From NCBI RefSeq assembly GCF_010499265.1, contig NZ_JAAGSC010000044.1, positions 155,266 through 219,265 on the forward strand: a DNA stretch of 64,000 nt, given 5' to 3'. The notes below the pieces were generated by a model. That model was given only the letters and a program-made list of their open reading frames with translations, was not told the origin of the DNA and did not search any database. The translations under genes were made by a program, and so were the position numbers. This DNA is from Wenzhouxiangella limi (lineage in GTDB: Bacteria; Pseudomonadota; Gammaproteobacteria; Xanthomonadales; Wenzhouxiangellaceae). Below are positions 1 through 64,000 of this stretch, in pieces (the first letter of the stretch is position 1; the number at the start of each line of letters is the position of its first letter).

Positions 1-333
1 GTTGCCGAGAGAGCGTTCCAGCTCGGACAGGTCTGACGTCACGGCCGCGGCGTTGACGCTTACCCGGTCACGCGTGATTTCAAGGAAGTCCGCGCGAATC
101 GCGGACAGTTGTCTTTTCAGCCCGAGCAGGGTCTGGCGCAGGCTCGCCCGGGCGTGGGCCCTGAACTTGCCTGGCCACAACAGCTGGCTGAGCCGCTCCC
201 GATCCATGGCTGAGCCGGGGCTGAGGCAAAGCATGCCAAGCAACGCCTGGGGTCGCTTTCCGCTGATGACAATTTCAGTCCCATCCGGTGCGAAGAGACG
301 AAAGTTGCCGAACAGTGAGGCCCGCAGCCTCAA
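1..333 (-). CDS. BTAD/SARP-type winged-helix transcriptional regulator, N-terminal part (runs off the window)
   Basis: The reverse strand encodes 111 codons of a protein whose N-terminus matches the OmpR-like winged helix of SARP/BTAD-type activators: it opens LRLRASLFGNFRLFAPDG and continues through RERLSQLLW and ARASLRQTLLGLKRQL, the usual signature of this DNA-binding domain. The rest of the protein, probably a BTAD/TPR or other sensory part, lies beyond position 1. No in-frame ATG exists. The frame is open to about 430, with GTG at 405 and TTG at 333; I chose TTG at 333 because family members begin right at this strand. A strong Shine-Dalgarno (AGGGAG, 357-362) instead serves an out-of-frame ATG at 350, whose stop overlaps this TTG. 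Domain assignment is fairly secure; the target genes are unknown. Confidence 0.7.
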   Translation of the reverse strand, partial: MRLRASLFGNFRLFAPDGTEIVISGKRPQALLGMLCLSPGSAMDRERLSQLLWPGKFRAHARASLRQTLLGLKRQLSAIRADFLEITRDRVSVNAAAVTSDLSELERSLGN

Positions 334-350
334 TCGAACGGGTTTTGCAT
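330..350 (-). other. possible 6-codon leader mini-ORF coupled to the BTAD-type regulator
   Basis: ATG at 350 sits 6 nt after AGGGAG and encodes MQNPFD before TGA (332-330). The stop overlaps the TTG (333-331) that fits the regulator's expected N-terminus. This is the arrangement expected if ribosomes reinitiate on TTG. A sequencing error or a different true start could also explain it. Confidence 0.35.
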
Positions 351-415
351 GCTGTTCTCCCTGATCAAAGCAGCCTCGGAAGTCGATCGCGCAAGAACAC
401 GGCACGACGTCAGGC

Positions 416-431
416 TGTGATCGATCTCACA
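416..431. promoter_or_regulatory. CRP/Clp/Vfr-type binding site
   Basis: TGTGATCGATCTCACA is a perfect TGTGA-N6-TCACA palindrome, the consensus for CRP-family regulators (CRP, Vfr, Xanthomonas Clp). It lies immediately after a putative -10 hexamer for the minus-strand regulator, so it would cover the start of transcription. That position suggests repression, but this is inference. Confidence 0.55.
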
Positions 432-459
432 GTATAGAACGCACCCCTGCCTGAACCAA
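431..459 (-). promoter_or_regulatory. putative sigma-70 promoter for the BTAD-type regulator
   Basis: On the minus strand TTGGTT (459-454) and TATACT (436-431) are separated by 17 nt. The -10 matches 5 of 6 consensus bases and the -35 only 3 of 6. It lies between the rnhB stop and the regulator start. Confidence 0.4.
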
Positions 460-482
460 GTCCTGGAAGAACGGGGCGGTGA

Positions 483-1397
483 TCAGCCGGTTGAAAGCAG
501 CCTGATGACCATTTGAGCCTGCGGTGCTTCGACGCGCATGCCGTCGTATCGGCTGAATGGTCCAGTACCCGTTTCGGGCTTTCCGCCGTCGTGGTAGCCG
601 ATCGCCCGGAATGTCCAGCAGCCTCGCAGGTTCTTGACCAAGCCAATATGACGTCCGCGACGGTCGAACACGGCGTACAGATCATTGCGCAGGAAAAACA
701 GGTCCAGCCCGTCGGCTGAGGCGGCGTCTTGGACGGGCTCGAAACGGAAGCGCTGCCAGGCCGTTGCCATGGGCGAAAAAATCGTGTTCACCGGCGCGAA
801 ACTCCGGCGGTGGTGCTCGGTGGGTCCCTTGCGCAGCAGGCCAAGGTAGTGGGCGTCAGTGCCGTAGCCGACATTGGTATGCCAGCCGTAATCCGGAAAG
901 CGGCCGGCGAGCTCGCGCATCATCCGGTCGCGCGTGACCTTGGCTACTACCGAAGCAGCAGCGATCGACAGCGAACGGCGATCGCCCTTGACGATGGCCT
1001 CGACATTGCAGCCCAGCGCCGGCTTTGATCGACCATCCACCAGCGCGTGATCCGGCGATGCCGGCAAGGCCTCGAAAGCGCGCTTCATTGCCAGCAGGTC
1101 GGCGTGGTGGATGTTGAGCGTGTCGATCTCTTCGACCGACGCCATGCCGACGCCAACCTGGGCAATATCCTGAATGCGCCGGAAGAAATCTTCGCGTTTT
1201 TCGGCCGAGAGGAGTTTCGAGTCGGTCAAGCCGCGGAGCGCAGTCGGTTTCGGACCCGGTGGCAGGACCACCGCCGCGGCCACGACCGGACCGGCCAGCG
1301 GCGCGCAGCCGGCCTCGTCAATGCCGCATACGCGTCCGTCGCTGCGGCGCTCGAGGTTCAGCGTGGGCCATCGCGGGAGGGACGATCGAGAGGTCAT
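483..1397 (-). CDS. rnhB: ribonuclease HII with altered GRG motif and C-terminal extension
   Basis: Removes RNA from RNA-DNA hybrids and nicks at single ribonucleotides in DNA. The four acidic catalytic positions are visible (D27, E28, D121 in ALVDG, D139 in VKGD) together with GYGT around 177-180. The motif after DEA, normally GRG and used to read the ribonucleotide-DNA junction, is G30-C31-A32 here. The RNase HII fold should end near residue 208, yet the protein has 304 residues; residues 209-304 form an extra domain I do not recognise. The start at 1397 is chosen because the frame upstream is proline-rich and unlike family N-termini. Neighbours are rplU-rpmA (divergent) and a regulator (downstream). 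Assignment is secure; whether junction recognition is intact is not. Confidence 0.9.
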   Translation of the reverse strand: MTSRSSLPRWPTLNLERRSDGRVCGIDEAGCAPLAGPVVAAAVVLPPGPKPTALRGLTDSKLLSAEKREDFFRRIQDIAQVGVGMASVEEIDTLNIHHADLLAMKRAFEALPASPDHALVDGRSKPALGCNVEAIVKGDRRSLSIAAASVVAKVTRDRMMRELAGRFPDYGWHTNVGYGTDAHYLGLLRKGPTEHHRRSFAPVNTIFSPMATAWQRFRFEPVQDAASADGLDLFFLRNDLYAVFDRRGRHIGLVKNLRGCWTFRAIGYHDGGKPETGTGPFSRYDGMRVEAPQAQMVIRLLSTG

Positions 1398-1474
1398 GGC
1401 GTCATTATGGCGCGTCCAGCAAGGGCAAGCCGGCAATAAATTTGGTCTCATGGGCGAATGCACGGCCTAAATAA

Positions 1475-1503
1475 TTGACCTGGTGCCCGTCATCCGGTAA
1501 TAT
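1475..1503 (+). promoter_or_regulatory. sigma-70 promoter for rplU-rpmA
   Basis: TTGACC (1475-1480) and TAATAT (1498-1503) are separated by exactly 17 nt, about 40 nt upstream of the rplU start. Hexamers and spacing are near consensus. Confidence 0.65.
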
Positions 1504-1544
1504 TTCCGCTCTTTGCTGAAGCACTTTCATCTGGAGCACGCATC

Positions 1545-1856
1545 ATGTACGCGGTATTTACCACCGGCGGCAAGCAGTACCGGGCAGCGGAAGGCGACGT
1601 CCTTCGCGTCGAAAAGCTGGACGCCGACAAGGGCGCGACCGTCGAAATCAACCAGGTTCTGATGGTTGGTGAAGGCGAGGATGTGCGTATTGGCACGCCC
1701 AACCTGGAAGGCGGCAAGGTCACGGCCGAGGTGGTCGATCATGGCCGCGGCGACAAAATCCGGATCATCAAGTTCCGGCGCCGCAAGCACCACATGAAGC
1801 AGATGGGCCACCGCCAGTATTACACTGAACTCAAGATCACCGGAATTGAGGGCTAA
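1545..1856 (+). CDS. rplU: 50S ribosomal protein L21
   Basis: Component of the large ribosomal subunit that binds 23S rRNA together with L20. The 103-residue length is normal. The N-terminus [13 protein letters not shown] and the C-terminal [16 protein letters not shown] segment are characteristic of L21. GGAG about 10 nt upstream supports the ATG. It is followed after 5 nt by rpmA and preceded by a good sigma-70 promoter, the standard rplU-rpmA transcription unit. Confidence 0.98.
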
Positions 1857-1861
1857 AGACG

Positions 1862-2122
1862 ATGGCACATAAAAAGGCAGGCGGCTCGACACGCAACGGC
1901 CGCGACTCCAATCCGAAATACCTGGGCGTCAAGCGCTACGGCGGTGAGCACGTGCTGGCCGGGAATATCCTGGTTCGCCAGCGCGGCACCCGGTTCCATG
2001 CCGGCGACAACGTCAAGGTCGGCCGCGATCACACCCTGTTTGCGCTGGCCGAAGGCAAGGTAACGTTCGAGCAGCGCGGCAAGCCGTTGCGCAAGTTCGT
2101 CTCGGTCCAGCCGACCGAATAA
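1862..2122 (+). CDS. rpmA: 50S ribosomal protein L27
   Basis: Large-subunit protein whose N-terminal tail reaches the peptidyl transferase centre. The 86-residue sequence starts [16 protein letters not shown], the standard L27 N-terminus without a leader extension (a pre-peptide is found in Firmicutes). It lies 5 nt after rplU and is closed by a strong intrinsic terminator. Confidence 0.98.
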
Positions 2123-2146
2123 GCGGTTGCGCTCAATGCGTTGACG

Positions 2147-2178
2147 AAAAAAGCCGGCCGGTGGGCCGGCTTTTTGTT
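2147..2178 (+). terminator. intrinsic terminator of rplU-rpmA
   Basis: An 8-bp GC stem (AGCCGGCC 2152-2159, GGCCGGCT 2164-2171) with a GGTG loop is followed by TTTTGTTT. The A-run upstream would also give a T-run on the other strand. Confidence 0.9.
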
Positions 2179-2190
2179 TGGGCTTGCTTT

Positions 2191-2258
2191 ACCGCGGATG
2201 AACGCAGATGAACGCGGATTTCGCTTTTCATCTGCGTTAATCTGCGTTCATCCGCGGT
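2191..2258. repeat. long imperfect palindrome of the CCGCGGATGAACGCAGAT type
   Basis: Left arm 2191-2219 and right arm 2230-2258 pair at 27 of 29 positions around a 10-nt loop; the outer 19 bp (ACCGCGGATGAACGCAGAT) are perfect. The arms consist of the degenerate unit GAACGC(A/G)GAT. From memory this motif is scattered through intergenic regions of many proteobacteria. It fills the gap between the rpmA terminator and obgE. Confidence 0.75.
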
Positions 2259-2277
2259 CAAATCTCTCTTCGCCTAA

Positions 2278-5263
<2,986 letters not shown>

Positions 5264-5326
5264 CCGCAGCATCGGCCCACGCCCGGGTTCATGGCATCCT
5301 CGACAGTGGCATGGGATAATGCCGCC

Positions 5327-6334
5327 ATGGATGAACAAGCCCGTATTCCAATTGCCGTGAAAAGTGGCCACAAGGTCACCAAGCCTCAGGGGTATACCGC
5401 CATCCTCGACGGCATCAAGGCGCGCCCGAACGCGCAGCCGACGCCGATCGGCCGCAAACCCGCCTGGCTGCGCGCCCGTTTGCCGGTGGCCGGCAGCAAG
5501 TACGAGGCCGTCAAGCGCAATGTGAACGAGCATCGCCTGGCCACGGTCTGCCAGGAATCGAAGTGTCCGAACATCGGCGAGTGCTGGTCCAATGGTGTGG
5601 CCACCATCATGCTGATGGGCGATGTGTGCACCCGCGCCTGTCGCTTCTGTTCGGTCGATACCGGTAATCCGCGAGGCTGGCTGGATGCTGACGAGCCGGC
5701 CAACTCGGCCGAATCGGTCCGCCTGATGGACCTGAAATACGTGGTCCTCACCTCGGTGGACCGCGACGACCTCGCCGACGGCGGAGCCGGGCATTACGCG
5801 GCCTGCGTGCGCGAGATCAAGCGGGTCAACCCCGGCACGGCGGTCGAAGCCCTGACCCCGGATTTCCAGGGCCGGCCGGCGTGCGTGGAGACCGTGGTGG
5901 ATTCCGGTCTGGATGTTTTTGCCCAGAACGTCGAGACCGTGCGGCGCCTGACCCATCCGGTGCGCGATCCGCGCGCCGGATACCGTCAGACCCTGGACGT
6001 ACTGGCCCATGCCAAGCGGCACCGGCCCGGCGTTTTGACAAAGACCAGCCTGATGGTCGGCCTGGGAGAGAGTATGGAAGAACTGGTCGAAACCATGGAC
6101 GATTTGCGCACCATCGGCGTGGATATCGTGACGTTTGGCCAGTACCTGCGGCCCACCATCAACCACCTGCCCGTGGCCCGCTACGTCACACCCGAAGAGT
6201 TCGCCGAACTGCGGCGAATCGGTCTGGCCAAGGGTTTTCTCGAAGTCGTGTCCGGGCCGCTGGTGCGCTCCAGTTACCGCGCCGACCGGGTGTTCGAAAA
6301 GAACAACTGCGGCCTGGACGAGAGCCTGGCCTGA
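5327..6334 (+). CDS. lipA: lipoyl synthase
   Basis: Radical SAM enzyme that inserts two sulfurs into protein-bound octanoyl chains to form lipoyl groups. The auxiliary cluster cysteines are C75, C80 and C86; the radical SAM cluster is C101-x3-C105-x2-C108 (CTRACRFC); the conserved RSSY motif is at 314-317. The 335-residue length is normal. ATG at 5327 is preferred over 5291 because the extra residues do not look like family sequence. lipB is not adjacent, unlike many gammaproteobacteria. Confidence 0.97.
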
Positions 6335-6349
6335 ACGGAACTTCCGGCC

Positions 6350-6733
6350 ATGGCGACACGCCTGACTCAAAGCGAGCGGGAAAAATACCTGGCCAGCATC
6401 GGCGCGGTGCTGGATCAGCAGGCTCGTCGACAACAGACCCTGACCTATCTGGAATTGGCCGACGCGGTGGCCATGCCGGGTCCGCAGCGTATCCATCGCG
6501 TTACCCGCCTGCTGGAGATTCTGATGCAGCGCGATGCCACGGCAGGCCGACCGATCCGTTCGGCGTTGGCCGTCAGTCGCGTGGGCCAAGGGCTGCCGGC
6601 CGCCGGGTTCTTTGATCGCGCCGCTCGCCTGGGCTTGTTCGACGGCAAGGATCCGGCTGGTTTCCATCGCCGCCAGTTGGAAGCCCTGTTCGCCGGTGCC
6701 GGGTCGGCTCGGGTTTCACCGGTTGAGTTGTGA
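6350..6733 (+). CDS. conserved hypothetical protein (127 aa)
   Basis: A soluble protein with no signal peptide or membrane segment. The N-terminal half (to about residue 70) contains LTYLELADAVAMPGPQRIHRVTRLLEILM, which resembles a small winged-helix or MGMT-like fold, followed by ASP/GLY-rich text GLPAAGFFDRAARLGLFDG. I recall similar short proteins of unknown function in other proteobacteria but cannot name a family. It starts 15 nt after lipA, so it is probably co-transcribed. Confidence 0.7.
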   Translation: MATRLTQSEREKYLASIGAVLDQQARRQQTLTYLELADAVAMPGPQRIHRVTRLLEILMQRDATAGRPIRSALAVSRVGQGLPAAGFFDRAARLGLFDGKDPAGFHRRQLEALFAGAGSARVSPVEL

Positions 6734-6741
6734 GCTCACAA
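6728..6741. promoter_or_regulatory. 14-bp perfect palindrome upstream of the EAL-like gene
   Basis: TTGTGAGCTCACAA overlaps the stop codon of the preceding gene and lies about 100 nt upstream of the next start. It could be an operator. The half-sites resemble those of CRP, but the 2-nt spacing does not fit. Confidence 0.3.
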
Positions 6742-6839
6742 AGATGGTACGCTCGGGAGCGGAAGGCTGGTCGGCTGCGCGCACGGGGAGCGGCGAGGCC
6801 GGACCGGCGACGACGCCGCTCTTTATTCTTGGTGCGTGA

Positions 6840-8084
6840 ATGAAGCTTGAGGAGTTCATTTCTGAGCTGGTCTCGGCCTATGAGTCGTTTACCAGCAGCG
6901 ACCGGGACGCGCCCTCGGGCTGCTTCTGTCTGATGCTCGATCACTGGGATCGATTGCGGGGGCAGCATGGTTACCGCGGCCTGCTCGAAGTCCTGCGCCA
7001 GTTCTTCGATCTGGTCGACAAGCACCTGGATGTCGAGGTCTGCGTGACCCGACTCAATGAGCGCTGCATCGTGGGATTGTTGCCCCACAGCTCGGTCCGG
7101 ACGACCGAAAAGCAGATGGCGAAGCTGTTCAAGCTGCTGGCAGAGTCCACTTTTGACGTCCGTAAAGAATCGCTGGCGGTCTCGGTAACGCTGGGCTACG
7201 TCGAGTTCGATCACCGTTTTACCGACGCCGACCGCCTGCTGCTCAGCCTGGTGCGCGGGACGGAAAAGACCTCGGCGGCCGGTGGCAACGAGATTCGTCA
7301 GATCAAGCCGGATGTTTCGGCCGACCAGGCGTCCGGCAGCGATCGCCAGATGCTCGGTTTGCTGATGGAGTCCTTGCGCAAGGACGCTATCAAGGTCCTG
7401 TTCCAGCCGATCATGGCAACGGCCAGCGAACCCGCCCAGAGCTTTCAGGCCCTGCCCCGACTTGTGGCCGCCGACGGGTCCCTGATTGCGGCTGCGGCGT
7501 TCATTTCGCCTGCGCGCGAGGCGGGCGTGCTCGCTACCCTGGACCGCTGGATGATCAGCCACTGCGCCAACCTGCTGGCCAACGAGTACCAGTTCTTGCC
7601 GATCAGGCTGTTTCTCAGTCAGGGCGATAGTTTGATCCAGCAGCCGGAACGACGGGACTGGCTGGAGAAGCTGACCGAAAAGAACCGATCCCTGTCGGGC
7701 AAGCTTGCGCTGGATTTCGCCTTGCCCGATGTGTTGGGCAACATCAAGGGCGCACGCGAATTGTTTGTTCTGCTGGACCGGCTGGGGATCGAAATCTGTG
7801 TCTCCCAGGTTGACGAGCACAGCCGCTGGGACCTGCTGGTCGACGAGCTTCCGGCCGATTTCATCAAGATGTCCCCGGGGTTCGTGCGGCGACTGGCCGA
7901 GGAGGAAACGCTGGAGCACGCTTTTCGCAAAGCCAGCACTCCGGCCCGCGAGCGCGGTGCCAAAATCATCATGCCCATGGTCGAGGATGCGGGCATGGCC
8001 GCCAATCTGTGGCGTGTGGGCGCCGATTACATGCAGGGGTTCATGATCCAGGAAGCCCAGGACAAGATCGACCTCGGCGACTGA
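6840..8084 (+). CDS. degenerate GGDEF-EAL protein, likely c-di-GMP receptor rather than enzyme
   Basis: Residues 1 to about 150 have the outline of a GGDEF domain, but the signature position reads RLNERCIVGLL, so no active site remains. Residues from about 165 to 410 follow the EAL fold (FQPI, LDRWMI, LFVLLDRLGIEICVSQVD, DFIKMSPGFVRRL, MPMVEDAGMAANLWRVGADYMQG), yet EAL is replaced by QAL and the DDFGTG loop, catalytic lysine and second glutamate region are not conserved. This pattern matches FimX-like effectors that bind c-di-GMP or act as scaffolds. There are no membrane segments. It is preceded by about 100 nt that contain a palindrome. Dual-domain degeneration is visible; the signalling role is inferred. 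Confidence 0.82.
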   Translation: MKLEEFISELVSAYESFTSSDRDAPSGCFCLMLDHWDRLRGQHGYRGLLEVLRQFFDLVDKHLDVEVCVTRLNERCIVGLLPHSSVRTTEKQMAKLFKLLAESTFDVRKESLAVSVTLGYVEFDHRFTDADRLLLSLVRGTEKTSAAGGNEIRQIKPDVSADQASGSDRQMLGLLMESLRKDAIKVLFQPIMATASEPAQSFQALPRLVAADGSLIAAAAFISPAREAGVLATLDRWMISHCANLLANEYQFLPIRLFLSQGDSLIQQPERRDWLEKLTEKNRSLSGKLALDFALPDVLGNIKGARELFVLLDRLGIEICVSQVDEHSRWDLLVDELPADFIKMSPGFVRRLAEEETLEHAFRKASTPARERGAKIIMPMVEDAGMAANLWRVGADYMQGFMIQEAQDKIDLGD

Positions 8085-8103
8085 ACGGTCGACCGCGTTG
8101 CGG

Positions 8104-8658
8104 TCAGTTCAGCGGCAGCCGGGCCAGCATCACGCCAGTATCCACGTCGCTGGGGCCGAGATGGAAACCCATTTTCCGCATCAGATCCAGCATCGGCCGG
8201 TTTTCGGCGAGGATGAATCCATACATTGCCTTCAGACCCTGCGTGCGGCACCAGTCAGCCAGTTGCCCGACCAGGTAGCGGCCCAGCCCGAAGCGTCGAA
8301 TTTCACGTCCCAGGATGACGGCAAACTCCGCTTCCTGGCCGTCGTCATCGATGGCGACCCTGGCGACGGCGGCAATCCGGGCTTCAGAGGGGGGCTTGGC
8401 CTCGACCAGCACCAGCGCGAACTCGCTTTCCGGATCGATGCGGCAGAGCCGTTCGGCATACCCTGCGGTCAGCTCGTTGAGCGGATGGAGGAAGCGCATC
8501 CGGATCTCCTGCGGCGTCAGGGTAAGGAAGCCCGCCTGAAGCATCTGCGCATCCGACGGCTGGATGGGACGCATCAGCAGCCTAGTGCCGTCGGTCAGCT
8601 CGATGGCCTGGCACCACGGCCTGCCCAGGGCGTGGCTCGTGAAAGCCGTGCCGCTCAT
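8104..8658 (-). CDS. GNAT-family N-acetyltransferase
   Basis: A 184-residue single-domain acetyltransferase that would transfer acetyl from acetyl-CoA to an unidentified amine. The segment LTDGTRLLMRPIQPSDAQML and the later FGLGRYLVGQLADWCRTQGL (the acetyl-CoA-binding region, RxxGxG-like) resemble the C-terminal GNAT domain of Pat-type protein acetyltransferases, but the NDP-ligase part is absent. Its ATG overlaps the stop of the radical SAM gene (ATGA), so it is the last gene of an eight-gene operon starting near 13.44 kb. Confidence 0.85.
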   Translation of the reverse strand: MSGTAFTSHALGRPWCQAIELTDGTRLLMRPIQPSDAQMLQAGFLTLTPQEIRMRFLHPLNELTAGYAERLCRIDPESEFALVLVEAKPPSEARIAAVARVAIDDDGQEAEFAVILGREIRRFGLGRYLVGQLADWCRTQGLKAMYGFILAENRPMLDLMRKMGFHLGPSDVDTGVMLARLPLN

Positions 8659-9617
8659 CCGGTCAAAGCGCCGCCGCAGCTGGAGCCCTGGCCGGCCGTA
8701 CAGCCATAGCAATGCTCGGCGATGCCGATAGCGCGCGGTGTTTTTCCATCCTCGAGCAGGTCGGCCAGTTGGGTGCGCCGCTTGCTGCCGCCCAGCGGCA
8801 GGCCAAGCATCTGGTTGAAGTCGCAGTCGTACAGAAAGCCCTGGTAGTCCACGCTGATCAGGTTGCGGCACATCACGGCGGCCAGATTGCCGGGCTGGTA
8901 GGCGTTTTTTAGTAGCTTCAGGTAGTCGTCAAACATGCCCTTGGACAGCAGCATCGATCCGAAGCGCTTGATCGGCATGTTGGTGATCGTGAACAGACGA
9001 TTGAAAACCAGCCCGAACTCCTCGCACAGCAGACGCTTGTAGTCGGCCTCCAGCTCATCCTGCGCGGGAGGCAGTTGCGGCCCGAGCGGATTGTAGACCA
9101 GGTTGAGCACCAGCCCGGTGTCGGGCTGGCCGTAGCCGAGCCGGTTGAGCGTGAGCAGCGCGCTGATGGAGGCTTCAAAGACGCCGTTGCCGCGCTGGCT
9201 GTCGACGTTTTCTCTGGAATAACAGGGCAGGGAGGCGATGATCTCGACGCGGTGTCGGGCCAGAAAGTCGCCCACCCATTCGTAGCCCGGCTCTTCCATG
9301 ATGGTCGGATTGAGCCGGTCCAGCACGTGCATACCGCGCGCGCTCGCCTGCTCGACCAGCCAGCGGAAATGCGGATTCATTTCCGGCGAGCCACCGGTCA
9401 GGTCCAGGGTTCGCGCGCCGAAACAATCCGCGACTGCCAGCGCCTGCTCCATGGTGGCCCGATCCATCAGCTCGGTGCGCTTCGGACCTGCCGCGACGTG
9501 GCAATGCAGGCAGCTGAGATTGCAAAGATAGCCCAGGTTCATCTGCAGCGTTTCGATACGCTGTCGCTGGATGGCGGGAAAATCCGATTCCTTCAGCAGC
9601 GGCCAGGTTTCTTTCAT
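8655..9617 (-). CDS. ArsS-like radical SAM/SPASM-type protein
   Basis: The radical SAM cluster motif is C32-x3-C36-x2-C39 (CNLSCLHC), and the C-terminus has a further cysteine cluster (C303, C306, C314 in CYGCTAGQGSSCGG) typical of the family named after arsenosugar-forming ArsS. The 320-residue length fits. In cyanobacteria ArsS attaches a deoxyadenosyl group to dimethylarsenic; no arsM methyltransferase is seen in this window, so the substrate here is open. ATG at 9617 overlaps the stop of the upstream glycosyltransferase gene, supporting this start; longer upstream frames are not family-like. Family is secure, substrate unknown. Confidence 0.88.
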   Translation of the reverse strand: MKETWPLLKESDFPAIQRQRIETLQMNLGYLCNLSCLHCHVAAGPKRTELMDRATMEQALAVADCFGARTLDLTGGSPEMNPHFRWLVEQASARGMHVLDRLNPTIMEEPGYEWVGDFLARHRVEIIASLPCYSRENVDSQRGNGVFEASISALLTLNRLGYGQPDTGLVLNLVYNPLGPQLPPAQDELEADYKRLLCEEFGLVFNRLFTITNMPIKRFGSMLLSKGMFDDYLKLLKNAYQPGNLAAVMCRNLISVDYQGFLYDCDFNQMLGLPLGGSKRRTQLADLLEDGKTPRAIGIAEHCYGCTAGQGSSCGGALTG

Positions 9618-10300
9618 TCGGTTGCAGAACTCCAGGGTAAATTGCTTAAGTGACAGCGCAGCCAATCTATCAGACCGCGCTGGTCCGGATGTGGACAGGA
9701 GAGGGTTTCCAGTTCCTCGATGACGCCGGGCAGGTCCCCGATGTGATCCAGGTCGCAGCGCCTGGCCAGCCAACGCCACTTCAGCGAGGCGCCGGCGGCG
9801 TCCAGAAACTGGTCCAGCACTGTTTCGGTTCCGTAGGCCGGGCGATGCCACAGGGCGGCGGGCAAAGTGCGGTTGGCGCCGATCAGCCAGAAACCGCCGT
9901 CCAGCGCGGGTCCGATCACGCCCCGGTCAGCTTCGCCGTCCAGCCAGCTGCTGGCCGACTGCAGGGCGTTTCGGTCAACCTGCGGCAGGTCCGCGCCGAG
10001 CAGTAGCCCGCGGCCGTGGCGCTGGATCAGGAGGTCGTGGATGGCGTGCATGCGCGCCCCGAGGCCGCCTTCCGGCTGCACCAGGACGGGCAGATCCTGC
10101 CACAGCGGATGCCCAAGCGCGCCCTCCTCGGCGATCGCCCAATATACCGGTCCGACCTCGGCGGCAAGTGCGACCGCGGCGACGGTTCGGGCGCAGCGCA
10201 GGTGGCAGGCCTCGGCCCGCCGTGCGCCGACGGCTGCGGCCAGCCTTGACTTGACCGGCGACAGCCCCGGCGTCTTGACGAAAATGGCGATGGCGGTCAT
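9614..10300 (-). CDS. DUF2064/TIGR04282-type glycosyltransferase
   Basis: A 228-residue nucleotide-diphospho-sugar transferase fold. MTAIAIFVKTPGLSPVKSRL at the N-terminus and LLLGADLPQ and ALDGGFWLIG further on are the family hallmarks. Members commonly sit beside ArsS-like radical SAM enzymes and a TIGR04283 glycosyltransferase, as here. Starts and stops overlap by 4 nt (ATGA) on both sides, so production is translationally coupled. The sugar donor and acceptor are not known. Confidence 0.87.
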   Translation of the reverse strand: MTAIAIFVKTPGLSPVKSRLAAAVGARRAEACHLRCARTVAAVALAAEVGPVYWAIAEEGALGHPLWQDLPVLVQPEGGLGARMHAIHDLLIQRHGRGLLLGADLPQVDRNALQSASSWLDGEADRGVIGPALDGGFWLIGANRTLPAALWHRPAYGTETVLDQFLDAAGASLKWRWLARRCDLDHIGDLPGVIEELETLSCPHPDQRGLIDWLRCHLSNLPWSSATE

Positions 10301-10983
10301 TCGGACTCGGGCCGTCTGCGACCGGCCCGGGCCGCTCTCGTCAGTCGCCAGGCGTTGACCTGATGCCGCCAGCTGGTCTTCCACCAGCCCTGTTCGCGAT
10401 AGCGGCGGGCGCTGGTGTAGATGCGCGCCGGCAGACGGCGAAGCGGCAGTCCGGCGGCACGCGCGCGCACCACGAAGTCAAGATCTTCACCGCGCGCGAG
10501 GTCTGTCCGGAACCCGCCGAGGCGTCGAAAGTCCTCGGCGGGCAGGCACAGTCCCTGGTCGCCGTAAGGCAGCCCCAGCAGCCTGGAGCGGAGGTTGGCG
10601 CCGATGGCGTTCAGGGCGGTCTGTTTCGGTCCGTCCGGAAGAAACGCCAGATCAAGGTAGGCGAGCACGGCCTCGGTGCCGCAAGTCAGTCGCTGGACCT
10701 GAACCAGCGCCGGCTCGGTCAGAATGGAGTCGGCGTGCAGAAACCACAGCCAACGGGCGCGGCTGGCGCTGGCCGCGGCGTTGAGCTGCAGACCGCGTCC
10801 AGCAGGTCCCTGCAGCCAGTTGATGCGGTCGGGCAGTCCGGCGGGGCGCTCTTCAACGGCGGAAATGCAGACCGGCCAGGCTGGCGGCAGCTGCTCGAGG
10901 AGCCCGCGCCAGCTGACTTCGGCAGGACCGGCCGGGATGATGACCTGGAGCCCGGCCGGTCGGTCACCGAGCATTGCCCGCAT
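10297..10983 (-). CDS. TIGR04283-type family 2 glycosyltransferase
   Basis: A 228-residue GT2 (GT-A fold) enzyme: VIIPAGPAE at the start, GRGLQLNAAASASRARWLWFLHADS with the metal-binding HADS, and later LPYGDQGLCLPAEDFRRLGGF. TIGR04283 proteins usually pair with the TIGR04282 enzyme encoded next, and the pair is often labelled arsenosugar biosynthesis by context only. It ends 4 nt into the next gene and begins 10 nt after the ABC permease stop. Confidence 0.88.
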   Translation of the reverse strand: MRAMLGDRPAGLQVIIPAGPAEVSWRGLLEQLPPAWPVCISAVEERPAGLPDRINWLQGPAGRGLQLNAAASASRARWLWFLHADSILTEPALVQVQRLTCGTEAVLAYLDLAFLPDGPKQTALNAIGANLRSRLLGLPYGDQGLCLPAEDFRRLGGFRTDLARGEDLDFVVRARAAGLPLRRLPARIYTSARRYREQGWWKTSWRHQVNAWRLTRAARAGRRRPESE

Positions 10984-10993
10984 CGGGATAGCC

Positions 10994-11941
10994 TTACTGG
11001 TCCGTCGCCCGGCGCCGGAAGAAAATCGCGCCGAAGATCAACACGGCCGCGATGAGCAGCCCGATCCACATTTCCGGCCTGAGCAGATGGGATAGAACGC
11101 CCGAAAAGCTCAGGTAGAGATCTTCGCTGAATTGCAGTTCTTCCAGACCGTTGCCGAGGTTGATCGTGGTGTTGCCCGGCAAAACGCCGCTGCCCAGACG
11201 CTTGAGCATGATCAAGCCCAGATTGAGCTCGGGCAGGCGGAACCCCGAGATCAGGCTGTAACTGTGCTGGGCAATACTCAAGCCGGCCGGAATGGCGATC
11301 GCGATCAGGATGGGGAGCCGCGGTGCCCAGGACGAGCAGAACAGCAGCCAGCCGTAAATCGGCAGCAGCCAAAGCGCCTGGACCAGCAGCCCCAGGGCCA
11401 TTACCGACCACAGACGCGGCAGGCTTGCCGGCCACCAAAGGTGGGTCAGGGGGTTGATCTCAGCCATCAGGGCATAACTGCTGGCGATCAGCAGCAGGAC
11501 GATGTGGGTCAGGATGATCGCGCCCAGAAACAGCGCCGGCACCATGATGCAGGCGGTCAGCAGTTTGGACAGCACGGTCACGCGGTCAGAGATCGGCAGC
11601 GACTTCCAGAACAGAATGGAGCGATCCTTGCGGTCGTCGTACAGGCTGCCGGCCAGGTAGAACAGGATAATCAGCAGCATGACCTGCAAAACCAGGTTGG
11701 AGCTGGCAAACAAGGCACCCGAGACCAGCAGTCGCTTCTGTTCCGGTGGCATGTCGGCAAACATGCGCATGGCGTCCACGGTAAAGGCCATTTGCGCGTC
11801 GAAGCGAGAGCCGAGGACCAGCACCACGATGGTGAACAGAATGATCAGTCCGCCGATGCCCAGCGGGGTCCACTTGAAGGCGAAAGGACTCTCCCAGACT
11901 TCACGCCGCATCAGCGACCAGAGATTGGCGAGTGTGCTCAT
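10994..11941 (-). CDS. ABC-2 type transporter permease
   Basis: An inner-membrane protein of 315 residues with six predicted membrane segments, starting with IGGLIILFTIVVLVLG at about 28-43 and ending with IGLLIAAVLIFGAIFF before a basic tail. The loop SLYDDRKDRSILFWKSLPIS is typical of ABC-2 permeases that partner one ATPase. Its start overlaps the ATPase stop by 4 nt. With the YtrA-type GntR regulator it forms a classic regulator-ATPase-permease cassette; the direction is probably export. Confidence 0.9.
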   Translation of the reverse strand: MSTLANLWSLMRREVWESPFAFKWTPLGIGGLIILFTIVVLVLGSRFDAQMAFTVDAMRMFADMPPEQKRLLVSGALFASSNLVLQVMLLIILFYLAGSLYDDRKDRSILFWKSLPISDRVTVLSKLLTACIMVPALFLGAIILTHIVLLLIASSYALMAEINPLTHLWWPASLPRLWSVMALGLLVQALWLLPIYGWLLFCSSWAPRLPILIAIAIPAGLSIAQHSYSLISGFRLPELNLGLIMLKRLGSGVLPGNTTINLGNGLEELQFSEDLYLSFSGVLSHLLRPEMWIGLLIAAVLIFGAIFFRRRATDQ

Positions 11942-12792
11942 GCGTTGTCTCCCATCAACCCAACGAACAGGTCCGCCACGCTGGGTCGATGAATCTCGCC
12001 CAGCGACGCGAGCTTTTCGCGGTCCGGCTCGTCGAACAGCAGGATGTGGCGCCCGAACAGCACCCGCTCGTGCAGGGGGGCAAGGGCGCGGGCCTGCTCG
12101 ACCTGGTCGGGACGGACCATCACTTCGGTATAGCGCTCGTGGATGGCCTCCATCGACTGGTTGAGCACCAATTGTCCATCCTTGATGAAGACCAGGTCGG
12201 TCAGGATATGTTCGACCTCCTCGACCTGGTGGGTGGTGATCACGATGGTCCGCTCCTCGTCGAAGTATTCGTTGAGCAGGTTGGAGTAAAAGCGCTTGCG
12301 AAACAGGATATCCAGGCCCAACGTGGGTTCGTCGAGCACCAGCAGGCGGGCATCGATGGCCATGACCAGCGCCAGGTGAAGTTGCACCACCATGCCTTTG
12401 GAAAGCGTCCTGATACGCGCCTGGGGCCGGATGCGGGTGGCCTCAAGATAATGCAGGCACTGCTTGCGGCTGAAGTTTGGATGCAGGCGCTCGGTCAGGT
12501 CGATGATCTGATGCACCCGTGCCCAGCGCGGCAGGACGGCGACATCGGCGATGAAGCAGACGTCCTGCATCAACTGGTCGCGTTGCCGGGCCGGATCCAG
12601 ACCCAGCACCGACAGTTCGCCCTGATAGCTTGACAGCCCGAGGATGGCCTTCAGGGCCGTGGTCTTGCCGGCGCCGTTGGGTCCGATGAGGCCGACGATG
12701 CGGCCGGACGGAATGTCCAGATCGATACCATCCAGAGCGTGCACCTGGCCGAAGCTTCGCCGCAGTCCGCGTGCCTTGATGATTGCATTCAT
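11938..12792 (-). CDS. ABC transporter ATP-binding protein
   Basis: Energises the ABC-2 permease encoded next. Walker A is GPNGAGKT (37-44). The signature region reads TLSKGM rather than LSGGQ, common in ABC-2 exporters, and Walker B is LLVLDEPTLGLD. The 284 residues include a C-terminal extension of about 70 residues beyond the core NBD. It overlaps both neighbours by 4 nt. Confidence 0.95.
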   Translation of the reverse strand: MNAIIKARGLRRSFGQVHALDGIDLDIPSGRIVGLIGPNGAGKTTALKAILGLSSYQGELSVLGLDPARQRDQLMQDVCFIADVAVLPRWARVHQIIDLTERLHPNFSRKQCLHYLEATRIRPQARIRTLSKGMVVQLHLALVMAIDARLLVLDEPTLGLDILFRKRFYSNLLNEYFDEERTIVITTHQVEEVEHILTDLVFIKDGQLVLNQSMEAIHERYTEVMVRPDQVEQARALAPLHERVLFGRHILLFDEPDREKLASLGEIHRPSVADLFVGLMGDNA

Positions 12793-13163
12793 GTTGACTC
12801 CTCACCTGATGGGGTCGCTGCCCGGATCAGTTCTTCGACATCCAGGCCCAGCTGGCGGATCTTGTCCGCCTGGCGGGGCCATTCTTCGGTCAGGTAGCGC
12901 TCTCGCTCACTGGCCAGCAGTCGTGCGCGAGCGCCGGGGCACACGAACATGCCCACACCGCGTTTCTTTTCCACCAGCTGGTCATCAACCAGCGACTGAT
13001 AGGCCTTGGAGACGGTCAGTGGGTTGATCTGAAAGTCGACCGCGACCTGTCTCACCGAGGGTAGAGGCTGCCCTTCTTCCAGGGCCCCGTCAAGAATGGC
13101 CGCTACCGTGCGTTCGCGCAGCTGCCAGTAGATCGGCTGGTTGTCATCCCATTGAGCGCTCAT
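12789..13163 (-). CDS. GntR-family regulator, YtrA subfamily
   Basis: A 124-residue one-domain regulator: winged helix at about 8-75 (PIYWQLRERTVAAILDG, LPSVRQVAVDFQINPLTVSKAY, GVGMFV) and a short C-terminal helix pair for dimerisation, with no large effector domain, as in YtrA. Such proteins usually repress their own operon, which encodes an ABC transporter, as here. A palindromic site of the right type overlaps the operon promoter at 13470-13493. ATG at 13163 overlaps the stop of the upstream small gene. Confidence 0.9.
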   Translation of the reverse strand: MSAQWDDNQPIYWQLRERTVAAILDGALEEGQPLPSVRQVAVDFQINPLTVSKAYQSLVDDQLVEKKRGVGMFVCPGARARLLASERERYLTEEWPRQADKIRQLGLDVEELIRAATPSGEEST

Positions 13164-13444
13164 CCACCACCCGGACGCAGACCCGGAAACCATGGAATCC
13201 AGCGCGTGGTCGACCGCGATGACATCTTGTCACCCGGCCTCGCGTCGCCTTTCGGCGTGATGTCGGGGCGCGGGTCATCCGCGGCGGTTGCGACCCACGC
13301 GGCGGGATCGGCCTGTGCGTCGAGCACCTGCTTCTGGCGCTGGCTGAAATCAGAGGTGAAAGCGAGAACCAGGCAAACGGCTGCGGCCAGGGCGGCCAGC
13401 CCGTGGGGAACGTGAAACGCATTGTTTCTGGCGATTGGCAGCAT
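13160..13444 (-). CDS. small inner-membrane protein, first gene of the GntR/ABC operon
   Basis: A 94-residue protein with one hydrophobic segment at about 14-30 (GLAALAAAVCLVLAFTS) and a polar, charged C-terminal part. A near-perfect Shine-Dalgarno, AAGGAG, lies 6 nt before the ATG, and the 3' end overlaps gntR by 4 nt, so it is almost certainly translated. I do not recognise a family. By position it could be an accessory subunit or sensor for the transporter. Confidence 0.75.
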   Translation of the reverse strand: MLPIARNNAFHVPHGLAALAAAVCLVLAFTSDFSQRQKQVLDAQADPAAWVATAADDPRPDITPKGDARPGDKMSSRSTTRWIPWFPGLRPGGG

Positions 13445-13469
13445 GAGGTTCTCCTTGATTTAACGTGTT

Positions 13470-13493
13470 GGTGTAATAGTCTAGTAGCACACC
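13470..13493. promoter_or_regulatory. palindromic operator, probable GntR/YtrA-type site
   Basis: On either strand it reads GGTGT-N14-ACACC with further symmetric bases inside (24 bp in all). It overlaps the -10 hexamer of the operon that encodes the YtrA-type regulator. The GTGT...ACAC pattern agrees with YtrA-subfamily sites as I remember them; autoregulation is inferred. Confidence 0.65.
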
Positions 13494-13506
13494 ATGACGG
13501 AGTCAA
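13478..13506 (-). promoter_or_regulatory. sigma-70 promoter of the GntR/ABC/ArsS-like operon
   Basis: On the minus strand TTGACT (13506-13501) and TAGACT (13483-13478) are separated by 17 nt, about 30 nt upstream of the first gene of the operon. The -10 lies inside the palindromic operator. Confidence 0.65.
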
Positions 13507-13605
13507 GCATTTTTTCGATGCAAGCGTCTCAAGCGGCCAACCGCGGTCGATCTGGTACCATTCACGCTACATCACGTTTTCCCCTGCTCAAGGAGTCAAG
13601 AGTCC

Positions 13606-14295
13606 ATGCGTAATCACAAATTGCCTGTTGTCGCGCTCGTTGCCGCGATGTCTTTTCCCGCGCTGGTCGCGGCGATGGAAACACCCGAAGAACGTTTAAG
13701 CTACACGATTGGCATGGACATCGGCCAATCGCTGTCCGAGCAAGGCATGGAACTCGATATCGACCTGCTGGTGGAAGCCCTGCGCGCCTCTTATGCTGGC
13801 GAAGAAACCCGCCTGACCCAGGAAGAAGCCCTGGCCGAACGCGACGCCTTCATGCAGCGCCGGCAGCAGGAAATGGAGCAGGAGCGTGGCGTGGAAGCCG
13901 AGCGCAACCTGGAGCAGGGAGAGGCTTTCCTGGCCCAGAATCGCGATAACCCGGACGTGCAGGAAACCCCGTCCGGCCTGCAGTATCGGGTCATCGAGGA
14001 AGGCGACGGAGCCAGCCCCGAGGCCACCGACCAGGTGACCGTTCACTACGTCGGTACCTTGATCGACGGGGTCGAATTCGACAGCTCCCGCGCTCGCGGC
14101 GAGCCGGCCACGTTTGCCCTCAACCAGGTCATCCCCGGCTGGACCGAAGGGGTCCAGCTGATGCAGGAAGGCGCGATCTACGAATTCTTCATCCCGGCCG
14201 ATCTGGCCTATGGTGAGCAGGGTCGCCCGGGCCCGATCGGACCCAACTCGACCCTGATCTTCGAGGTCGAGTTACTTGAAGTCCAGTCGGACTGA
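13606..14295 (+). CDS. FKBP-type peptidyl-prolyl cis-trans isomerase, FkpA/Mip type, exported
   Basis: Periplasmic or surface folding catalyst. Residues 1 to about 23 form a signal peptide (LPVVALVAAMSFPALVAAM). A helical dimerisation domain follows (about 25-115, rich in Glu/Gln), then the FKBP domain with VTVHYVGTLIDGVEFDSS, VIPGWTEGVQLM and IPADLAYGEQG. The 229-residue length fits FkpA/Mip. AAGGAG lies upstream of the ATG. Divergent from the GntR operon. Confidence 0.94.
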   Translation: MRNHKLPVVALVAAMSFPALVAAMETPEERLSYTIGMDIGQSLSEQGMELDIDLLVEALRASYAGEETRLTQEEALAERDAFMQRRQQEMEQERGVEAERNLEQGEAFLAQNRDNPDVQETPSGLQYRVIEEGDGASPEATDQVTVHYVGTLIDGVEFDSSRARGEPATFALNQVIPGWTEGVQLMQEGAIYEFFIPADLAYGEQGRPGPIGPNSTLIFEVELLEVQSD

Positions 14296-14315
14296 TCGAA
14301 CCGCGGCCAGTCGCC

Positions 14316-14894
14316 ATGGGATCGCTGCAAGACGCCCTGCTCAATGCAGGGCTGACCGAAGAAAAGCCCAAACCCTCGCGAAGGAAGCCCAGGCCGGCGC
14401 GTAAAGCTGGTGTTTCCGGGCGCGCCGGCTCCGGCAAGCAGCCGCGAGCCAAGGCGGGCAAGCGTCGCCCGATGTCGGCGGCCGAGTCGGACCTGGCGCG
14501 CGCCTACAAGGCCCGGGAGCAGGCCGAGGCGGCTGAAAAAGAGCGCATCAAAAAGGAGCGCGTCGCTGCCCAGGAGGCGCGGCGAAAGCGCAACCTGCAG
14601 CTCGATGCGCTCATCAGCGGTCAGACCCTGAACCGCAAAGATGCCGACTGCCCGCGCTATTTCGAGCACCTGGGCCGAATCCGGCGCGTCTTGTGCACGC
14701 CCGAGCAGCGCGAGCAGCTCAACAACGGCGAACTGGGCGTGGTATCGCTGCGCGGCTCTTACCTGCTGGTCAGCCTGGAAACCATGGAAGCCTTTCGGGC
14801 GATCGCGCCTGACCTGGTCCCGGACCTGTCGCCCAAAGAGCCCGAGGACGACGGTTCGGATTACCCGCCGGTGCCGGACGATCTGGTCTGGTAG
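14316..14894 (+). CDS. DUF2058 (YaiL-like) protein
   Basis: A 192-residue cytosolic protein. The N-terminus SLQDALLNAGL, a very basic Lys/Arg-rich linker (about 17-60), a charged coiled-coil segment (about 65-90) and the C-terminal region with LVVSLRGSYLLV-like text match the DUF2058/YaiL family, found in many gammaproteobacteria and suggested to associate with nucleic acid. Function is not established. It lies 20 nt after the FKBP gene and ends just before the first composite repeat. Confidence 0.85.
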   Translation: MGSLQDALLNAGLTEEKPKPSRRKPRPARKAGVSGRAGSGKQPRAKAGKRRPMSAAESDLARAYKAREQAEAAEKERIKKERVAAQEARRKRNLQLDALISGQTLNRKDADCPRYFEHLGRIRRVLCTPEQREQLNNGELGVVSLRGSYLLVSLETMEAFRAIAPDLVPDLSPKEPEDDGSDYPPVPDDLVW

Positions 14895-14927
14895 GGGCAT
14901 ATAGCATCAGCCCTGAGTGGCTTCGGC

Positions 14928-15004
14928 GGCGAGCCGGTGGGGAGGGCATCGCTTCAGTTCGACGCGTGGCGAGGCCTTCAGCGATGCCTCCCCACCGGCT
15001 CGCC
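14928..15004 (+). repeat. hairpin A of composite repeat 1
   Basis: Arms 14928-14951 and 14982-15004 are perfectly complementary apart from one bulged G. The 30-nt loop (14952-14981) begins and ends with CTTCAG and contains ACGCGT. Confidence 0.9.
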
Positions 15005-15078
15005 TTGAGGTCAGGAGCAATTTAAGACAGGACGACTTCGACGAGGTCGGGAGAGTTTCGGCAGCACCACAGGCCCAA

Positions 15079-15152
15079 CGGCAGGGGCGGGGATGACCCC
15101 CTGAAGGCCTCGCCACGCGTCGAACTGAAGGGGGTCATCCCCGCCCCTGCCG
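15079..15152 (-). repeat. hairpin B of composite repeat 1
   Basis: Arms 15079-15100 and 15131-15152 form a perfect 22-bp stem unlike that of hairpin A. The loop (15101-15130) is the exact reverse complement of the hairpin A loop. Confidence 0.9.
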
Positions 15153-15195
15153 GCTCCGAAGCCCAGAATAAGAAAGGCTATCCCGCAGCTGGCTG

Positions 15196-17876
<2,681 letters not shown>

Positions 17877-17880
<4 letters not shown>

Positions 17881-18914
17881 GCCGCCTGGGCCTCTGGCTG
17901 TGCTCTTGGGGCGAAGCCGCGAATCGCCTCGGCAATCGCGGCCAGGTGGTCCGGGGTGGTGCCGCAGCAGCCGCCGATGATGTTGACCAGGCCTTCCTCG
18001 GCATAGCCGCGGATGACCTTGGCCATGTCCTCGGGGCTCTCGTCGTACTCGCCGAACTCGTTCGGCAGCCCGGCGTTGGGGTGGGCGCTGACCCGCGTTG
18101 CCGCGATCCGGCTCAGCGCCCGGACGTGGGCCTTGAGCTGGTCGGCGCCGAGCGCGCAGTTAAAGCCGACGGAAAACGGCCGGGCGTGGGCGACCGAATA
18201 GTAGAAGGCTTCCGGCGTCTGCCCGGAGAGCGTGCGCCCGCTGGCGTCGGTGATGGTGCCGGAAATCATCAGCGGCCAGCGCGCCCCGCGCGCTTCGAAT
18301 TCTTCCTCGACGGCGAACACGGCGGCCTTGGCGTTGAGGGTGTCGAACACGGTCTCGATCATGATCGCATCAGCCCCGCCGTCGAGCAGACCGCGGGCGG
18401 CTTCGCGATAGGCCAGCACCAGATCGTCAAAGGTCACGGCCCGGTAGCCGGGGTTCGAGACGTCCGGCGAGATCGAGGCGGTGCGGTTGGTCGGGCCGAG
18501 GATGCCGACCGCAAAGCGCGGCTTGGCGGGGTCTTTGACCTCGAATTCGGCGCAGGCCTGTCGGGCAAGTTCGGCGGCGATGCGATTGATTTCTTCCGAC
18601 CGGTCCTCCAGGGCGTAGTCGGCCTGGCTGATCCGGTTGGCGTTGAAGGTGTTGGTCTCGATCAGGTCGCAGCCCACGGCCAGAAAGCGGTGGTGGATAT
18701 CGCTGATCAGATCCGGCCGGGTCAGTGTCAGCAGGTCATTGTTGCCCTTGAGATCGTCGCCATGATCGGCGAAGCGCTGACCGCGATAGTCGTCCTCGTC
18801 CAGGCCGGCGGCCTGGATCATGGTGCCCATGGCGCCGTCGAGCAACAGGATGCGCTCGGCCAGGGCGGCCTGAAGTTGCTGCACGCGTTCGGGGTTGTAC
18901 CAGTTCAGCGTCAT
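17877..18914 (-). CDS. metH: methionine synthase, homocysteine S-methyltransferase part (split MetH)
   Basis: A 345-residue zinc-dependent homocysteine-binding barrel: [10 protein letters not shown] near the N-terminus, [24 protein letters not shown] and [10 protein letters not shown] (314-323), whose cysteines together with the earlier one bind zinc. This corresponds to residues 1 to about 350 of E. coli MetH. As a stand-alone protein it must act with the downstream cobalamin half; co-expression is assured by the ATGA overlap. It is coupled upstream to an ArsR-methyltransferase regulator in the same way. Confidence 0.96.
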
Positions 18915-19840
18915 GATTTATCTGCCAGAAGAGTGATGATCTTGAAGTGCGGGGCGCGCCGCTCGACCGAGGTGATGTCGCAAAAGCGGGTCGCCAGGCC
19001 GGTCTCGTCAACCATGGCCTTGAGCTGCTGCGGGCGAAAACCGGTATTGACGTGACCGTAGGCGCGCACCGGTTCGGGGTAGCGGTGCTGGTGCAGGGTG
19101 GCGAGCAGCAGCTTGCCCCCGGCGGCGAGCACCCGCCCGGCTTCGCTCAGGGCAAGCTGAGGCTGATGGCTGTAGGTCAGGGCATGCAGCAGCAGCACGG
19201 TGTCGAAGGCGCCATCGGCGAAGGGCAGGGCGTGCATGTCGCCGCGATGAAAGTGGACGTGGTCCAGCCCGGCCACGCGCTCGCGCCCGGCCGCGACCAC
19301 TTTTTCCGACACGTCGATGCAGTCGATGCGCTCGGCGCGTCCGGCCAGCAGTTCGCCCATGACGCCGTCGCCGGAGGCGATGTCGAGCACCCGGCCGGGC
19401 GTGAGCAGCTGAACCAGGGCGCGTGCGGTCGCTTCCCAGCTGCGCCCCGGCGAATAGCGCCGCTCCATGTCACCGGCCACCGCGTCCGGCCAGCTGCGGC
19501 CGCTGCCGCGCTGCAGCAGCACGTCGGGCAGGCGCTCGGCGTCCTCGCTGATCAGGGCGTCGTCGAGTTCGGTCCTAAACAGCTGCCACAGGCGGTGCAG
19601 TTCGGGCTGGTCCGCCACCGCGGCCAGGCGGTAATAGACCGAGACGCCGTCGCGCCGGTCGGCCACCAGGCCCGCCTCGCGCAGCCGCGCCAGGTGGGTC
19701 GACACCCGCGGCTGGGCCAGCCGGGTGGCCTGGGCCAGCTCGGCGACGGTCAGTTCCTCGTCCTCCAGCAGCGCCAGCAGGCGCAGTCGCGTGGCATCGG
19801 CCAGCAGCGTACAGTGGCGGTTGATGAGCTCGAGATTGAT
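18911..19840 (-). CDS. ArsR-type regulator fused to a SAM-dependent methyltransferase domain (SahR-like)
   Basis: The N-terminal winged helix ([25 protein letters not shown], then [15 protein letters not shown]) is followed by a class I methyltransferase domain with [17 protein letters not shown] and [10 protein letters not shown]. ArsR proteins with this fusion next to methionine-cycle genes include SahR-type sensors of S-adenosylhomocysteine. The 3' end overlaps metH by 4 nt. The start is uncertain: no ATG, GTG or TTG exists between the upstream stop (19855-19853) and GTG 19705, which would cut off half the DNA-binding domain. AAGGAT at 19852-19847 points to a non-canonical start such as ATC at 19840; CTG at 19807 or 19804 is also possible. 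Confidence 0.8.
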
Positions 19841-19852
19841 GAGCTTATCCTT

Positions 19853-19878
19853 CTATCGCGATCAAGCGATAGAGTATA
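19853..19878 (-). promoter_or_regulatory. -10 box and palindromic operator of the SahR-like/metH operon
   Basis: TATACT (19878-19873, minus strand) abuts a 20-bp site with perfect 7-bp inverted arms, CTATCGC-N6-GCGATAG (19853-19872). The site would cover the transcription start and lies directly before the regulator's Shine-Dalgarno, as expected for autorepression. No convincing -35 is seen. Confidence 0.55.
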
Positions 19879-19910
19879 ACGCAGCGATGGTTTACGAAAG
19901 TTTCGCGCCG

Positions 19911-20678
19911 CTAGAAAGCGTCCTTCCAGCGCCGGATGACGCCGAACACGGCGGCCGGGTCGTCGCCGGTGCCGGGCTCGCGCCGGTTGGCGGCCTCGAT
20001 CACACTCGGCTCGCGCGTTCTGAGAAAGGGATTGACCGCGCGCTCGTGGCCCAGGCGCACGGGCAGGGTGATGCGATCGTCCGCGCGCCGTCGCTCGACT
20101 TCGGCGGCCCATTCCTGCAGGGCGGCGTTGTCGGGTTCGACTTCCAGGGCAAAGCGGCAGTTGTCGCGGGTGTATTCGTGGGCGCAGTAGACTTCGGTCT
20201 GGTCGGCCAGAGGACCGAGCTTGTCGAGCGAGCGCTGCATCTGTTTCGGCGTGCCTTCGAACAGGCGCCCGCAGCCGGCCGAGAACAGCGTGTCGCCGGC
20301 CAGCAGGCGGGCCGGGTCGTGAAAAACGATGTGGCTGCGGGTGTGTCCCGGGGTCTCCAGCACCTCGAAGCTCAGCCCCAGTTCGGGCACTTCGGCTCGA
20401 TCACCCTCCGAGAGCGGGTGGTTGACCTGCGGCATGCGCGTATCTTTCGGGCCCCACACCGGGACGCGCTGGCGTGCCAGCAGCTCGTCGACGCCGCCGA
20501 TGTGGTCGGCGTGGTGGTGGGTCAGCAGCAGGGCGCACAGGTTCAGCCCGTGGCGGTCGAGGAATTCCAGGGCTTCCGCCGCGCTGCCCGGGTCGACGAT
20601 GGCGCATCGCTGTTCATCGTGCAGGACCCAGATGTAGTTGGTTTCGAACGCGGGGACGGCCTGGATCTGCAGCGGCAT
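19911..20678 (-). CDS. gloB: hydroxyacylglutathione hydrolase (glyoxalase II)
   Basis: Hydrolyses S-lactoylglutathione in methylglyoxal detoxification. The metallo-beta-lactamase motif THHHADHIGG is at 53-62, with LETPGHTRSH, LLAGDTLFSAGCGR and CAHEYT further on, the usual dinuclear metal ligands. The 255-residue length is standard. A strong AAGGAGG lies before the ATG. It is divergent from the yafS-like gene; gloB-yafS-rnhA-dnaQ is the E. coli order. Confidence 0.96.
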   Translation of the reverse strand: MPLQIQAVPAFETNYIWVLHDEQRCAIVDPGSAAEALEFLDRHGLNLCALLLTHHHADHIGGVDELLARQRVPVWGPKDTRMPQVNHPLSEGDRAEVPELGLSFEVLETPGHTRSHIVFHDPARLLAGDTLFSAGCGRLFEGTPKQMQRSLDKLGPLADQTEVYCAHEYTRDNCRFALEVEPDNAALQEWAAEVERRRADDRITLPVRLGHERAVNPFLRTREPSVIEAANRREPGTGDDPAAVFGVIRRWKDAF

Positions 20679-20728
20679 CTTTGCCTCCTTCTGGTATGCT
20701 TTCGGCGGTCTTTTGAGATCATCTTACC

Positions 20729-21337
20729 GTGCCAGCCAAACCCAGCCCCTTCGTCGCCCTGCAATCCGCCGAAAGCCGCCTGGTCGAGGCGCTGCTGGAC
20801 GGGCAGTCGGCCGAGTGGGTGCTTGAATTTGCCCCGGTCACCAGCCCGTCGCCGGAGCTCGGACTGAAACGCTGCCGCGTGCTGTTCAACGCCGAGGGTT
20901 TCTGCTGGCCGTTCCGCTCACCGCTGGACGCGCTGCCGCTGGACAGCGAATCGGTGCCGGCGATGATCCTGCGTCACGCCTGGCAGCCCGGGCGCCCTTG
21001 TGATCCGCTGGACGAAGCGCTGCGGATGCTGCGGCCCGGAGGCTGGCTGATCTCGGTGACCGCCAATCCCTGGCATCGCTCAGCCTGGCAGGAGTTGGGA
21101 CGCCAGGCACTGTGGCTTCCAAGCTGGCCGCAGTTCCAGATGCTGCACGCGCGCCGTCAGCTGACGCTTGGTACCCCGGGGCGCAATTTCTGGCAAGGGC
21201 TGGTGCCGGGGCTGACGCCGGTTCTGGCGCTGCTGGCGAGGAAACCCTCGCGCCCGGCGCGCATCCGGCGGCTGAAGTTTCGCGAGCCGCGGTTCGCCGC
21301 GGCACCCTCCGCGGCCGCCCAGTGCCGGGCGGCATGA
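20729..21337 (+). CDS. YafS-like methyltransferase-fold protein, degenerate
   Basis: A 202-residue protein in the position of yafS, between gloB and rnhA. The C-terminal half of a class I methyltransferase fold is recognisable ([23 protein letters not shown]), but the usual glycine-rich SAM-binding motif I is missing or unrecognisable near residue 30-50, so activity is doubtful. The start is GTG at 20729. Its stop overlaps the rnhA ATG (ATGA). No known substrate. Confidence 0.78.
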
Positions 21338-21780
21338 GCGAGCCGGTACGAGTCTGGACGGATGGGGCGTGCCTGGGCAATCCCGGACCCGGCGGCTGGG
21401 GTGCCTTGCTGCGCTGGAACGGAACCGAGCGCGAACTGTCCGGCGGTGAGTCAGCGACGACCAACAACCGGATGGAGCTGATGGCCGCCATCCAGGCGCT
21501 GGAAACCCTCAAGCGCCCCTGCGAGGTCCTGGTCACGACCGACTCGCAATACGTGCGCAAAGGCATCAGCGAGTGGATGCGGCAGTGGAAACGAAACGGC
21601 TGGAAAACCTCGGCCAAAAAACCGGTCAAGAACGTCGATCTGTGGCAGCGACTGGATCTGGCGGTTGCCCGGCATCAGGTCCAGTGGGCGTGGGTCAAGG
21701 GCCACAGCGGGCACCCGGAAAACGAGCGCGCGGACCAGCTGGCCAGCGCCGCCGCCCGCCGCGTCATGCCGGGACGCTGA
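21334..21780 (+). CDS. rnhA: ribonuclease HI
   Basis: Degrades the RNA strand of RNA-DNA hybrids. Catalytic residues sit exactly where they do in E. coli: D10, E48, D70 and D134, with H124 in the flexible loop. The basic protrusion ([20 protein letters not shown]) is present. The 148 residues start at the ATG that overlaps the preceding stop; a longer frame upstream is only the overlap with the yafS-like gene. Confidence 0.97.
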
Positions 21781-21801
21781 TTGATTCCTGAAGGAGTAAA
21801 A

Positions 21802-22515
21802 GTGCGACAAATCGTTCTGGACACCGAAACCACCGGACTCGAGCACGCCGACGGCCACCGCATCATCGAGATCGGCTGCCTGGAAATCAACGACCGGCGG
21901 ATCACCGAGCGCCACTATCACGTCTATCTCAACCCCGAGCGGGCGGTCGAGAGCGGCGCGCTGCACGTGCACGGCATCACCGACGATTTCCTGGCCGACA
22001 AGCCGCGCTTCGGCGATATCGTCGAGGATTTCCTGGATTTCATCCGCGACGCCGAGCTGATCATCCACAACGCCCCGTTCGACGTCGGCTTCCTCAACGC
22101 CGAACTGGCGCGGCTGGGCAGCACCGAAGCGGTGCGGGTCGAGCAGGTCGCCTCGGTGCTCGATACCGTCGTGCTGGCGCGCGAACTGCATCCAGGGCAG
22201 CGGGTCAGCCTGGATGCGCTGTGCAAGCGCTACGAGATCGACAACTCGCGCCGCGACCTGCACGGCGCGCTGCTCGATGCCGAGCTGCTGGCCGAGGTCT
22301 ACCTGGCCATGACCGGCGGCCAGGTCGACCTGGGGCTGGAACTGGCGGCAGATCCTGCGATCGAGCTCGGCGGTCAGGACCGCGTCGAAATCGACCGATC
22401 GGCGCTGGTGGCGATCTGCCCCAGCGCCGAGGAATTCGCCGCTCACCAGCAGCGTCTGGAATCTATCGCGGCAGCGGCCGGGCATTGTCTTTGGCTGGCG
22501 CAGGATCGCGGCTGA
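21802..22515 (+). CDS. dnaQ: DNA polymerase III epsilon subunit
   Basis: 3'-5' proofreading exonuclease of the replicative polymerase. ExoI motif D7-T-E9, HNAPFDVGFLNAEL for ExoII, and HGALLDAELLAEVY for ExoIII identify a DEDDh nuclease; a C-terminal tail for alpha-subunit binding follows. GTG at 21802 is chosen because GAAGGAG lies 5 nt before it and RQIVLDTETTGL aligns with the E. coli start. It is 21 nt from the rnhA stop. Confidence 0.95.
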   Translation: MRQIVLDTETTGLEHADGHRIIEIGCLEINDRRITERHYHVYLNPERAVESGALHVHGITDDFLADKPRFGDIVEDFLDFIRDAELIIHNAPFDVGFLNAELARLGSTEAVRVEQVASVLDTVVLARELHPGQRVSLDALCKRYEIDNSRRDLHGALLDAELLAEVYLAMTGGQVDLGLELAADPAIELGGQDRVEIDRSALVAICPSAEEFAAHQQRLESIAAAAGHCLWLAQDRG

Positions 22516-22531
22516 ACCGGGCCCGGTTCTT

Positions 22532-23995
22532 TCAGTCTTCTTCCCCGCCCGGGTTGCCGGCGTCGGCCAGCAGCGGGTGCTCGCGGCCCTCCATCCACGA
22601 CAGGATTTCAAAAAAGGTGCGCACGTTTTCGACGAAGTGCACCGGCTCGTAGCCGCGGGCGTAGCCGAACCGGGTTTGCCGGTACCAGCGTTCCTGAGTC
22701 AGCAGCGGCAAATGCTCGCGCACGTCGAGCCAGCGGTCCGGGTCGCCGCCCTGGCGCTGGGTCAGCACGCGCGCGTCCTCGAGGTGGCCATAGCCGATGT
22801 TGTAGGCCGCCAGTGCCAGCCAGAGTCGGTCGGGGTATTCGATGCGCTCAGGGACGCGCTCTAGCATGGTCACCAGGTAACGGGCGCCGCCGTGAATGCT
22901 CTGGGCCGGATCCAGACGATTCTCCACTCCCAGCTGCTGAGCCGTGCGCCGGGTCAGCATCATCACGCCGCGCACGCCGGTGCGCGAGGTCGCTTGCGGA
23001 TCCCAGTGCGACTCCTGGTAGCCGACAGCGGCCAGCAGGCGCCAGTCCAGTCCGGTATCCACGGCAGCCTCCTCGAACCAAGAGCGCAGTTCCGGCAGGC
23101 GATCGCGCACCTGGCGCATGAAGGTAAAAGTGCCGACCGGCTCGTAGGTGTCCAGGTGGTCGTAGTGGCGCTGGCGGACGTCGGCCAGCATGCCGTTCTG
23201 ATCGGCCTGGTAAAAGAATTCGCGCATCTGTTGGGCGAGGGAATCGTCGTGACGCCGCCGCGTTGCCCAGGCCAGCTCCTGGGCGACCGGCAACTCGAAG
23301 GCCTTGCGCACGGCCGGAAAGAAGCGGCGGTTGAGTTCGAAGACGTTGGAATCGAGAATGGTGTAGGTGATGGTCTCCCCGCTGACGGCGTCAAGCAGGT
23401 CCTCAACGCTGGCGTCCGGGTCCTCGCGCAAGCTCACCGCGGGATGATTGCGCGCCAGCCACGGCGCGTAGACGGTGCCGGCGGGAATCACCAGTTCCCC
23501 GTCGCTCAGGTCATCGAGGTCTTCCGGGCGTCGGCTACCGCGCCGATAAACCACCACGGGTCGCACGTTTTCGTAAGCCGGCCCGAAACGCAGCGTCTCC
23601 ATCCGCGCCGGCGTTCGGCTGAAGTTGGCGGCGATGAAGTCTCCGCGGCCGGACTCCAGGGTCGGGATCAGGCTGCCAATGGCGTCGACCGGAATGACCT
23701 CCAGCGGCACGCCGATGCGCTCGGCGAAATGTTGGGCCAGGTCGTACTCGAATCCGGTTTCGCCGTCCGCGCCGATGTAGTAGGTGCTGGCGCCGTTGAG
23801 CGTCAGCATGACCAGAGTGCCCCGGGCCTGAACTTTTTCGACGAAATTCAGCCCGCTGTCGCCGGACACTCCGAACAGCAGGATGACCAGCCCCAGCAGC
23901 ACGCGCCCGGGCCCCGGCCCGCGCGGGCGCCAGCGGCGGTGAGAGGCTGCTGGGCCTTCGTGGGAAGGGTCGATGGCGAGTGACTCTGATTGCAT
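22532..23995 (-). CDS. mltF: membrane-bound lytic murein transglycosylase F (MltF) type
   Basis: Cleaves peptidoglycan with 1,6-anhydromuramic acid formation. Residues 1-50 give a basic N-terminus and one hydrophobic segment (VLLGLVILLFGVSG), not a lipobox. Residues about 60-300 form a solute-binding (SBP_bac_3) domain; about 305-470 form an SLT domain with the catalytic glutamate in YQESHW (near 326). The two-domain order is that of MltF. ATG at 23995 is chosen; a longer frame to 24364 runs against gltX and is not family-like. It converges with dnaQ. Confidence 0.92.
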   Translation of the reverse strand: MQSESLAIDPSHEGPAASHRRWRPRGPGPGRVLLGLVILLFGVSGDSGLNFVEKVQARGTLVMLTLNGASTYYIGADGETGFEYDLAQHFAERIGVPLEVIPVDAIGSLIPTLESGRGDFIAANFSRTPARMETLRFGPAYENVRPVVVYRRGSRRPEDLDDLSDGELVIPAGTVYAPWLARNHPAVSLREDPDASVEDLLDAVSGETITYTILDSNVFELNRRFFPAVRKAFELPVAQELAWATRRRHDDSLAQQMREFFYQADQNGMLADVRQRHYDHLDTYEPVGTFTFMRQVRDRLPELRSWFEEAAVDTGLDWRLLAAVGYQESHWDPQATSRTGVRGVMMLTRRTAQQLGVENRLDPAQSIHGGARYLVTMLERVPERIEYPDRLWLALAAYNIGYGHLEDARVLTQRQGGDPDRWLDVREHLPLLTQERWYRQTRFGYARGYEPVHFVENVRTFFEILSWMEGREHPLLADAGNPGGEED

Positions 23996-24145
23996 GAAAT
24001 ACGCGGTGGTGGCAACACGGTTCCGGACAGTTGCCGTGGCATGCGCGCCAAGGCTTTTGCCGGACGTTATAGCTGATTCGGCCAATCTTCGCTGTGATGA
24101 CAATACGCTAAAATAAAAGGCTTTTCCGCAGGCACGCCATCTTCC

Positions 24146-25573
24146 ATGACCGACGCTTCGTCTCCCATCCGCACCCGCTTTGCACCTTCGCCGACGGGTT
24201 TTCTTCATATCGGCGGCGCCCGCACGGCGCTTTTTTGCCTGCTCGCAGCGCGCGCCACCGGGGGTGAGTTCGTTCTGCGCATCGAAGACACCGACCGCGA
24301 GCGCTCCACGGATGCCTCGGTCCAGGCCATTCTGGACGGCATGGCCTGGCTGGGTCTGGAGCACGACGAAGGGCCGTTCTATCAGAGTCAGCGTCAGGAA
24401 CGCTACCGCGAAGTCATTGATCAGCTACTCGAGGCCGGCCTGGCCTATCGCTGCTACTGTTCGCGCGAGCGGCTTGAGGCGCTGCGGGTTGCTGCCATGG
24501 CGGCCGGCGAGAAACCGCGTTACGACGGTCACTGCCGCGACCGTAAAGACGTCCCGGAGGGGGTCGAGCCGGTGATCCGCTTCCGCAATCCCGATGAAGG
24601 CACGGTGGTTTTCGAAGACCGGGTACGCGGACGGATCGAGATCGCCAACAGCGAGCTCGATGACCTGGTCATCGCGCGCGGTGATGGTACGCCGACCTAC
24701 AACTTTGCCGTGGTGGTCGATGACCTGGACATGAACATCAGCCTGGTCATTCGCGGCGACGACCACATCAACAACACCCCGCGCCAGATCAACCTGTACC
24801 ACGCCCTCGGTGCCGAACCACCGGAGTTTGCCCATGTGCCGATGATCCTCGGCGACGACGGCCAGCGGCTGTCCAAGCGCCACGGGGCGGTCGGCGTCAT
24901 GGCCTGGCGCGAACAGGGTTATCTGCCCGATGCCATGGTCAACTACCTGGCGCGCCTGGGCTGGTCGCACGGCGACCAGGAGGTTTTCTCGCGCCGCCAG
25001 CTGGTCGACTTGTTCCGAATCGAGGACGTCAACCGCAAGGCATCGCGCTTCGATACCGAAAAGCTCAAGTGGCTCAACCAGCATTACCTGCGCGAAGGCG
25101 ACCGCGACCAGGCCGTGTCTGAACTGGCCTGGCACATGGAGCGCGCCGGACTCAATTCGGCAGCCGGGCCACAGCTGACCGATCTGCTGGCCGTGCAGGC
25201 CGAGCGCTTCGATACCGTGGTCGAACTGGTCGAGCAAAGTCGATCGTTTTACGCCGAGTTCGAGGCCTTCGATGCCGGCGCGGCGAAAAAGCATCTTCGT
25301 CCGGTCGCGGCCGAACCCTTGCGCGCGCTGCTGCAGCGGCTGCAGGGCCTGTCGGAGTGGTCACCCGAGCGCCTGCAGGCAGCGGTCCAGGAAACCGCCG
25401 ACGCCCTGGAAATCGGGTTCGGCAAGATCGGCATGCCGCTGCGGGTGGCGCTGATGGGCCACGGCCAGTCGCCGGCCATCGATCAGACCCTGTGGCTGGT
25501 CGGGCGCGATCGCAGCCTGGCGCGGATCGAGCGGGCGCTGGCGTGGATTGCCGAGCGCGCTGCCAATGCCTGA
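24146..25573 (+). CDS. gltX: glutamyl-tRNA synthetase
   Basis: Charges tRNA-Glu. Class I signatures are present: PSPTGFLHIGGART (HIGH-like, 15-28) and LSKRHG (KMSKS-like). The 475-residue length is that of a standard discriminating or non-discriminating GluRS; no paralogue is seen here. A possible -10 (TAAAAT, 24109-24114) lies about 32 nt upstream without a clear -35. Confidence 0.97.
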   Translation: MTDASSPIRTRFAPSPTGFLHIGGARTALFCLLAARATGGEFVLRIEDTDRERSTDASVQAILDGMAWLGLEHDEGPFYQSQRQERYREVIDQLLEAGLAYRCYCSRERLEALRVAAMAAGEKPRYDGHCRDRKDVPEGVEPVIRFRNPDEGTVVFEDRVRGRIEIANSELDDLVIARGDGTPTYNFAVVVDDLDMNISLVIRGDDHINNTPRQINLYHALGAEPPEFAHVPMILGDDGQRLSKRHGAVGVMAWREQGYLPDAMVNYLARLGWSHGDQEVFSRRQLVDLFRIEDVNRKASRFDTEKLKWLNQHYLREGDRDQAVSELAWHMERAGLNSAAGPQLTDLLAVQAERFDTVVELVEQSRSFYAEFEAFDAGAAKKHLRPVAAEPLRALLQRLQGLSEWSPERLQAAVQETADALEIGFGKIGMPLRVALMGHGQSPAIDQTLWLVGRDRSLARIERALAWIAERAANA

Positions 25574-25604
25574 AGCGAGAGCGAGGCCTGCTACACTCGA
25601 GGTC

Positions 25605-26048
25605 ATGAATGCCAGCAAGGTGATCGGAGAAGTCGAGCGTCAATGCCGGGCGCAAGGCCTGCGATTGACGGCGACTCGACGACGGGTGCTGGAAATGATC
25701 CTGGCCGCTGACGGACCGGTCAAGGCCTATGATCTTCTCGATGAGCTCAAGCGCGAGCGTCCGGGTGCCGCTCCGCCCACCGTCTACAGGGCGCTGGATT
25801 TCCTGCTTGAAAACCACTTCATTCATCGGCTGGAGACGCTCAACGCGTTTGTCAGCTGCATCCACCCGGACCACCAGCACCAGGGCCAGTTCCTGATCTG
25901 CGAGCGCTGCCAGACGGTCACCGAAGTACACGACCACAGTCTGATCCAGGCCCTGGACGATGCCGCCCGCGACCACGGTTTCCGGACTCGTCACCAGGTG
26001 CTGGAAATTTACGGGCGCTGCAAGACCTGCCTGGACGCCGGCGGCTGA
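25605..26048 (+). CDS. zur: zinc uptake regulator Zur (Fur family)
   Basis: A 147-residue Fur-family repressor. The winged helix runs over about 10-85 (RLTATRRRVLEMILAADGPVKAYDLL). The dimerisation half has HPDHQHQGQFLICERCQTVTEV and a terminal CKTC; this pattern, with CERC and CKTC, is that of Zur rather than Fur. It would repress zinc-uptake and ribosomal paralogue genes. ATG at 25605 is preferred to an in-frame start inside gltX. Confidence 0.88.
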   Translation: MNASKVIGEVERQCRAQGLRLTATRRRVLEMILAADGPVKAYDLLDELKRERPGAAPPTVYRALDFLLENHFIHRLETLNAFVSCIHPDHQHQGQFLICERCQTVTEVHDHSLIQALDDAARDHGFRTRHQVLEIYGRCKTCLDAGG

Positions 26049-26055
26049 CGGCCGT

Positions 26056-27027
26056 ATGTCCCGCCGGGAGCGCCTCTATCACCTGCACGACATACTGCGC
26101 CAGCGGCGCACGCCGGTTTCGCGTCAGGTGCTCATGGAGGAACTGGGCTGCAGCCAGGCGACCCTGTACCGTCTGATCGCAGAGCTTCGCGACCGCCTGG
26201 GCGCGCCCCTGGAACAGGCGGAAGACGGACGCGGGTTCTATTACGATCGCAGCCTGGCCGGGCATTTCGAACTGCCGGGTCTGTGGATCAGCCCCGAAGA
26301 GCTGCAGGCGCTGCTGATCGCGCGCCACGTGCTCGGCACCGTTCAGCCCGGCCTGCTGGAAGGCGAACTGCTGGGGGTGCAGGAGCGCATCAATCAGCTG
26401 CTGGATCAGCAGGGCCTGGATTTTTCTGCTCAGCCCGAGCGCATTCATATCCGCAAGGATGCCGGCCGGCCCGTGCCCGGGGCGCTTTTTGAAGACGTAC
26501 TGGGCGCCTTGTTCGGACGCCAGCGCCTGCGCATCGAGTACCACGGCCGCCGGCGCGACGACGTCAGCTCGCGCGAGGTCTCGCCCCAGCGCCTGACCAG
26601 CTACCGGGATCGCTGGTACCTGGACGCCTGGTGTCATCGCGCCGAGGGCTTGCGCAGTTTCTCGCTGGAGCGTATTCGCTCGCTCAAGCGCCTGGAAGAG
26701 CCCGCGCGCGAGGTGGATCCCGATGTGATCGGGCGTCAGCTCGATGCCGCTTTCGGGATTTTTTCCGGTCCCGCCGAACACCGGGCCGCGCTGCGGTTCA
26801 GCCCGGAGGCCGCGCGCTGGGCGGCCGAGGAAATGTGGCATCCCGACCAGCGCGGGGCGTGGCAGAGCGACGGCAGCTACGAGCTGGAGTTGCCGTTTGG
26901 GCAGGATCGGGAGCTGCAGATGGAAATCCTGCGCTACGGTGACGATGTCGAGGTGCTGGCGCCCGACTTCCTGCGCAGCGCCGTCCAGCGCGCATTGGCC
27001 TCGGCGCTGGCGCAGTATCGAGACTGA
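26056..27027 (+). CDS. WYL-domain transcriptional regulator
   Basis: A 323-residue protein with an N-terminal helix-turn-helix (MSRRERLYHLHDILRQRRTPVSRQVLMEELGCSQATLYRLI), a central WYL domain (about 150-225, RWYLDAWCHRAEGLRSFSLERI) and a C-terminal WCX domain. WYL proteins sense nucleic acids or nucleotides and regulate DNA damage, CRISPR or metabolic genes. It begins 7 nt after zur, so it may be co-transcribed. The ligand is unknown. Confidence 0.9.
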   Translation: MSRRERLYHLHDILRQRRTPVSRQVLMEELGCSQATLYRLIAELRDRLGAPLEQAEDGRGFYYDRSLAGHFELPGLWISPEELQALLIARHVLGTVQPGLLEGELLGVQERINQLLDQQGLDFSAQPERIHIRKDAGRPVPGALFEDVLGALFGRQRLRIEYHGRRRDDVSSREVSPQRLTSYRDRWYLDAWCHRAEGLRSFSLERIRSLKRLEEPAREVDPDVIGRQLDAAFGIFSGPAEHRAALRFSPEAARWAAEEMWHPDQRGAWQSDGSYELELPFGQDRELQMEILRYGDDVEVLAPDFLRSAVQRALASALAQYRD

Positions 27028-27046
27028 TTGGGGGCGCTTCATTGAG

Positions 27047-27068
27047 CTGTCATATTGACTTGATGCAA
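27047..27068 (+). promoter_or_regulatory. Pho box upstream of phoB
   Basis: CTGTCATATTG followed by ACTTGATGCAA fits one good and one weak PhoB half-site at 11-bp spacing, 37-58 nt upstream of the GTG of phoB. Autoregulation by PhoB is the norm. Confidence 0.6.
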
Positions 27069-27104
27069 TAGCCGGTGAGGAAGTCTGCGAAACAAGGAAT
27101 CGCC

Positions 27105-27796
<692 letters not shown>

Positions 27797-27797
<1 letters not shown>

Positions 27798-29113
27798 TGC
27801 GCAAGGCCTGGCTTGCCGAGGCGTACTTCCTGGCCGGCCTGCTGGCGCTGGCGCTGCTCGGCGGCTGGCTGTTCGGCGCGACCGGGTGGTGGCTGAGCGC
27901 GGCGCTCTTGGCCTTGCTGGGGCGGCATTTTGTCCAACTGCGCAAGCTCGAGCGCTGGCTGGGCAGGGGCCGGCAGCGCAATCCGCCGGAGTCCTGGGGT
28001 ATCTGGGGCGAAGTGTTCGACGACTATTTTCGCCTGCAGAAGCGCTACTACAAGCGCAAGAAAAGACTGGCCAAGGTCATTCGCGAATTCAGAGAGTCGA
28101 CCGCCGCCATGCCGGACGGCTCGCTGGTGCTCGACGGCGAGCATCGCATGCTGTGGTTCAACAGTGCGGCAGAACGACTGCTGTGCCTGTCCTCCAAGCG
28201 CGATCTGGGCCAGCCGCTGGCCAACCTGGTGCGAAGCCCCACCCTGGCGGCCTACCTGGAGGCCAGAGCTTACGACGAGCCGATCATCATCCGCTCGCCG
28301 GCCGACGAGACGCGCAGCCTTTCGGCTCGGCTGATCCCTTACGGTTCCAACCAGTATCTCGCCCTGTTTCGGGATGTCACCAAGATTCTTGGCCTGCAGG
28401 CGATGCGCCGGGACTTCGTCGCCAACGCCTCGCACGAGCTGCGATCGCCGCTCACGGTGCTTGCCGGTTATCTCGAGAGCCTGGCCGAAGATGGCCCCCT
28501 GACCGAAGAATGGCGCGAACCGCTGCAGGAAATGCAGCGGCAAACGCGGCGTATGACGTCCCTGGTCGAGGATCTGCTCGAACTGTCTCGCCTGGAAACC
28601 GAGGACGAGCAGGCCGGTGATCAGTCGGTGGCCGTCCCCGCGATGATTCGGCGAATCTTCGACGATTCGCGGCTGCAGGACAGTTCCGGTCACGATCTGC
28701 ATTTGACCCGATGCGAGCCGGTGAACGTGCTCGGCGCCGAGAACGAACTCTACAGCGCTTTTTCCAACCTGGTGCTCAACGCCATCCGCTATACCCCGGC
28801 CGGGGGGCGAATCGAGGTGAGCTGGTGGCGGGAGGATGACGGCGGCGCCAGCTTCGAAGTCGCCGATGGCGGGATCGGGATCGAAGAGCGTCACCTGCCG
28901 TTCATTACCCAGCGCTTCTATCGCATCGACAGCGCCCGAAGTCGCAGCAAAGGGGGTACCGGACTGGGTCTGGCCATCGTCAAGCACGTGCTCCAGCGCC
29001 ACGGCGCGCGGCTGGAGGTCGAGTCCACGCCCGGGCAGGGCAGCACGTTTCGCTGTCGTTTTCCGGCCGATCGGGTGGTCGTTGTCTCGGCGCCTCCGGT
29101 GGCGCTGAGCTGA
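27797..29113 (+). CDS. phoR: phosphate regulon sensor kinase PhoR
   Basis: Inner-membrane histidine kinase that phosphorylates PhoB at low phosphate. Two hydrophobic segments at about 8-45, a PAS domain at about 95-195, HisKA with SHELRSP (H213) and a HATPase domain with NAIRYTP, DGGIGI and GGTGLGLAIV. The 438 residues fit PhoR. The TGATG overlap with phoB shows translational coupling. Confidence 0.96.
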
Positions 29114-29143
29114 CCTCGTGCCGGCTTGAAGCCCGGGTCGACG

Positions 29144-29176
29144 CTGTAATCAGTCTGTCATGGATCGTCACTAAGC
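29144..29176 (+). promoter_or_regulatory. three-repeat Pho box upstream of pstS
   Basis: Three consecutive 11-mers, CTGTAATCAGT (29144-29154), CTGTCATGGAT (29155-29165) and CGTCACTAAGC (29166-29176), match the direct-repeat layout of PhoB sites. They lie 55-87 nt upstream of the pstS start. Confidence 0.78.
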
Positions 29177-29230
29177 TTGCAAAGAGATAGATTCTGCAGT
29201 TCCCTTACCTTCCCGAAAGGAGCCAAGAAA

Positions 29231-30196
29231 ATGTTTGGAAAACTCTGCACCGCCGGAGTCCTCGGTGCCGCCCTGGCCGCTGGCTCGGTCTTTGCCGAGG
29301 TGGATCCCGATCTGCCCGAGTATGAGCCGGTCTCCGGCATCTCCGGCAACCTGACTTCCATCGGTTCGGACACGCTGAACAACCTCATGACCCTGTGGGC
29401 CGAGGAGTTCCAGGACTACTATCCGAACGTCAATATCCAGATTCAGGGGGCCGGTTCGTCCACCGCCCCGCCGGCGCTGACCGAAGGCACGGCCAATTTC
29501 GGCCCCATGAGCCGTCCGATGCGCTCGTCCGAAATCCAGGCCTTTGAAGACAGCCATGGTTATCCGCCGACCATGGTGGGTACCGCCATCGACGTGCTGG
29601 CGGTCTACGTCAACAAGGACAATCCCATCGAATGCATGACGCTCGAAGAGGTCGATGCGGTGTTTTCCGTCGGTCGTCGCTGCGGCGCGGCCGACAACAT
29701 CACCCGCTGGGGCGAGCTTGGACTGAGCGGCGCCTGGGCCAATCGCGACTTTGCGCTCTATAGCCGCAACGCGGTCTCGGGCACCTACGGCTTTTTCAAG
29801 GACAACGCGCTGTGCGGCGGTGACTTCAAGCCGTCCATCAACGAACAGCCCGGCTCGGCCTCGGTCGTCCAGGGCGTGACCGAATCGCTCAACGGTATCG
29901 GCTATTCGGGTATCGGCTACATCACCTCCGGCGTCAAGGCCATCGATCTCGCGCCGGTCGGCGAAGACAGTTGTTATGCGCCCAATGCGACCAACGCGGC
30001 CACCGGCGATTACCCGCTGTCGCGCATGCTGATCGTGTACGTCAACAAGCACCCGAATCGCGACCTCACCCCGCTGGAGCGAGAATTCTTCCGCATGGTG
30101 CTCTCCAAGCAGGGCCAGGAAGTGGTGGTGCGCGATGGCTATATCCCGCTACCGGCCCCGGTCGCGCTGCGGATTCGAAACGAGCTGGGGATCTGA
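29231..30196 (+). CDS. pstS: phosphate ABC transporter substrate-binding protein PstS
   Basis: Periplasmic phosphate-binding protein. Residues 1-22 form a signal peptide ([18 protein letters not shown]). [34 protein letters not shown] and [12 protein letters not shown] correspond to the phosphate-binding loops of the PstS-like family that is distinct from E. coli PstS in length. ATG at 29231 is chosen for AAAGGAG about 10 nt upstream and the signal peptide. It is controlled by the Pho boxes above and separated from pstC by a hairpin. Confidence 0.93.
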
Positions 30197-30234
30197 TCTT
30201 CGCCTGACCTCACGCGCCAAATCGCGCCTACCTG

Positions 30235-30262
30235 CAGCAGCCCCGGTCTTCCGGGGCTGTTG
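30235..30262 (+). promoter_or_regulatory. stem-loop between pstS and pstC
   Basis: CAGCAGCCCCGG and CCGGGGCTGTTG form a 12-bp stem with one mismatch and a TCTT loop. No T-run follows, so it is more likely an mRNA-stabilising or attenuating structure that keeps PstS abundant relative to PstCAB than a full terminator. Confidence 0.6.
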
Positions 30263-30307
30263 CACAATGGGTCGGGCGGTTGGACATTCTGATCTTTCTG
30301 GCCGACA

Positions 30308-32617
30308 ATGACTAACTCCGTCAACCGCACGTCCGAAGCCTTGAGCGACTCATCCTACCTGCCGTCCCGGGAGGCCATGGCCCGTCGCCGCCAGCGGCGG
30401 TATCTGGCCGACGGCGCAGCCCGGTGGATGGTGCGCGCCGGCGGCGGGGGCGTGGTCATCGCCCTGGCCCTGATTTTCGTCTACCTGTTCAGCGAGGTTG
30501 TTCCGCTTTTGCGCGGGGCGACCGTGGAGCCCGCCTATTCCTACGAGCTGCCGGCTGGGGCGAGCGAGGAAACGCCGCTGCTGGGGCTGGAGCGCTACGG
30601 CGAGATCGTGATGCGCTACAGCGCCTCGGGCCGGCTGTTTTACTTCGAGCGCGATACCGGCGCCTTGCTCGAAGAGATTGATCTGAACATTCCCCCCGGG
30701 GTCAGCGTGACGAGTTTCGGCAACGGCGAGCCCAGATCCCGGCGCACGGTTTTCGGCCTGTCCGACGGCACCGCCATCGTCGTCGATCATGAGTTCGAGC
30801 TGCAGTTTCCCGAAGAGGGTGTTCGGGTCGTCGCCCCGGCGCCGGTTTTTCCGGTCGGTGATGCGCCCGTGGTGGTCGATGAAGACGGGGTCGCGTTGAC
30901 CGCGATTACCGTCCAGGCAGCGCGCGAGGACATCGGCGTCGCCGCGCAGAGTGCCGATGGCCGCATGCTGTTCGTGCGCTACCAGGTCAAGACCAATTTC
31001 ATGACCGGGGATCAGCAGATCGAGCGTCGGGCCTACGAGCTCCCGACCCTGCTCGAGCCGGTCGAGCATCTGCAGCTCAGCGCGAATCTCTGGAACCTGA
31101 TCGGGGCCGACCAGCAGGGTAATCTCATCTACTGGGATATCTCCAGGCCCGGCGACGCCCTGCTTCGTGATCGCCAGATCGCTTCTGAAGCCGGCGAGCA
31201 GATCACGGCGATGCAGTTCCTCAACGGTACGTTTTCCTTTGTCGTCGGTACTTCTTCTGGCCGGCTTGCGCAGTGGTTCCTGGTCCGTGACGAGACTGAA
31301 GACGCCGGGGACAATATCTTTTTCCTCGAGCAGGCCCGCGAGTTTTCCCGCCACGACGGCGCGATTACCGCGATCCAGCCGGAATACAGCAGAAAAGGCT
31401 TCGTGGCCGTGGACGACAGCGGCGGTCTTGGCATTCACTACGGCACCTCGGCGCGCACGCTGTACCTGAAGCAGGTCAGCGATCGCCCGCTGACCGCCGT
31501 GGCCGTCTCGCCGGTCAACAACCACGTTGTCGCCCAGGACGACCAGGGTCGGATACACGGGTTCAGCGTCTGGAACGAACACCCCGAGTATTCGCTCAAG
31601 GCCTTGTGGGGCAAGGTCTGGTACGAAGGCCGCTCGGACCCGGAGTACGTCTGGCAGGCCTCGTCGGGTTCCGACGCCTTCGAGCCCAAGTACTCGATGG
31701 TCCCGCTGACGATCGGCACCCTCAAGGCGGCTTTTTTCGCCATGCTGTTCGCCATGCCGCTGGCCATCGCCGGGGCCATCTACACGGCGTATTTCATGTC
31801 GCCTCGACTGCGCGGCTTCGTCAAACCCACCATCGAGGTGATGGAAGCCTTACCCACCGTGATTCTCGGTTTTCTGGCCGGGCTGTGGCTGGCGCCGTTC
31901 ATCGAAAACCATATTCCGGTGGTCTTTACCGTCCTGGTGGGCCTGCCGGTGGCTTTCTTGCTGGTGGCCTATCTGTTCTCGCGGCTGCCGCGGCACGTAC
32001 GCAACCGCGTTCCGCCCGGCTGGGAGGCGGTCTTTTTGCTGCCGGTCATCGTCGGCGTGACCTGGCTGATGGTCAGCCTTTCGCCGCTGATCGAGATCTG
32101 GTTTTTCGACGGCTCGATGCGCCAGTGGTTTACCGATATCGGGATCACCTATGACCAGCGCAATGCTCTCGTTGTCGGCATCGCCATGGGTTTTGCGGTC
32201 ATCCCGACGATTTTTTCGATCGCCGAGGATGCGGTCTTTACCGTGCCCAAACACCTGACCCAGGGTTCGCTGGCGCTGGGCGCGACCGCCTGGCAGACGG
32301 TGACCATGGTGGTGCTGCTCACCGCCAGCCCCGGCATTTTCTCGGCCGTGATGATCGGCTTCGGGCGCGCGGTCGGGGAGACCATGATCGTGCTCATGGC
32401 CACCGGCAACAGTCCGGTCCTCAATTTCAACATTTTCGAAGGCATGCGCACGCTCTCGGCCAATATTGCCGTCGAACTGCCCGAAACGGCGGTGGGCTCG
32501 ACCCATTTCCGTATTCTGTTTCTGGCCGGGCTGGTGCTGTTTGCCATCACCTTCGTGGTCAACACCATCGCCGAAATCGTCCGCCAGCGCCTGCGCGCGC
32601 GCTACAGCAATCTTTAA
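30308..32617 (+). CDS. pstC: phosphate ABC transporter permease PstC, long form
   Basis: Inner-membrane permease. One N-terminal membrane segment (about 43-62) is followed by a periplasmic insert of about 400 residues (to about 465) with repeated beta-rich text such as GTAIVVDHEF, NLIYWDIS, GRLAQWF and DDQGRIHGFSVW, resembling a WD40-like propeller. The C-terminal 300 residues hold the remaining segments and the coupling motif (HLTQGSLALGATAWQT). At 769 residues it is more than twice the length of E. coli PstC (319); long forms are known in Pseudomonas and relatives. Confidence 0.93.
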   Translation: MTNSVNRTSEALSDSSYLPSREAMARRRQRRYLADGAARWMVRAGGGGVVIALALIFVYLFSEVVPLLRGATVEPAYSYELPAGASEETPLLGLERYGEIVMRYSASGRLFYFERDTGALLEEIDLNIPPGVSVTSFGNGEPRSRRTVFGLSDGTAIVVDHEFELQFPEEGVRVVAPAPVFPVGDAPVVVDEDGVALTAITVQAAREDIGVAAQSADGRMLFVRYQVKTNFMTGDQQIERRAYELPTLLEPVEHLQLSANLWNLIGADQQGNLIYWDISRPGDALLRDRQIASEAGEQITAMQFLNGTFSFVVGTSSGRLAQWFLVRDETEDAGDNIFFLEQAREFSRHDGAITAIQPEYSRKGFVAVDDSGGLGIHYGTSARTLYLKQVSDRPLTAVAVSPVNNHVVAQDDQGRIHGFSVWNEHPEYSLKALWGKVWYEGRSDPEYVWQASSGSDAFEPKYSMVPLTIGTLKAAFFAMLFAMPLAIAGAIYTAYFMSPRLRGFVKPTIEVMEALPTVILGFLAGLWLAPFIENHIPVVFTVLVGLPVAFLLVAYLFSRLPRHVRNRVPPGWEAVFLLPVIVGVTWLMVSLSPLIEIWFFDGSMRQWFTDIGITYDQRNALVVGIAMGFAVIPTIFSIAEDAVFTVPKHLTQGSLALGATAWQTVTMVVLLTASPGIFSAVMIGFGRAVGETMIVLMATGNSPVLNFNIFEGMRTLSANIAVELPETAVGSTHFRILFLAGLVLFAITFVVNTIAEIVRQRLRARYSNL

Positions 32618-32628
32618 AGGTTATCGCC

Positions 32629-34287
32629 ATGCGTAACTGGTTCAAATCCGGCGATCCGTGGATCTGGATGATTGGCGGCGCGCTGAGCATCTCGGTGATC
32701 ATGGTCGTCGGCCTGCTGCTGCTGATCGCGGTGCGCGGTTTCAGCCACTTCTGGCCGTCGCCGATCGTCGAAACCACGGCCGTGGTCGAGGGTGAGCAGG
32801 TCCGGGTGCTGGGCGTCGTCACCAACTCCGAAACCCTGCCCGCCGATCGCATCCGCGAGTCGGGCCAGATCATCGACGATGATGCGATCCTGGTGACTCG
32901 CCACCTGTTCAAGGTGGGCAATCGTGATATCACCGGGCGCGATTTCGTCTGGTACCTGGAATCGACGCTGTCGGATTTCCGCTATCCCGAAAACGCCATG
33001 ATGGTCGAGCGTCGGGAGTGGGGTAACTTCTACGGCTACCCGCTGCGGCTGGAAGAGGCCGGCGTGCCGGTCGCAGGGGGCGATGAGCTGTGGCCGGTGC
33101 TGCAGGAGCGCATTGTCCGCGCCAACGAGCTGCACGGTCAGATTCAGCAGATCGAGCGCTATGAGATCGGGCGGATCAACGGTGAGCTGGAGCGCCTGCG
33201 GCTGGAAGAACGAAAGATGGATCACCGCCAGCTCCCGGCGGCCGAGCGCGCACCGATCCAGCGCGTCATCGACCAGCGCCGCCAGGCGCTGGAGGCCGAA
33301 TACGAGGTCCTTCGCATCCAGCGCGAGGAACTGCAGGAGCGCGCGCGTCGGGATGTCTTGATCGCACAGACAGCGAACGGGATCGAGACCCCCATCAATC
33401 TCTCGAACATCGTCATGGCCTCGCGCAACAACGCCTTGAGCCCGCCCGGAAAGCTGGCCTTCTACGGCCACAGGATCAAGGATTTCCTGACCGGTTTCCC
33501 GCGCGAGGCCAACACCGAAGGCGGGATTTTCCCGGCGATTTTCGGCACCGTGACCATGGTGCTGATCATGTCGGTGTTCGTTACGCCGTTCGGTGTCCTG
33601 GCCGCGATTTATCTGCGCGAATACGCCAGGCAGGGGCCGCTTTTGAAGATGATCCGGGTCTCGGTCTACAACCTGGCCGGGGTGCCCTCGATCGTATTCG
33701 GGGTATTCGGCCTGGGCTTTTTCGTCTACCTGGTGGGCGGGTCGATCGACAACCTGTTCTACCCGGAGCGCCTGCCGGCGCCGACCTTCGGCACGCCGGG
33801 TCTGTTCTGGGCCTCGCTGACGCTGGCGCTGCTGACCCTGCCGGTAGTGATTGTGTCGACCGAGGAAGGGCTGGCGCGTATTCCGCGAACCATTCGCGAG
33901 GGCTCGCTGGCGCTTGGGGCGACCAAGTGGGAGACGCTGTGGAAAGTGGTCGTGCCGCTGTCGGCGCCGGCCATGATGACCGGTCTGATCCTGGCGGTGG
34001 CCCGGGCCGCCGGCGAAGTCGCGCCGCTGATGCTGGTCGGGGTGGTCAAGCTGGCGCCCAGCCTGCCAGTGGACGGACAGTTTCCGTTTATTCACCTGGA
34101 TCGCAAGATCATGCATCTGGGCTTTCATATCTACGATGTCGGCTTTCAGAGCCCGAACGTGGAGGCGGCCCGCCCGCTGGTCTACGCCACCGCGCTGACC
34201 CTGGTCGTGCTGATTCTCGTGCTCAATCTCACGGCCATCGCCATTCGCAACCGCCTGCGCGAGAAGTACCGCGCCGAAGGCGATTGA
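32629..34287 (+). CDS. pstA: phosphate ABC transporter permease PstA, long form
   Basis: Partner of PstC. A first membrane segment (about 10-34) precedes a periplasmic insert (about 40-300) that includes a long charged helix (QLPAAERAPIQRVIDQRRQA and beyond), probably a coiled coil. The permease core starts near IFGTVTMVLIMSVFVTPFGV and includes the EAA-like loop TIREGSLALGATKWET. The 552 residues compare with about 296 in E. coli. AAAGG before the ATG, 11 nt after pstC. Confidence 0.93.
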   Translation: MRNWFKSGDPWIWMIGGALSISVIMVVGLLLLIAVRGFSHFWPSPIVETTAVVEGEQVRVLGVVTNSETLPADRIRESGQIIDDDAILVTRHLFKVGNRDITGRDFVWYLESTLSDFRYPENAMMVERREWGNFYGYPLRLEEAGVPVAGGDELWPVLQERIVRANELHGQIQQIERYEIGRINGELERLRLEERKMDHRQLPAAERAPIQRVIDQRRQALEAEYEVLRIQREELQERARRDVLIAQTANGIETPINLSNIVMASRNNALSPPGKLAFYGHRIKDFLTGFPREANTEGGIFPAIFGTVTMVLIMSVFVTPFGVLAAIYLREYARQGPLLKMIRVSVYNLAGVPSIVFGVFGLGFFVYLVGGSIDNLFYPERLPAPTFGTPGLFWASLTLALLTLPVVIVSTEEGLARIPRTIREGSLALGATKWETLWKVVVPLSAPAMMTGLILAVARAAGEVAPLMLVGVVKLAPSLPVDGQFPFIHLDRKIMHLGFHIYDVGFQSPNVEAARPLVYATALTLVVLILVLNLTAIAIRNRLREKYRAEGD

Positions 34288-34308
34288 TCCCGTACTGGAA
34301 GCATACCC

Positions 34309-35151
34309 ATGAACGAAAAGACCCAACCCGAAGACGCCGTGAAGGTTTCGGCCGGACAGTTCGATCGCAGCCGCAGGTCGCTGAACATCCAGCGCGAGGA
34401 TATCGCCGTCGAAGTCAAGGATCTCAATCTGTTCTACGGCGCCGACCAGGCCCTGAAAAACATCAATCTGAAGATTCCCCGCAACCGCGTGACCGCTTTC
34501 ATCGGGCCCAGCGGCTGCGGCAAGTCGACCCTGCTGCGCTGCTTCAACCGGATGAACGACCTGATCGATATCTGCAAGATCGACGGTCAGATCATCATCG
34601 ACGGCCAGGACGTTCACAGCCGCGACGTCGACGTCGCCGAACACCGCCGGCGGGTCGGCATGGTGTTTCAGAAACCCAATCCCTTCCCGAAGTCCATTTT
34701 TGAAAACGTGGCCTACGGTCTTCGCCTGCAGGGGGTCAGCAACAAGCGCACTCTGGCCGAGGTGGTCGAAAAGGCCTTGCGTGCTGCAGCGCTGTGGGAC
34801 GAGGTCAAGGATCGTTTGCAGGACAATGCCTTCGGCCTGTCCGGCGGACAGCAGCAGCGCCTGGTGATTGCCCGCGCGATCGCCATCGAGCCGGAAATCA
34901 TTCTGCTCGACGAGCCGTGTTCGGCGCTGGACCCGATTTCCACGGCAAAAGTCGAGGAACTGATGATCGAGCTGAAAGAAAAGTATACGATTGTGATTGT
35001 CACCCACAACATGCAGCAGGCGGCGCGGGTTTCGGACTTCACCGCGTACATGTATCTTGGCGAACTGATCGAATTCGACGACACCGCCAAGCTGTTCACC
35101 AACCCTGCCAGGAAGGCGACCGAAGACTACATCACCGGACGTTACGGATGA
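34309..35151 (+). CDS. pstB: phosphate ABC transporter ATP-binding protein PstB
   Basis: ATPase of the Pst system. Walker [10 protein letters not shown] (66-74), signature LSGGQQQR and Walker [14 protein letters not shown] are all intact. The 280 residues include an N-terminal extension of about 25 residues beyond the E. coli protein. 21 nt after pstA. Confidence 0.97.
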
Positions 35152-35201
35152 TTGACTGTCTAAGCGGGTTGCCAATCTAAGATTTCGCTGGAGCGAATCG
35201 A

Positions 35202-35924
35202 ATGGAAAAGTACTTTGATCAGCACATCTCGCGCCGCTTCAACGAAGAGTTGGAGGCCCTGCGCAGCCACGTCATGAAAATGGCGGGCACCACCGAAGAG
35301 ATGCTTGCCGACGCCATCGCCGCGCTGGTGGAAGGCGACACCGAAAAGGCCGAGGCCGTCATTGCCGCCGACGATCAGGTCAACCTCATGGAAAAGCGCA
35401 TCGATGAGGAAGCCATGCAGATCCTGGCGCGACGTCAGCCCACGGCCAGCGATCTGCGCCTGGTCATGGCCATCGTCAAGACCGTCAACGACCTGGAGCG
35501 CATCGGCGACGAGGCCGAAAAAATCGCCCGTGTGGCGATCGTGTTGACCGAGTCCGAGCGGCCGCGAAACAATTATTACGAACTGGAAAACATGGCCGGG
35601 CACGTGCGCACCATGCTGCGCGATGCGCTCGACGGCTTCGTGCGCATGGTGCCGGAAGTCGCGGTCAGCCTTTTTCGCGCCGACAAGAAGGTCGACGACG
35701 AGTACGAGGCAATCCTGCGACAGTATTACACCTATCTGGCCGAAGAGCCGCGAAAAACCAGCCGCATACTCAACGCCATCTGGATCGCCCGGTCGCTGGA
35801 GCGCATCGGCGACCACGCCAAGAACATCGGCGAGTACATCTACTACCTGGTCGAAGGCCGCGATGTGCGCCACATGCCGAGCGACGAAAAAGAGCAGGCG
35901 CTGCTCGACGACGGAAAGGACTAG
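35202..35924 (+). CDS. phoU: phosphate signalling protein PhoU
   Basis: Links Pst transport activity to PhoR and restrains the Pho response. Two homologous three-helix halves are visible, each with the metal-binding E(D)xxxxxD/NDLERIGD-type motif (VNDLERIGDEAEKIA and ARSLERIGDHAKNIGEYI). The 240-residue length is normal. GGAG precedes the ATG, 50 nt after pstB. Confidence 0.97.
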   Translation: MEKYFDQHISRRFNEELEALRSHVMKMAGTTEEMLADAIAALVEGDTEKAEAVIAADDQVNLMEKRIDEEAMQILARRQPTASDLRLVMAIVKTVNDLERIGDEAEKIARVAIVLTESERPRNNYYELENMAGHVRTMLRDALDGFVRMVPEVAVSLFRADKKVDDEYEAILRQYYTYLAEEPRKTSRILNAIWIARSLERIGDHAKNIGEYIYYLVEGRDVRHMPSDEKEQALLDDGKD

Positions 35925-35943
35925 CGGGCCATGCGGCTAGGTT

Positions 35944-36099
35944 TTAATGCAGAAAGCTGGCCGCCGTCAGCAGGCTGGCGAACAGCCCGAGAAAAAGGCT
36001 GGTCAGCGCCAGCAGTTCCCCGGCCATCTGGCCGCTGCGGCGCACAATGGCGTGGATCGCGTGGCTGGTGGTTGTCCTGCGATAGCGTGCTTGCGGCAT
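35944..36099 (-). CDS. putative 51-residue membrane protein
   Basis: A short frame convergent with phoU: basic N-terminus (MPQARYRRTTTSHAIHAIVRR) and a single hydrophobic segment (LLALTSLFLGLFASLLTAA) near the C-terminus, ending FLH. It has no strong Shine-Dalgarno; a perfect palindrome lies 8 nt upstream. Codon use is consistent with a gene. Family unknown; translation unproven. Confidence 0.5.
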   Translation of the reverse strand: MPQARYRRTTTSHAIHAIVRRSGQMAGELLALTSLFLGLFASLLTAASFLH

Positions 36100-36107
36100 G
36101 ATGCTTG

Positions 36108-36131
36108 TCCGTGGTGAAGGTTCACCACGGA
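36108..36131. repeat. 24-bp perfect palindrome
   Basis: TCCGTGGTGAA and TTCACCACGGA are separated by GG. It lies between the small membrane gene and the aminotransferase gene, both on the minus strand. It may be an operator, a hairpin at the end of the aminotransferase transcript or a copy of a dispersed CCACGGA-type repeat. Confidence 0.6.
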
Positions 36132-36168
36132 TTCAAACATTGAGGCTTCTCAAAATCTGAGAAAGCGC

Positions 36169-37671
36169 TCAGGCCGCCTGGTCGACTGCCTTCAGTGGGC
36201 CGTTGAGCAGGGCTTCGCGGGTTGCGTCCACGATCAGGTCGACCTCGGCGCTGGTGACGGCAAACGGCGGCGTGTAGCGCAGCGAATTCTCGCCGCCGTG
36301 GATGACGTTGATCCCGTGCATGCGTAGATACTCTTCAGTTGAACCCTCGCCGTAGGCCTTGTAGCGCCCGGCGTCGAGTTCCACCGAAAACAGCAGTCCG
36401 GTGCCCTGCACCTGGGTAATGCGGCCGCCGAGTTCGTCTTTGAGATGCTCGAACTTGTCCAGGAATTCCCGACCGCGCTCGACGATGTTGGCGCGCAGTC
36501 CGGGCGTGACCATGTTGAGCACCGTCACACCCACGTCCAGGGCACGCGGGTTGGCGGTCATGGTGTTGCCGTAGACCCCCTTGCGGTACAGCTCGGCGGC
36601 GCGCTGGTTCATGGCCAGCACCGACAGCGGGTACTGGCCGGCGTTGAGCGCCTTGGAATAGGTCTCCAGGTCGGGACCCGGCAGACCCTCGAAGCCCGGG
36701 TAGTCGACCGCCGACAGCGTGCCCTGGGCGCGCAGGCCGGCCTGGATGGAGTCCATCAGCAGCAAGGTGCCGTGCTCGTCGCACAGCTCGCGGGCCACGG
36801 CGTAAAACGCCGGGTCCAACGCCGCACCCGGGTTGCCCTCGCCCATGACGGGCTCCATGAACACCGCCTCAAAGAACACCTGCTCGCGCTCGGCGCGGGC
36901 AAAGATTTCGCGCAGCGCCTCGATGTTGTTGGGGGCCACGGTGACCAGGCTGTCGTCGTCGCGGAACGAGGCCAGGTGACGCGCGTAGGTTCGGCGGGTG
37001 GAGTCGGAATAGCGCGCCGGTCGCTCGGTGCGGCCGTGAAAGCCGCCGGTGAGCGACAGCCTCTGGATCCGGTAACCCGCTTTCGGCCCGCCCGGGTCGG
37101 TCATCAGCTTGGCGTTGATGTCGGCGATGCGCCCGGCCACGGTGACCGCCTCGGAGCCTGAATTCATGCACAGGAAGCGCTCGAACGGGCAGCCGTCCTC
37201 GCGCCGGTGGCCGATTTCGCGCCGGAGCGTTTCGACCAGGCGCAGGTGGCTGAAGCTCGGGGTCATGACGTTGGCCATGACGTGCGGCTGGCTCATGGCC
37301 TGAATGATCTTTTCGGGTGCGTGGCCGAAGCCCAGCATGCCGTAGCCGCCCGAGTCGTGCAGCACCGCGCCCTTGGCGGTGATGATCCAGGGCCCGCGTC
37401 CGGCCAGGGCGACAAAGGGATTGACCGCGTCGTCGGCGTAGAAGTTGACGAACCCGGCCTGCAGGGCGTCGCGCTGGTCTGCTTCGTCGGCCTCGATCAG
37501 GTCGGGGTAGGCCGAGCGCCAGCACTCGATGACGCCGAGGGCGTCGTCGACGGCCTGCTCCAGGCGCGAATCCTGCTCGGCGAAGCGTTCGATAACTGAG
37601 TCGGCCAGGCCGCGGGTCAGCGTTTCGCCGCCTGCGCTTCGCAGTGTTTGCAATTTTTCGAGAATCGCCAT
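36169..37671 (-). CDS. class III PLP-dependent aminotransferase
   Basis: A 500-residue fold-type I aminotransferase. NSGSEAVTVAGRIADI, GGFHGRTERPARYSDS, LLMDSIQAGLRAQG (the aspartate that contacts PLP) and TYSKALNAG with the Schiff-base lysine are visible. About 70 residues at the N-terminus extend beyond short class III enzymes. Ornithine, lysine or another omega-amino acid could be the substrate; the sequence alone does not decide. An extended -10 promoter lies about 40 nt upstream, next to the second composite repeat. Confidence 0.85.
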   Translation of the reverse strand: MAILEKLQTLRSAGGETLTRGLADSVIERFAEQDSRLEQAVDDALGVIECWRSAYPDLIEADEADQRDALQAGFVNFYADDAVNPFVALAGRGPWIITAKGAVLHDSGGYGMLGFGHAPEKIIQAMSQPHVMANVMTPSFSHLRLVETLRREIGHRREDGCPFERFLCMNSGSEAVTVAGRIADINAKLMTDPGGPKAGYRIQRLSLTGGFHGRTERPARYSDSTRRTYARHLASFRDDDSLVTVAPNNIEALREIFARAEREQVFFEAVFMEPVMGEGNPGAALDPAFYAVARELCDEHGTLLLMDSIQAGLRAQGTLSAVDYPGFEGLPGPDLETYSKALNAGQYPLSVLAMNQRAAELYRKGVYGNTMTANPRALDVGVTVLNMVTPGLRANIVERGREFLDKFEHLKDELGGRITQVQGTGLLFSVELDAGRYKAYGEGSTEEYLRMHGINVIHGGENSLRYTPPFAVTSAEVDLIVDATREALLNGPLKAVDQAA

Positions 37672-37708
37672 GAAAAGGTCTCCCGACTGGTTTCAAAGTT
37701 AATTCGCC

Positions 37709-37717
37709 ATTCTAGCA
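37709..37717 (-). promoter_or_regulatory. extended -10 promoter of the aminotransferase gene
   Basis: TGCTAGAAT on the minus strand combines a TGn motif with TAGAAT (5 of 6), 38 nt upstream of the ATG. No good -35, as allowed for extended -10 promoters. Confidence 0.45.
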
Positions 37718-37780
37718 AGCTCCCGTTAGCGGGGCTGGGGCGCTCGCTTCGACCTTGCCGGTGATGACTATGGCTTCGAG

Positions 37781-37858
37781 GCCGGTTGGGGTGGGGATGA
37801 CCTCCTTCAGTTCGACGCGTGGCGAGGCCTTCAGGAGGCCATCCCCACCCCAACCGGC
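37781..37858 (+). repeat. hairpin C of composite repeat 2
   Basis: Arms 37781-37804 and 37835-37858 pair at 23 of 24 positions. Loop 37805-37834 is identical to the hairpin A loop. Confidence 0.9.
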
Positions 37859-37929
37859 TTGACGTTGGTGCATCAGCGCCGGCGACGGCGTCTTCGAAGT
37901 CGGCCGGTGGGTTTTTGCCGAGAACGTAG

Positions 37930-38003
37930 GCGAGGGGGCGGGGAGACGTCGCTGAAGGCCTCGCCACGCGTCGAACTGAAGCGACATCTCCCCGCCCCCT
38001 CGC
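37930..38003 (-). repeat. hairpin D of composite repeat 2
   Basis: Arms 37930-37951 and 37982-38003 pair at 21 of 22 positions; the one difference still allows a G-T wobble on one strand. Loop 37952-37981 is the reverse complement of the hairpin A loop. Confidence 0.9.
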
Positions 38004-38046
38004 GGTCGAAGCCTATTGGCCCAGATGCTTTGACAGAGGCTTCCGG

Positions 38047-39126
38047 TCAGTGCGGGTGTTGCTGCAGCGCCCAGGCGACGTGCTCGCGGACCAGGGCGGA
38101 AGCATGATCGATGCGCGCCTGCAGCGCGCTCAGGACGGCGGGGCTTGTGGGCGCGTTGCCCAGGGCCACGGCGATGTTGCGCAGCCAGCGCTCGTGGCCG
38201 ATGCGGCGGATGGCCGTGCCCTCGGTGCGCGCCAGGAAGGTGGCCTCGTCCCAGGCGAACAGTTCGACCAGGTCGCCGGCGTCCAGGTCCTGGCGCGGCT
38301 GAAAATCGTCCTCGCCGCTGAACTGGGCATAGCGGTTCCAGGGGCAGACCATCTGGCAGTCGTCGCAGCCGTAGATGCGGTTACCCATGGCGGCGCGGAA
38401 CTCGACCGGGATCGAGCCTTTCAACTCGATGGTCAGGTAGGAAATGCAGCGCCGGGCGTCGAGCTGGTAGGGCGCGATGATGGCCTGGGTGGGGCAGATG
38501 TCGATGCAGCGTCGGCACGAGCCGCAGTGATCGCGCACCGGTTCATCGGCCGGTAGCGCTAAGTCGGTATAGATTTCGCCCAGGAAAAACCAGGAGCCGG
38601 CGCGGCGGTTGAGCAGGTTGGTGTGCTTGCCGATCCAGCCCAGGCCGGCTTTTTCAGCCAGCGGCTTTTCCAGCACCGGGGCCGAATCGGTAAACACGCG
38701 GTAGCCGATGGGGCCGAGGGCTTTTTCGATCCGCTGGGCCAGTTTCTTCAGCCGCGAGCGCATGACCTTGTGATAATCGCGCCCGACCGCGTAGCGCGAG
38801 ATGCAGGCCCGCTCGGGCTGCTCGAGAAGGGACTCGACCGGCGTGGCGTCGGGCGGCAGGTAGTCCATGCGCGCAGCGATCACCGAGCGCGTGCCCGGAT
38901 GCAGCAGCTGGGGCCGCGAGCGCTTGCGCCCGTGGGCGGCCATCCAGCCCATCTCGCCGTGGTGGCCCTCGTCCAGCCACCGATCCAGGCGCCGCTCGTA
39001 GGCGGCCAGATCCACATCGGCGATACCGATCTGCTGAAACCCCAGCTCGAGACCCCAGCGCCGGATATCCGCCACCAGTGCGCTGGATTGCTCGTTGGTG
39101 ACGGGATTGGCCTGCTGTTGTGGCAT
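38047..39126 (-). CDS. queG: epoxyqueuosine reductase QueG
   Basis: Last step of queuosine synthesis in tRNA: reduces epoxyqueuosine with cobalamin and two 4Fe-4S clusters. Cluster motifs are CGSCRRCIDICP and CDDCQMVCPWN. The C-terminal part (about 275-359) looks like the HEAT-like tRNA-binding region. The 359 residues start at ATG 39126, giving a family-like N-terminus; an earlier start at 39201 would run into nnr. Divergent from nnr, as in many gammaproteobacteria. Confidence 0.95.
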   Translation of the reverse strand: MPQQQANPVTNEQSSALVADIRRWGLELGFQQIGIADVDLAAYERRLDRWLDEGHHGEMGWMAAHGRKRSRPQLLHPGTRSVIAARMDYLPPDATPVESLLEQPERACISRYAVGRDYHKVMRSRLKKLAQRIEKALGPIGYRVFTDSAPVLEKPLAEKAGLGWIGKHTNLLNRRAGSWFFLGEIYTDLALPADEPVRDHCGSCRRCIDICPTQAIIAPYQLDARRCISYLTIELKGSIPVEFRAAMGNRIYGCDDCQMVCPWNRYAQFSGEDDFQPRQDLDAGDLVELFAWDEATFLARTEGTAIRRIGHERWLRNIAVALGNAPTSPAVLSALQARIDHASALVREHVAWALQQHPH

Positions 39127-39187
39127 CTGCGCAGTATATCGGGCCACGCGGGCAGACTCAGGCCACCGGCCTCTATAATCGGTGGCG

Positions 39188-40656
<1,469 letters not shown>

Positions 40657-40660
<4 letters not shown>

Positions 40661-41088
40661 GCGAGACCTTCATCCTCCCGACCGAGCAGGACATGCTCGA
40701 CTTCGGTGTTCCGCTGGCCGCGCGCCTGGCCGACGGCGGCGTGGTGTATCTGTCCGGCGATCTGGGCGTGGGCAAGACCACCCTGGTGCGCGGCCTGCTG
40801 CGCGCAATGGGTCACGCCGGGCGGGTCAAGAGCCCCAGCTACGGCCTGGTCGAAAGCTACGATCTTGAGGGCCTGACCGTCCACCACCTCGATCTTTACC
40901 GCCTCGGCGAGGCCGAGGAAATCGAGTTTCTGGGCATTCCCGACCTGCTCGACGAACAAAGCCTGCTGCTGGTCGAGTGGGCAGAGAAGGGCGTAGGCTA
41001 CCTGCCGCCGGCGACCTTGCATATCGCCATCGAGGACCTGCCGGACCAGAGTCGCCGGCTGACCATCGAAAAAACCGTCGCGACATGA
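40657..41088 (+). CDS. tsaE: tRNA threonylcarbamoyladenosine biosynthesis ATPase TsaE
   Basis: ATPase that drives the TsaBDE complex making t6A37 in tRNAs. Walker A GDLGVGKTT (34-42), SPSYGLVESY (the switch region) and HLDLYRL are typical. 143 residues. Order nnr-tsaE is conserved; amiB, which usually follows, is replaced here by a gamma-glutamylcyclotransferase-like gene, overlapping by 4 nt. Confidence 0.96.
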
Positions 41089-41633
41089 CTCGACAGCTGA
41101 CCTACCTGGCTTACGGCTCCAACCTGCATCCCCTGCGCCTGCGCGAAAGGGTACCGTCCGCCGATCTGCTCGGCGTGGTCAACCTCAGCGGCCAGCGCGT
41201 GGTTTTTCACAAGATCAGCCCGGACGGATCGAGCAAGTGCGATCTGGTCGACGCCGGTCGTTCCGCGCTGGCCTTCGGTGCTTTGTATACCCTTGATGCC
41301 TCTGATCTGCCCGCGCTGGACGCGGTCGAAGGCGTGGGTTCGGGCTACGATCGGATGCCTTTCCCGCTGTACTTTCGAGGCCAGGCGCTGCGGCCGTTTA
41401 CCTATCGGGCGTCGGCCACTCATATTCACCCCCGCCAGCAGCCGTTTGCCTGGTACCGTGACCTGGTGACAGAAGGCGCTCGCTACCTCGGGCTGCCTGA
41501 TTGCTACTGCCGCGACCTGGCCGCCGTGGCCGCCCAGCACGATCCGGATCCGGCCCGGCAAGCCGAGCACGCGGCCCTGGTGGCCCGCATTCGACGCTTT
41601 GCTCGCTCCGCCAGGCCCAGGCCTGTGTCATGA
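41085..41633 (+). CDS. gamma-glutamylcyclotransferase (GGCT/AIG2)-like protein
   Basis: A 182-residue protein with the GGCT fold: YLAYGSNLHPLRLRER at the N-terminus (the YGSN oxyanion loop), FGALYTLDASDLPALDAVEGVGSGYDR with the catalytic glutamate. GGCT-like enzymes release 5-oxoproline from gamma-glutamyl compounds, but many bacterial members have unknown substrates. ATG at 41085 overlaps the tsaE stop, so it belongs to the nnr-tsaE operon. Confidence 0.85.
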   Translation: MTRQLTYLAYGSNLHPLRLRERVPSADLLGVVNLSGQRVVFHKISPDGSSKCDLVDAGRSALAFGALYTLDASDLPALDAVEGVGSGYDRMPFPLYFRGQALRPFTYRASATHIHPRQQPFAWYRDLVTEGARYLGLPDCYCRDLAAVAAQHDPDPARQAEHAALVARIRRFARSARPRPVS

Positions 41634-41679
41634 TTTGTACTGGCTGCCGGCCTGGCGAATCCCGAGAGACCGAACCGAC

Positions 41680-42405
41680 ATGATGAAAATACTCGCCCGC
41701 CTCGTTCTGATCACCGCGCTGGCCGCGCTGTTGCTGCTGCTGATTGCCGGCCCCGGCACGCGGCTGGCGTTCTGGGACTTCCGCTTCGGCTTCACGCTGA
41801 TGCGCTGGGCGGTCTACCTGGGTGCCGCCAGCGCCGTGGTGGCGCTGGTTCTGATGCTCGTTCCCAAGCTGCGCGCCGGTCGCGCCGGGCTGCTGGCGCT
41901 CAGCCTGATTGTGGGGCTTGCCGCGGCCGCGGTGCCGGCCTGGCAGCTCAACCAGGCGCGCAGCCTGCCCAGGATTCACGACATCACCACCGATTTTTCC
42001 GATCCGCCGGCTTTCCGCGCGATCGCGCCGTTGCGCGCCGATGCGCCCAATCCGCCCGAGTACCAGGGCGAGGAGATCGCCAGCCAGCAGCGCGAGGCCT
42101 ACCCGGACATCCAGCCGCTGCTCACCGAGGCCTATCCGGCCATCGTCTTCGATCACGCACTGGACACCGCCCGCGGGATGGGCTGGGAGATCGTCGCCGC
42201 CGAGCCCGAACTGGGCATCATCGAGGCCACCGACACCACTTTCTGGTTCGGCTTCAAGGACGACGTGGTCGTGCGCATCTCGGCCGAAGGCGACGGCAGT
42301 CGGGTCGACGTGCGCTCCAAGTCACGTGTGGGCTTGAGCGACGTCGGCGCCAACGCCGCGCGCATCCGGTCTTTCATGGAGCGGCTGGCCGAGCGGATGA
42401 ACTAG
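41680..42405 (+). CDS. DUF1499 membrane protein
   Basis: A 241-residue protein with three hydrophobic segments in the first 90 residues (ILARLVLITALAALLLLLIAG and two more) and a soluble DUF1499-type domain from about 110 (HDITTDFSDPPAFRAI, WEIVAAEPELGIIEATDTTFWFGFKDDVVVRI). The family has no established function. MM start at 41680, 46 nt after the cyclotransferase gene; possibly the same operon. Converges with the lipoprotein gene at 42426. Confidence 0.85.
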   Translation: MMKILARLVLITALAALLLLLIAGPGTRLAFWDFRFGFTLMRWAVYLGAASAVVALVLMLVPKLRAGRAGLLALSLIVGLAAAAVPAWQLNQARSLPRIHDITTDFSDPPAFRAIAPLRADAPNPPEYQGEEIASQQREAYPDIQPLLTEAYPAIVFDHALDTARGMGWEIVAAEPELGIIEATDTTFWFGFKDDVVVRISAEGDGSRVDVRSKSRVGLSDVGANAARIRSFMERLAERMN

Positions 42406-42425
42406 CCGCATGGCCCACTGGCCGC

Positions 42426-43619
42426 TCAGTCTGACTGCGCCACCGTCGCCGGCCCGCTGTCCGGGCACACGGTCGGGGCCGTGTAGTCGAGGTCGAGCAG
42501 GCGGAAATAGTTTTCCCCCAGGGCGATGTTGCGGAAGGCCTCGTTGTCGAGAAACCGCAGCGCCCGGCTGGTGATCTCGAGCTCTTTTGCATACTGCTGA
42601 TATTCCTTGTAGCCGGCGGCGACAAAATCCGAGCCGGCCAGAATCCGGGTGGAATATTCGTTGAAGAACGGCACGAAAGTGCCACCCCACTGGTGATAGG
42701 AGTTGTACAGGACATCCCAGGAGATATCCAGCATCAGGTTTGGGTAGTCATCCAGCAGCCTGCTCATGATCGCGACATGCTGCTCCGGTGACATCGTAGA
42801 CAGTTCTTTCGATAATCCCATATGGGCCCAGACAATGGGATTGTCAGGATACTGATGCAACACATGCTCCATCAGGTACAGGTACTTGGTTGGATCGGCG
42901 TTGTTGCCCAGATCGGAATGGAGCGTGATGGGAATATTGCGTTCGCGCAGGATTTCCATGAACGGCGCCCAGTCATCGATGTTCTTGGTTGTTACCGCCT
43001 GATGATGATTCCCCATCAAAGCCTGCTTGACCACGTTCACCTCTCCGGCCCAGGTAAACATGCCCGGGTATTCCTTGTCGTACATCGCAATGGTGTCGAC
43101 GATCGAATCCGGATCTGCCAGATCCATGAAGGTCATGGATAGCGTGATGTGCAGGTCGTCATGGGAATACATTTCGACTTCCATGCCGTTGAGAAAATCG
43201 TTCTTGACGCTGGGTCTGGCGGCAACGCCTGGGCAGTCCAGGTAATACACGCAACCGGAACCCATGTCCAGGAGCTGACCAATACCCATGTAGGTTACGA
43301 AGCGAACACCCATCTCTCCGAAATAGTCGAACAGTTCGGGCGGGGACATCGCGGGGCCTCCAAATGGCTTCGGGTGAAAATGAGCATCGACCACGGTGGT
43401 GTAGGGCTCGTTTTCCCGATCAAAGCAGGCCTGCTGGTTCTCGGGTTCGGCGAACGATGCCAGGCTGCGTTTCGAGGGGGGCAGGGGGTTGTCGGATTCG
43501 GCTGCCGTCCAGGGCAGGCTGGTGCAGCCGGCCAGCGCCAGGAGCAGCACGGTACACGCGCCCAGATACACGCTTTGGCGCAGGCACGTGCGGGTGGATT
43601 CGAAAGGCTTTGTCTTCAT
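42426..43619 (-). CDS. lipoprotein with amidohydrolase-type TIM barrel
   Basis: A 397-residue protein with a lipobox ending LALAGC (C32), so it is probably anchored to a membrane facing the periplasm. The barrel motifs of the amidohydrolase_2 family are present: VVDAHFHPKP (HxH), ITLHSD, IVWAHMG and ILAGSDF (the metal-binding aspartate). The substrate is unknown. An exported member of this family is uncommon. It is the last of four exported genes in a row on this strand. Confidence 0.8.
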   Translation of the reverse strand: MKTKPFESTRTCLRQSVYLGACTVLLLALAGCTSLPWTAAESDNPLPPSKRSLASFAEPENQQACFDRENEPYTTVVDAHFHPKPFGGPAMSPPELFDYFGEMGVRFVTYMGIGQLLDMGSGCVYYLDCPGVAARPSVKNDFLNGMEVEMYSHDDLHITLSMTFMDLADPDSIVDTIAMYDKEYPGMFTWAGEVNVVKQALMGNHHQAVTTKNIDDWAPFMEILRERNIPITLHSDLGNNADPTKYLYLMEHVLHQYPDNPIVWAHMGLSKELSTMSPEQHVAIMSRLLDDYPNLMLDISWDVLYNSYHQWGGTFVPFFNEYSTRILAGSDFVAAGYKEYQQYAKELEITSRALRFLDNEAFRNIALGENYFRLLDLDYTAPTVCPDSGPATVAQSD

Positions 43620-43662
43620 GATCAGTCTCCGGAAATTAAGGCGCGTGGTCCACTAGCCGCGA

Positions 43663-45246
43663 TCAGAACATCATCTCCAGGTTGGTGTGGAACACGAAGC
43701 CGTTTCCGCCGAGTACGAACGGCACGCTGGCGTAGCCGACCGGGGAATCTTTCAGATACATCAACTCCGTGTTGACCCGGAACAGCCGGCGCTCGTTGGG
43801 ATACCAGTTCAGGCCGCCGGCCAGATCCCAGGGCTTGCCGTACTCACCGAAGATCTTCGAGCCGGCCACGTAGGCCTGCAGTTTTTTCGGCATCAGCATC
43901 GTGCCGAGCTGGACCTGGAACCCGTGATCGAACAGATCGTCCACGGGCACGTCGCCCTCGGTCGCGAATTTGTCGACCCAGCGCCAGTAGTACTCGCCCT
44001 CCAGCGACCAGCCGCGGTATTTGTAGCCGGCATCGACGGCGGTCATCATGTAGGTGGCGCGATTGACCCGGCCGTCGGTACCGAACGCGCCGGGCTGGAA
44101 CAGCAGGGTGCCGTCGGACAGGCGAATCTGGGCGTTTTCGATGGCGTCCGTGCCCGGCTGGCTCTGGCGATCCTCGCGCGAATGGGTGAAATGAATGCCG
44201 AAGGTGGTGGCCGGCGTTTCGTGGAACTCGAAGTCACCGTAGCCGCCGGCCGGGCCATAGTCGCCCTGCGGGGTCCACCACAATGCGCCTGAGACGGTGT
44301 TGAGGCCGTCGTCGAGCTGATCGGCGCTGACGCCGACCTGGCTGAGGTTGTTGCCGACCATGACGCGGTAGTTGAGGTTATTTTCAAAGGATCCAGCGGC
44401 CCAGATGCCGGAGGTGTAGCTGGGCCGGAAGAACTCGTCGGCAATGGTGCGGCTGTCGACCTTGTTCCAGTAGGGGAAGGTCCCGCGCAGCGTGCGCGTA
44501 CCGGGCAGACCGCCGATGCCCACGCCCAGATCCAGCGCGCGCGAGATCCGGTAGCTCAGATTGCCCGCGATGACGACCGAGGCCGATTCGCCCTGGCTGG
44601 CGTTGGAGGTCCAGGTGTAGAAGGTATAGCGCAGCGACGGATCGAAGACCCAGCCCTTGAAGTAGAGGTTGATCTTGTTGAGCTGGAAGTCGTTGCGCTG
44701 GTTGATCTCGCGCTCGCGGCCGAAGGCGTCGACGTAGGTGTCGTCGAGGTCCTGGGTGTTGAGATAGCGCACGTAGGCCCAGGCGCTGAAGTTGAGATCG
44801 CCGTGCGGCGTATCGACCAGCTTGAACCCCTGGCCGCCCGGCTGAAACACGCCGTAGCTGTCGCGCTCGGGGGTGAGATCGACCGGCGGCGCGGTGCGCG
44901 GCCCGGCGCTTACCGAGGGTTCTGTTTCCAAGGGTTCTCTCTGCGCCACCGCTGGCGCTGCCGGTTCGGGTGTGCCGGCATCGCGCTCATCACGGCTCGA
45001 GGCGTCGTCCGCGACAGCGCCCTTCTCGAGCTCGCGGATGCGTTGGTCGCGTTCGGCCAGCGCCTGCTCAAGTTCCTGCTGTCGTGCCTCCAGGGCCGCC
45101 AGCCGGGCCATGATGTCTTCCGTCGCCGGCGCTTCGTCGGCCGCGGCGGTGCCGAAGGCCAGGGCAGCGGCAAGGCCGATCGCCAGGCGATGTGAGCGTG
45201 ACGGGCTAGGGCGACGGCGTGGCGCGGCCGGATGAGCTGCGTTCAT
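43663..45246 (-). CDS. outer-membrane porin with N-terminal coiled coil
   Basis: A 527-residue exported protein: signal peptide (about 1-40, RLAIGLAAALAFGTAAADE), a coiled-coil segment (about 43-75, MARLAALEARQQELEQALAE), a proline-rich linker, then a beta-barrel domain ending in NLEMMF with the terminal aromatic expected for BAM insertion. The overall order resembles OprP/OprO-like porins and their relatives. ATG at 45246 gives the signal peptide. The transported solute is unknown. Confidence 0.82.
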   Translation of the reverse strand: MNAAHPAAPRRRPSPSRSHRLAIGLAAALAFGTAAADEAPATEDIMARLAALEARQQELEQALAERDQRIRELEKGAVADDASSRDERDAGTPEPAAPAVAQREPLETEPSVSAGPRTAPPVDLTPERDSYGVFQPGGQGFKLVDTPHGDLNFSAWAYVRYLNTQDLDDTYVDAFGREREINQRNDFQLNKINLYFKGWVFDPSLRYTFYTWTSNASQGESASVVIAGNLSYRISRALDLGVGIGGLPGTRTLRGTFPYWNKVDSRTIADEFFRPSYTSGIWAAGSFENNLNYRVMVGNNLSQVGVSADQLDDGLNTVSGALWWTPQGDYGPAGGYGDFEFHETPATTFGIHFTHSREDRQSQPGTDAIENAQIRLSDGTLLFQPGAFGTDGRVNRATYMMTAVDAGYKYRGWSLEGEYYWRWVDKFATEGDVPVDDLFDHGFQVQLGTMLMPKKLQAYVAGSKIFGEYGKPWDLAGGLNWYPNERRLFRVNTELMYLKDSPVGYASVPFVLGGNGFVFHTNLEMMF

Positions 45247-45316
45247 GGGGTTCTCCAGGGTGTAGCGATGGGCGCCGGGCCGCGCGCTGCGACCCGGCGC
45301 CCTCCAGTGAAGCGGA

Positions 45317-46372
45317 TCAGCGTCGTGTCGGCTGGACCGGCTCGACCTCGTAGGGGTTGCCGCCGAGGGCATTGGAGACGTACTCGATGGCGCGCTGCGC
45401 CTTGACGCTGTTGCCGGCCTCGTCGAGCGGCGGCGCGATCGCGGCAATGCCGAATCGGCCCGGTGAGACGGCGACGATGCCGCCACCGACGCCGCTCTTG
45501 GCCGGCAGTCCGGTGCGGTAGAGCCACTTGCCGGCGTCGTCATAAAGGCCTGCAGTCGACATGATGGCCAGGGTTTCGGGAACGTTGGCGGCCGACATGA
45601 CCGCTTCGCCGGTGACCGGGTTGAGGCCGGCGTTGGCCAGCGTGCCGGCCATGACCGCCAGATCGCGTGCATTGACGTTGATCGAGCACTGCTCGGTATA
45701 AATGTCGGTGGCCTGGTCGGGATTGGAATCGATGTGACCGTAGGCGTACATCAGTCGACCGATGGCCACGTTGCGCTGATTGGTGGCAGCCTCCGACTCG
45801 TACACCGGCTGGTTGACCTCCAGCGTGCGCCCGGCGAATCGAGAGTGGAACTCGAGAATTCGATTCCAGATCTCTTCGCGCGACTCACCCGCGACCCGGC
45901 TGGTGGTGGCAATCGCACCGGGATTGACCATCGGGTTCATTTCCGCGCCCTTGTACTGCTCGATGGCGACGATGGAGTTGAAGACCTGGCCGGTTGCATC
46001 GACGCCGACGCCGTCCGGCGCGAAATCCGCACCTTGTTGCTCCATGACCAGCGCCATGGTGAAGACCTTGGAAATCGACTGTATGGAGACTTCCGATTCC
46101 ACGTCGCCGGCGGTGAACACGCGTCCGTCCGGCGTGACCAGGGCGATGCCGAAGATATCGGAATCGACTTCCGCCAGGGCCGGGATGTAGTCGGCGTTGG
46201 CGCCTTCTTCGAGATCACTGAATTGCTGCAGGGCGTCGTTCAGCACCCTCTGGATCTGACGATCGGGCATCGCCGCGATATCGGCGGCGTGCAGCGGAGC
46301 CAGGAAGACCAGGCCGAGGAAAACGGCCGCGGTGGTTTGCCTGATCAAGGCAATAAGGTTTTGATGATGCAT
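45317..46372 (-). CDS. glsA: glutaminase A with signal peptide (exported)
   Basis: Serine-dependent beta-lactamase-like glutaminase, converting glutamine to glutamate and ammonia. The catalytic S99 and K102 (QSISKVF) and MVNPGAIATTS are intact, as is a later KSGVGGGI. The first 30 residues form a clear signal peptide (TTAAVFLGLVFLAPLHAAD), so it acts outside the cytoplasm, unlike E. coli GlsA1/2. 71 nt from the porin gene and 28 nt from the DcaP-like gene, the same strand. Confidence 0.9.
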   Translation of the reverse strand: MHHQNLIALIRQTTAAVFLGLVFLAPLHAADIAAMPDRQIQRVLNDALQQFSDLEEGANADYIPALAEVDSDIFGIALVTPDGRVFTAGDVESEVSIQSISKVFTMALVMEQQGADFAPDGVGVDATGQVFNSIVAIEQYKGAEMNPMVNPGAIATTSRVAGESREEIWNRILEFHSRFAGRTLEVNQPVYESEAATNQRNVAIGRLMYAYGHIDSNPDQATDIYTEQCSINVNARDLAVMAGTLANAGLNPVTGEAVMSAANVPETLAIMSTAGLYDDAGKWLYRTGLPAKSGVGGGIVAVSPGRFGIAAIAPPLDEAGNSVKAQRAIEYVSNALGGNPYEVEPVQPTRR

Positions 46373-46399
46373 GTGCTTTTCTCCAGCAGGATGAGCGGA

Positions 46400-47584
46400 T
46401 CAGAAACTGAACTTGAAAGAAAACTGGACGCGGGTATCGGTGCCGTCGGACCCGTCGTTCAACTCGAGCTTGCCGTGCAGAAATTCGGCCCCGACCATGA
46501 CCCGCTCGGTGGGGTAATGGAGCAGGTTGACCAGGCCATAGTTCGACTTGTCGAAGGCCTCGGGTCGCTGACCGTCGGCGTTGTCGAGGTCGGCGCTGCT
46601 CCAGCCGATCGATGAACTCCAGCGCTCGCTCCACCAGCGGTTGTAGAACAGCAGCCAGCCGACGATGGGCACGGCGGTAGCCTGCAGTTGAGCATCGGGT
46701 GCCAGGTCGACGCCGCCGTCGTTGAAGTAGTTGGCAATGCCTCGGCCGTAGACGATCTGCCACAGCACCTGATCGCGGCCCACGGTATTGACGGCACCGG
46801 AGAGGTTGAGGCCATAGCCGAGTTCATCACCGGAGAAGTTTTCCTCGGTTTCGTCGTCCAGGGCCTCATAGCCCACCTGGCGGAGAATGCCCGCGGCCTG
46901 GAAATGGCCCCAGTCTTTCTGGAGGCGCCACTGCGCGGTCAGGTCAGGGAGTTCGTCCTTGCCGCGTACGTTCAGCCCCGGCGCGATGTCGGGCACCTTG
47001 CCGGAGTCGACCCCGGCAGACGGCGACTCCAGCGCGATGGCGAAGCGCTGATCGTCGGTGTTGAGGGGTGTCCAGCGCAGCTGAACGTTGCGGAAGAAGA
47101 TCATCCCCGGCGGCCCCCAGTAATCGATCGAGTTGGGGAACACGTCCGGGTTCATGAACACGCTGTTGGTCTGCCCGGCGCCGAACTGGTTGAGTTCGGC
47201 CCAGGCGTGGCGCAGCCGGGGCGTGACCTTGCCCGCATCCGGTCCGACCCCGTAGAGTTCGAACTCGAGCTGGGTCTTGATTTCGCCGATGTCGGTCGGG
47301 ATGCCGGCGCGCATGCCGAAGCGGGTCTGGCGGACGCTGAAGATGGTCTCGCCATCAGAGCCGCATCCAGCGTCGCCCGGGCAGTTGACCGGAATCTGCG
47401 AGGGCCGCAGCGTGTCGTTCCAGTCCGGTGCGACTCGATCGAAGTCGTAGATCGCATCGAGCATGATGTATCCGTAGAAATCGAAATCGATTTCCTGTGC
47501 CGAAGCCGGCAGTGCGGTAAGCGCCAGCAATGCGCCAGCGATGATCCGGTTTCGTGCTTGTGTGAACTTGTTTGCCGTATCCAT
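46400..47584 (-). CDS. DcaP-like outer-membrane porin
   Basis: A 394-residue exported beta-barrel with a signal peptide (IIAGALLALTALPASAQE) and a terminal VQFSFKFSF for BAM recognition. DYWGPPGMIFFRNVQLRWTP and the early FDFYGYIMLDAIYDFDRV are characteristic of the DcaP family, trimeric porins of Acinetobacter and relatives that admit dicarboxylates and acidic drugs. ATG at 47584, preceded by AAGG. First gene of the exported-protein cluster. Confidence 0.85.
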   Translation of the reverse strand: MDTANKFTQARNRIIAGALLALTALPASAQEIDFDFYGYIMLDAIYDFDRVAPDWNDTLRPSQIPVNCPGDAGCGSDGETIFSVRQTRFGMRAGIPTDIGEIKTQLEFELYGVGPDAGKVTPRLRHAWAELNQFGAGQTNSVFMNPDVFPNSIDYWGPPGMIFFRNVQLRWTPLNTDDQRFAIALESPSAGVDSGKVPDIAPGLNVRGKDELPDLTAQWRLQKDWGHFQAAGILRQVGYEALDDETEENFSGDELGYGLNLSGAVNTVGRDQVLWQIVYGRGIANYFNDGGVDLAPDAQLQATAVPIVGWLLFYNRWWSERWSSSIGWSSADLDNADGQRPEAFDKSNYGLVNLLHYPTERVMVGAEFLHGKLELNDGSDGTDTRVQFSFKFSF

Positions 47585-47886
47585 AGCCTTGTCCTGATTG
47601 GTCAAACGCGAATCCCTGGCAGCGAGCCCCACGGATCCGTCCTGGCGCCCTTGCGCCGACGGCAATGCTACGGACCCCGGCAACCCGTTGGAAGCCGATA
47701 AAGCGTGAGTTGACAAACCTTTGCATTCACTTGGGCGGGCAGGCGAGTAGGGGTGGACGACAGCGCGTCGCGCCGTTCGCGTGCGGCTGAGAGTGTCGAG
47801 ACGGAAAAAGCGAGGCAGCGGCACTTGGCGCGTCCGCAAGGCGGGCGTGGAACGGCAGGGAGGCCGGGTTGACTTTGGCGGGTGGC
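47585..47886. other. intergenic region between the DcaP-like and HPt genes
   Basis: 302 bases with no convincing gene. It should hold the promoter of the DcaP-like gene, but I see no hexamer pair near consensus on the minus strand; TTGACA at about 47708-47713 is on the plus strand and serves no gene. Confidence 0.4.
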
Positions 47887-48240
47887 TCAGGTCCGGCTCA
47901 GCCAGTCCGCGTAGGCCTGCCGGGTGGCTTCGATGGTCTGCTCGATGTCGGTCAGGCGCTGGCGCTCAATGGGCGTTTCACGACCGGCATCGATTTCCAG
48001 CCGTTCCGCCTTTTGCCGAAGTTCCAATGCGCCGAAGCTCGCGGCTGTTCCTTTCAGGCGATGGGCAAAAGACTGGAGTTGGGGGCCATCTTCGCTCAGC
48101 CAGGCGCCGAAGCAACCGTCCAGCGACTCCCGTGCCGCCTCGCCAAACAAGGCCAGCATCTGCTCAGGAAAGCCGGGTCGGACTTTTTCCAGCGCCCGAA
48201 TCTCAGCCAGCTGGCTCGGGCAGAGCAGCGGCTTGGTCAC
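47887..48240 (-). CDS. histidine phosphotransfer (HPt) protein
   Basis: A 117-residue single HPt domain: AHRLKGTAASFGA with the phosphorylated H60. It would pass phosphate from the receiver of the divergently encoded hybrid kinase to the response regulator encoded just upstream, whose stop overlaps this start by 4 nt. Stand-alone HPt with its own cognate regulator is consistent with a TorS/ArcB-like four-step relay split over three genes. Confidence 0.88.
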   Translation of the reverse strand: MTKPLLCPSQLAEIRALEKVRPGFPEQMLALFGEAARESLDGCFGAWLSEDGPQLQSFAHRLKGTAASFGALELRQKAERLEIDAGRETPIERQRLTDIEQTIEATRQAYADWLSRT

Positions 48241-48980
48241 GCCTCGGAGTCCTTCGGATCGGTGATGCGCCGCAGGCAGTAGCCTTTCTGATAGACGCCC
48301 TCCAGCTGCCAGCCGCTGGAGCCGTCGAGACCAAATGTCTTGCGCAGTCGACTGACGTGCGTATCGATGGAGCGGGTCTCGACATTGCCGTTCAGACGCC
48401 AGACGTGGGTGAGCAGAGATTCACGGCTCAGGACTCGACCATTTCTGCGAAACATGAACAACATCAGTTCGAATTCGCGGTTGGTCGCCCGACAGGGGGT
48501 ACCGTCGATACGGATCTGGCGCTGCCTGAGATCGAACTCGAATGGCGGCCAGTGTTCCAGCGTTCCCTTGTGCGGGTGCAGACGCCGCATGACCGACTCG
48601 ATGCGTGCAATCAAAACCGTGGCTTCGACCGGCTTGGTCACGTAATCATCGGCCCCGGAATTGAGGCCGAGCGCGACCTGCTCGTCGCGATCGAAGTGGG
48701 TCACGAAGATCACCGGCGTCGTGACGTGGTCATGCTCGCGGATGGCGCGCAGGAACTCCAGTCCGTTCTCGTCGGGCATGTCCCAATCCAGGAGGATGAG
48801 GTCGACTGAATCCGGGCCCGATCGGCGCCGGAACTCGGCCGTTGAATGAAACGCCAAGCCCGTATATCCAGCCCGCGTCAGCATCGCTTCGAGCAGCGCA
48901 GCGTTGACCGGGTCGTCGTCGATCACCCCGATCACCCAGTCCTGGATCTTGTCCGTCATCGTCTCGATCGGCTCTGTCAT
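48237..48980 (-). CDS. OmpR-family response regulator of a phosphorelay
   Basis: A 247-residue regulator: receiver (about 13-130) with DDDP, phospho-acceptor D65 (LILLDWDMP) and TKPV; winged helix (about 145-240, ATNREFELMLFMFRRNGRVLSRESLL). It overlaps the HPt gene by 4 nt and is divergent from the hybrid kinase. ATG at 48980; a start at 48959 (MTDKIQDW) is equally possible. Its targets may be the adjacent exported genes. Confidence 0.9.
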   Translation of the reverse strand: MTEPIETMTDKIQDWVIGVIDDDPVNAALLEAMLTRAGYTGLAFHSTAEFRRRSGPDSVDLILLDWDMPDENGLEFLRAIREHDHVTTPVIFVTHFDRDEQVALGLNSGADDYVTKPVEATVLIARIESVMRRLHPHKGTLEHWPPFEFDLRQRQIRIDGTPCRATNREFELMLFMFRRNGRVLSRESLLTHVWRLNGNVETRSIDTHVSRLRKTFGLDGSSGWQLEGVYQKGYCLRRITDPKDSEA

Positions 48981-49180
48981 CGTGGAGCTAATCCTTGTTC
49001 CTCAGCTATCGAGGATCTTAAAAAACAGGCCCGACGGCAAGGCCAAAGGGGCTTTTGGACCTGAACGTGAATGTTATCGACGCTTCGACCGTATATCATA
49101 AAAGTCGGGCACATCTTGGCGTTAAGCCCACGCGCATGATCATCGATAAATCCTGTTCGGGTGGAAACGTGTGCACGGGA

Positions 49181-51610
49181 ATGTTGTACGAATTCCCGAT
49201 TTCTCAATATCCTACTCCGCGGATAGCGATTCGACCAGTTCGTGCTGGCGTGGTTTACGTTTGTTTACGCTTGTTGGTTTGTCTGCGAGCTGCAGGCTGC
49301 ATTCTGATCCTGCTCTCGACGATGCCCGCTGGGGCACAGGAGCCGCCGGAAAGCCCGGTTCCCGGCGACGATGCCTACGTCGAACGGGCGACCCGCCTGC
49401 TGCAGCAGGCGGTGGAGGCAGGCGACAGCCTTGCAACCGCCCGCGCCCAGCTGGCCCTGACGGAGCACATGTATTCGCGCGGCCTGTGGGCCGAAGCGGC
49501 CGCCCATGCAGATCTTGGGCGAAACGCGGCGCGCCTGGCCGGCGATGAAACGCTGCTGCCGGAACTGGAGCATTTCATGGCGCGGGCGCTGCTGAGGATG
49601 GAGCGCTCGGCCGAGGCGACGCGCTTGTATCTTTCGCTGCTCGATCGCGCCGAACAAACCGGCGACCAGGCGCTTGCCGCAAGGGCGAGTCTGTCGCTGT
49701 CGTCGTTGCAGGGACGCGCGGGGGATCTCGAGTCGGCGCAAAGATTCGCTGAATCGGCCCTGCAGCTGACTGGTGTCGTTGATCTGCCCGATCTGCGCGC
49801 CCGCGTTCTGATCAACCTGGCGCGTATTGCGCTTCTCCAGGATCGTCCGGAACAGGGCCGCGCCCATCTTGCCCAGGCGCAGGCGCTTGCCGCCGAAGAG
49901 TTGACCGACCAAACCCGATCTTCGCTGCTTATGGCCGAGCTGAACATCGCCGCCAACGATGGCGCAACCGAGCGCGCGCTTGCCATTGCCCGCCGCACCG
50001 TGGCCCTTGCCGAAGATCTTGACAGCGTGTTTTTCCAGGCCTTTGCCCTGTCCCAGCTTGCTCCTTTGCTTTGCCGTAGCGGACAAAGCGAGGAGGCGAT
50101 TGTTCACTTCGAGCGCTCGGCAGCCCTGTTCGAGCAAAGCGACGCGCCGGTCGAGCAGAGCGAAACGCTGATGGCGCTGGCGCAGTGCCTGCATGACATC
50201 CAGCGCCACGAGCAGGCTTACGCGAACGTGCTCGCATCCCGTTCTCTGCTCCAGGAGGCTCACAGCCGCCAACGCAGTGATTCGATGCAGGCCAGTCTGG
50301 CCGCGTTTCAGAGTGAGCGGCAGCTGCGCGAGCTGGCGCGCCTGGGTGACGAAGAGCAATTGCTGCGCGCGCGCGTTTCCGAGCAACAGCTGCGCATCAG
50401 CCTGATGGTGATTGGCCTACTGCTTCTGGGGGCGCTGGCCGGCGTGCTCTGGATGCGCAATCGCAGCATTGCCCAGCAGCGCGCAGCGCAACAACAACTG
50501 GAGCAGACGCGCATCGACCTGCTGGCGCGCACCAGTCACGAAATCCGCAACCCGGCGCAAGGCTTGATCGGACTGCTGGAGCGCCAGTCCTCGAACGACC
50601 CCCGCCGCGCTGAAGACCCTGATCACCGCTCTGCGCTGGCCGCGGCGCGCATGATTCAGCACCTGGCCAACGATTACCTCGATCTGTCCTTGCTCGAGCA
50701 GGGCAAGCTGCGCATCTGCAGCGATGCCCGCTGTCGCCTGAGCGAACTCATCGAGCATGTCCGCCAGCTCGCCGAGTCTTTTCTCGGCGAGGTCATGCCG
50801 GCGCTCAACGTCACTGTGGCACCCGGGCTTGCTGATTGGATTCATGCCGACGCCGATCGCCTGATGCAGGTCTTGCTCAATCTCGTCATCAATGCCGCGC
50901 GCTACGGCGGGGATGATGAAATCGACCTGATCCTTGATCAAAGCGACGACGGTAAATGCTTGATTATCAGGGTCGAGGATCGTGGGCCCGGCCTGGGCAA
51001 TGCCGACACGCAGCTGTTCGATCCGTACGTGCGCGGTGAAGCAAGCGGAGAGAACGTGCGCGGTAGCGGGCTTGGATTATCCATCAGCGCGCGCATCATC
51101 GACGCCATGGGTGGTCGGATGCGGGCCTGCAATCGAGACCGCGGCGGTGCCCGCTTCGAGATTCGGTTGCCGCTCCGGGTCGCAGAGCCGACCCCGGAAG
51201 AAGCGCTGCCCGATCGGGCCGGAGACGCTCCTGCGGCCGGATGCCCGCGGGTGCTGCTGGTGGACGACGACCGTTTTGCCCGGATGGGAATCCGGGCCGT
51301 GCTGGACAGCTTCGGCTGCGAGACATACGAGGCGGCCGACTGGTCGGCAATGCAGCCGCTGGTCGAGGAACACGATCCCCCGCTGGTTCTGCTCGACCGT
51401 CATCTGACCAATGAAGACGGCCTGGAGATTGCGCGGCGACTGCGTGAGCGCGATCGCCGAAACGGTCGCAGCCGGCGTCGCATCGTCATGATCAGCGGCT
51501 CGCAACGTCCGAGCGATCTTGATCAGGATGATCTCCTGGACGACTGGTTGATCAAACCCGTCACGCGCGCCCGCTTTGCGCTAGTGCTCAAAACCCCGCC
51601 GATTGATTGA
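49181..51610 (+). CDS. TPR-containing hybrid sensor histidine kinase
   Basis: An 809-residue protein: signal peptide or anchor (about 20-50), TPR-type repeats (about 60-380), a membrane segment (407-424, MVIGLLLLGALAGVLWM), HisKA with SHEIRNP (H453), HATPase_c (NLVINAARYGG, DRGPGLGN, GSGLGLSI) and a C-terminal receiver with acceptor D739 (LVLLDRHL). The periplasmic TPR part is probably the sensor. The frame continues upstream to 49055; the ATG at 49181 gives a signal-like N-terminus and is my choice, with low certainty. Phosphoryl flow H453, D739, HPt H60, regulator D65 is inferred. Confidence 0.87.
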   Translation: MLYEFPISQYPTPRIAIRPVRAGVVYVCLRLLVCLRAAGCILILLSTMPAGAQEPPESPVPGDDAYVERATRLLQQAVEAGDSLATARAQLALTEHMYSRGLWAEAAAHADLGRNAARLAGDETLLPELEHFMARALLRMERSAEATRLYLSLLDRAEQTGDQALAARASLSLSSLQGRAGDLESAQRFAESALQLTGVVDLPDLRARVLINLARIALLQDRPEQGRAHLAQAQALAAEELTDQTRSSLLMAELNIAANDGATERALAIARRTVALAEDLDSVFFQAFALSQLAPLLCRSGQSEEAIVHFERSAALFEQSDAPVEQSETLMALAQCLHDIQRHEQAYANVLASRSLLQEAHSRQRSDSMQASLAAFQSERQLRELARLGDEEQLLRARVSEQQLRISLMVIGLLLLGALAGVLWMRNRSIAQQRAAQQQLEQTRIDLLARTSHEIRNPAQGLIGLLERQSSNDPRRAEDPDHRSALAAARMIQHLANDYLDLSLLEQGKLRICSDARCRLSELIEHVRQLAESFLGEVMPALNVTVAPGLADWIHADADRLMQVLLNLVINAARYGGDDEIDLILDQSDDGKCLIIRVEDRGPGLGNADTQLFDPYVRGEASGENVRGSGLGLSISARIIDAMGGRMRACNRDRGGARFEIRLPLRVAEPTPEEALPDRAGDAPAAGCPRVLLVDDDRFARMGIRAVLDSFGCETYEAADWSAMQPLVEEHDPPLVLLDRHLTNEDGLEIARRLRERDRRNGRSRRRIVMISGSQRPSDLDQDDLLDDWLIKPVTRARFALVLKTPPID

Positions 51611-51725
51611 AACGCCCACGGTCAATGCCTGGCGCCGGCGTTGGTTGCGTCTGAATTGACAAGACTTGACATTCGTTCTCGCGATTAGTCAATAGACTCA
51701 AGGCTTTCATCGATGGAAGTGGTCT

Positions 51726-52160
51726 ATGGACATTCAAGAGATTCTGAAAACCGGCGCCCAGGCGTTTCAGTCCCAGCTCGCCGGCGGGCAGGCTGGATCG
51801 CTCTCGCTGGACAAGATCATGGATGCCCTGGCCGGCCTGATGCCGGGCAAGGGTGAAAATGTCGACCTTGCTGCCTTGGTCGGAAACATGCAAAGCGGTG
51901 GACTGGCTTCGCTTGCCGAGTCCTGGCTGGGCGACGGCGGGAATTCCGCCATCGGCACCGAGCAAGTGGCTTCGATGTTTGGCAGCGAGGAGATCCAGGC
52001 GTTCGCCGCCAAGCTGGGTCTTGACCAGGGCACCGCGCTGGAAGGTCTCAAAGGCGCACTGCCGCAAATGATCGATCAGGCCTCCAGTGGGGGCACGCTG
52101 GATTCCCTTGGCGGGGTCACGGGGGTAATGGCCATGGCCGGCAAGCTGTTTGGTCGCTGA
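51726..52160 (+). CDS. DUF937 (YidB-like) protein
   Basis: A 144-residue soluble protein, glycine- and alanine-rich, with IDxxxILKTGAQAFQSQL-like opening, SSGGTLDSLGGV and a GKLFGR end, matching DUF937/YidB. Function unknown. It follows 115 nt of non-coding sequence with two TTGACA hexamers (51656 and 51666) but no matching -10 at 17 nt. Confidence 0.8.
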   Translation: MDIQEILKTGAQAFQSQLAGGQAGSLSLDKIMDALAGLMPGKGENVDLAALVGNMQSGGLASLAESWLGDGGNSAIGTEQVASMFGSEEIQAFAAKLGLDQGTALEGLKGALPQMIDQASSGGTLDSLGGVTGVMAMAGKLFGR

Positions 52161-52162
52161 TC

Positions 52163-54430
52163 GTGCCAAAAGCGAAAAATTGCCGGCGCCGAAGGCTGCT
52201 GATGGGTGCGGTTCTGTTGCTCGCCAGCCTTTCGGCCCATGCGGAGTTGCACTGGCCGCAGGAGATTTCGGCGACCGAAGGCGTCATTGTGGTCTATCAG
52301 CCCCAGCCGGAAAAACTCGACGGCAACCTGCTCGAAGGCCGTGCCGCGGTGGCGCTCGAACTGAACGGGCGAGAAGAGCCGATCTTTGGCGCGATGTGGT
52401 TCAGCGCGATGCTCGAGACCGATCGAGATGCCGGCACGGCGAGCGTGCATGAGGTCAAGGTCACCCATGTGACCTGGCCCGACTCCCGGGATGCCGATGA
52501 ACAGCGCTTTACCTCGATTGTCGAAGCCGCGGTGCCTGAAAGCGGCTTTCAAATTTCGCTGGAGCGGCTGACCGCCAGCCTCGGAACCGCGGAGCTGGTG
52601 CTCAAAAGCCTGGAGAACCTCAATACAGATCCGCCCGAAATCATATTCCGCGAGGAACTGGCGGTGCTGCTGCTCTACGACGGTCAACCGCGCATGGCCC
52701 AGATCGACAACAGCCCTTACGAGCGCGCGCTGAATGCGCCGATGGTGGTCGTGTGCAAGCAGCGTGGCAACGAGTGCTGGTTGTCGAGCGGGACCCTGTG
52801 GTATGCATCCAGCAGTCCGCTGGGGCCATGGACGCCCACCGATGCGCCACCGCGGGATCTCAAGGAGATGATGCCGACGCCCGATTCATCGGAAGATGTG
52901 CCGGAAACCCATCCTGCCATCGTGGTGGCGACCGAGCCGACCGAACTGATCGTGACCGTTGGCAAACCCGAATGGACGGCGCTGACCGGCGGCGATCTGC
53001 TCTACGCATCCAACACCGAATCGCCCTGGTTGCGAGAAATCAGCACCGGCAATATGTATTTGCTGCTTGCCGGGCGCTGGTTCCGCTCCCGGAGCAACGA
53101 GGGACCCTGGGTGTTCGTGCGGCCGGATGAATTGCCCGCCAGTTTTGCCGCGATCCCCCCGGCGTCCGATATTGGCGGCCTGCGCACGTCCGTCGCCGGC
53201 ACGCCGGAAGCAGAAGACGCCGTGCGTGACGCGGCCATCCCGCAAACGGCTGCCATCAAGCGCAGCGAGGCGTCCTTGACGGTCGAGTACGACGGCGAGC
53301 CGAGCTTCGAGACCATCAAGGGCACGGACGTGGCCTACGCCGTCAACACCGGCGCCCAGGTCCTGGCCATAGACAACAACTACTATGCCGTGGATAACGG
53401 CGTGTGGTTCGCGTCGGATTCACCCTCGGGTCCCTGGGCGGTGGCCGATGAAGTGCCACGCGAAAAGATCGCCACCATCCCGCCCACCTCTCCGGTCTAC
53501 AACACGACCTATGTCGAGATCTACCAGTCCACGCCCGAGGTGGTTTACGTGGGCTATCGGCCAGGCTATCTGTGGTCGTATCCGTTTTATGGCGTGCCGG
53601 TCTACGGAACGGGCTGGTACTACCCGCCTTATTACGGTCGGCGATACTATCCGCGGCCGCCGACCTGGGGCTTCAATGTCGGCTACAACCCCTGGAGCGG
53701 CTGGAATTTCGGTCTTTCCTACAGCAGCGGCTTTTTCAACTTCGGCATGAGCTGGGGCGGTGGTTACAGCGGCGGATATCGGCCCTGGCGCTGCTGCGGT
53801 GGCTGGTACGGTGGTGGCTACCGCGGCCCGACCATCATCAACACCGGCAACATCAATATCGGCAACAACATCAATATCGGTAACCGCGCCCGGATCAGCA
53901 ATCGTCTGGCCGGCAGCGGTCAATTGGCCGGAGCGCGTATGGATCGGTCCAGGAACATCTACAACCGGCCCGAAACCAGGAACCGCCTGGCCGATCGCAG
54001 CGCTGTGACCCGCGACCTGCGCCAGGCGCGCACATCCACCGGCAGAGACAACAACGTGTTTGCAGACCGCTCGGGTCGGGTGGCCCGGGTCGACGGCGGC
54101 AAATGGCAGACCCGGGAAGCGGGTTCGTGGAAAGACACCGGCAGCGTAGCCGATCGGCGCCCCGGAAGAGGCCCGGTGACCCGTCCGGCAACGCCACCGG
54201 GTAACCGTCCGACAACGCTGGGTACCCGGCCCACGACCCGACCCACGACCCGACCTGCTGGGCCCGGCGTCCGTCCGGCGCCGCGCCCCTCTCTCAATGT
54301 CCGTGACCTTGACCGGGCCAACCTGGCGCGCCAGCGCGGCGCAGCCTATGAGCGGGCGCGACCGATGCCGCGTGGGGGCGCCGGAAGGCCGATGCCGCGA
54401 AACATGGACATGCGGTCGAACCGGCGCTGA
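52163..54430 (+). CDS. large secreted protein with aromatic and Arg/Pro/Thr-rich low-complexity C-terminus
   Basis: A 755-residue protein from GTG 52163. A signal peptide (RRRRLLMGAVLLLASLSAHA) is followed by a folded N-terminal region to about 460. Residues about 470-560 are extremely rich in Tyr, Gly, Trp and Pro (GTGWYYPPYYGRRYYPRPP). Then come NTGNINIGNNINIGN repeats and a basic RPTTRPTTRPAGP tail. Similar text occurs in proteins annotated as carbohydrate-binding; I cannot confirm that. It starts 2 nt after the DUF937 stop and precedes an outer-membrane barrel gene. Envelope or surface role is inferred. Confidence 0.75.
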   Translation: MPKAKNCRRRRLLMGAVLLLASLSAHAELHWPQEISATEGVIVVYQPQPEKLDGNLLEGRAAVALELNGREEPIFGAMWFSAMLETDRDAGTASVHEVKVTHVTWPDSRDADEQRFTSIVEAAVPESGFQISLERLTASLGTAELVLKSLENLNTDPPEIIFREELAVLLLYDGQPRMAQIDNSPYERALNAPMVVVCKQRGNECWLSSGTLWYASSSPLGPWTPTDAPPRDLKEMMPTPDSSEDVPETHPAIVVATEPTELIVTVGKPEWTALTGGDLLYASNTESPWLREISTGNMYLLLAGRWFRSRSNEGPWVFVRPDELPASFAAIPPASDIGGLRTSVAGTPEAEDAVRDAAIPQTAAIKRSEASLTVEYDGEPSFETIKGTDVAYAVNTGAQVLAIDNNYYAVDNGVWFASDSPSGPWAVADEVPREKIATIPPTSPVYNTTYVEIYQSTPEVVYVGYRPGYLWSYPFYGVPVYGTGWYYPPYYGRRYYPRPPTWGFNVGYNPWSGWNFGLSYSSGFFNFGMSWGGGYSGGYRPWRCCGGWYGGGYRGPTIINTGNINIGNNINIGNRARISNRLAGSGQLAGARMDRSRNIYNRPETRNRLADRSAVTRDLRQARTSTGRDNNVFADRSGRVARVDGGKWQTREAGSWKDTGSVADRRPGRGPVTRPATPPGNRPTTLGTRPTTRPTTRPAGPGVRPAPRPSLNVRDLDRANLARQRGAAYERARPMPRGGAGRPMPRNMDMRSNRR

Positions 54431-54486
54431 GGTTTGCGCTGCACGACGCCCGGTTTTTATTTCATTCATTTCCAAGGTGACCCGAT

Positions 54487-55149
54487 ATGCGTATCGTCAA
54501 AGTTTGTTTGCTTGTTCTGAGCCTTTTTCCCCTGATCGCCCTGGCCCAGTGGGAGGCCGGATCCTCCGACCGAGAGGGCCGTTGGGAAGCCAGTTTCGGG
54601 CTGTATCTGACCGGATCGGAGAGCGCCGATGGTCTCAACGAGTCGTCGGTCGATATCGATGACGGTCTCGGTTTCGGTTTCAGCACCGGCTACAACTTCA
54701 CCCGCCACCTGGCGCTGCATTTTGACGCTTCCTGGTTCCGGGCCGACTATGACGCCGTTCTCAATACCGAAAACGAAGGCCTGGTGGGCATCAACCACCG
54801 CCTGTCGGCCTTCAACGGTCAGCTCAAGGGCGTGTGGAATATCTTCGATGCCGCCTTCACCCCCTACTTGCAGGCCGGGATCGGCTGGACCTACCTGGAC
54901 TCCAACGTCAGCGACGGCACGCCGTCGACGGGCTGCTGGTGGGACCCCTGGTGGGGCTATATCTGCAGCGACTTTTACTCGACCTACAGCGACACCAGCT
55001 TCAGCTGGAACCTGGGTGCGGGTCTGCGCTACGAGTTCAGAAACGGCATGTTCGCGCGGGCAGGATGGGAGCAGATCACCATCGACGGCGGCCAGGGCGT
55101 GGATCCCCGGTTTGATGCCTACCGTTTCGAGCTGGGCTGGCTTTTCTGA
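54487..55149 (+). CDS. outer-membrane beta-barrel protein
   Basis: A 220-residue protein with signal peptide (KVCLLVLSLFPLIALAQ) and an eight-strand-type barrel: alternating aromatic strands (HLALHFDASWFRADYD, FTPYLQAGIGWTYLD, SFSWNLGAGLRYEF) ending YRFELGWLF with the C-terminal Phe. It resembles OmpW/OmpA-barrel domains. A WW/C-rich loop (GCWWDPWWGYIC) is unusual. AAGGTGA before the ATG. Its last 31 nt overlap the convergent K+ channel gene. Confidence 0.85.
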   Translation: MRIVKVCLLVLSLFPLIALAQWEAGSSDREGRWEASFGLYLTGSESADGLNESSVDIDDGLGFGFSTGYNFTRHLALHFDASWFRADYDAVLNTENEGLVGINHRLSAFNGQLKGVWNIFDAAFTPYLQAGIGWTYLDSNVSDGTPSTGCWWDPWWGYICSDFYSTYSDTSFSWNLGAGLRYEFRNGMFARAGWEQITIDGGQGVDPRFDAYRFELGWLF

Positions 55150-55496
55150 GCGCAGACACGAGCCGTCTGATCGGGTGATGTGCGCTCGCGCTGCGAGAGT
55201 ATCGCCTCGGCCAGGGCGCTGGCCGCGGCAATGAAGATGCCGAGCCCGATCAGAACGTAGACGATGGTAAACAGCCGTCCCAGGGTCGTGACCGGCACCA
55301 GATCGCCATAACCGACGGTGGCGATGGTCATGACCGCGAAGTACAGGGCATCGAGATAGGGCCAGCCCTCGACCAGCGAGTAGAACAGCGCGGCCAGGCC
55401 GATGATGGTGAAGGTGAATCCCATCAGCCCCTGAACTCGTCCATCGCGAAACGCAAAGCGCAGGCCGCGCACCAGGCTGCGCACGGGCTGGCTCAA
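55119..55496 (-). CDS. two-helix potassium channel (KcsA-type)
   Basis: A 125-residue channel subunit: two membrane segments (about 24-42 and 74-98) around a pore loop with the selectivity filter TVGYGD (60-65). No RCK domain. Its start overlaps the RND pump stop by 4 nt, so it is the last gene of the AraC-RND operon; it overlaps the convergent barrel gene at the 3' end. Confidence 0.9.
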   Translation of the reverse strand: MSQPVRSLVRGLRFAFRDGRVQGLMGFTFTIIGLAALFYSLVEGWPYLDALYFAVMTIATVGYGDLVPVTTLGRLFTIVYVLIGLGIFIAAASALAEAILSQRERTSPDQTARVCAQKSQPSSKR

Positions 55497-58400
55497 GACA
55501 CCGCCGGTTTTTGTTCCGGCTCGGCTGGATTGGGTTCGGCCGACCCCTTCGGGCTACTGCCGAAGCGCTCGCGCATGGCCTGAACGACGACGTAGAGCAT
55601 GGGCGTCATCAGCGTGACCAGCACCATGGCCGCGATCATGCCCGACATCACCGTCACCCCCAGGCTGACCCGGCTGGCGGCTCCGGCACCCGTGGCGGTG
55701 ACCAGCGGGACCACGCCGAGGATGAACGCCAGGCTGGTCATCACCACCGCCCGGAAACGCAGAACCGCGGCTTCGCGCGCGGCCTCGACGATGCTGCGGC
55801 CTTCCTTGTGCAGCTGCATGGCAAACTCGACGATCAGGATCGCGGTCTTGGTGGCCATGGCGACCAGCAGTACCAGGCCGATCTGGGCGTAGATATCCAT
55901 CGGCAGGCCGGTCATGCGCAGCGCCAGGAACGAGCCCAAAAAGGCCAGCGGGACCGACAGCAGCACCGCGATGGGCAGCGTCCAGCTTTCGTACAGGGCG
56001 ACCAGAAACAGGTAGGCGGCCAGGATGGCGAGCGCAAACAGCAGCACGATCATGTTGCCGGCCTCGATTTCCTGCAGGGTCTGGCCGGCCCAGGCAAAGT
56101 CGAATCCGCCGGGTGACTGGGCCAGCAGTTCTTCCATGGCCATGACCGCCTCCATGCTCGACACACCGGGCGCGGGTTCGCCGTTGATGGTCACGCTGCG
56201 GTAGAGATTGAAGCCCTCAAGACGGGTCGGTCCCTCGGCCGGGGTCAGCTGGGCCACGGTCGAGATGGGCACCATCTCGCCGGACGCATTACGGCCCTGA
56301 AAGTTGCGCAGGTCCTCGGGGCGCAAGCGAAAGCGCTGCTCGGATTCGAGCATCACGCGATAGGTCCGGCCGAACTGGGTGAAGTCGTTGACATAAATAC
56401 CGCCGAGCTGGGCCTGCAGCGTCTGGAAGACTTCGCCGAAGTTCAGGCCCAGCAGCTTGGTCTTGTCGCGGTCGACTTCCAGTTCGTACATCGGCACGTT
56501 GGCGCGGAAGTTGTGGCGCACGCGCGTCAGCGCCTCGTGCTCGTTGGCCTGGGCGACGATTGCGTCGGCGGCTGCGGCGACCTCGGTGGGCGAGGCCCGG
56601 GCGGTATCCAGCAGCCGCATGTCGAAGCCGGAAACCACCCCGAGACCGGGGATGGCCGGCAGATTGAATACCATGGCCCGGGCTTCGGGAATCGACCACA
56701 ACTGCCCGTTCAGGCGCCTGACCACCGCTGCCGGCTGGAGCGCCTCGTCTTCACGTTCCGCCCAGTCCTTGAGCACGACCACGCCGAAGCCCATGTTGGG
56801 TCCGCTGCCGCTCATGATCGAGTAGCCGCTGATGGCGATGACGTCGCTGACCGCCGGATCGGAGCGAACCATTTCGCTCAAGGTCTCCATGACCGCGGCC
56901 GTGCGATTGCCCGAGGCCGCGTCCGGCAGCTGCACGTCCACGAACAAAAAGCCCTGGTCTTCCTCGGGCACGAAGCCGGTCGGGGTGCCCATGGCCAGCA
57001 CCACCACGACGGCGAGAATGCCGACGAAGACCGCGCCCGTCACGGCGATCCGGCCCAGAATCCGGTCGATCAGCCAGCGATAGCCCCGGCTCAAGCGGTC
57101 GATGAGAAACTCGACCGGCTTGAGCCAGCGGATCGGTTCGGCACCGCTGCGCAGCAGCAGCGAGCTCAGCGCCGGCGACAGGGTCAGGGCGTTGACCATG
57201 GAGATCAGCACCGCAAAGCAGATCGTGACCGCAAACTGGCGAAACAGCTCGCCGGTGATGCCGGGCAGGAAGGCCACCGGGACGAACACCGCCAGCAGCA
57301 CGAGGGTGGTCGAGACGATCGGGGCGGTGATCTCGCGCATGGCCTGGGAGACCGCCTGCCTGACGTCCATGGATTTTTCGTGGATCAGCCGATCGACGTT
57401 TTCGATCACCACGATCGCATCGTCGACCACGATGCCGATCGCCAGCACCAGTCCGAACAGGGTGATCAGGTTGACCGAGTAACCCATCGCCGCCATGAAG
57501 GCAAAGGTGCCGATCAGCGAGACCGGGATGGCGATGGTCGGAATCAGCGTTGCGCGCAGGCTTTGCAGAAACAGAAACACCACCAGCACGACCAGGGCAA
57601 TGGCTTCGTACAGGGTGTGCACGACCTCGCGGATGGACTCGTCGATAAAGCGCGTGCTGTCGAACAGGATGGCGTATTCCAGGCCGTCAGGGAACAACGC
57701 TTCCTGACGCTCCATTTCCGCGCGTACCCGTTCGGCGACGTCGAGGGCATTGGCGTCGGGCAGCTGGTAGATCACCAGGAAGGCGGTGTCGCGACCGTTG
57801 AGCTTGGAGGTCGCGGCGTAGGAGCGCGCACCCAGCTCGATGCGGGCAATATCGCGCAGTCGCACGACCCGGCCGTCCGGCGTGCTCCGGATCACGGTCT
57901 GGCCGAACTCGCCGGCTTCGCTCAGACGACCTTCGCTGCGGATGTTGAAGGTAAAGACCTGGTCGGGCGGCGCCGGCTCCTGGCCCAGGGCGCCGGCGGC
58001 GACGATCTGGTTCTGCTCGCGCACGGCGGCGTTGACGTCGGCGACCGTGAGCCCGAGCTGGTTCATCCGCTCGGGGTCCAGCCAGATGCGCATGGCGTAC
58101 TCGCTGGTGCCCAGCACCTGCGCTTCGGCCACGCCGCGGATGCGGGCGACGTTTTCCACCAGGCTGGTGGTGGCGTAGTTGCTCAGAAACAGCGCGTCGA
58201 GTTCGGGCCGTTCGGAGAACAGGTTGATGCCCAGCAGCATGTTGCCCGACTGCTTGCGCACCACCACGCCCTCGCGCCGGACCTGCTCGGGCAGCTGGCT
58301 TTCGGCCAGCGTGACCCGGTTCTGGACGTTGACCTGGGCCATGTCGACGTCGGTGCCGGTGGCGAAGGTCACGGTGATCGAGGCCGCCCCGTCGCTGGTG

Positions 58401-58645
58401 GCCGCCGACTCGAGATAGATCATGCCCTCGACGCCGTTGAGGCGCTGCTCGATCGGGCGAACCACGGCATCGGCCACGGTCTCGGCGCTCGCGCCCGGGT
58501 AAACGGCCCGGACCTGGATCTGCGGCGGCGCCAGGTCGGGGTACATGTTGACCGGCAGCGTCTGCAGGGCCAGCAGACCGGCCAGGGTGATGAGAATGGA
58601 CAGGACGAACGCGGACTTGGGCCGGTTCAGAAAGAACTCGCTCAC
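55493..58645 (-). CDS. RND efflux pump, inner-membrane transporter (HAE1/AcrB type)
   Basis: Proton-driven drug or solute exporter. 1050 residues with the twelve-segment, two-loop plan of AcrB. Proton-relay residues appear as GIVVDDAIVVIENVD (paired aspartates) and AMATKTAILIVEF (the lysine). The N-terminus FFLNRPKSAFVLSI is typical. It follows the adaptor gene with a 4-nt overlap. No outer-membrane TolC-like gene is in the window, so it probably uses one encoded elsewhere. Substrates unknown. Confidence 0.95.
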   Translation of the reverse strand: MSEFFLNRPKSAFVLSILITLAGLLALQTLPVNMYPDLAPPQIQVRAVYPGASAETVADAVVRPIEQRLNGVEGMIYLESAATSDGAASITVTFATGTDVDMAQVNVQNRVTLAESQLPEQVRREGVVVRKQSGNMLLGINLFSERPELDALFLSNYATTSLVENVARIRGVAEAQVLGTSEYAMRIWLDPERMNQLGLTVADVNAAVREQNQIVAAGALGQEPAPPDQVFTFNIRSEGRLSEAGEFGQTVIRSTPDGRVVRLRDIARIELGARSYAATSKLNGRDTAFLVIYQLPDANALDVAERVRAEMERQEALFPDGLEYAILFDSTRFIDESIREVVHTLYEAIALVVLVVFLFLQSLRATLIPTIAIPVSLIGTFAFMAAMGYSVNLITLFGLVLAIGIVVDDAIVVIENVDRLIHEKSMDVRQAVSQAMREITAPIVSTTLVLLAVFVPVAFLPGITGELFRQFAVTICFAVLISMVNALTLSPALSSLLLRSGAEPIRWLKPVEFLIDRLSRGYRWLIDRILGRIAVTGAVFVGILAVVVVLAMGTPTGFVPEEDQGFLFVDVQLPDAASGNRTAAVMETLSEMVRSDPAVSDVIAISGYSIMSGSGPNMGFGVVVLKDWAEREDEALQPAAVVRRLNGQLWSIPEARAMVFNLPAIPGLGVVSGFDMRLLDTARASPTEVAAAADAIVAQANEHEALTRVRHNFRANVPMYELEVDRDKTKLLGLNFGEVFQTLQAQLGGIYVNDFTQFGRTYRVMLESEQRFRLRPEDLRNFQGRNASGEMVPISTVAQLTPAEGPTRLEGFNLYRSVTINGEPAPGVSSMEAVMAMEELLAQSPGGFDFAWAGQTLQEIEAGNMIVLLFALAILAAYLFLVALYESWTLPIAVLLSVPLAFLGSFLALRMTGLPMDIYAQIGLVLLVAMATKTAILIVEFAMQLHKEGRSIVEAAREAAVLRFRAVVMTSLAFILGVVPLVTATGAGAASRVSLGVTVMSGMIAAMVLVTLMTPMLYVVVQAMRERFGSSPKGSAEPNPAEPEQKPAVS

Positions 58646-59790
58646 GGTGTTGCCCGCTCGACCGGGGCCAGCAGGCCGGTGTCGTTGTCCCAGTCATAAT
58701 GCGCGGTCTGGACGGCATTGCCGGCGCGCACCTTCTGCAGCCCCTCGACGACGACCAGCTCGCCCGGCTCGAGACCCGCGGCCACCACCGAGGCGACGCG
58801 CAACTCGCGCTCCAGGGTGATCTGACGTTCGGCAACGGTTTGATCCGGCTGCACCACCAGAACGAACTGGCCGAGCTGATTGCGTCGGACCGCCTGTTTT
58901 GGTACCAGCAGGGCCGGCTGCTGCTCGCGTGTTTCGATTTCCACCGTTGCGAACAGACCGGGGACGAGCTCATCGTCAGGATTGGGGAAGCGGGCGGTGA
59001 TCTGGGCGGTGCCGGTGGTTTCGTCCACCGCGATATCGACGAAATCCAGCTCGCCGGGCCAGGCATAGGGCTCGTCGTCTTCCAGCAGCAGGCGAATCTC
59101 GAACTGATCGGCCGCCAGCCCGAGATTGCGCTGGCGGATCAGTTCGCGGAACTCGCGATCGGTCAGCTGGAAGCGGGCCACGATCGGGTCGGTGGCCAGC
59201 AACCTGACCAGCGGTCCGGACGCCGGCCCGACGACGTTGCCGACCGTGGCGACCGTGTCGCCGACGCGGCCATCGATGGGTGCGCGAATGATGGTGTAGT
59301 CCAGATTCAGGCTGGCCTGGGCCAGGGCGGCCTCGGCCGCCGTCAGCGCCGATTGCGCCTGGCTGGCGGCATCGCGCAGCTTGTCGATATCGGCCGCCGA
59401 AAGAAAACCGCGATCGGCCACCTCCAGCCCGCGCGCCAGGTTGCGTTCGGCCAGTTCCAGCGCGCTGCGGCGCGCTTCCACCTGGGCTTCGGCCTGGCGC
59501 ATCTGGTCGCGCAGCGGCTCATCCTCGAGCCGAAACAAGACGTCGCCGGCGCGCACGCGCGCGCCCCGATCGAACAGCACCGCAGTGACCTCGGCGTTCA
59601 CTCGGGCCTGGACCTGCACGGCTTCGACCGCCTCGGTCCGCGCGCTGACGCGCCATTGGCGATTGAGGTCCACCGGACGAATTTCATAAACGCCGACACC
59701 GACGGGCGGGGGCGGCGCCGGATCCTCGGCGGAACCGCAACCGTTCAGCAACAAACACGCGCTGAATAACAGGGGCAGGGTGGATTTCAT
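58642..59790 (-). CDS. RND efflux periplasmic adaptor (AcrA type) lipoprotein
   Basis: A 382-residue membrane-fusion protein: lipobox LLNGC (C18), beta-barrel and lipoyl halves (VQARVNAEVTAVLFDRGARV, IRAPIDGRVGD) around an alpha-helical hairpin (about 95-160). It links the RND pump to the outer-membrane channel. Starts at the ATG overlapping the AraC gene stop. Confidence 0.94.
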   Translation of the reverse strand: MKSTLPLLFSACLLLNGCGSAEDPAPPPPVGVGVYEIRPVDLNRQWRVSARTEAVEAVQVQARVNAEVTAVLFDRGARVRAGDVLFRLEDEPLRDQMRQAEAQVEARRSALELAERNLARGLEVADRGFLSAADIDKLRDAASQAQSALTAAEAALAQASLNLDYTIIRAPIDGRVGDTVATVGNVVGPASGPLVRLLATDPIVARFQLTDREFRELIRQRNLGLAADQFEIRLLLEDDEPYAWPGELDFVDIAVDETTGTAQITARFPNPDDELVPGLFATVEIETREQQPALLVPKQAVRRNQLGQFVLVVQPDQTVAERQITLERELRVASVVAAGLEPGELVVVEGLQKVRAGNAVQTAHYDWDNDTGLLAPVERATP

Positions 59791-60791
59791 GGTTGTCGGG
59801 TTTCCGGGGCGGGTCGTGGCTGTGAAGTTGACGGGTTGTTGAGCGCTTGGCCAACGGCGCGCTTGCCTAGCCTGCAGCGCGTCTGGCTCGGGCGCTCGCC
59901 GAAGGCTCGGGCATAGTCGATCGCGAACTGTCCCGGGTGACCGAAGCCGAGATCAAAGGCGATCTGCTGGATCGAGGCGTGGCCTTTGCCGGAAATGAGG
60001 CGACGGCGGGCGGCGTGCATGCGCAGATTCTTGATGTGGGCCGCCGGTGAGCGGCCCAGCAGTTCATTGAAGGCATAAAACAGCAGCCGACGGCTGGCAA
60101 AGGTGGCTTCGCACAATTCGGTGATGCTGGGCGGGCGATCCAGCCGGCTTCGAATCATGTCTTCGGCCCGTCTGACGATGCGGCGTCGATGGGCCAGGCT
60201 GGCCCGAAGCAGTCTCGGCCGCGCACCGGTCTGGGCGAGGGCAATGACATGCCCGGCCAGTCCCCCGGGCCCGAAGCTCGCTGCGCCGGAGTGGGACGAG
60301 TTGAAAGACAGCAGGTTCATGAGAAGCCGTTCCATGCGCGCAGTGACCCTGGGATCGGATACGTGTAACCACTGGTGCAGCAGGGTGTCGGGCTCGACCT
60401 GGTATTCGGCCTCGATGATTCGGCTGGCCTGCTCGACCGGGATCGAGACGGCGAATTGACAGTGCCCCGGCTCGATCTGCTGGAAGACCTCGCCGCCGGG
60501 GTCAAGCAGCAGCAGGCTGCCATCCTCCAGCTTTTGCCCCCGGAACCGGCCGCCGGCGCAGCGTCGGGTAATCGGTGTAATCGTCCAGCGCTCGCGCGAG
60601 CGTTGTCCCGAACACACCAGTTCACGGTTCACGCTGCTGCTGAAGACATCGCATGAATCGACCTGAGCAATCGCAAAGGCCGCCTCCAGCGGTCCGGGGC
60701 GCGATTGGGTGATTTGGCCATTGAATATCTCGCCCAGCGCGGCCTGGAGTTGTTCGACGGAAGAAAGATGGATGCGCTGGACTGAGTTCAA
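59787..60791 (-). CDS. AraC-family transcriptional regulator
   Basis: A 334-residue regulator: N-terminal sensory domain (about 1-190, with LLLDPGGEVFQQIEPGHCQF) and C-terminal pair of helix-turn-helices (about 215-315: PSITELCEATFASRRLLFYAFNELLGRSP and ASIQQIAFDLGFGHPGQFAIDYARAFG). It is the first gene of the operon it presumably controls and overlaps the adaptor gene by 4 nt, which makes autoregulation likely. Confidence 0.93.
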   Translation of the reverse strand: MNSVQRIHLSSVEQLQAALGEIFNGQITQSRPGPLEAAFAIAQVDSCDVFSSSVNRELVCSGQRSRERWTITPITRRCAGGRFRGQKLEDGSLLLLDPGGEVFQQIEPGHCQFAVSIPVEQASRIIEAEYQVEPDTLLHQWLHVSDPRVTARMERLLMNLLSFNSSHSGAASFGPGGLAGHVIALAQTGARPRLLRASLAHRRRIVRRAEDMIRSRLDRPPSITELCEATFASRRLLFYAFNELLGRSPAAHIKNLRMHAARRRLISGKGHASIQQIAFDLGFGHPGQFAIDYARAFGERPSQTRCRLGKRAVGQALNNPSTSQPRPAPETRQP

Positions 60792-61088
60792 GCGGGGAAT
60801 CTCATCAAGTGAATTGCTGCTTCAACCCCGCATCTTACTCAAACTGGGAGCAACATCCAATCGTTGAACAGGCAGTCAGGCAGCCAGGCGAAGAGTTTGC
60901 ATTGTTTGACTTTGTGTGTTGGTCAGCGCGCGTTATGGTTGAAAGTCTTGTCAGCGGGGCCGTCGACTAGCAGGAGTTCGTAAGGGCGCAAGGGACGCTG
61001 ATGAGATAAGCCGCCACGCGATGCAGTACGCGGGCTGACCTGAACATTTCATCGGCCTGTAGTTGCCTCATAAGTCCGTCGCCCCTTG
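60792..61088. other. divergent intergenic region, AraC and MscS-like genes
   Basis: 297 bases that must carry both promoters. I see TTGACT at 60907-60912 on the plus strand without a -10 at the right distance, and no gene, terminator or convincing operator. Confidence 0.4.
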
Positions 61089-63590
61089 ATGTTTTTGCTA
61101 CCTAACGTTGAACTCCCGGCTTTTTGCGCGCGAACTCCATTCCGGCTGATGGGGTTGGCGATGCTTTTTATTTTGCTGTCTGACTCGACGGCTGCCGAGA
61201 ATGCCAGCTGGACAGGGGTCTGGGACACACAGTGGCGCAACGGCGGCGCCGTGATGGAACTGCGTCAGGAAGGCGATCGGGTCGAGGGGTTCTACCCGGG
61301 TTTCGAAGGCGTGATGCAGGGTCGGGTGGACGGCAAACAACTTTCCGGCACCTGGACCGATGCTGCCGGGCAGGGCGTTTTCACCTTTGTCATGTCGCCT
61401 GACCGGCAAAGCTTCATGGGACGATTCGGTACCGGCGAGTGGTGGACCGGCATGCGGACCGAAACCGACATCGCCGACACCTTGTTCGGCCGGCTGGATC
61501 TTTCGAGCCCGCAGGCGACCTTGCGGTCTTTTCTGCAGGCCGGCGCCCGGGCCGGAGAGGGACGTAGCGACCGGCTGGGTATCGTCGTTCCCTTGCTGGA
61601 TTTTTCGGCTTTCGAGGAGTCCTTGACGGCCTATGACCGCATCGACCTGGCGCGGCTGCTTTTCCAGGTCATCGACCGTTTGACTTTTCGGGTCTGGGAG
61701 CTGCAGCGCGACGAAGACCTCGCCGACGAGGTCGAGTACGCGGCAAATCTGACCCAGGCAGGGACCAATCTGGCCTACACGCTGCGATTTCGTGCGTCAT
61801 CGGATTCGGACAGTGGCGAAAGAACCTGGCGGCTGGTCGTGCCGCCGGAGGCCGAAATGCGCGCCGCGCTGGAGGAACTGCTCGTCAGGCACGACGGTGT
61901 CTTGCCGCATGCGCGTGAACATCACGCATTGCAATCGCCCCGCGACACCATGCGCACGTTTGTCGAACAATGGGACAACGCCCGTAACGGCAACGGGGAG
62001 CTGTTCCTGAAAACCATGGACCTGTCGCAGATCGCCGAGGCCGTGCGCCAGGAAGAGGGCGCGCTGCTGGGCGAGTATCTGATCGAGGTGCTGCACCGGA
62101 TCGGTTTGCCGCTGCGCCAGGAGATTCCCGATGATCCGAATCGGCGCGGTCCGTATGTTCATTTCGTCCACCCGGTCGGTGTTGTCGAGATTCATCCCAT
62201 CGAGCAAGAAGATGGGTCCACCCGCTGGCAGTTCAGCGCCGAAACCATGGCCAGCGCGCGTCAGCTGTTCATGGCGCTGGAGGACATGCCGCTGGCCGAC
62301 ACCTCTCGACGCGGCGCGTCGACGCCGTTTTTCGAGATTCGCAATCAGGTTCGATCGGTCCACCGCGATCTTCTCAACGAAGCCGGACCCGGGGTCGAAC
62401 TCTGGCAGTGGTTTGCGCTGATCCTTTGGTTGCTGGTCAGTATTCCGATCAGCTGGTTATTGACCGGGATGGTCGCCAAGCCATTCCAGCTTGACGAGAG
62501 CGACGAGAATCGGGTGCTTTCTCCGAAGGTTCGTTTTTTCTGGCCTCTGCGGCTGATCTTCATCGCCGGCATCGGCATGCTGGCGCTCAAGATGCTGGGG
62601 CTGCCGCAAAGCGTGGACATCCCGCTGCGCGTTGTGATCGGGGTGACACTGTCGATTGCCGGTGGCTGGCTTGCCTATCATCTGGTCGACAAGATCAGCG
62701 ACGTGCTCGAGGCCCATTCGCAGCGTTATCGCTACCGCGACGAGATTCTGCGCTCGCTGGCCATCTCCATTGTCAAGCTGGCGGTGATCATTGGTGCGGT
62801 GCTGTTTCTGGCCGAGATCCTGTCGCTGCCCTATCAGGGCGTGATCGCCGGTCTCGGGATCGGTGGCCTGGCCGTGGCGCTGGCTGCACGCAGCACGCTG
62901 GAAAACCTGATCGGTGGTCTGACCCTGTTTGCCGACAAACCGGTCGAGGTGGGCGACCTCTGTCAGCTCGGAGAGCATCTGGGCGTGATCGAGGGCATCG
63001 GTTTGCGCTCGGTCAAGGTGCGATCACTGGCCCGAACCGTGGTGACCATCCCCAACGCCGAATTCGTCAACCTCAACATCGAAAATCTCAGCCGCCGCGA
63101 CCGCATGCTGTTGCGCACCACCGTCGGCTTGCGCTACGAAACCAGCCCGGACCAGCTGCGCTGGGTGTTGACCGAGATTCGCCAGTTGCTCTTGCAGCAT
63201 CCAATGGTGACGCCTGAACCGGCCCGGGCGCGGTTTCTTGGTTTCGGCGACCATTCCGTGGACATCGAGATCTTTGCCTACATCAAGACCAACGATTTCA
63301 ACGAGTTTCTCGGCGTGCAGGAAGATATCTTTCTGCGCCTGATCGAGATCGTCGAGGAATCCGGTACCGGCTTCGCGTTCCCGTCCATGGTCAACTACCT
63401 GGCCAGCGACGGGGGCGTGGACGACGAGCGGGCAGAACGCGCTGAAGCGATCATGCGCGAACTGCGCGAGGGCAACGAGCTGCCTTTCCCGAATTTCGAT
63501 GTGCAAACCCGCAAGAAAATGCGCGACACGCTGGACTATCCGCCGGAAGGTTCGGTCGACTTCGAGCCACAAAATGATGCCAGCGCTTAA
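61089..63590 (+). CDS. large MscS-family mechanosensitive channel
   Basis: An 833-residue channel. A signal peptide (LMGLAMLFILLSDSTAAE) leads into a periplasmic domain with WTGVWDTQWRNGGAVMEL and later helical text to about 430; membrane segments follow (about 440-460, 480-500, 520-545, 560-590). The MscS pore and beta domain start near LPYQGVIAGLGIGGLAVALAAR and VGDLCQLGEHLGVIEGIGLRS. The length puts it with MscK/MscM-like channels. TTG at 61086, ATG at 61089 and ATG at 61149 are possible starts. Confidence 0.9.
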   Translation: MFLLPNVELPAFCARTPFRLMGLAMLFILLSDSTAAENASWTGVWDTQWRNGGAVMELRQEGDRVEGFYPGFEGVMQGRVDGKQLSGTWTDAAGQGVFTFVMSPDRQSFMGRFGTGEWWTGMRTETDIADTLFGRLDLSSPQATLRSFLQAGARAGEGRSDRLGIVVPLLDFSAFEESLTAYDRIDLARLLFQVIDRLTFRVWELQRDEDLADEVEYAANLTQAGTNLAYTLRFRASSDSDSGERTWRLVVPPEAEMRAALEELLVRHDGVLPHAREHHALQSPRDTMRTFVEQWDNARNGNGELFLKTMDLSQIAEAVRQEEGALLGEYLIEVLHRIGLPLRQEIPDDPNRRGPYVHFVHPVGVVEIHPIEQEDGSTRWQFSAETMASARQLFMALEDMPLADTSRRGASTPFFEIRNQVRSVHRDLLNEAGPGVELWQWFALILWLLVSIPISWLLTGMVAKPFQLDESDENRVLSPKVRFFWPLRLIFIAGIGMLALKMLGLPQSVDIPLRVVIGVTLSIAGGWLAYHLVDKISDVLEAHSQRYRYRDEILRSLAISIVKLAVIIGAVLFLAEILSLPYQGVIAGLGIGGLAVALAARSTLENLIGGLTLFADKPVEVGDLCQLGEHLGVIEGIGLRSVKVRSLARTVVTIPNAEFVNLNIENLSRRDRMLLRTTVGLRYETSPDQLRWVLTEIRQLLLQHPMVTPEPARARFLGFGDHSVDIEIFAYIKTNDFNEFLGVQEDIFLRLIEIVEESGTGFAFPSMVNYLASDGGVDDERAERAEAIMRELREGNELPFPNFDVQTRKKMRDTLDYPPEGSVDFEPQNDASA

Positions 63591-63613
63591 AGGACGCCTG
63601 ACGAGGAAAACCC

Positions 63614-64000
63614 ATGCTCAAAACCGTGAAAAATTCTTTGCTGCTGTTGCTGGTAGGCGCTTTGGCTGGTTGCGCTGGCCAAACCACTCAGGGCGATAAC
63701 GAAATGGCTGAAGTCAGTGGACAGGTCTTTTACGTCGAGCGGATCGCGGCACCGCCCAACGCCCGACTGGAGATCGTGCTCGAAGACATCAGCCGGCAAG
63801 ACGTTGCCGCCGAGCGCCTGGGTGAAATGGTGATCGAGCCGGCGGGCCAGCCGCCGTATGAGTTCAGCATCGAATACGATCCGGCGCAGATCGATCCACG
63901 CCACAGCTACCGGGTCGCTGCTCGCCTGTACGACGGCCAGGATTTGCTGTTTACCAGTGACACGGTTCACCAGGTTCTGACCCGGGGCTTTCCGGCAACG
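63614..64000 (+). CDS. YbaY-like lipoprotein, N-terminal part (runs off the window)
   Basis: 129 codons to the window edge: signal peptide with lipobox LAGC (C20), a short linker and a YbaY-type beta domain (VSGQVFYVERIAAPPNARL, VLEDISRQDV, YEFSIEYDPAQIDPRHSYRV, ARLYDGQDLLFTSDT). Members are small outer-membrane or periplasmic lipoproteins of unknown role. It begins 23 nt after the channel gene and is probably co-transcribed. Confidence 0.85.
   Translation, partial: MLKTVKNSLLLLLVGALAGCAGQTTQGDNEMAEVSGQVFYVERIAAPPNARLEIVLEDISRQDVAAERLGEMVIEPAGQPPYEFSIEYDPAQIDPRHSYRVAARLYDGQDLLFTSDTVHQVLTRGFPAT

Follow-up and report, generated by a model that had tools for sequence, protein, structure and literature searches.

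The window, a 64,000-nt stretch of the Wenzhouxiangella limi genome, contains two similar intergenic elements. Element 1 (14919-15163, 245 bp) is flanked by a DUF2058 gene and the gene for MetH (B12-dependent methionine synthase), which converge on it, and element 2 (37772-38013, 242 bp) is flanked by tandem genes for a class III aminotransferase and QueG. Wenzhouxiangella is placed in the Wenzhouxiangellaceae by the NCBI taxonomy, and the product of a gene near the window elements has its best outside relatives in a gammaproteobacterial MAG (80%) and Wenzhouxiangella sediminis (77%). In the methionine synthase (15196-18914), pterin, B12, and activation domains were matched and an N-terminal methyltransferase domain was not; the adjoining 345-aa gene may carry this domain.

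Each element is bounded by a perfect 8-bp match (GGCTTCGR/YCGAAGCC) and contains two hairpins whose loops run in opposite directions (Table 1). Within a pair, one 30-nt loop is the exact reverse complement of the other; the loops are the same in both pairs, and a TTCGA-containing stretch is common to both spacers by eye. All of these features had been reported in a first-pass annotation of this DNA, and all are present. No Rfam family matched in the window at its gathering score. The two nearest relatives have the same gene order at the element 1 spot and lack the core there; other short repeats occupy this gap by eye.

Table 1. Positions of the hairpins, cores, foot boxes, and spacers of the two inverted pairs in the window
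Feature	Positions	Strand	Basis
Foot box GGCTTCGG of hairpin 1	14919..14926	+	sequence; 3′ tail on the folded strand of hairpin 1
Hairpin 1	14928..15004	- (wobble-rich, folded strand)	arms; R1 match 14916-15003 (-), 87.6 bits
Invariant 19-base core TTCGACGCGTGGCGAGGCC of hairpin 1	14958..14976	+	core search
Pair 1 spacer with TTCGA-containing stretch	15005..15078	.	sequence
Hairpin 2 (24-bp perfect arms)	15079..15152	+ (folded)	R1 match 15078-15166 (+), 95 bits
Invariant core of hairpin 2	15106..15124	-	core search
Foot box of hairpin 2, CCGAAGCC on +	15156..15163	-	sequence
Foot box GGCTTCGA of hairpin 3	37772..37779	+	sequence
Hairpin 3	37782..37857	- (folded)	R1 match 37769-37857 (-), 97.8 bits
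Invariant core of hairpin 3	37811..37829	+	core search
Pair 2 spacer with TTCGA-containing stretch	37858..37928	.	sequence
Hairpin 4	37929..38004	+ (folded)	R1 match 37929-38017 (+), 86 bits
Invariant core of hairpin 4	37957..37975	-	core search
Foot box of hairpin 4, TCGAAGCC on +	38006..38013	-	sequence

A single hairpin as the basic unit

We searched the W. limi genome assembly (3.35 Mb, 44 contigs) and found the 19-base core at 22 places, 18 of them exact and four with one mismatch. There are no places with two mismatches, and the one place with three (on contig C15) has no arms by eye. The occurrence of the core is not due to chance because a control search with the core read backwards gives so few matches in this genome (two at up to three mismatches and none at up to two). 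The dispersed intergenic repeat of long arms and constant loop that was proposed for this DNA is real.

These copies are arranged in several ways. Some units stand alone, others follow one another in tandem at a spacing of 79-82 bp, and seven hairpins form an alternating array on contig C35. Inverted pairs occur in the window (two, at spacings of 146-148 bp) and on contig C23 (one), and a third comparable composite (C33:377570-377789, 76% identity to positions 1-223 of the 245-bp element 1 query) sits inside a cluster of four hairpins. Among the loci fetched from relatives, inverted pairs also occur in three genomes (G015, G016, and G036). However, copies without the paired layout predominate, and with single units at 114 of 125 loci examined, the composite fails as a general rule. 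The basic unit is one hairpin of ~76 nt, and the window composite is an inverted pair of such units. The 8-bp ends that the first-pass annotation called terminal inverted repeats resemble the foot box of a single unit, seen twice in an inverted pair, rather than the termini of a transposing unit.

Each unit comprises a ~25-bp stem, which is variable in sequence with complementary arms, and a near-invariant tip. To characterize the first of two tip types (type A), we used 79 units from 13 genomes that were found by their core and compared centred on it; five had flanks too short to be tested. Arm complementarity exceeds that of all 100 shuffles in 72 of the 74 testable units (the failures are L172:3624 and L182:7553), and a GGCTTCGA-like foot box lies 39 bases before the core, within two mismatches, in 25 of them. 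The remaining analysis of type A stems mostly used alignment A1, which holds 61 well-formed units without gaps over 89 columns and leaves out 13 of the 74 for a weak stem, a gap in the stem, or duplicate or edge status. In A1, 26 of the 27 stem pairs change on both sides. Overall, 94.1% of cells pair, which is an upper figure given that a well-formed stem was one of the grounds for including these 61 units. The score for covariation reaches 0.804, compared with 0.070-0.148 for slid pairings.

Mean identity across these 61 units, which come from two genera, is 98.2% in the tip and 47.3% in the stem. Because the core served to find the type A units, tip conservation is partly ascertained, but mismatches stop at one among the W. 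limi core copies. We also compared nine pairs of loci judged by their flanks to be orthologous or duplicated (L179/L167 is of doubtful orthology). In these comparisons, which are not independent since one copy serves in three of them, 185 stem pairs are the same, 12 are compensatory, nine are of the GU type, and 19 are broken, with 10 of the broken pairs falling in one decayed copy. The 20-21-base tip is identical in five of the nine locus pairs and differs by one or two bases in the other four.

A possible local duplication was noticed in genome G037 (L271:7486-8606), where two hairpin copies lie ~1 kb apart with similar upstream flanks, as if the preceding gene had been duplicated. The stems of these two copies differ by compensated changes.

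A structured tip and a preferred strand

The 30-nt loop is constant in sequence, as originally described, but it is not an open loop. Its outermost 2 bp are paired. Inward of these, the folded strand has a tandem G.A (GA/GA) followed by two further pairs, and beyond an internal loop lies a 3-bp mini-stem closed by a tri- or tetraloop. RNA folding of two example units reproduces the proposed tip shape. The tip consensus is GGCCTCGCCAC(N)GCGTCGAA; the type A tip is GGCCTCGCCACGCGTCGAA, and a single additional base at the apex distinguishes type B. Our type B set contains 64 units from loci picked among the matches listed in the family search with structure model R1, counted per unit so that two close pairs count twice, and it includes one unit (L275) without the extra base. 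The outer of the two tip pairs covaries between A-U and G-C (38 and 15 of 61 type A units). In the mini-stem, C-G is kept in 60 of 61 type A units, the exception being a C.A, and among the 64 type B units it is replaced by a compensatory U-A in three, with one U.G and one C.A.

Imperfect stem pairs are distributed unequally between the strands. On the folded strand, G.U-type pairs outnumber A.C mismatches by 87 to 16 in the 61 type A units and by 81 to 5 in 60 distinct type B units. The imbalance is also seen when only distinct contexts are counted (49:15 for type A and 22:5 for type B), when the dominant CCGTCC subfamily is left out (83:19), and over all 74 type A units (117:27). Mutation alone should act equally on both strands. 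Thus, the great excess of GU over AC on one strand suggests that one folded strand, as RNA or ssDNA, is selected. Stability calculated with RNA parameters favours the wobble-rich strand in 56 of 61 type A and 59 of 60 type B units, and with DNA parameters in 47 of 61 and 48 of 60, respectively. Because both parameter sets favour the same strand, RNA and ssDNA are indistinguishable here.

Orientation relative to replication was set aside as evidence. Scored against the G-rich strand, the copies divide 72:45 when pairs and arrays are included (p=0.016), and 55:36 when only singles are counted (p=0.06).

Distribution in the family and a TIR element in relatives

Of 43 Wenzhouxiangellaceae genomes, many of them drafts, 23 contain units recognised by structure model R1 under the stricter filters used for this family search. 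The positive genomes belong to two genera (21 of 30 genomes of the W. limi genus and two of six of a second genus), and none of the seven genomes elsewhere in the family is positive. In one search, seven weak matches of 70 were dropped as the opposite strand of a strong match, and copy numbers are lower bounds because contigs often end inside the repeat. At up to one mismatch, the type A core occurs in 14 of 299 genomes of the order, and at up to three mismatches the type B loop occurs in 20 of 299; neither was found in the 256 genomes outside the family. The type A loop at up to three mismatches was found in the class only in the W. limi genome, out of 369. Viral contigs searched with the exact core gave no match, nor did plasmids and phages searched with element 1.

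In seven relatives, the hairpin lies at the centre of an element of ~184 bp bounded by terminal inverted repeats (TIRs) of 22 bp, which is a new result. Reading outward from the hairpin, the TIR is CCTGATTAGCGTCGTGTCTCAG on one side and its inverse on the other. Both TIRs are present within seven mismatches in 29 of 143 units, some of which are at contig ends, and the resulting element size is 183-186 bp. The TIR-bearing genomes are G018, G021, G024, G028, G031, G033, and, from the second genus, G001, which has one copy only with a weak, 7-mismatch TIR. The element is short and dispersed, with many copies per genome.

Flanking sequences were compared for the 23 units with at most four mismatches per TIR. 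The 8-bp flanks match exactly in four units and at seven or more of the eight positions in eight, and these duplications are all in G018, G021, and G028. Exact matches at other lengths are absent at 4-7 and 9-12 bp and number three at 3 bp. Averaged per position, flank identity is 0.63 for a length of 8 bp, compared with 0.47 at 9 bp, 0.39 at 7 bp, and 0.18-0.32 at 4-6, 10, and 11 bp. The TIRs and 8-bp target duplications in relatives therefore indicate spread as a non-autonomous (MITE-like) transposon, and the first-pass annotation's choice of MITEs as an analogue was a good one.

The W. limi copies lack these ends, so they may have another history. None of the 22 units in this genome has a TIR on either side within seven mismatches, and TIR remnant scores equal the control on average. 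On one side, 13 of the 22 TIR positions match in two of 22 units, compared with 1.1% of control windows, and on the other side in none of 22. On the same side, remnants were seen beside bare hairpins elsewhere in three of 25 units (G001 and G003) and in four of 20 (G037, G030, G023, G029, and G019).

A TIR search of 10 genomes matched seven and returned MITE-sized pairs, derivatives without the hairpin, and halves at contig ends. No TIR pair enclosing a transposase was recognised in the stretches read from these mostly draft genomes. Several loci (L362:6427-6524, L364:2693-2923, and L359:2875-2966) have the same TIRs and no complete hairpin, and the L359 element resembles a deletion between the CGACGC in the tip and the CGACGC in the TIR. 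Some G031 contigs continue from the TIR into a longer repeat, which starts near TTATATCCGGATCCCGCAAAC and follows or interrupts the TIR element at contig ends (L347:3580-4074, L348:3278-3578, and L352:3220-3654). In addition, short direct repeats, among them CAGGTTTCAGG, GGTGAGAGGT, and AACCTTGAACC, are visible by eye in the gap corresponding to element 1 in relatives (L031:5640-5730 and L032:5660-5900) and at some MITE target sites (flanks of L291, L295, and L302). This gap is possibly an insertion hot spot.

Origin and possible role of the hairpin

The relatives provide good support for regarding the unit as a hairpin repeat derived from a MITE. A MITE origin would extend to the window copies by way of the hairpin that they share, and any function of the hairpin is putative. 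The explanation that we favour, with some confidence, is a small, lineage-restricted family of interspersed repeats that was spread as a MITE-like element and in which the tip of one folded hairpin strand is recognised by a putative factor. A TIR-recognising (DDE-type) transposase may have moved the element. In the W. limi lineage, the TIRs would then have been lost while the hairpins were kept and multiplied locally as tandem and inverted copies. One hairpin strand, as RNA or ssDNA, would fold and present its tip to the putative factor, and such recognition could keep the tip constant while G.U or G.T pairs are tolerated and A.C pairs are not. DNA template switching probably helps to maintain the complementarity of the arms.

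We propose a broader interpretation only tentatively, in which the MITE carries a strand-specific, constant-tip hairpin bound by the putative factor, and this transposon-borne structured RNA or ssDNA outlives the transposon through dependence of the host or element on recognition. The stem would be free in sequence, and only its pairing and the tip would matter. Given its place inside a small mobile element in relatives, the hairpin looks like a remnant of mobile DNA that retains a recognition structure, probably a strand-specific one. Genomes with intact MITEs and genomes with bare hairpins allow one to ask why a piece of a transposon persists after its ends are lost.

Known bacterial MITEs (such as Correia/NEMIS, RUP, and ERIC) are likewise small, dispersed, and intergenic, with TIRs and target duplications like those in the relatives, and they can form a stem-loop in a transcript (MITE features are described in PMC2229807). 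Unlike these elements, the present repeat has an internal, off-centre hairpin with covarying arms and a constant tip that is found without TIRs in other genomes, and no parent IS was found for it in the stretches read from the 10 genomes.

The hairpin might instead be an inert palindrome, a functionless MITE relic whose arms are kept complementary by template switching (quasipalindrome correction). Perfect hairpins can be created and maintained, with their loop preserved, by template switching, which has been proposed to enrich G-C and U-A pairs (PMC8794818). The 74 type A units fit this prediction, with G-C exceeding C-G (802:571) and U-A exceeding A-U (333:171), and random gene orientation (see below) also agrees with an inert element. 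However, this account does not predict a large excess of GU over AC on one strand only, nor the contrast between tip and stem identity across two genera, and we regard it as unlikely. Covariation in hairpins can arise from selection on a folded strand or from palindrome repair by template switching, and the repeat provides a clean natural setting in which to tell these apart. Wobble asymmetry gauges selection on the folded strand, and the constant tip marks the likely site at which the putative factor would bind.

Genomic placement bears on whether the host uses the unit at gene 3′ ends, either as a bidirectional transcription terminator or as an mRNA 3′-end stabiliser. With genes called by a codon-usage caller built for this analysis, no predicted gene fully encloses any of the 63 type A clusters, although one cluster overlaps a short predicted ORF by 109 bp and another shows an overlap of 37 bp, and none of 64 type B units overlaps a predicted gene by more than 45 bp. 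Of 109 places at which both neighbours were resolved, 44 are between convergent genes (19 of 56 for type A clusters and 25 of 53 for type B units), whereas the same is true of 70 among the 548 gaps that have no element (12.8%, or 11.3% by length). This enrichment and the long, GC-rich stem suit a 3′-end element, but avoidance of promoters could also account for convergent placement. Simple scans found no terminator-like or promoter-like site at either window element (the terminator scan covered loops of 3-8 only). A run of at least four T within 15 nt after the hairpin occurs on the folded strand in one and on the other strand in seven of 134 units, nine of the 143 having been dropped at contig ends. 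Between tandem genes, the folded strand is codirectional in 16 cases and antisense in 26 (p=0.16); it is thus antisense at least as often as sense, and such random gene orientation argues against a role in host mRNAs.

An apparent orientation towards stop codons was also rejected. In convergent gaps it was first counted at 33 of 39 and fell to 21 of 39 once corrected, the signal having arisen because the hairpin is off-centre in the MITE. In tandem gaps, the first count of 25 of 26 antisense cases became 24 of 26, with 11 of 16 in the other orientation, which shows only that the elements are nearer stops than starts. Overall, a host-used 3′-end element is improbable. The case is also a warning that debris of mobile DNA may be mistaken for a regulatory RNA if judged only by covariation and a position between convergent genes.

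We give still less credence to a REP- or REPIN-like element mobilised as ssDNA by a RAYT (Y1 HUH) transposase, a link suggested by the first-pass annotation. To our knowledge, HUH enzymes are not expected to give TIRs with 8-bp duplications, which counts against this reading. Like REP, BIME, and REPIN sequences, our units are intergenic, occur as singles, inverted pairs, and arrays, and are common between convergent genes (PMC3733652, PMC3116915), and REPs are processed as folded single strands (PMC8266576). However, REPs are described as 20-40 bp long with a GTAG/CGTC foot, stems of mostly 6-9 bp, and short loops (PMC3733652), whereas the present unit has a ~25-bp stem and a near-invariant tip of 18-19 nt. 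Within 6 nt of either hairpin foot, GTAG occurs in none and CGTC in one of the same 134 units. The presence of Y1_Tnp does not follow the repeat, being found in 10 of 23 repeat-positive and nine of 20 repeat-negative genomes; G028 carries at least 20 copies of the repeat and lacks Y1_Tnp. The single Y1 match in W. limi is on contig C34, which lacks the core. One RAYT-like Y1 gene in G031 does adjoin a truncated copy with a TIR, foot box, and part of the stem (L335:3439-3951, within the stretch 3287-3951), but the loop or TIR is present at none of the 10 other Y1 loci read (L336-L345, among 35 matches listed). The repeat also differs from TIRYT-associated repeats, in which families of TIR sequences are dispersed through genomes next to Y1 genes (PMC3733652); here, only one of the 11 Y1 loci read (L335-L345) adjoins a copy of this TIR.

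Finally, the idea that the inverted pair with its 8-bp GGCTTCGR ends is itself the transposing unit draws on the three comparable W. limi pairs and those in three relatives, but it is the least probable reading given the many single loci, the occurrence of the 8-bp end before single units too, and the lack of any target duplication seen by eye beside either window element.

A paired layout of long-armed inverted repeats is also known from the Caulobacter CIR, which has two long inverted-repeat arms, a linker between them, and a conserved motif exposed at the terminal loop (PMC2229807). In CIR this loop motif is GANTC, which is absent from the present tip; moreover, the unit here is one hairpin, and in relatives it sits in a TIR element. 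Among the matches listed from the open PMC literature, there was no account of the present repeat, and in the parts of the Wenzhouxiangella AB-CW3 genome paper (PMC7691419) reached by a term search, no treatment of genomic DNA repeats was found. The repeat has the tested defining features of neither CIR nor REP.
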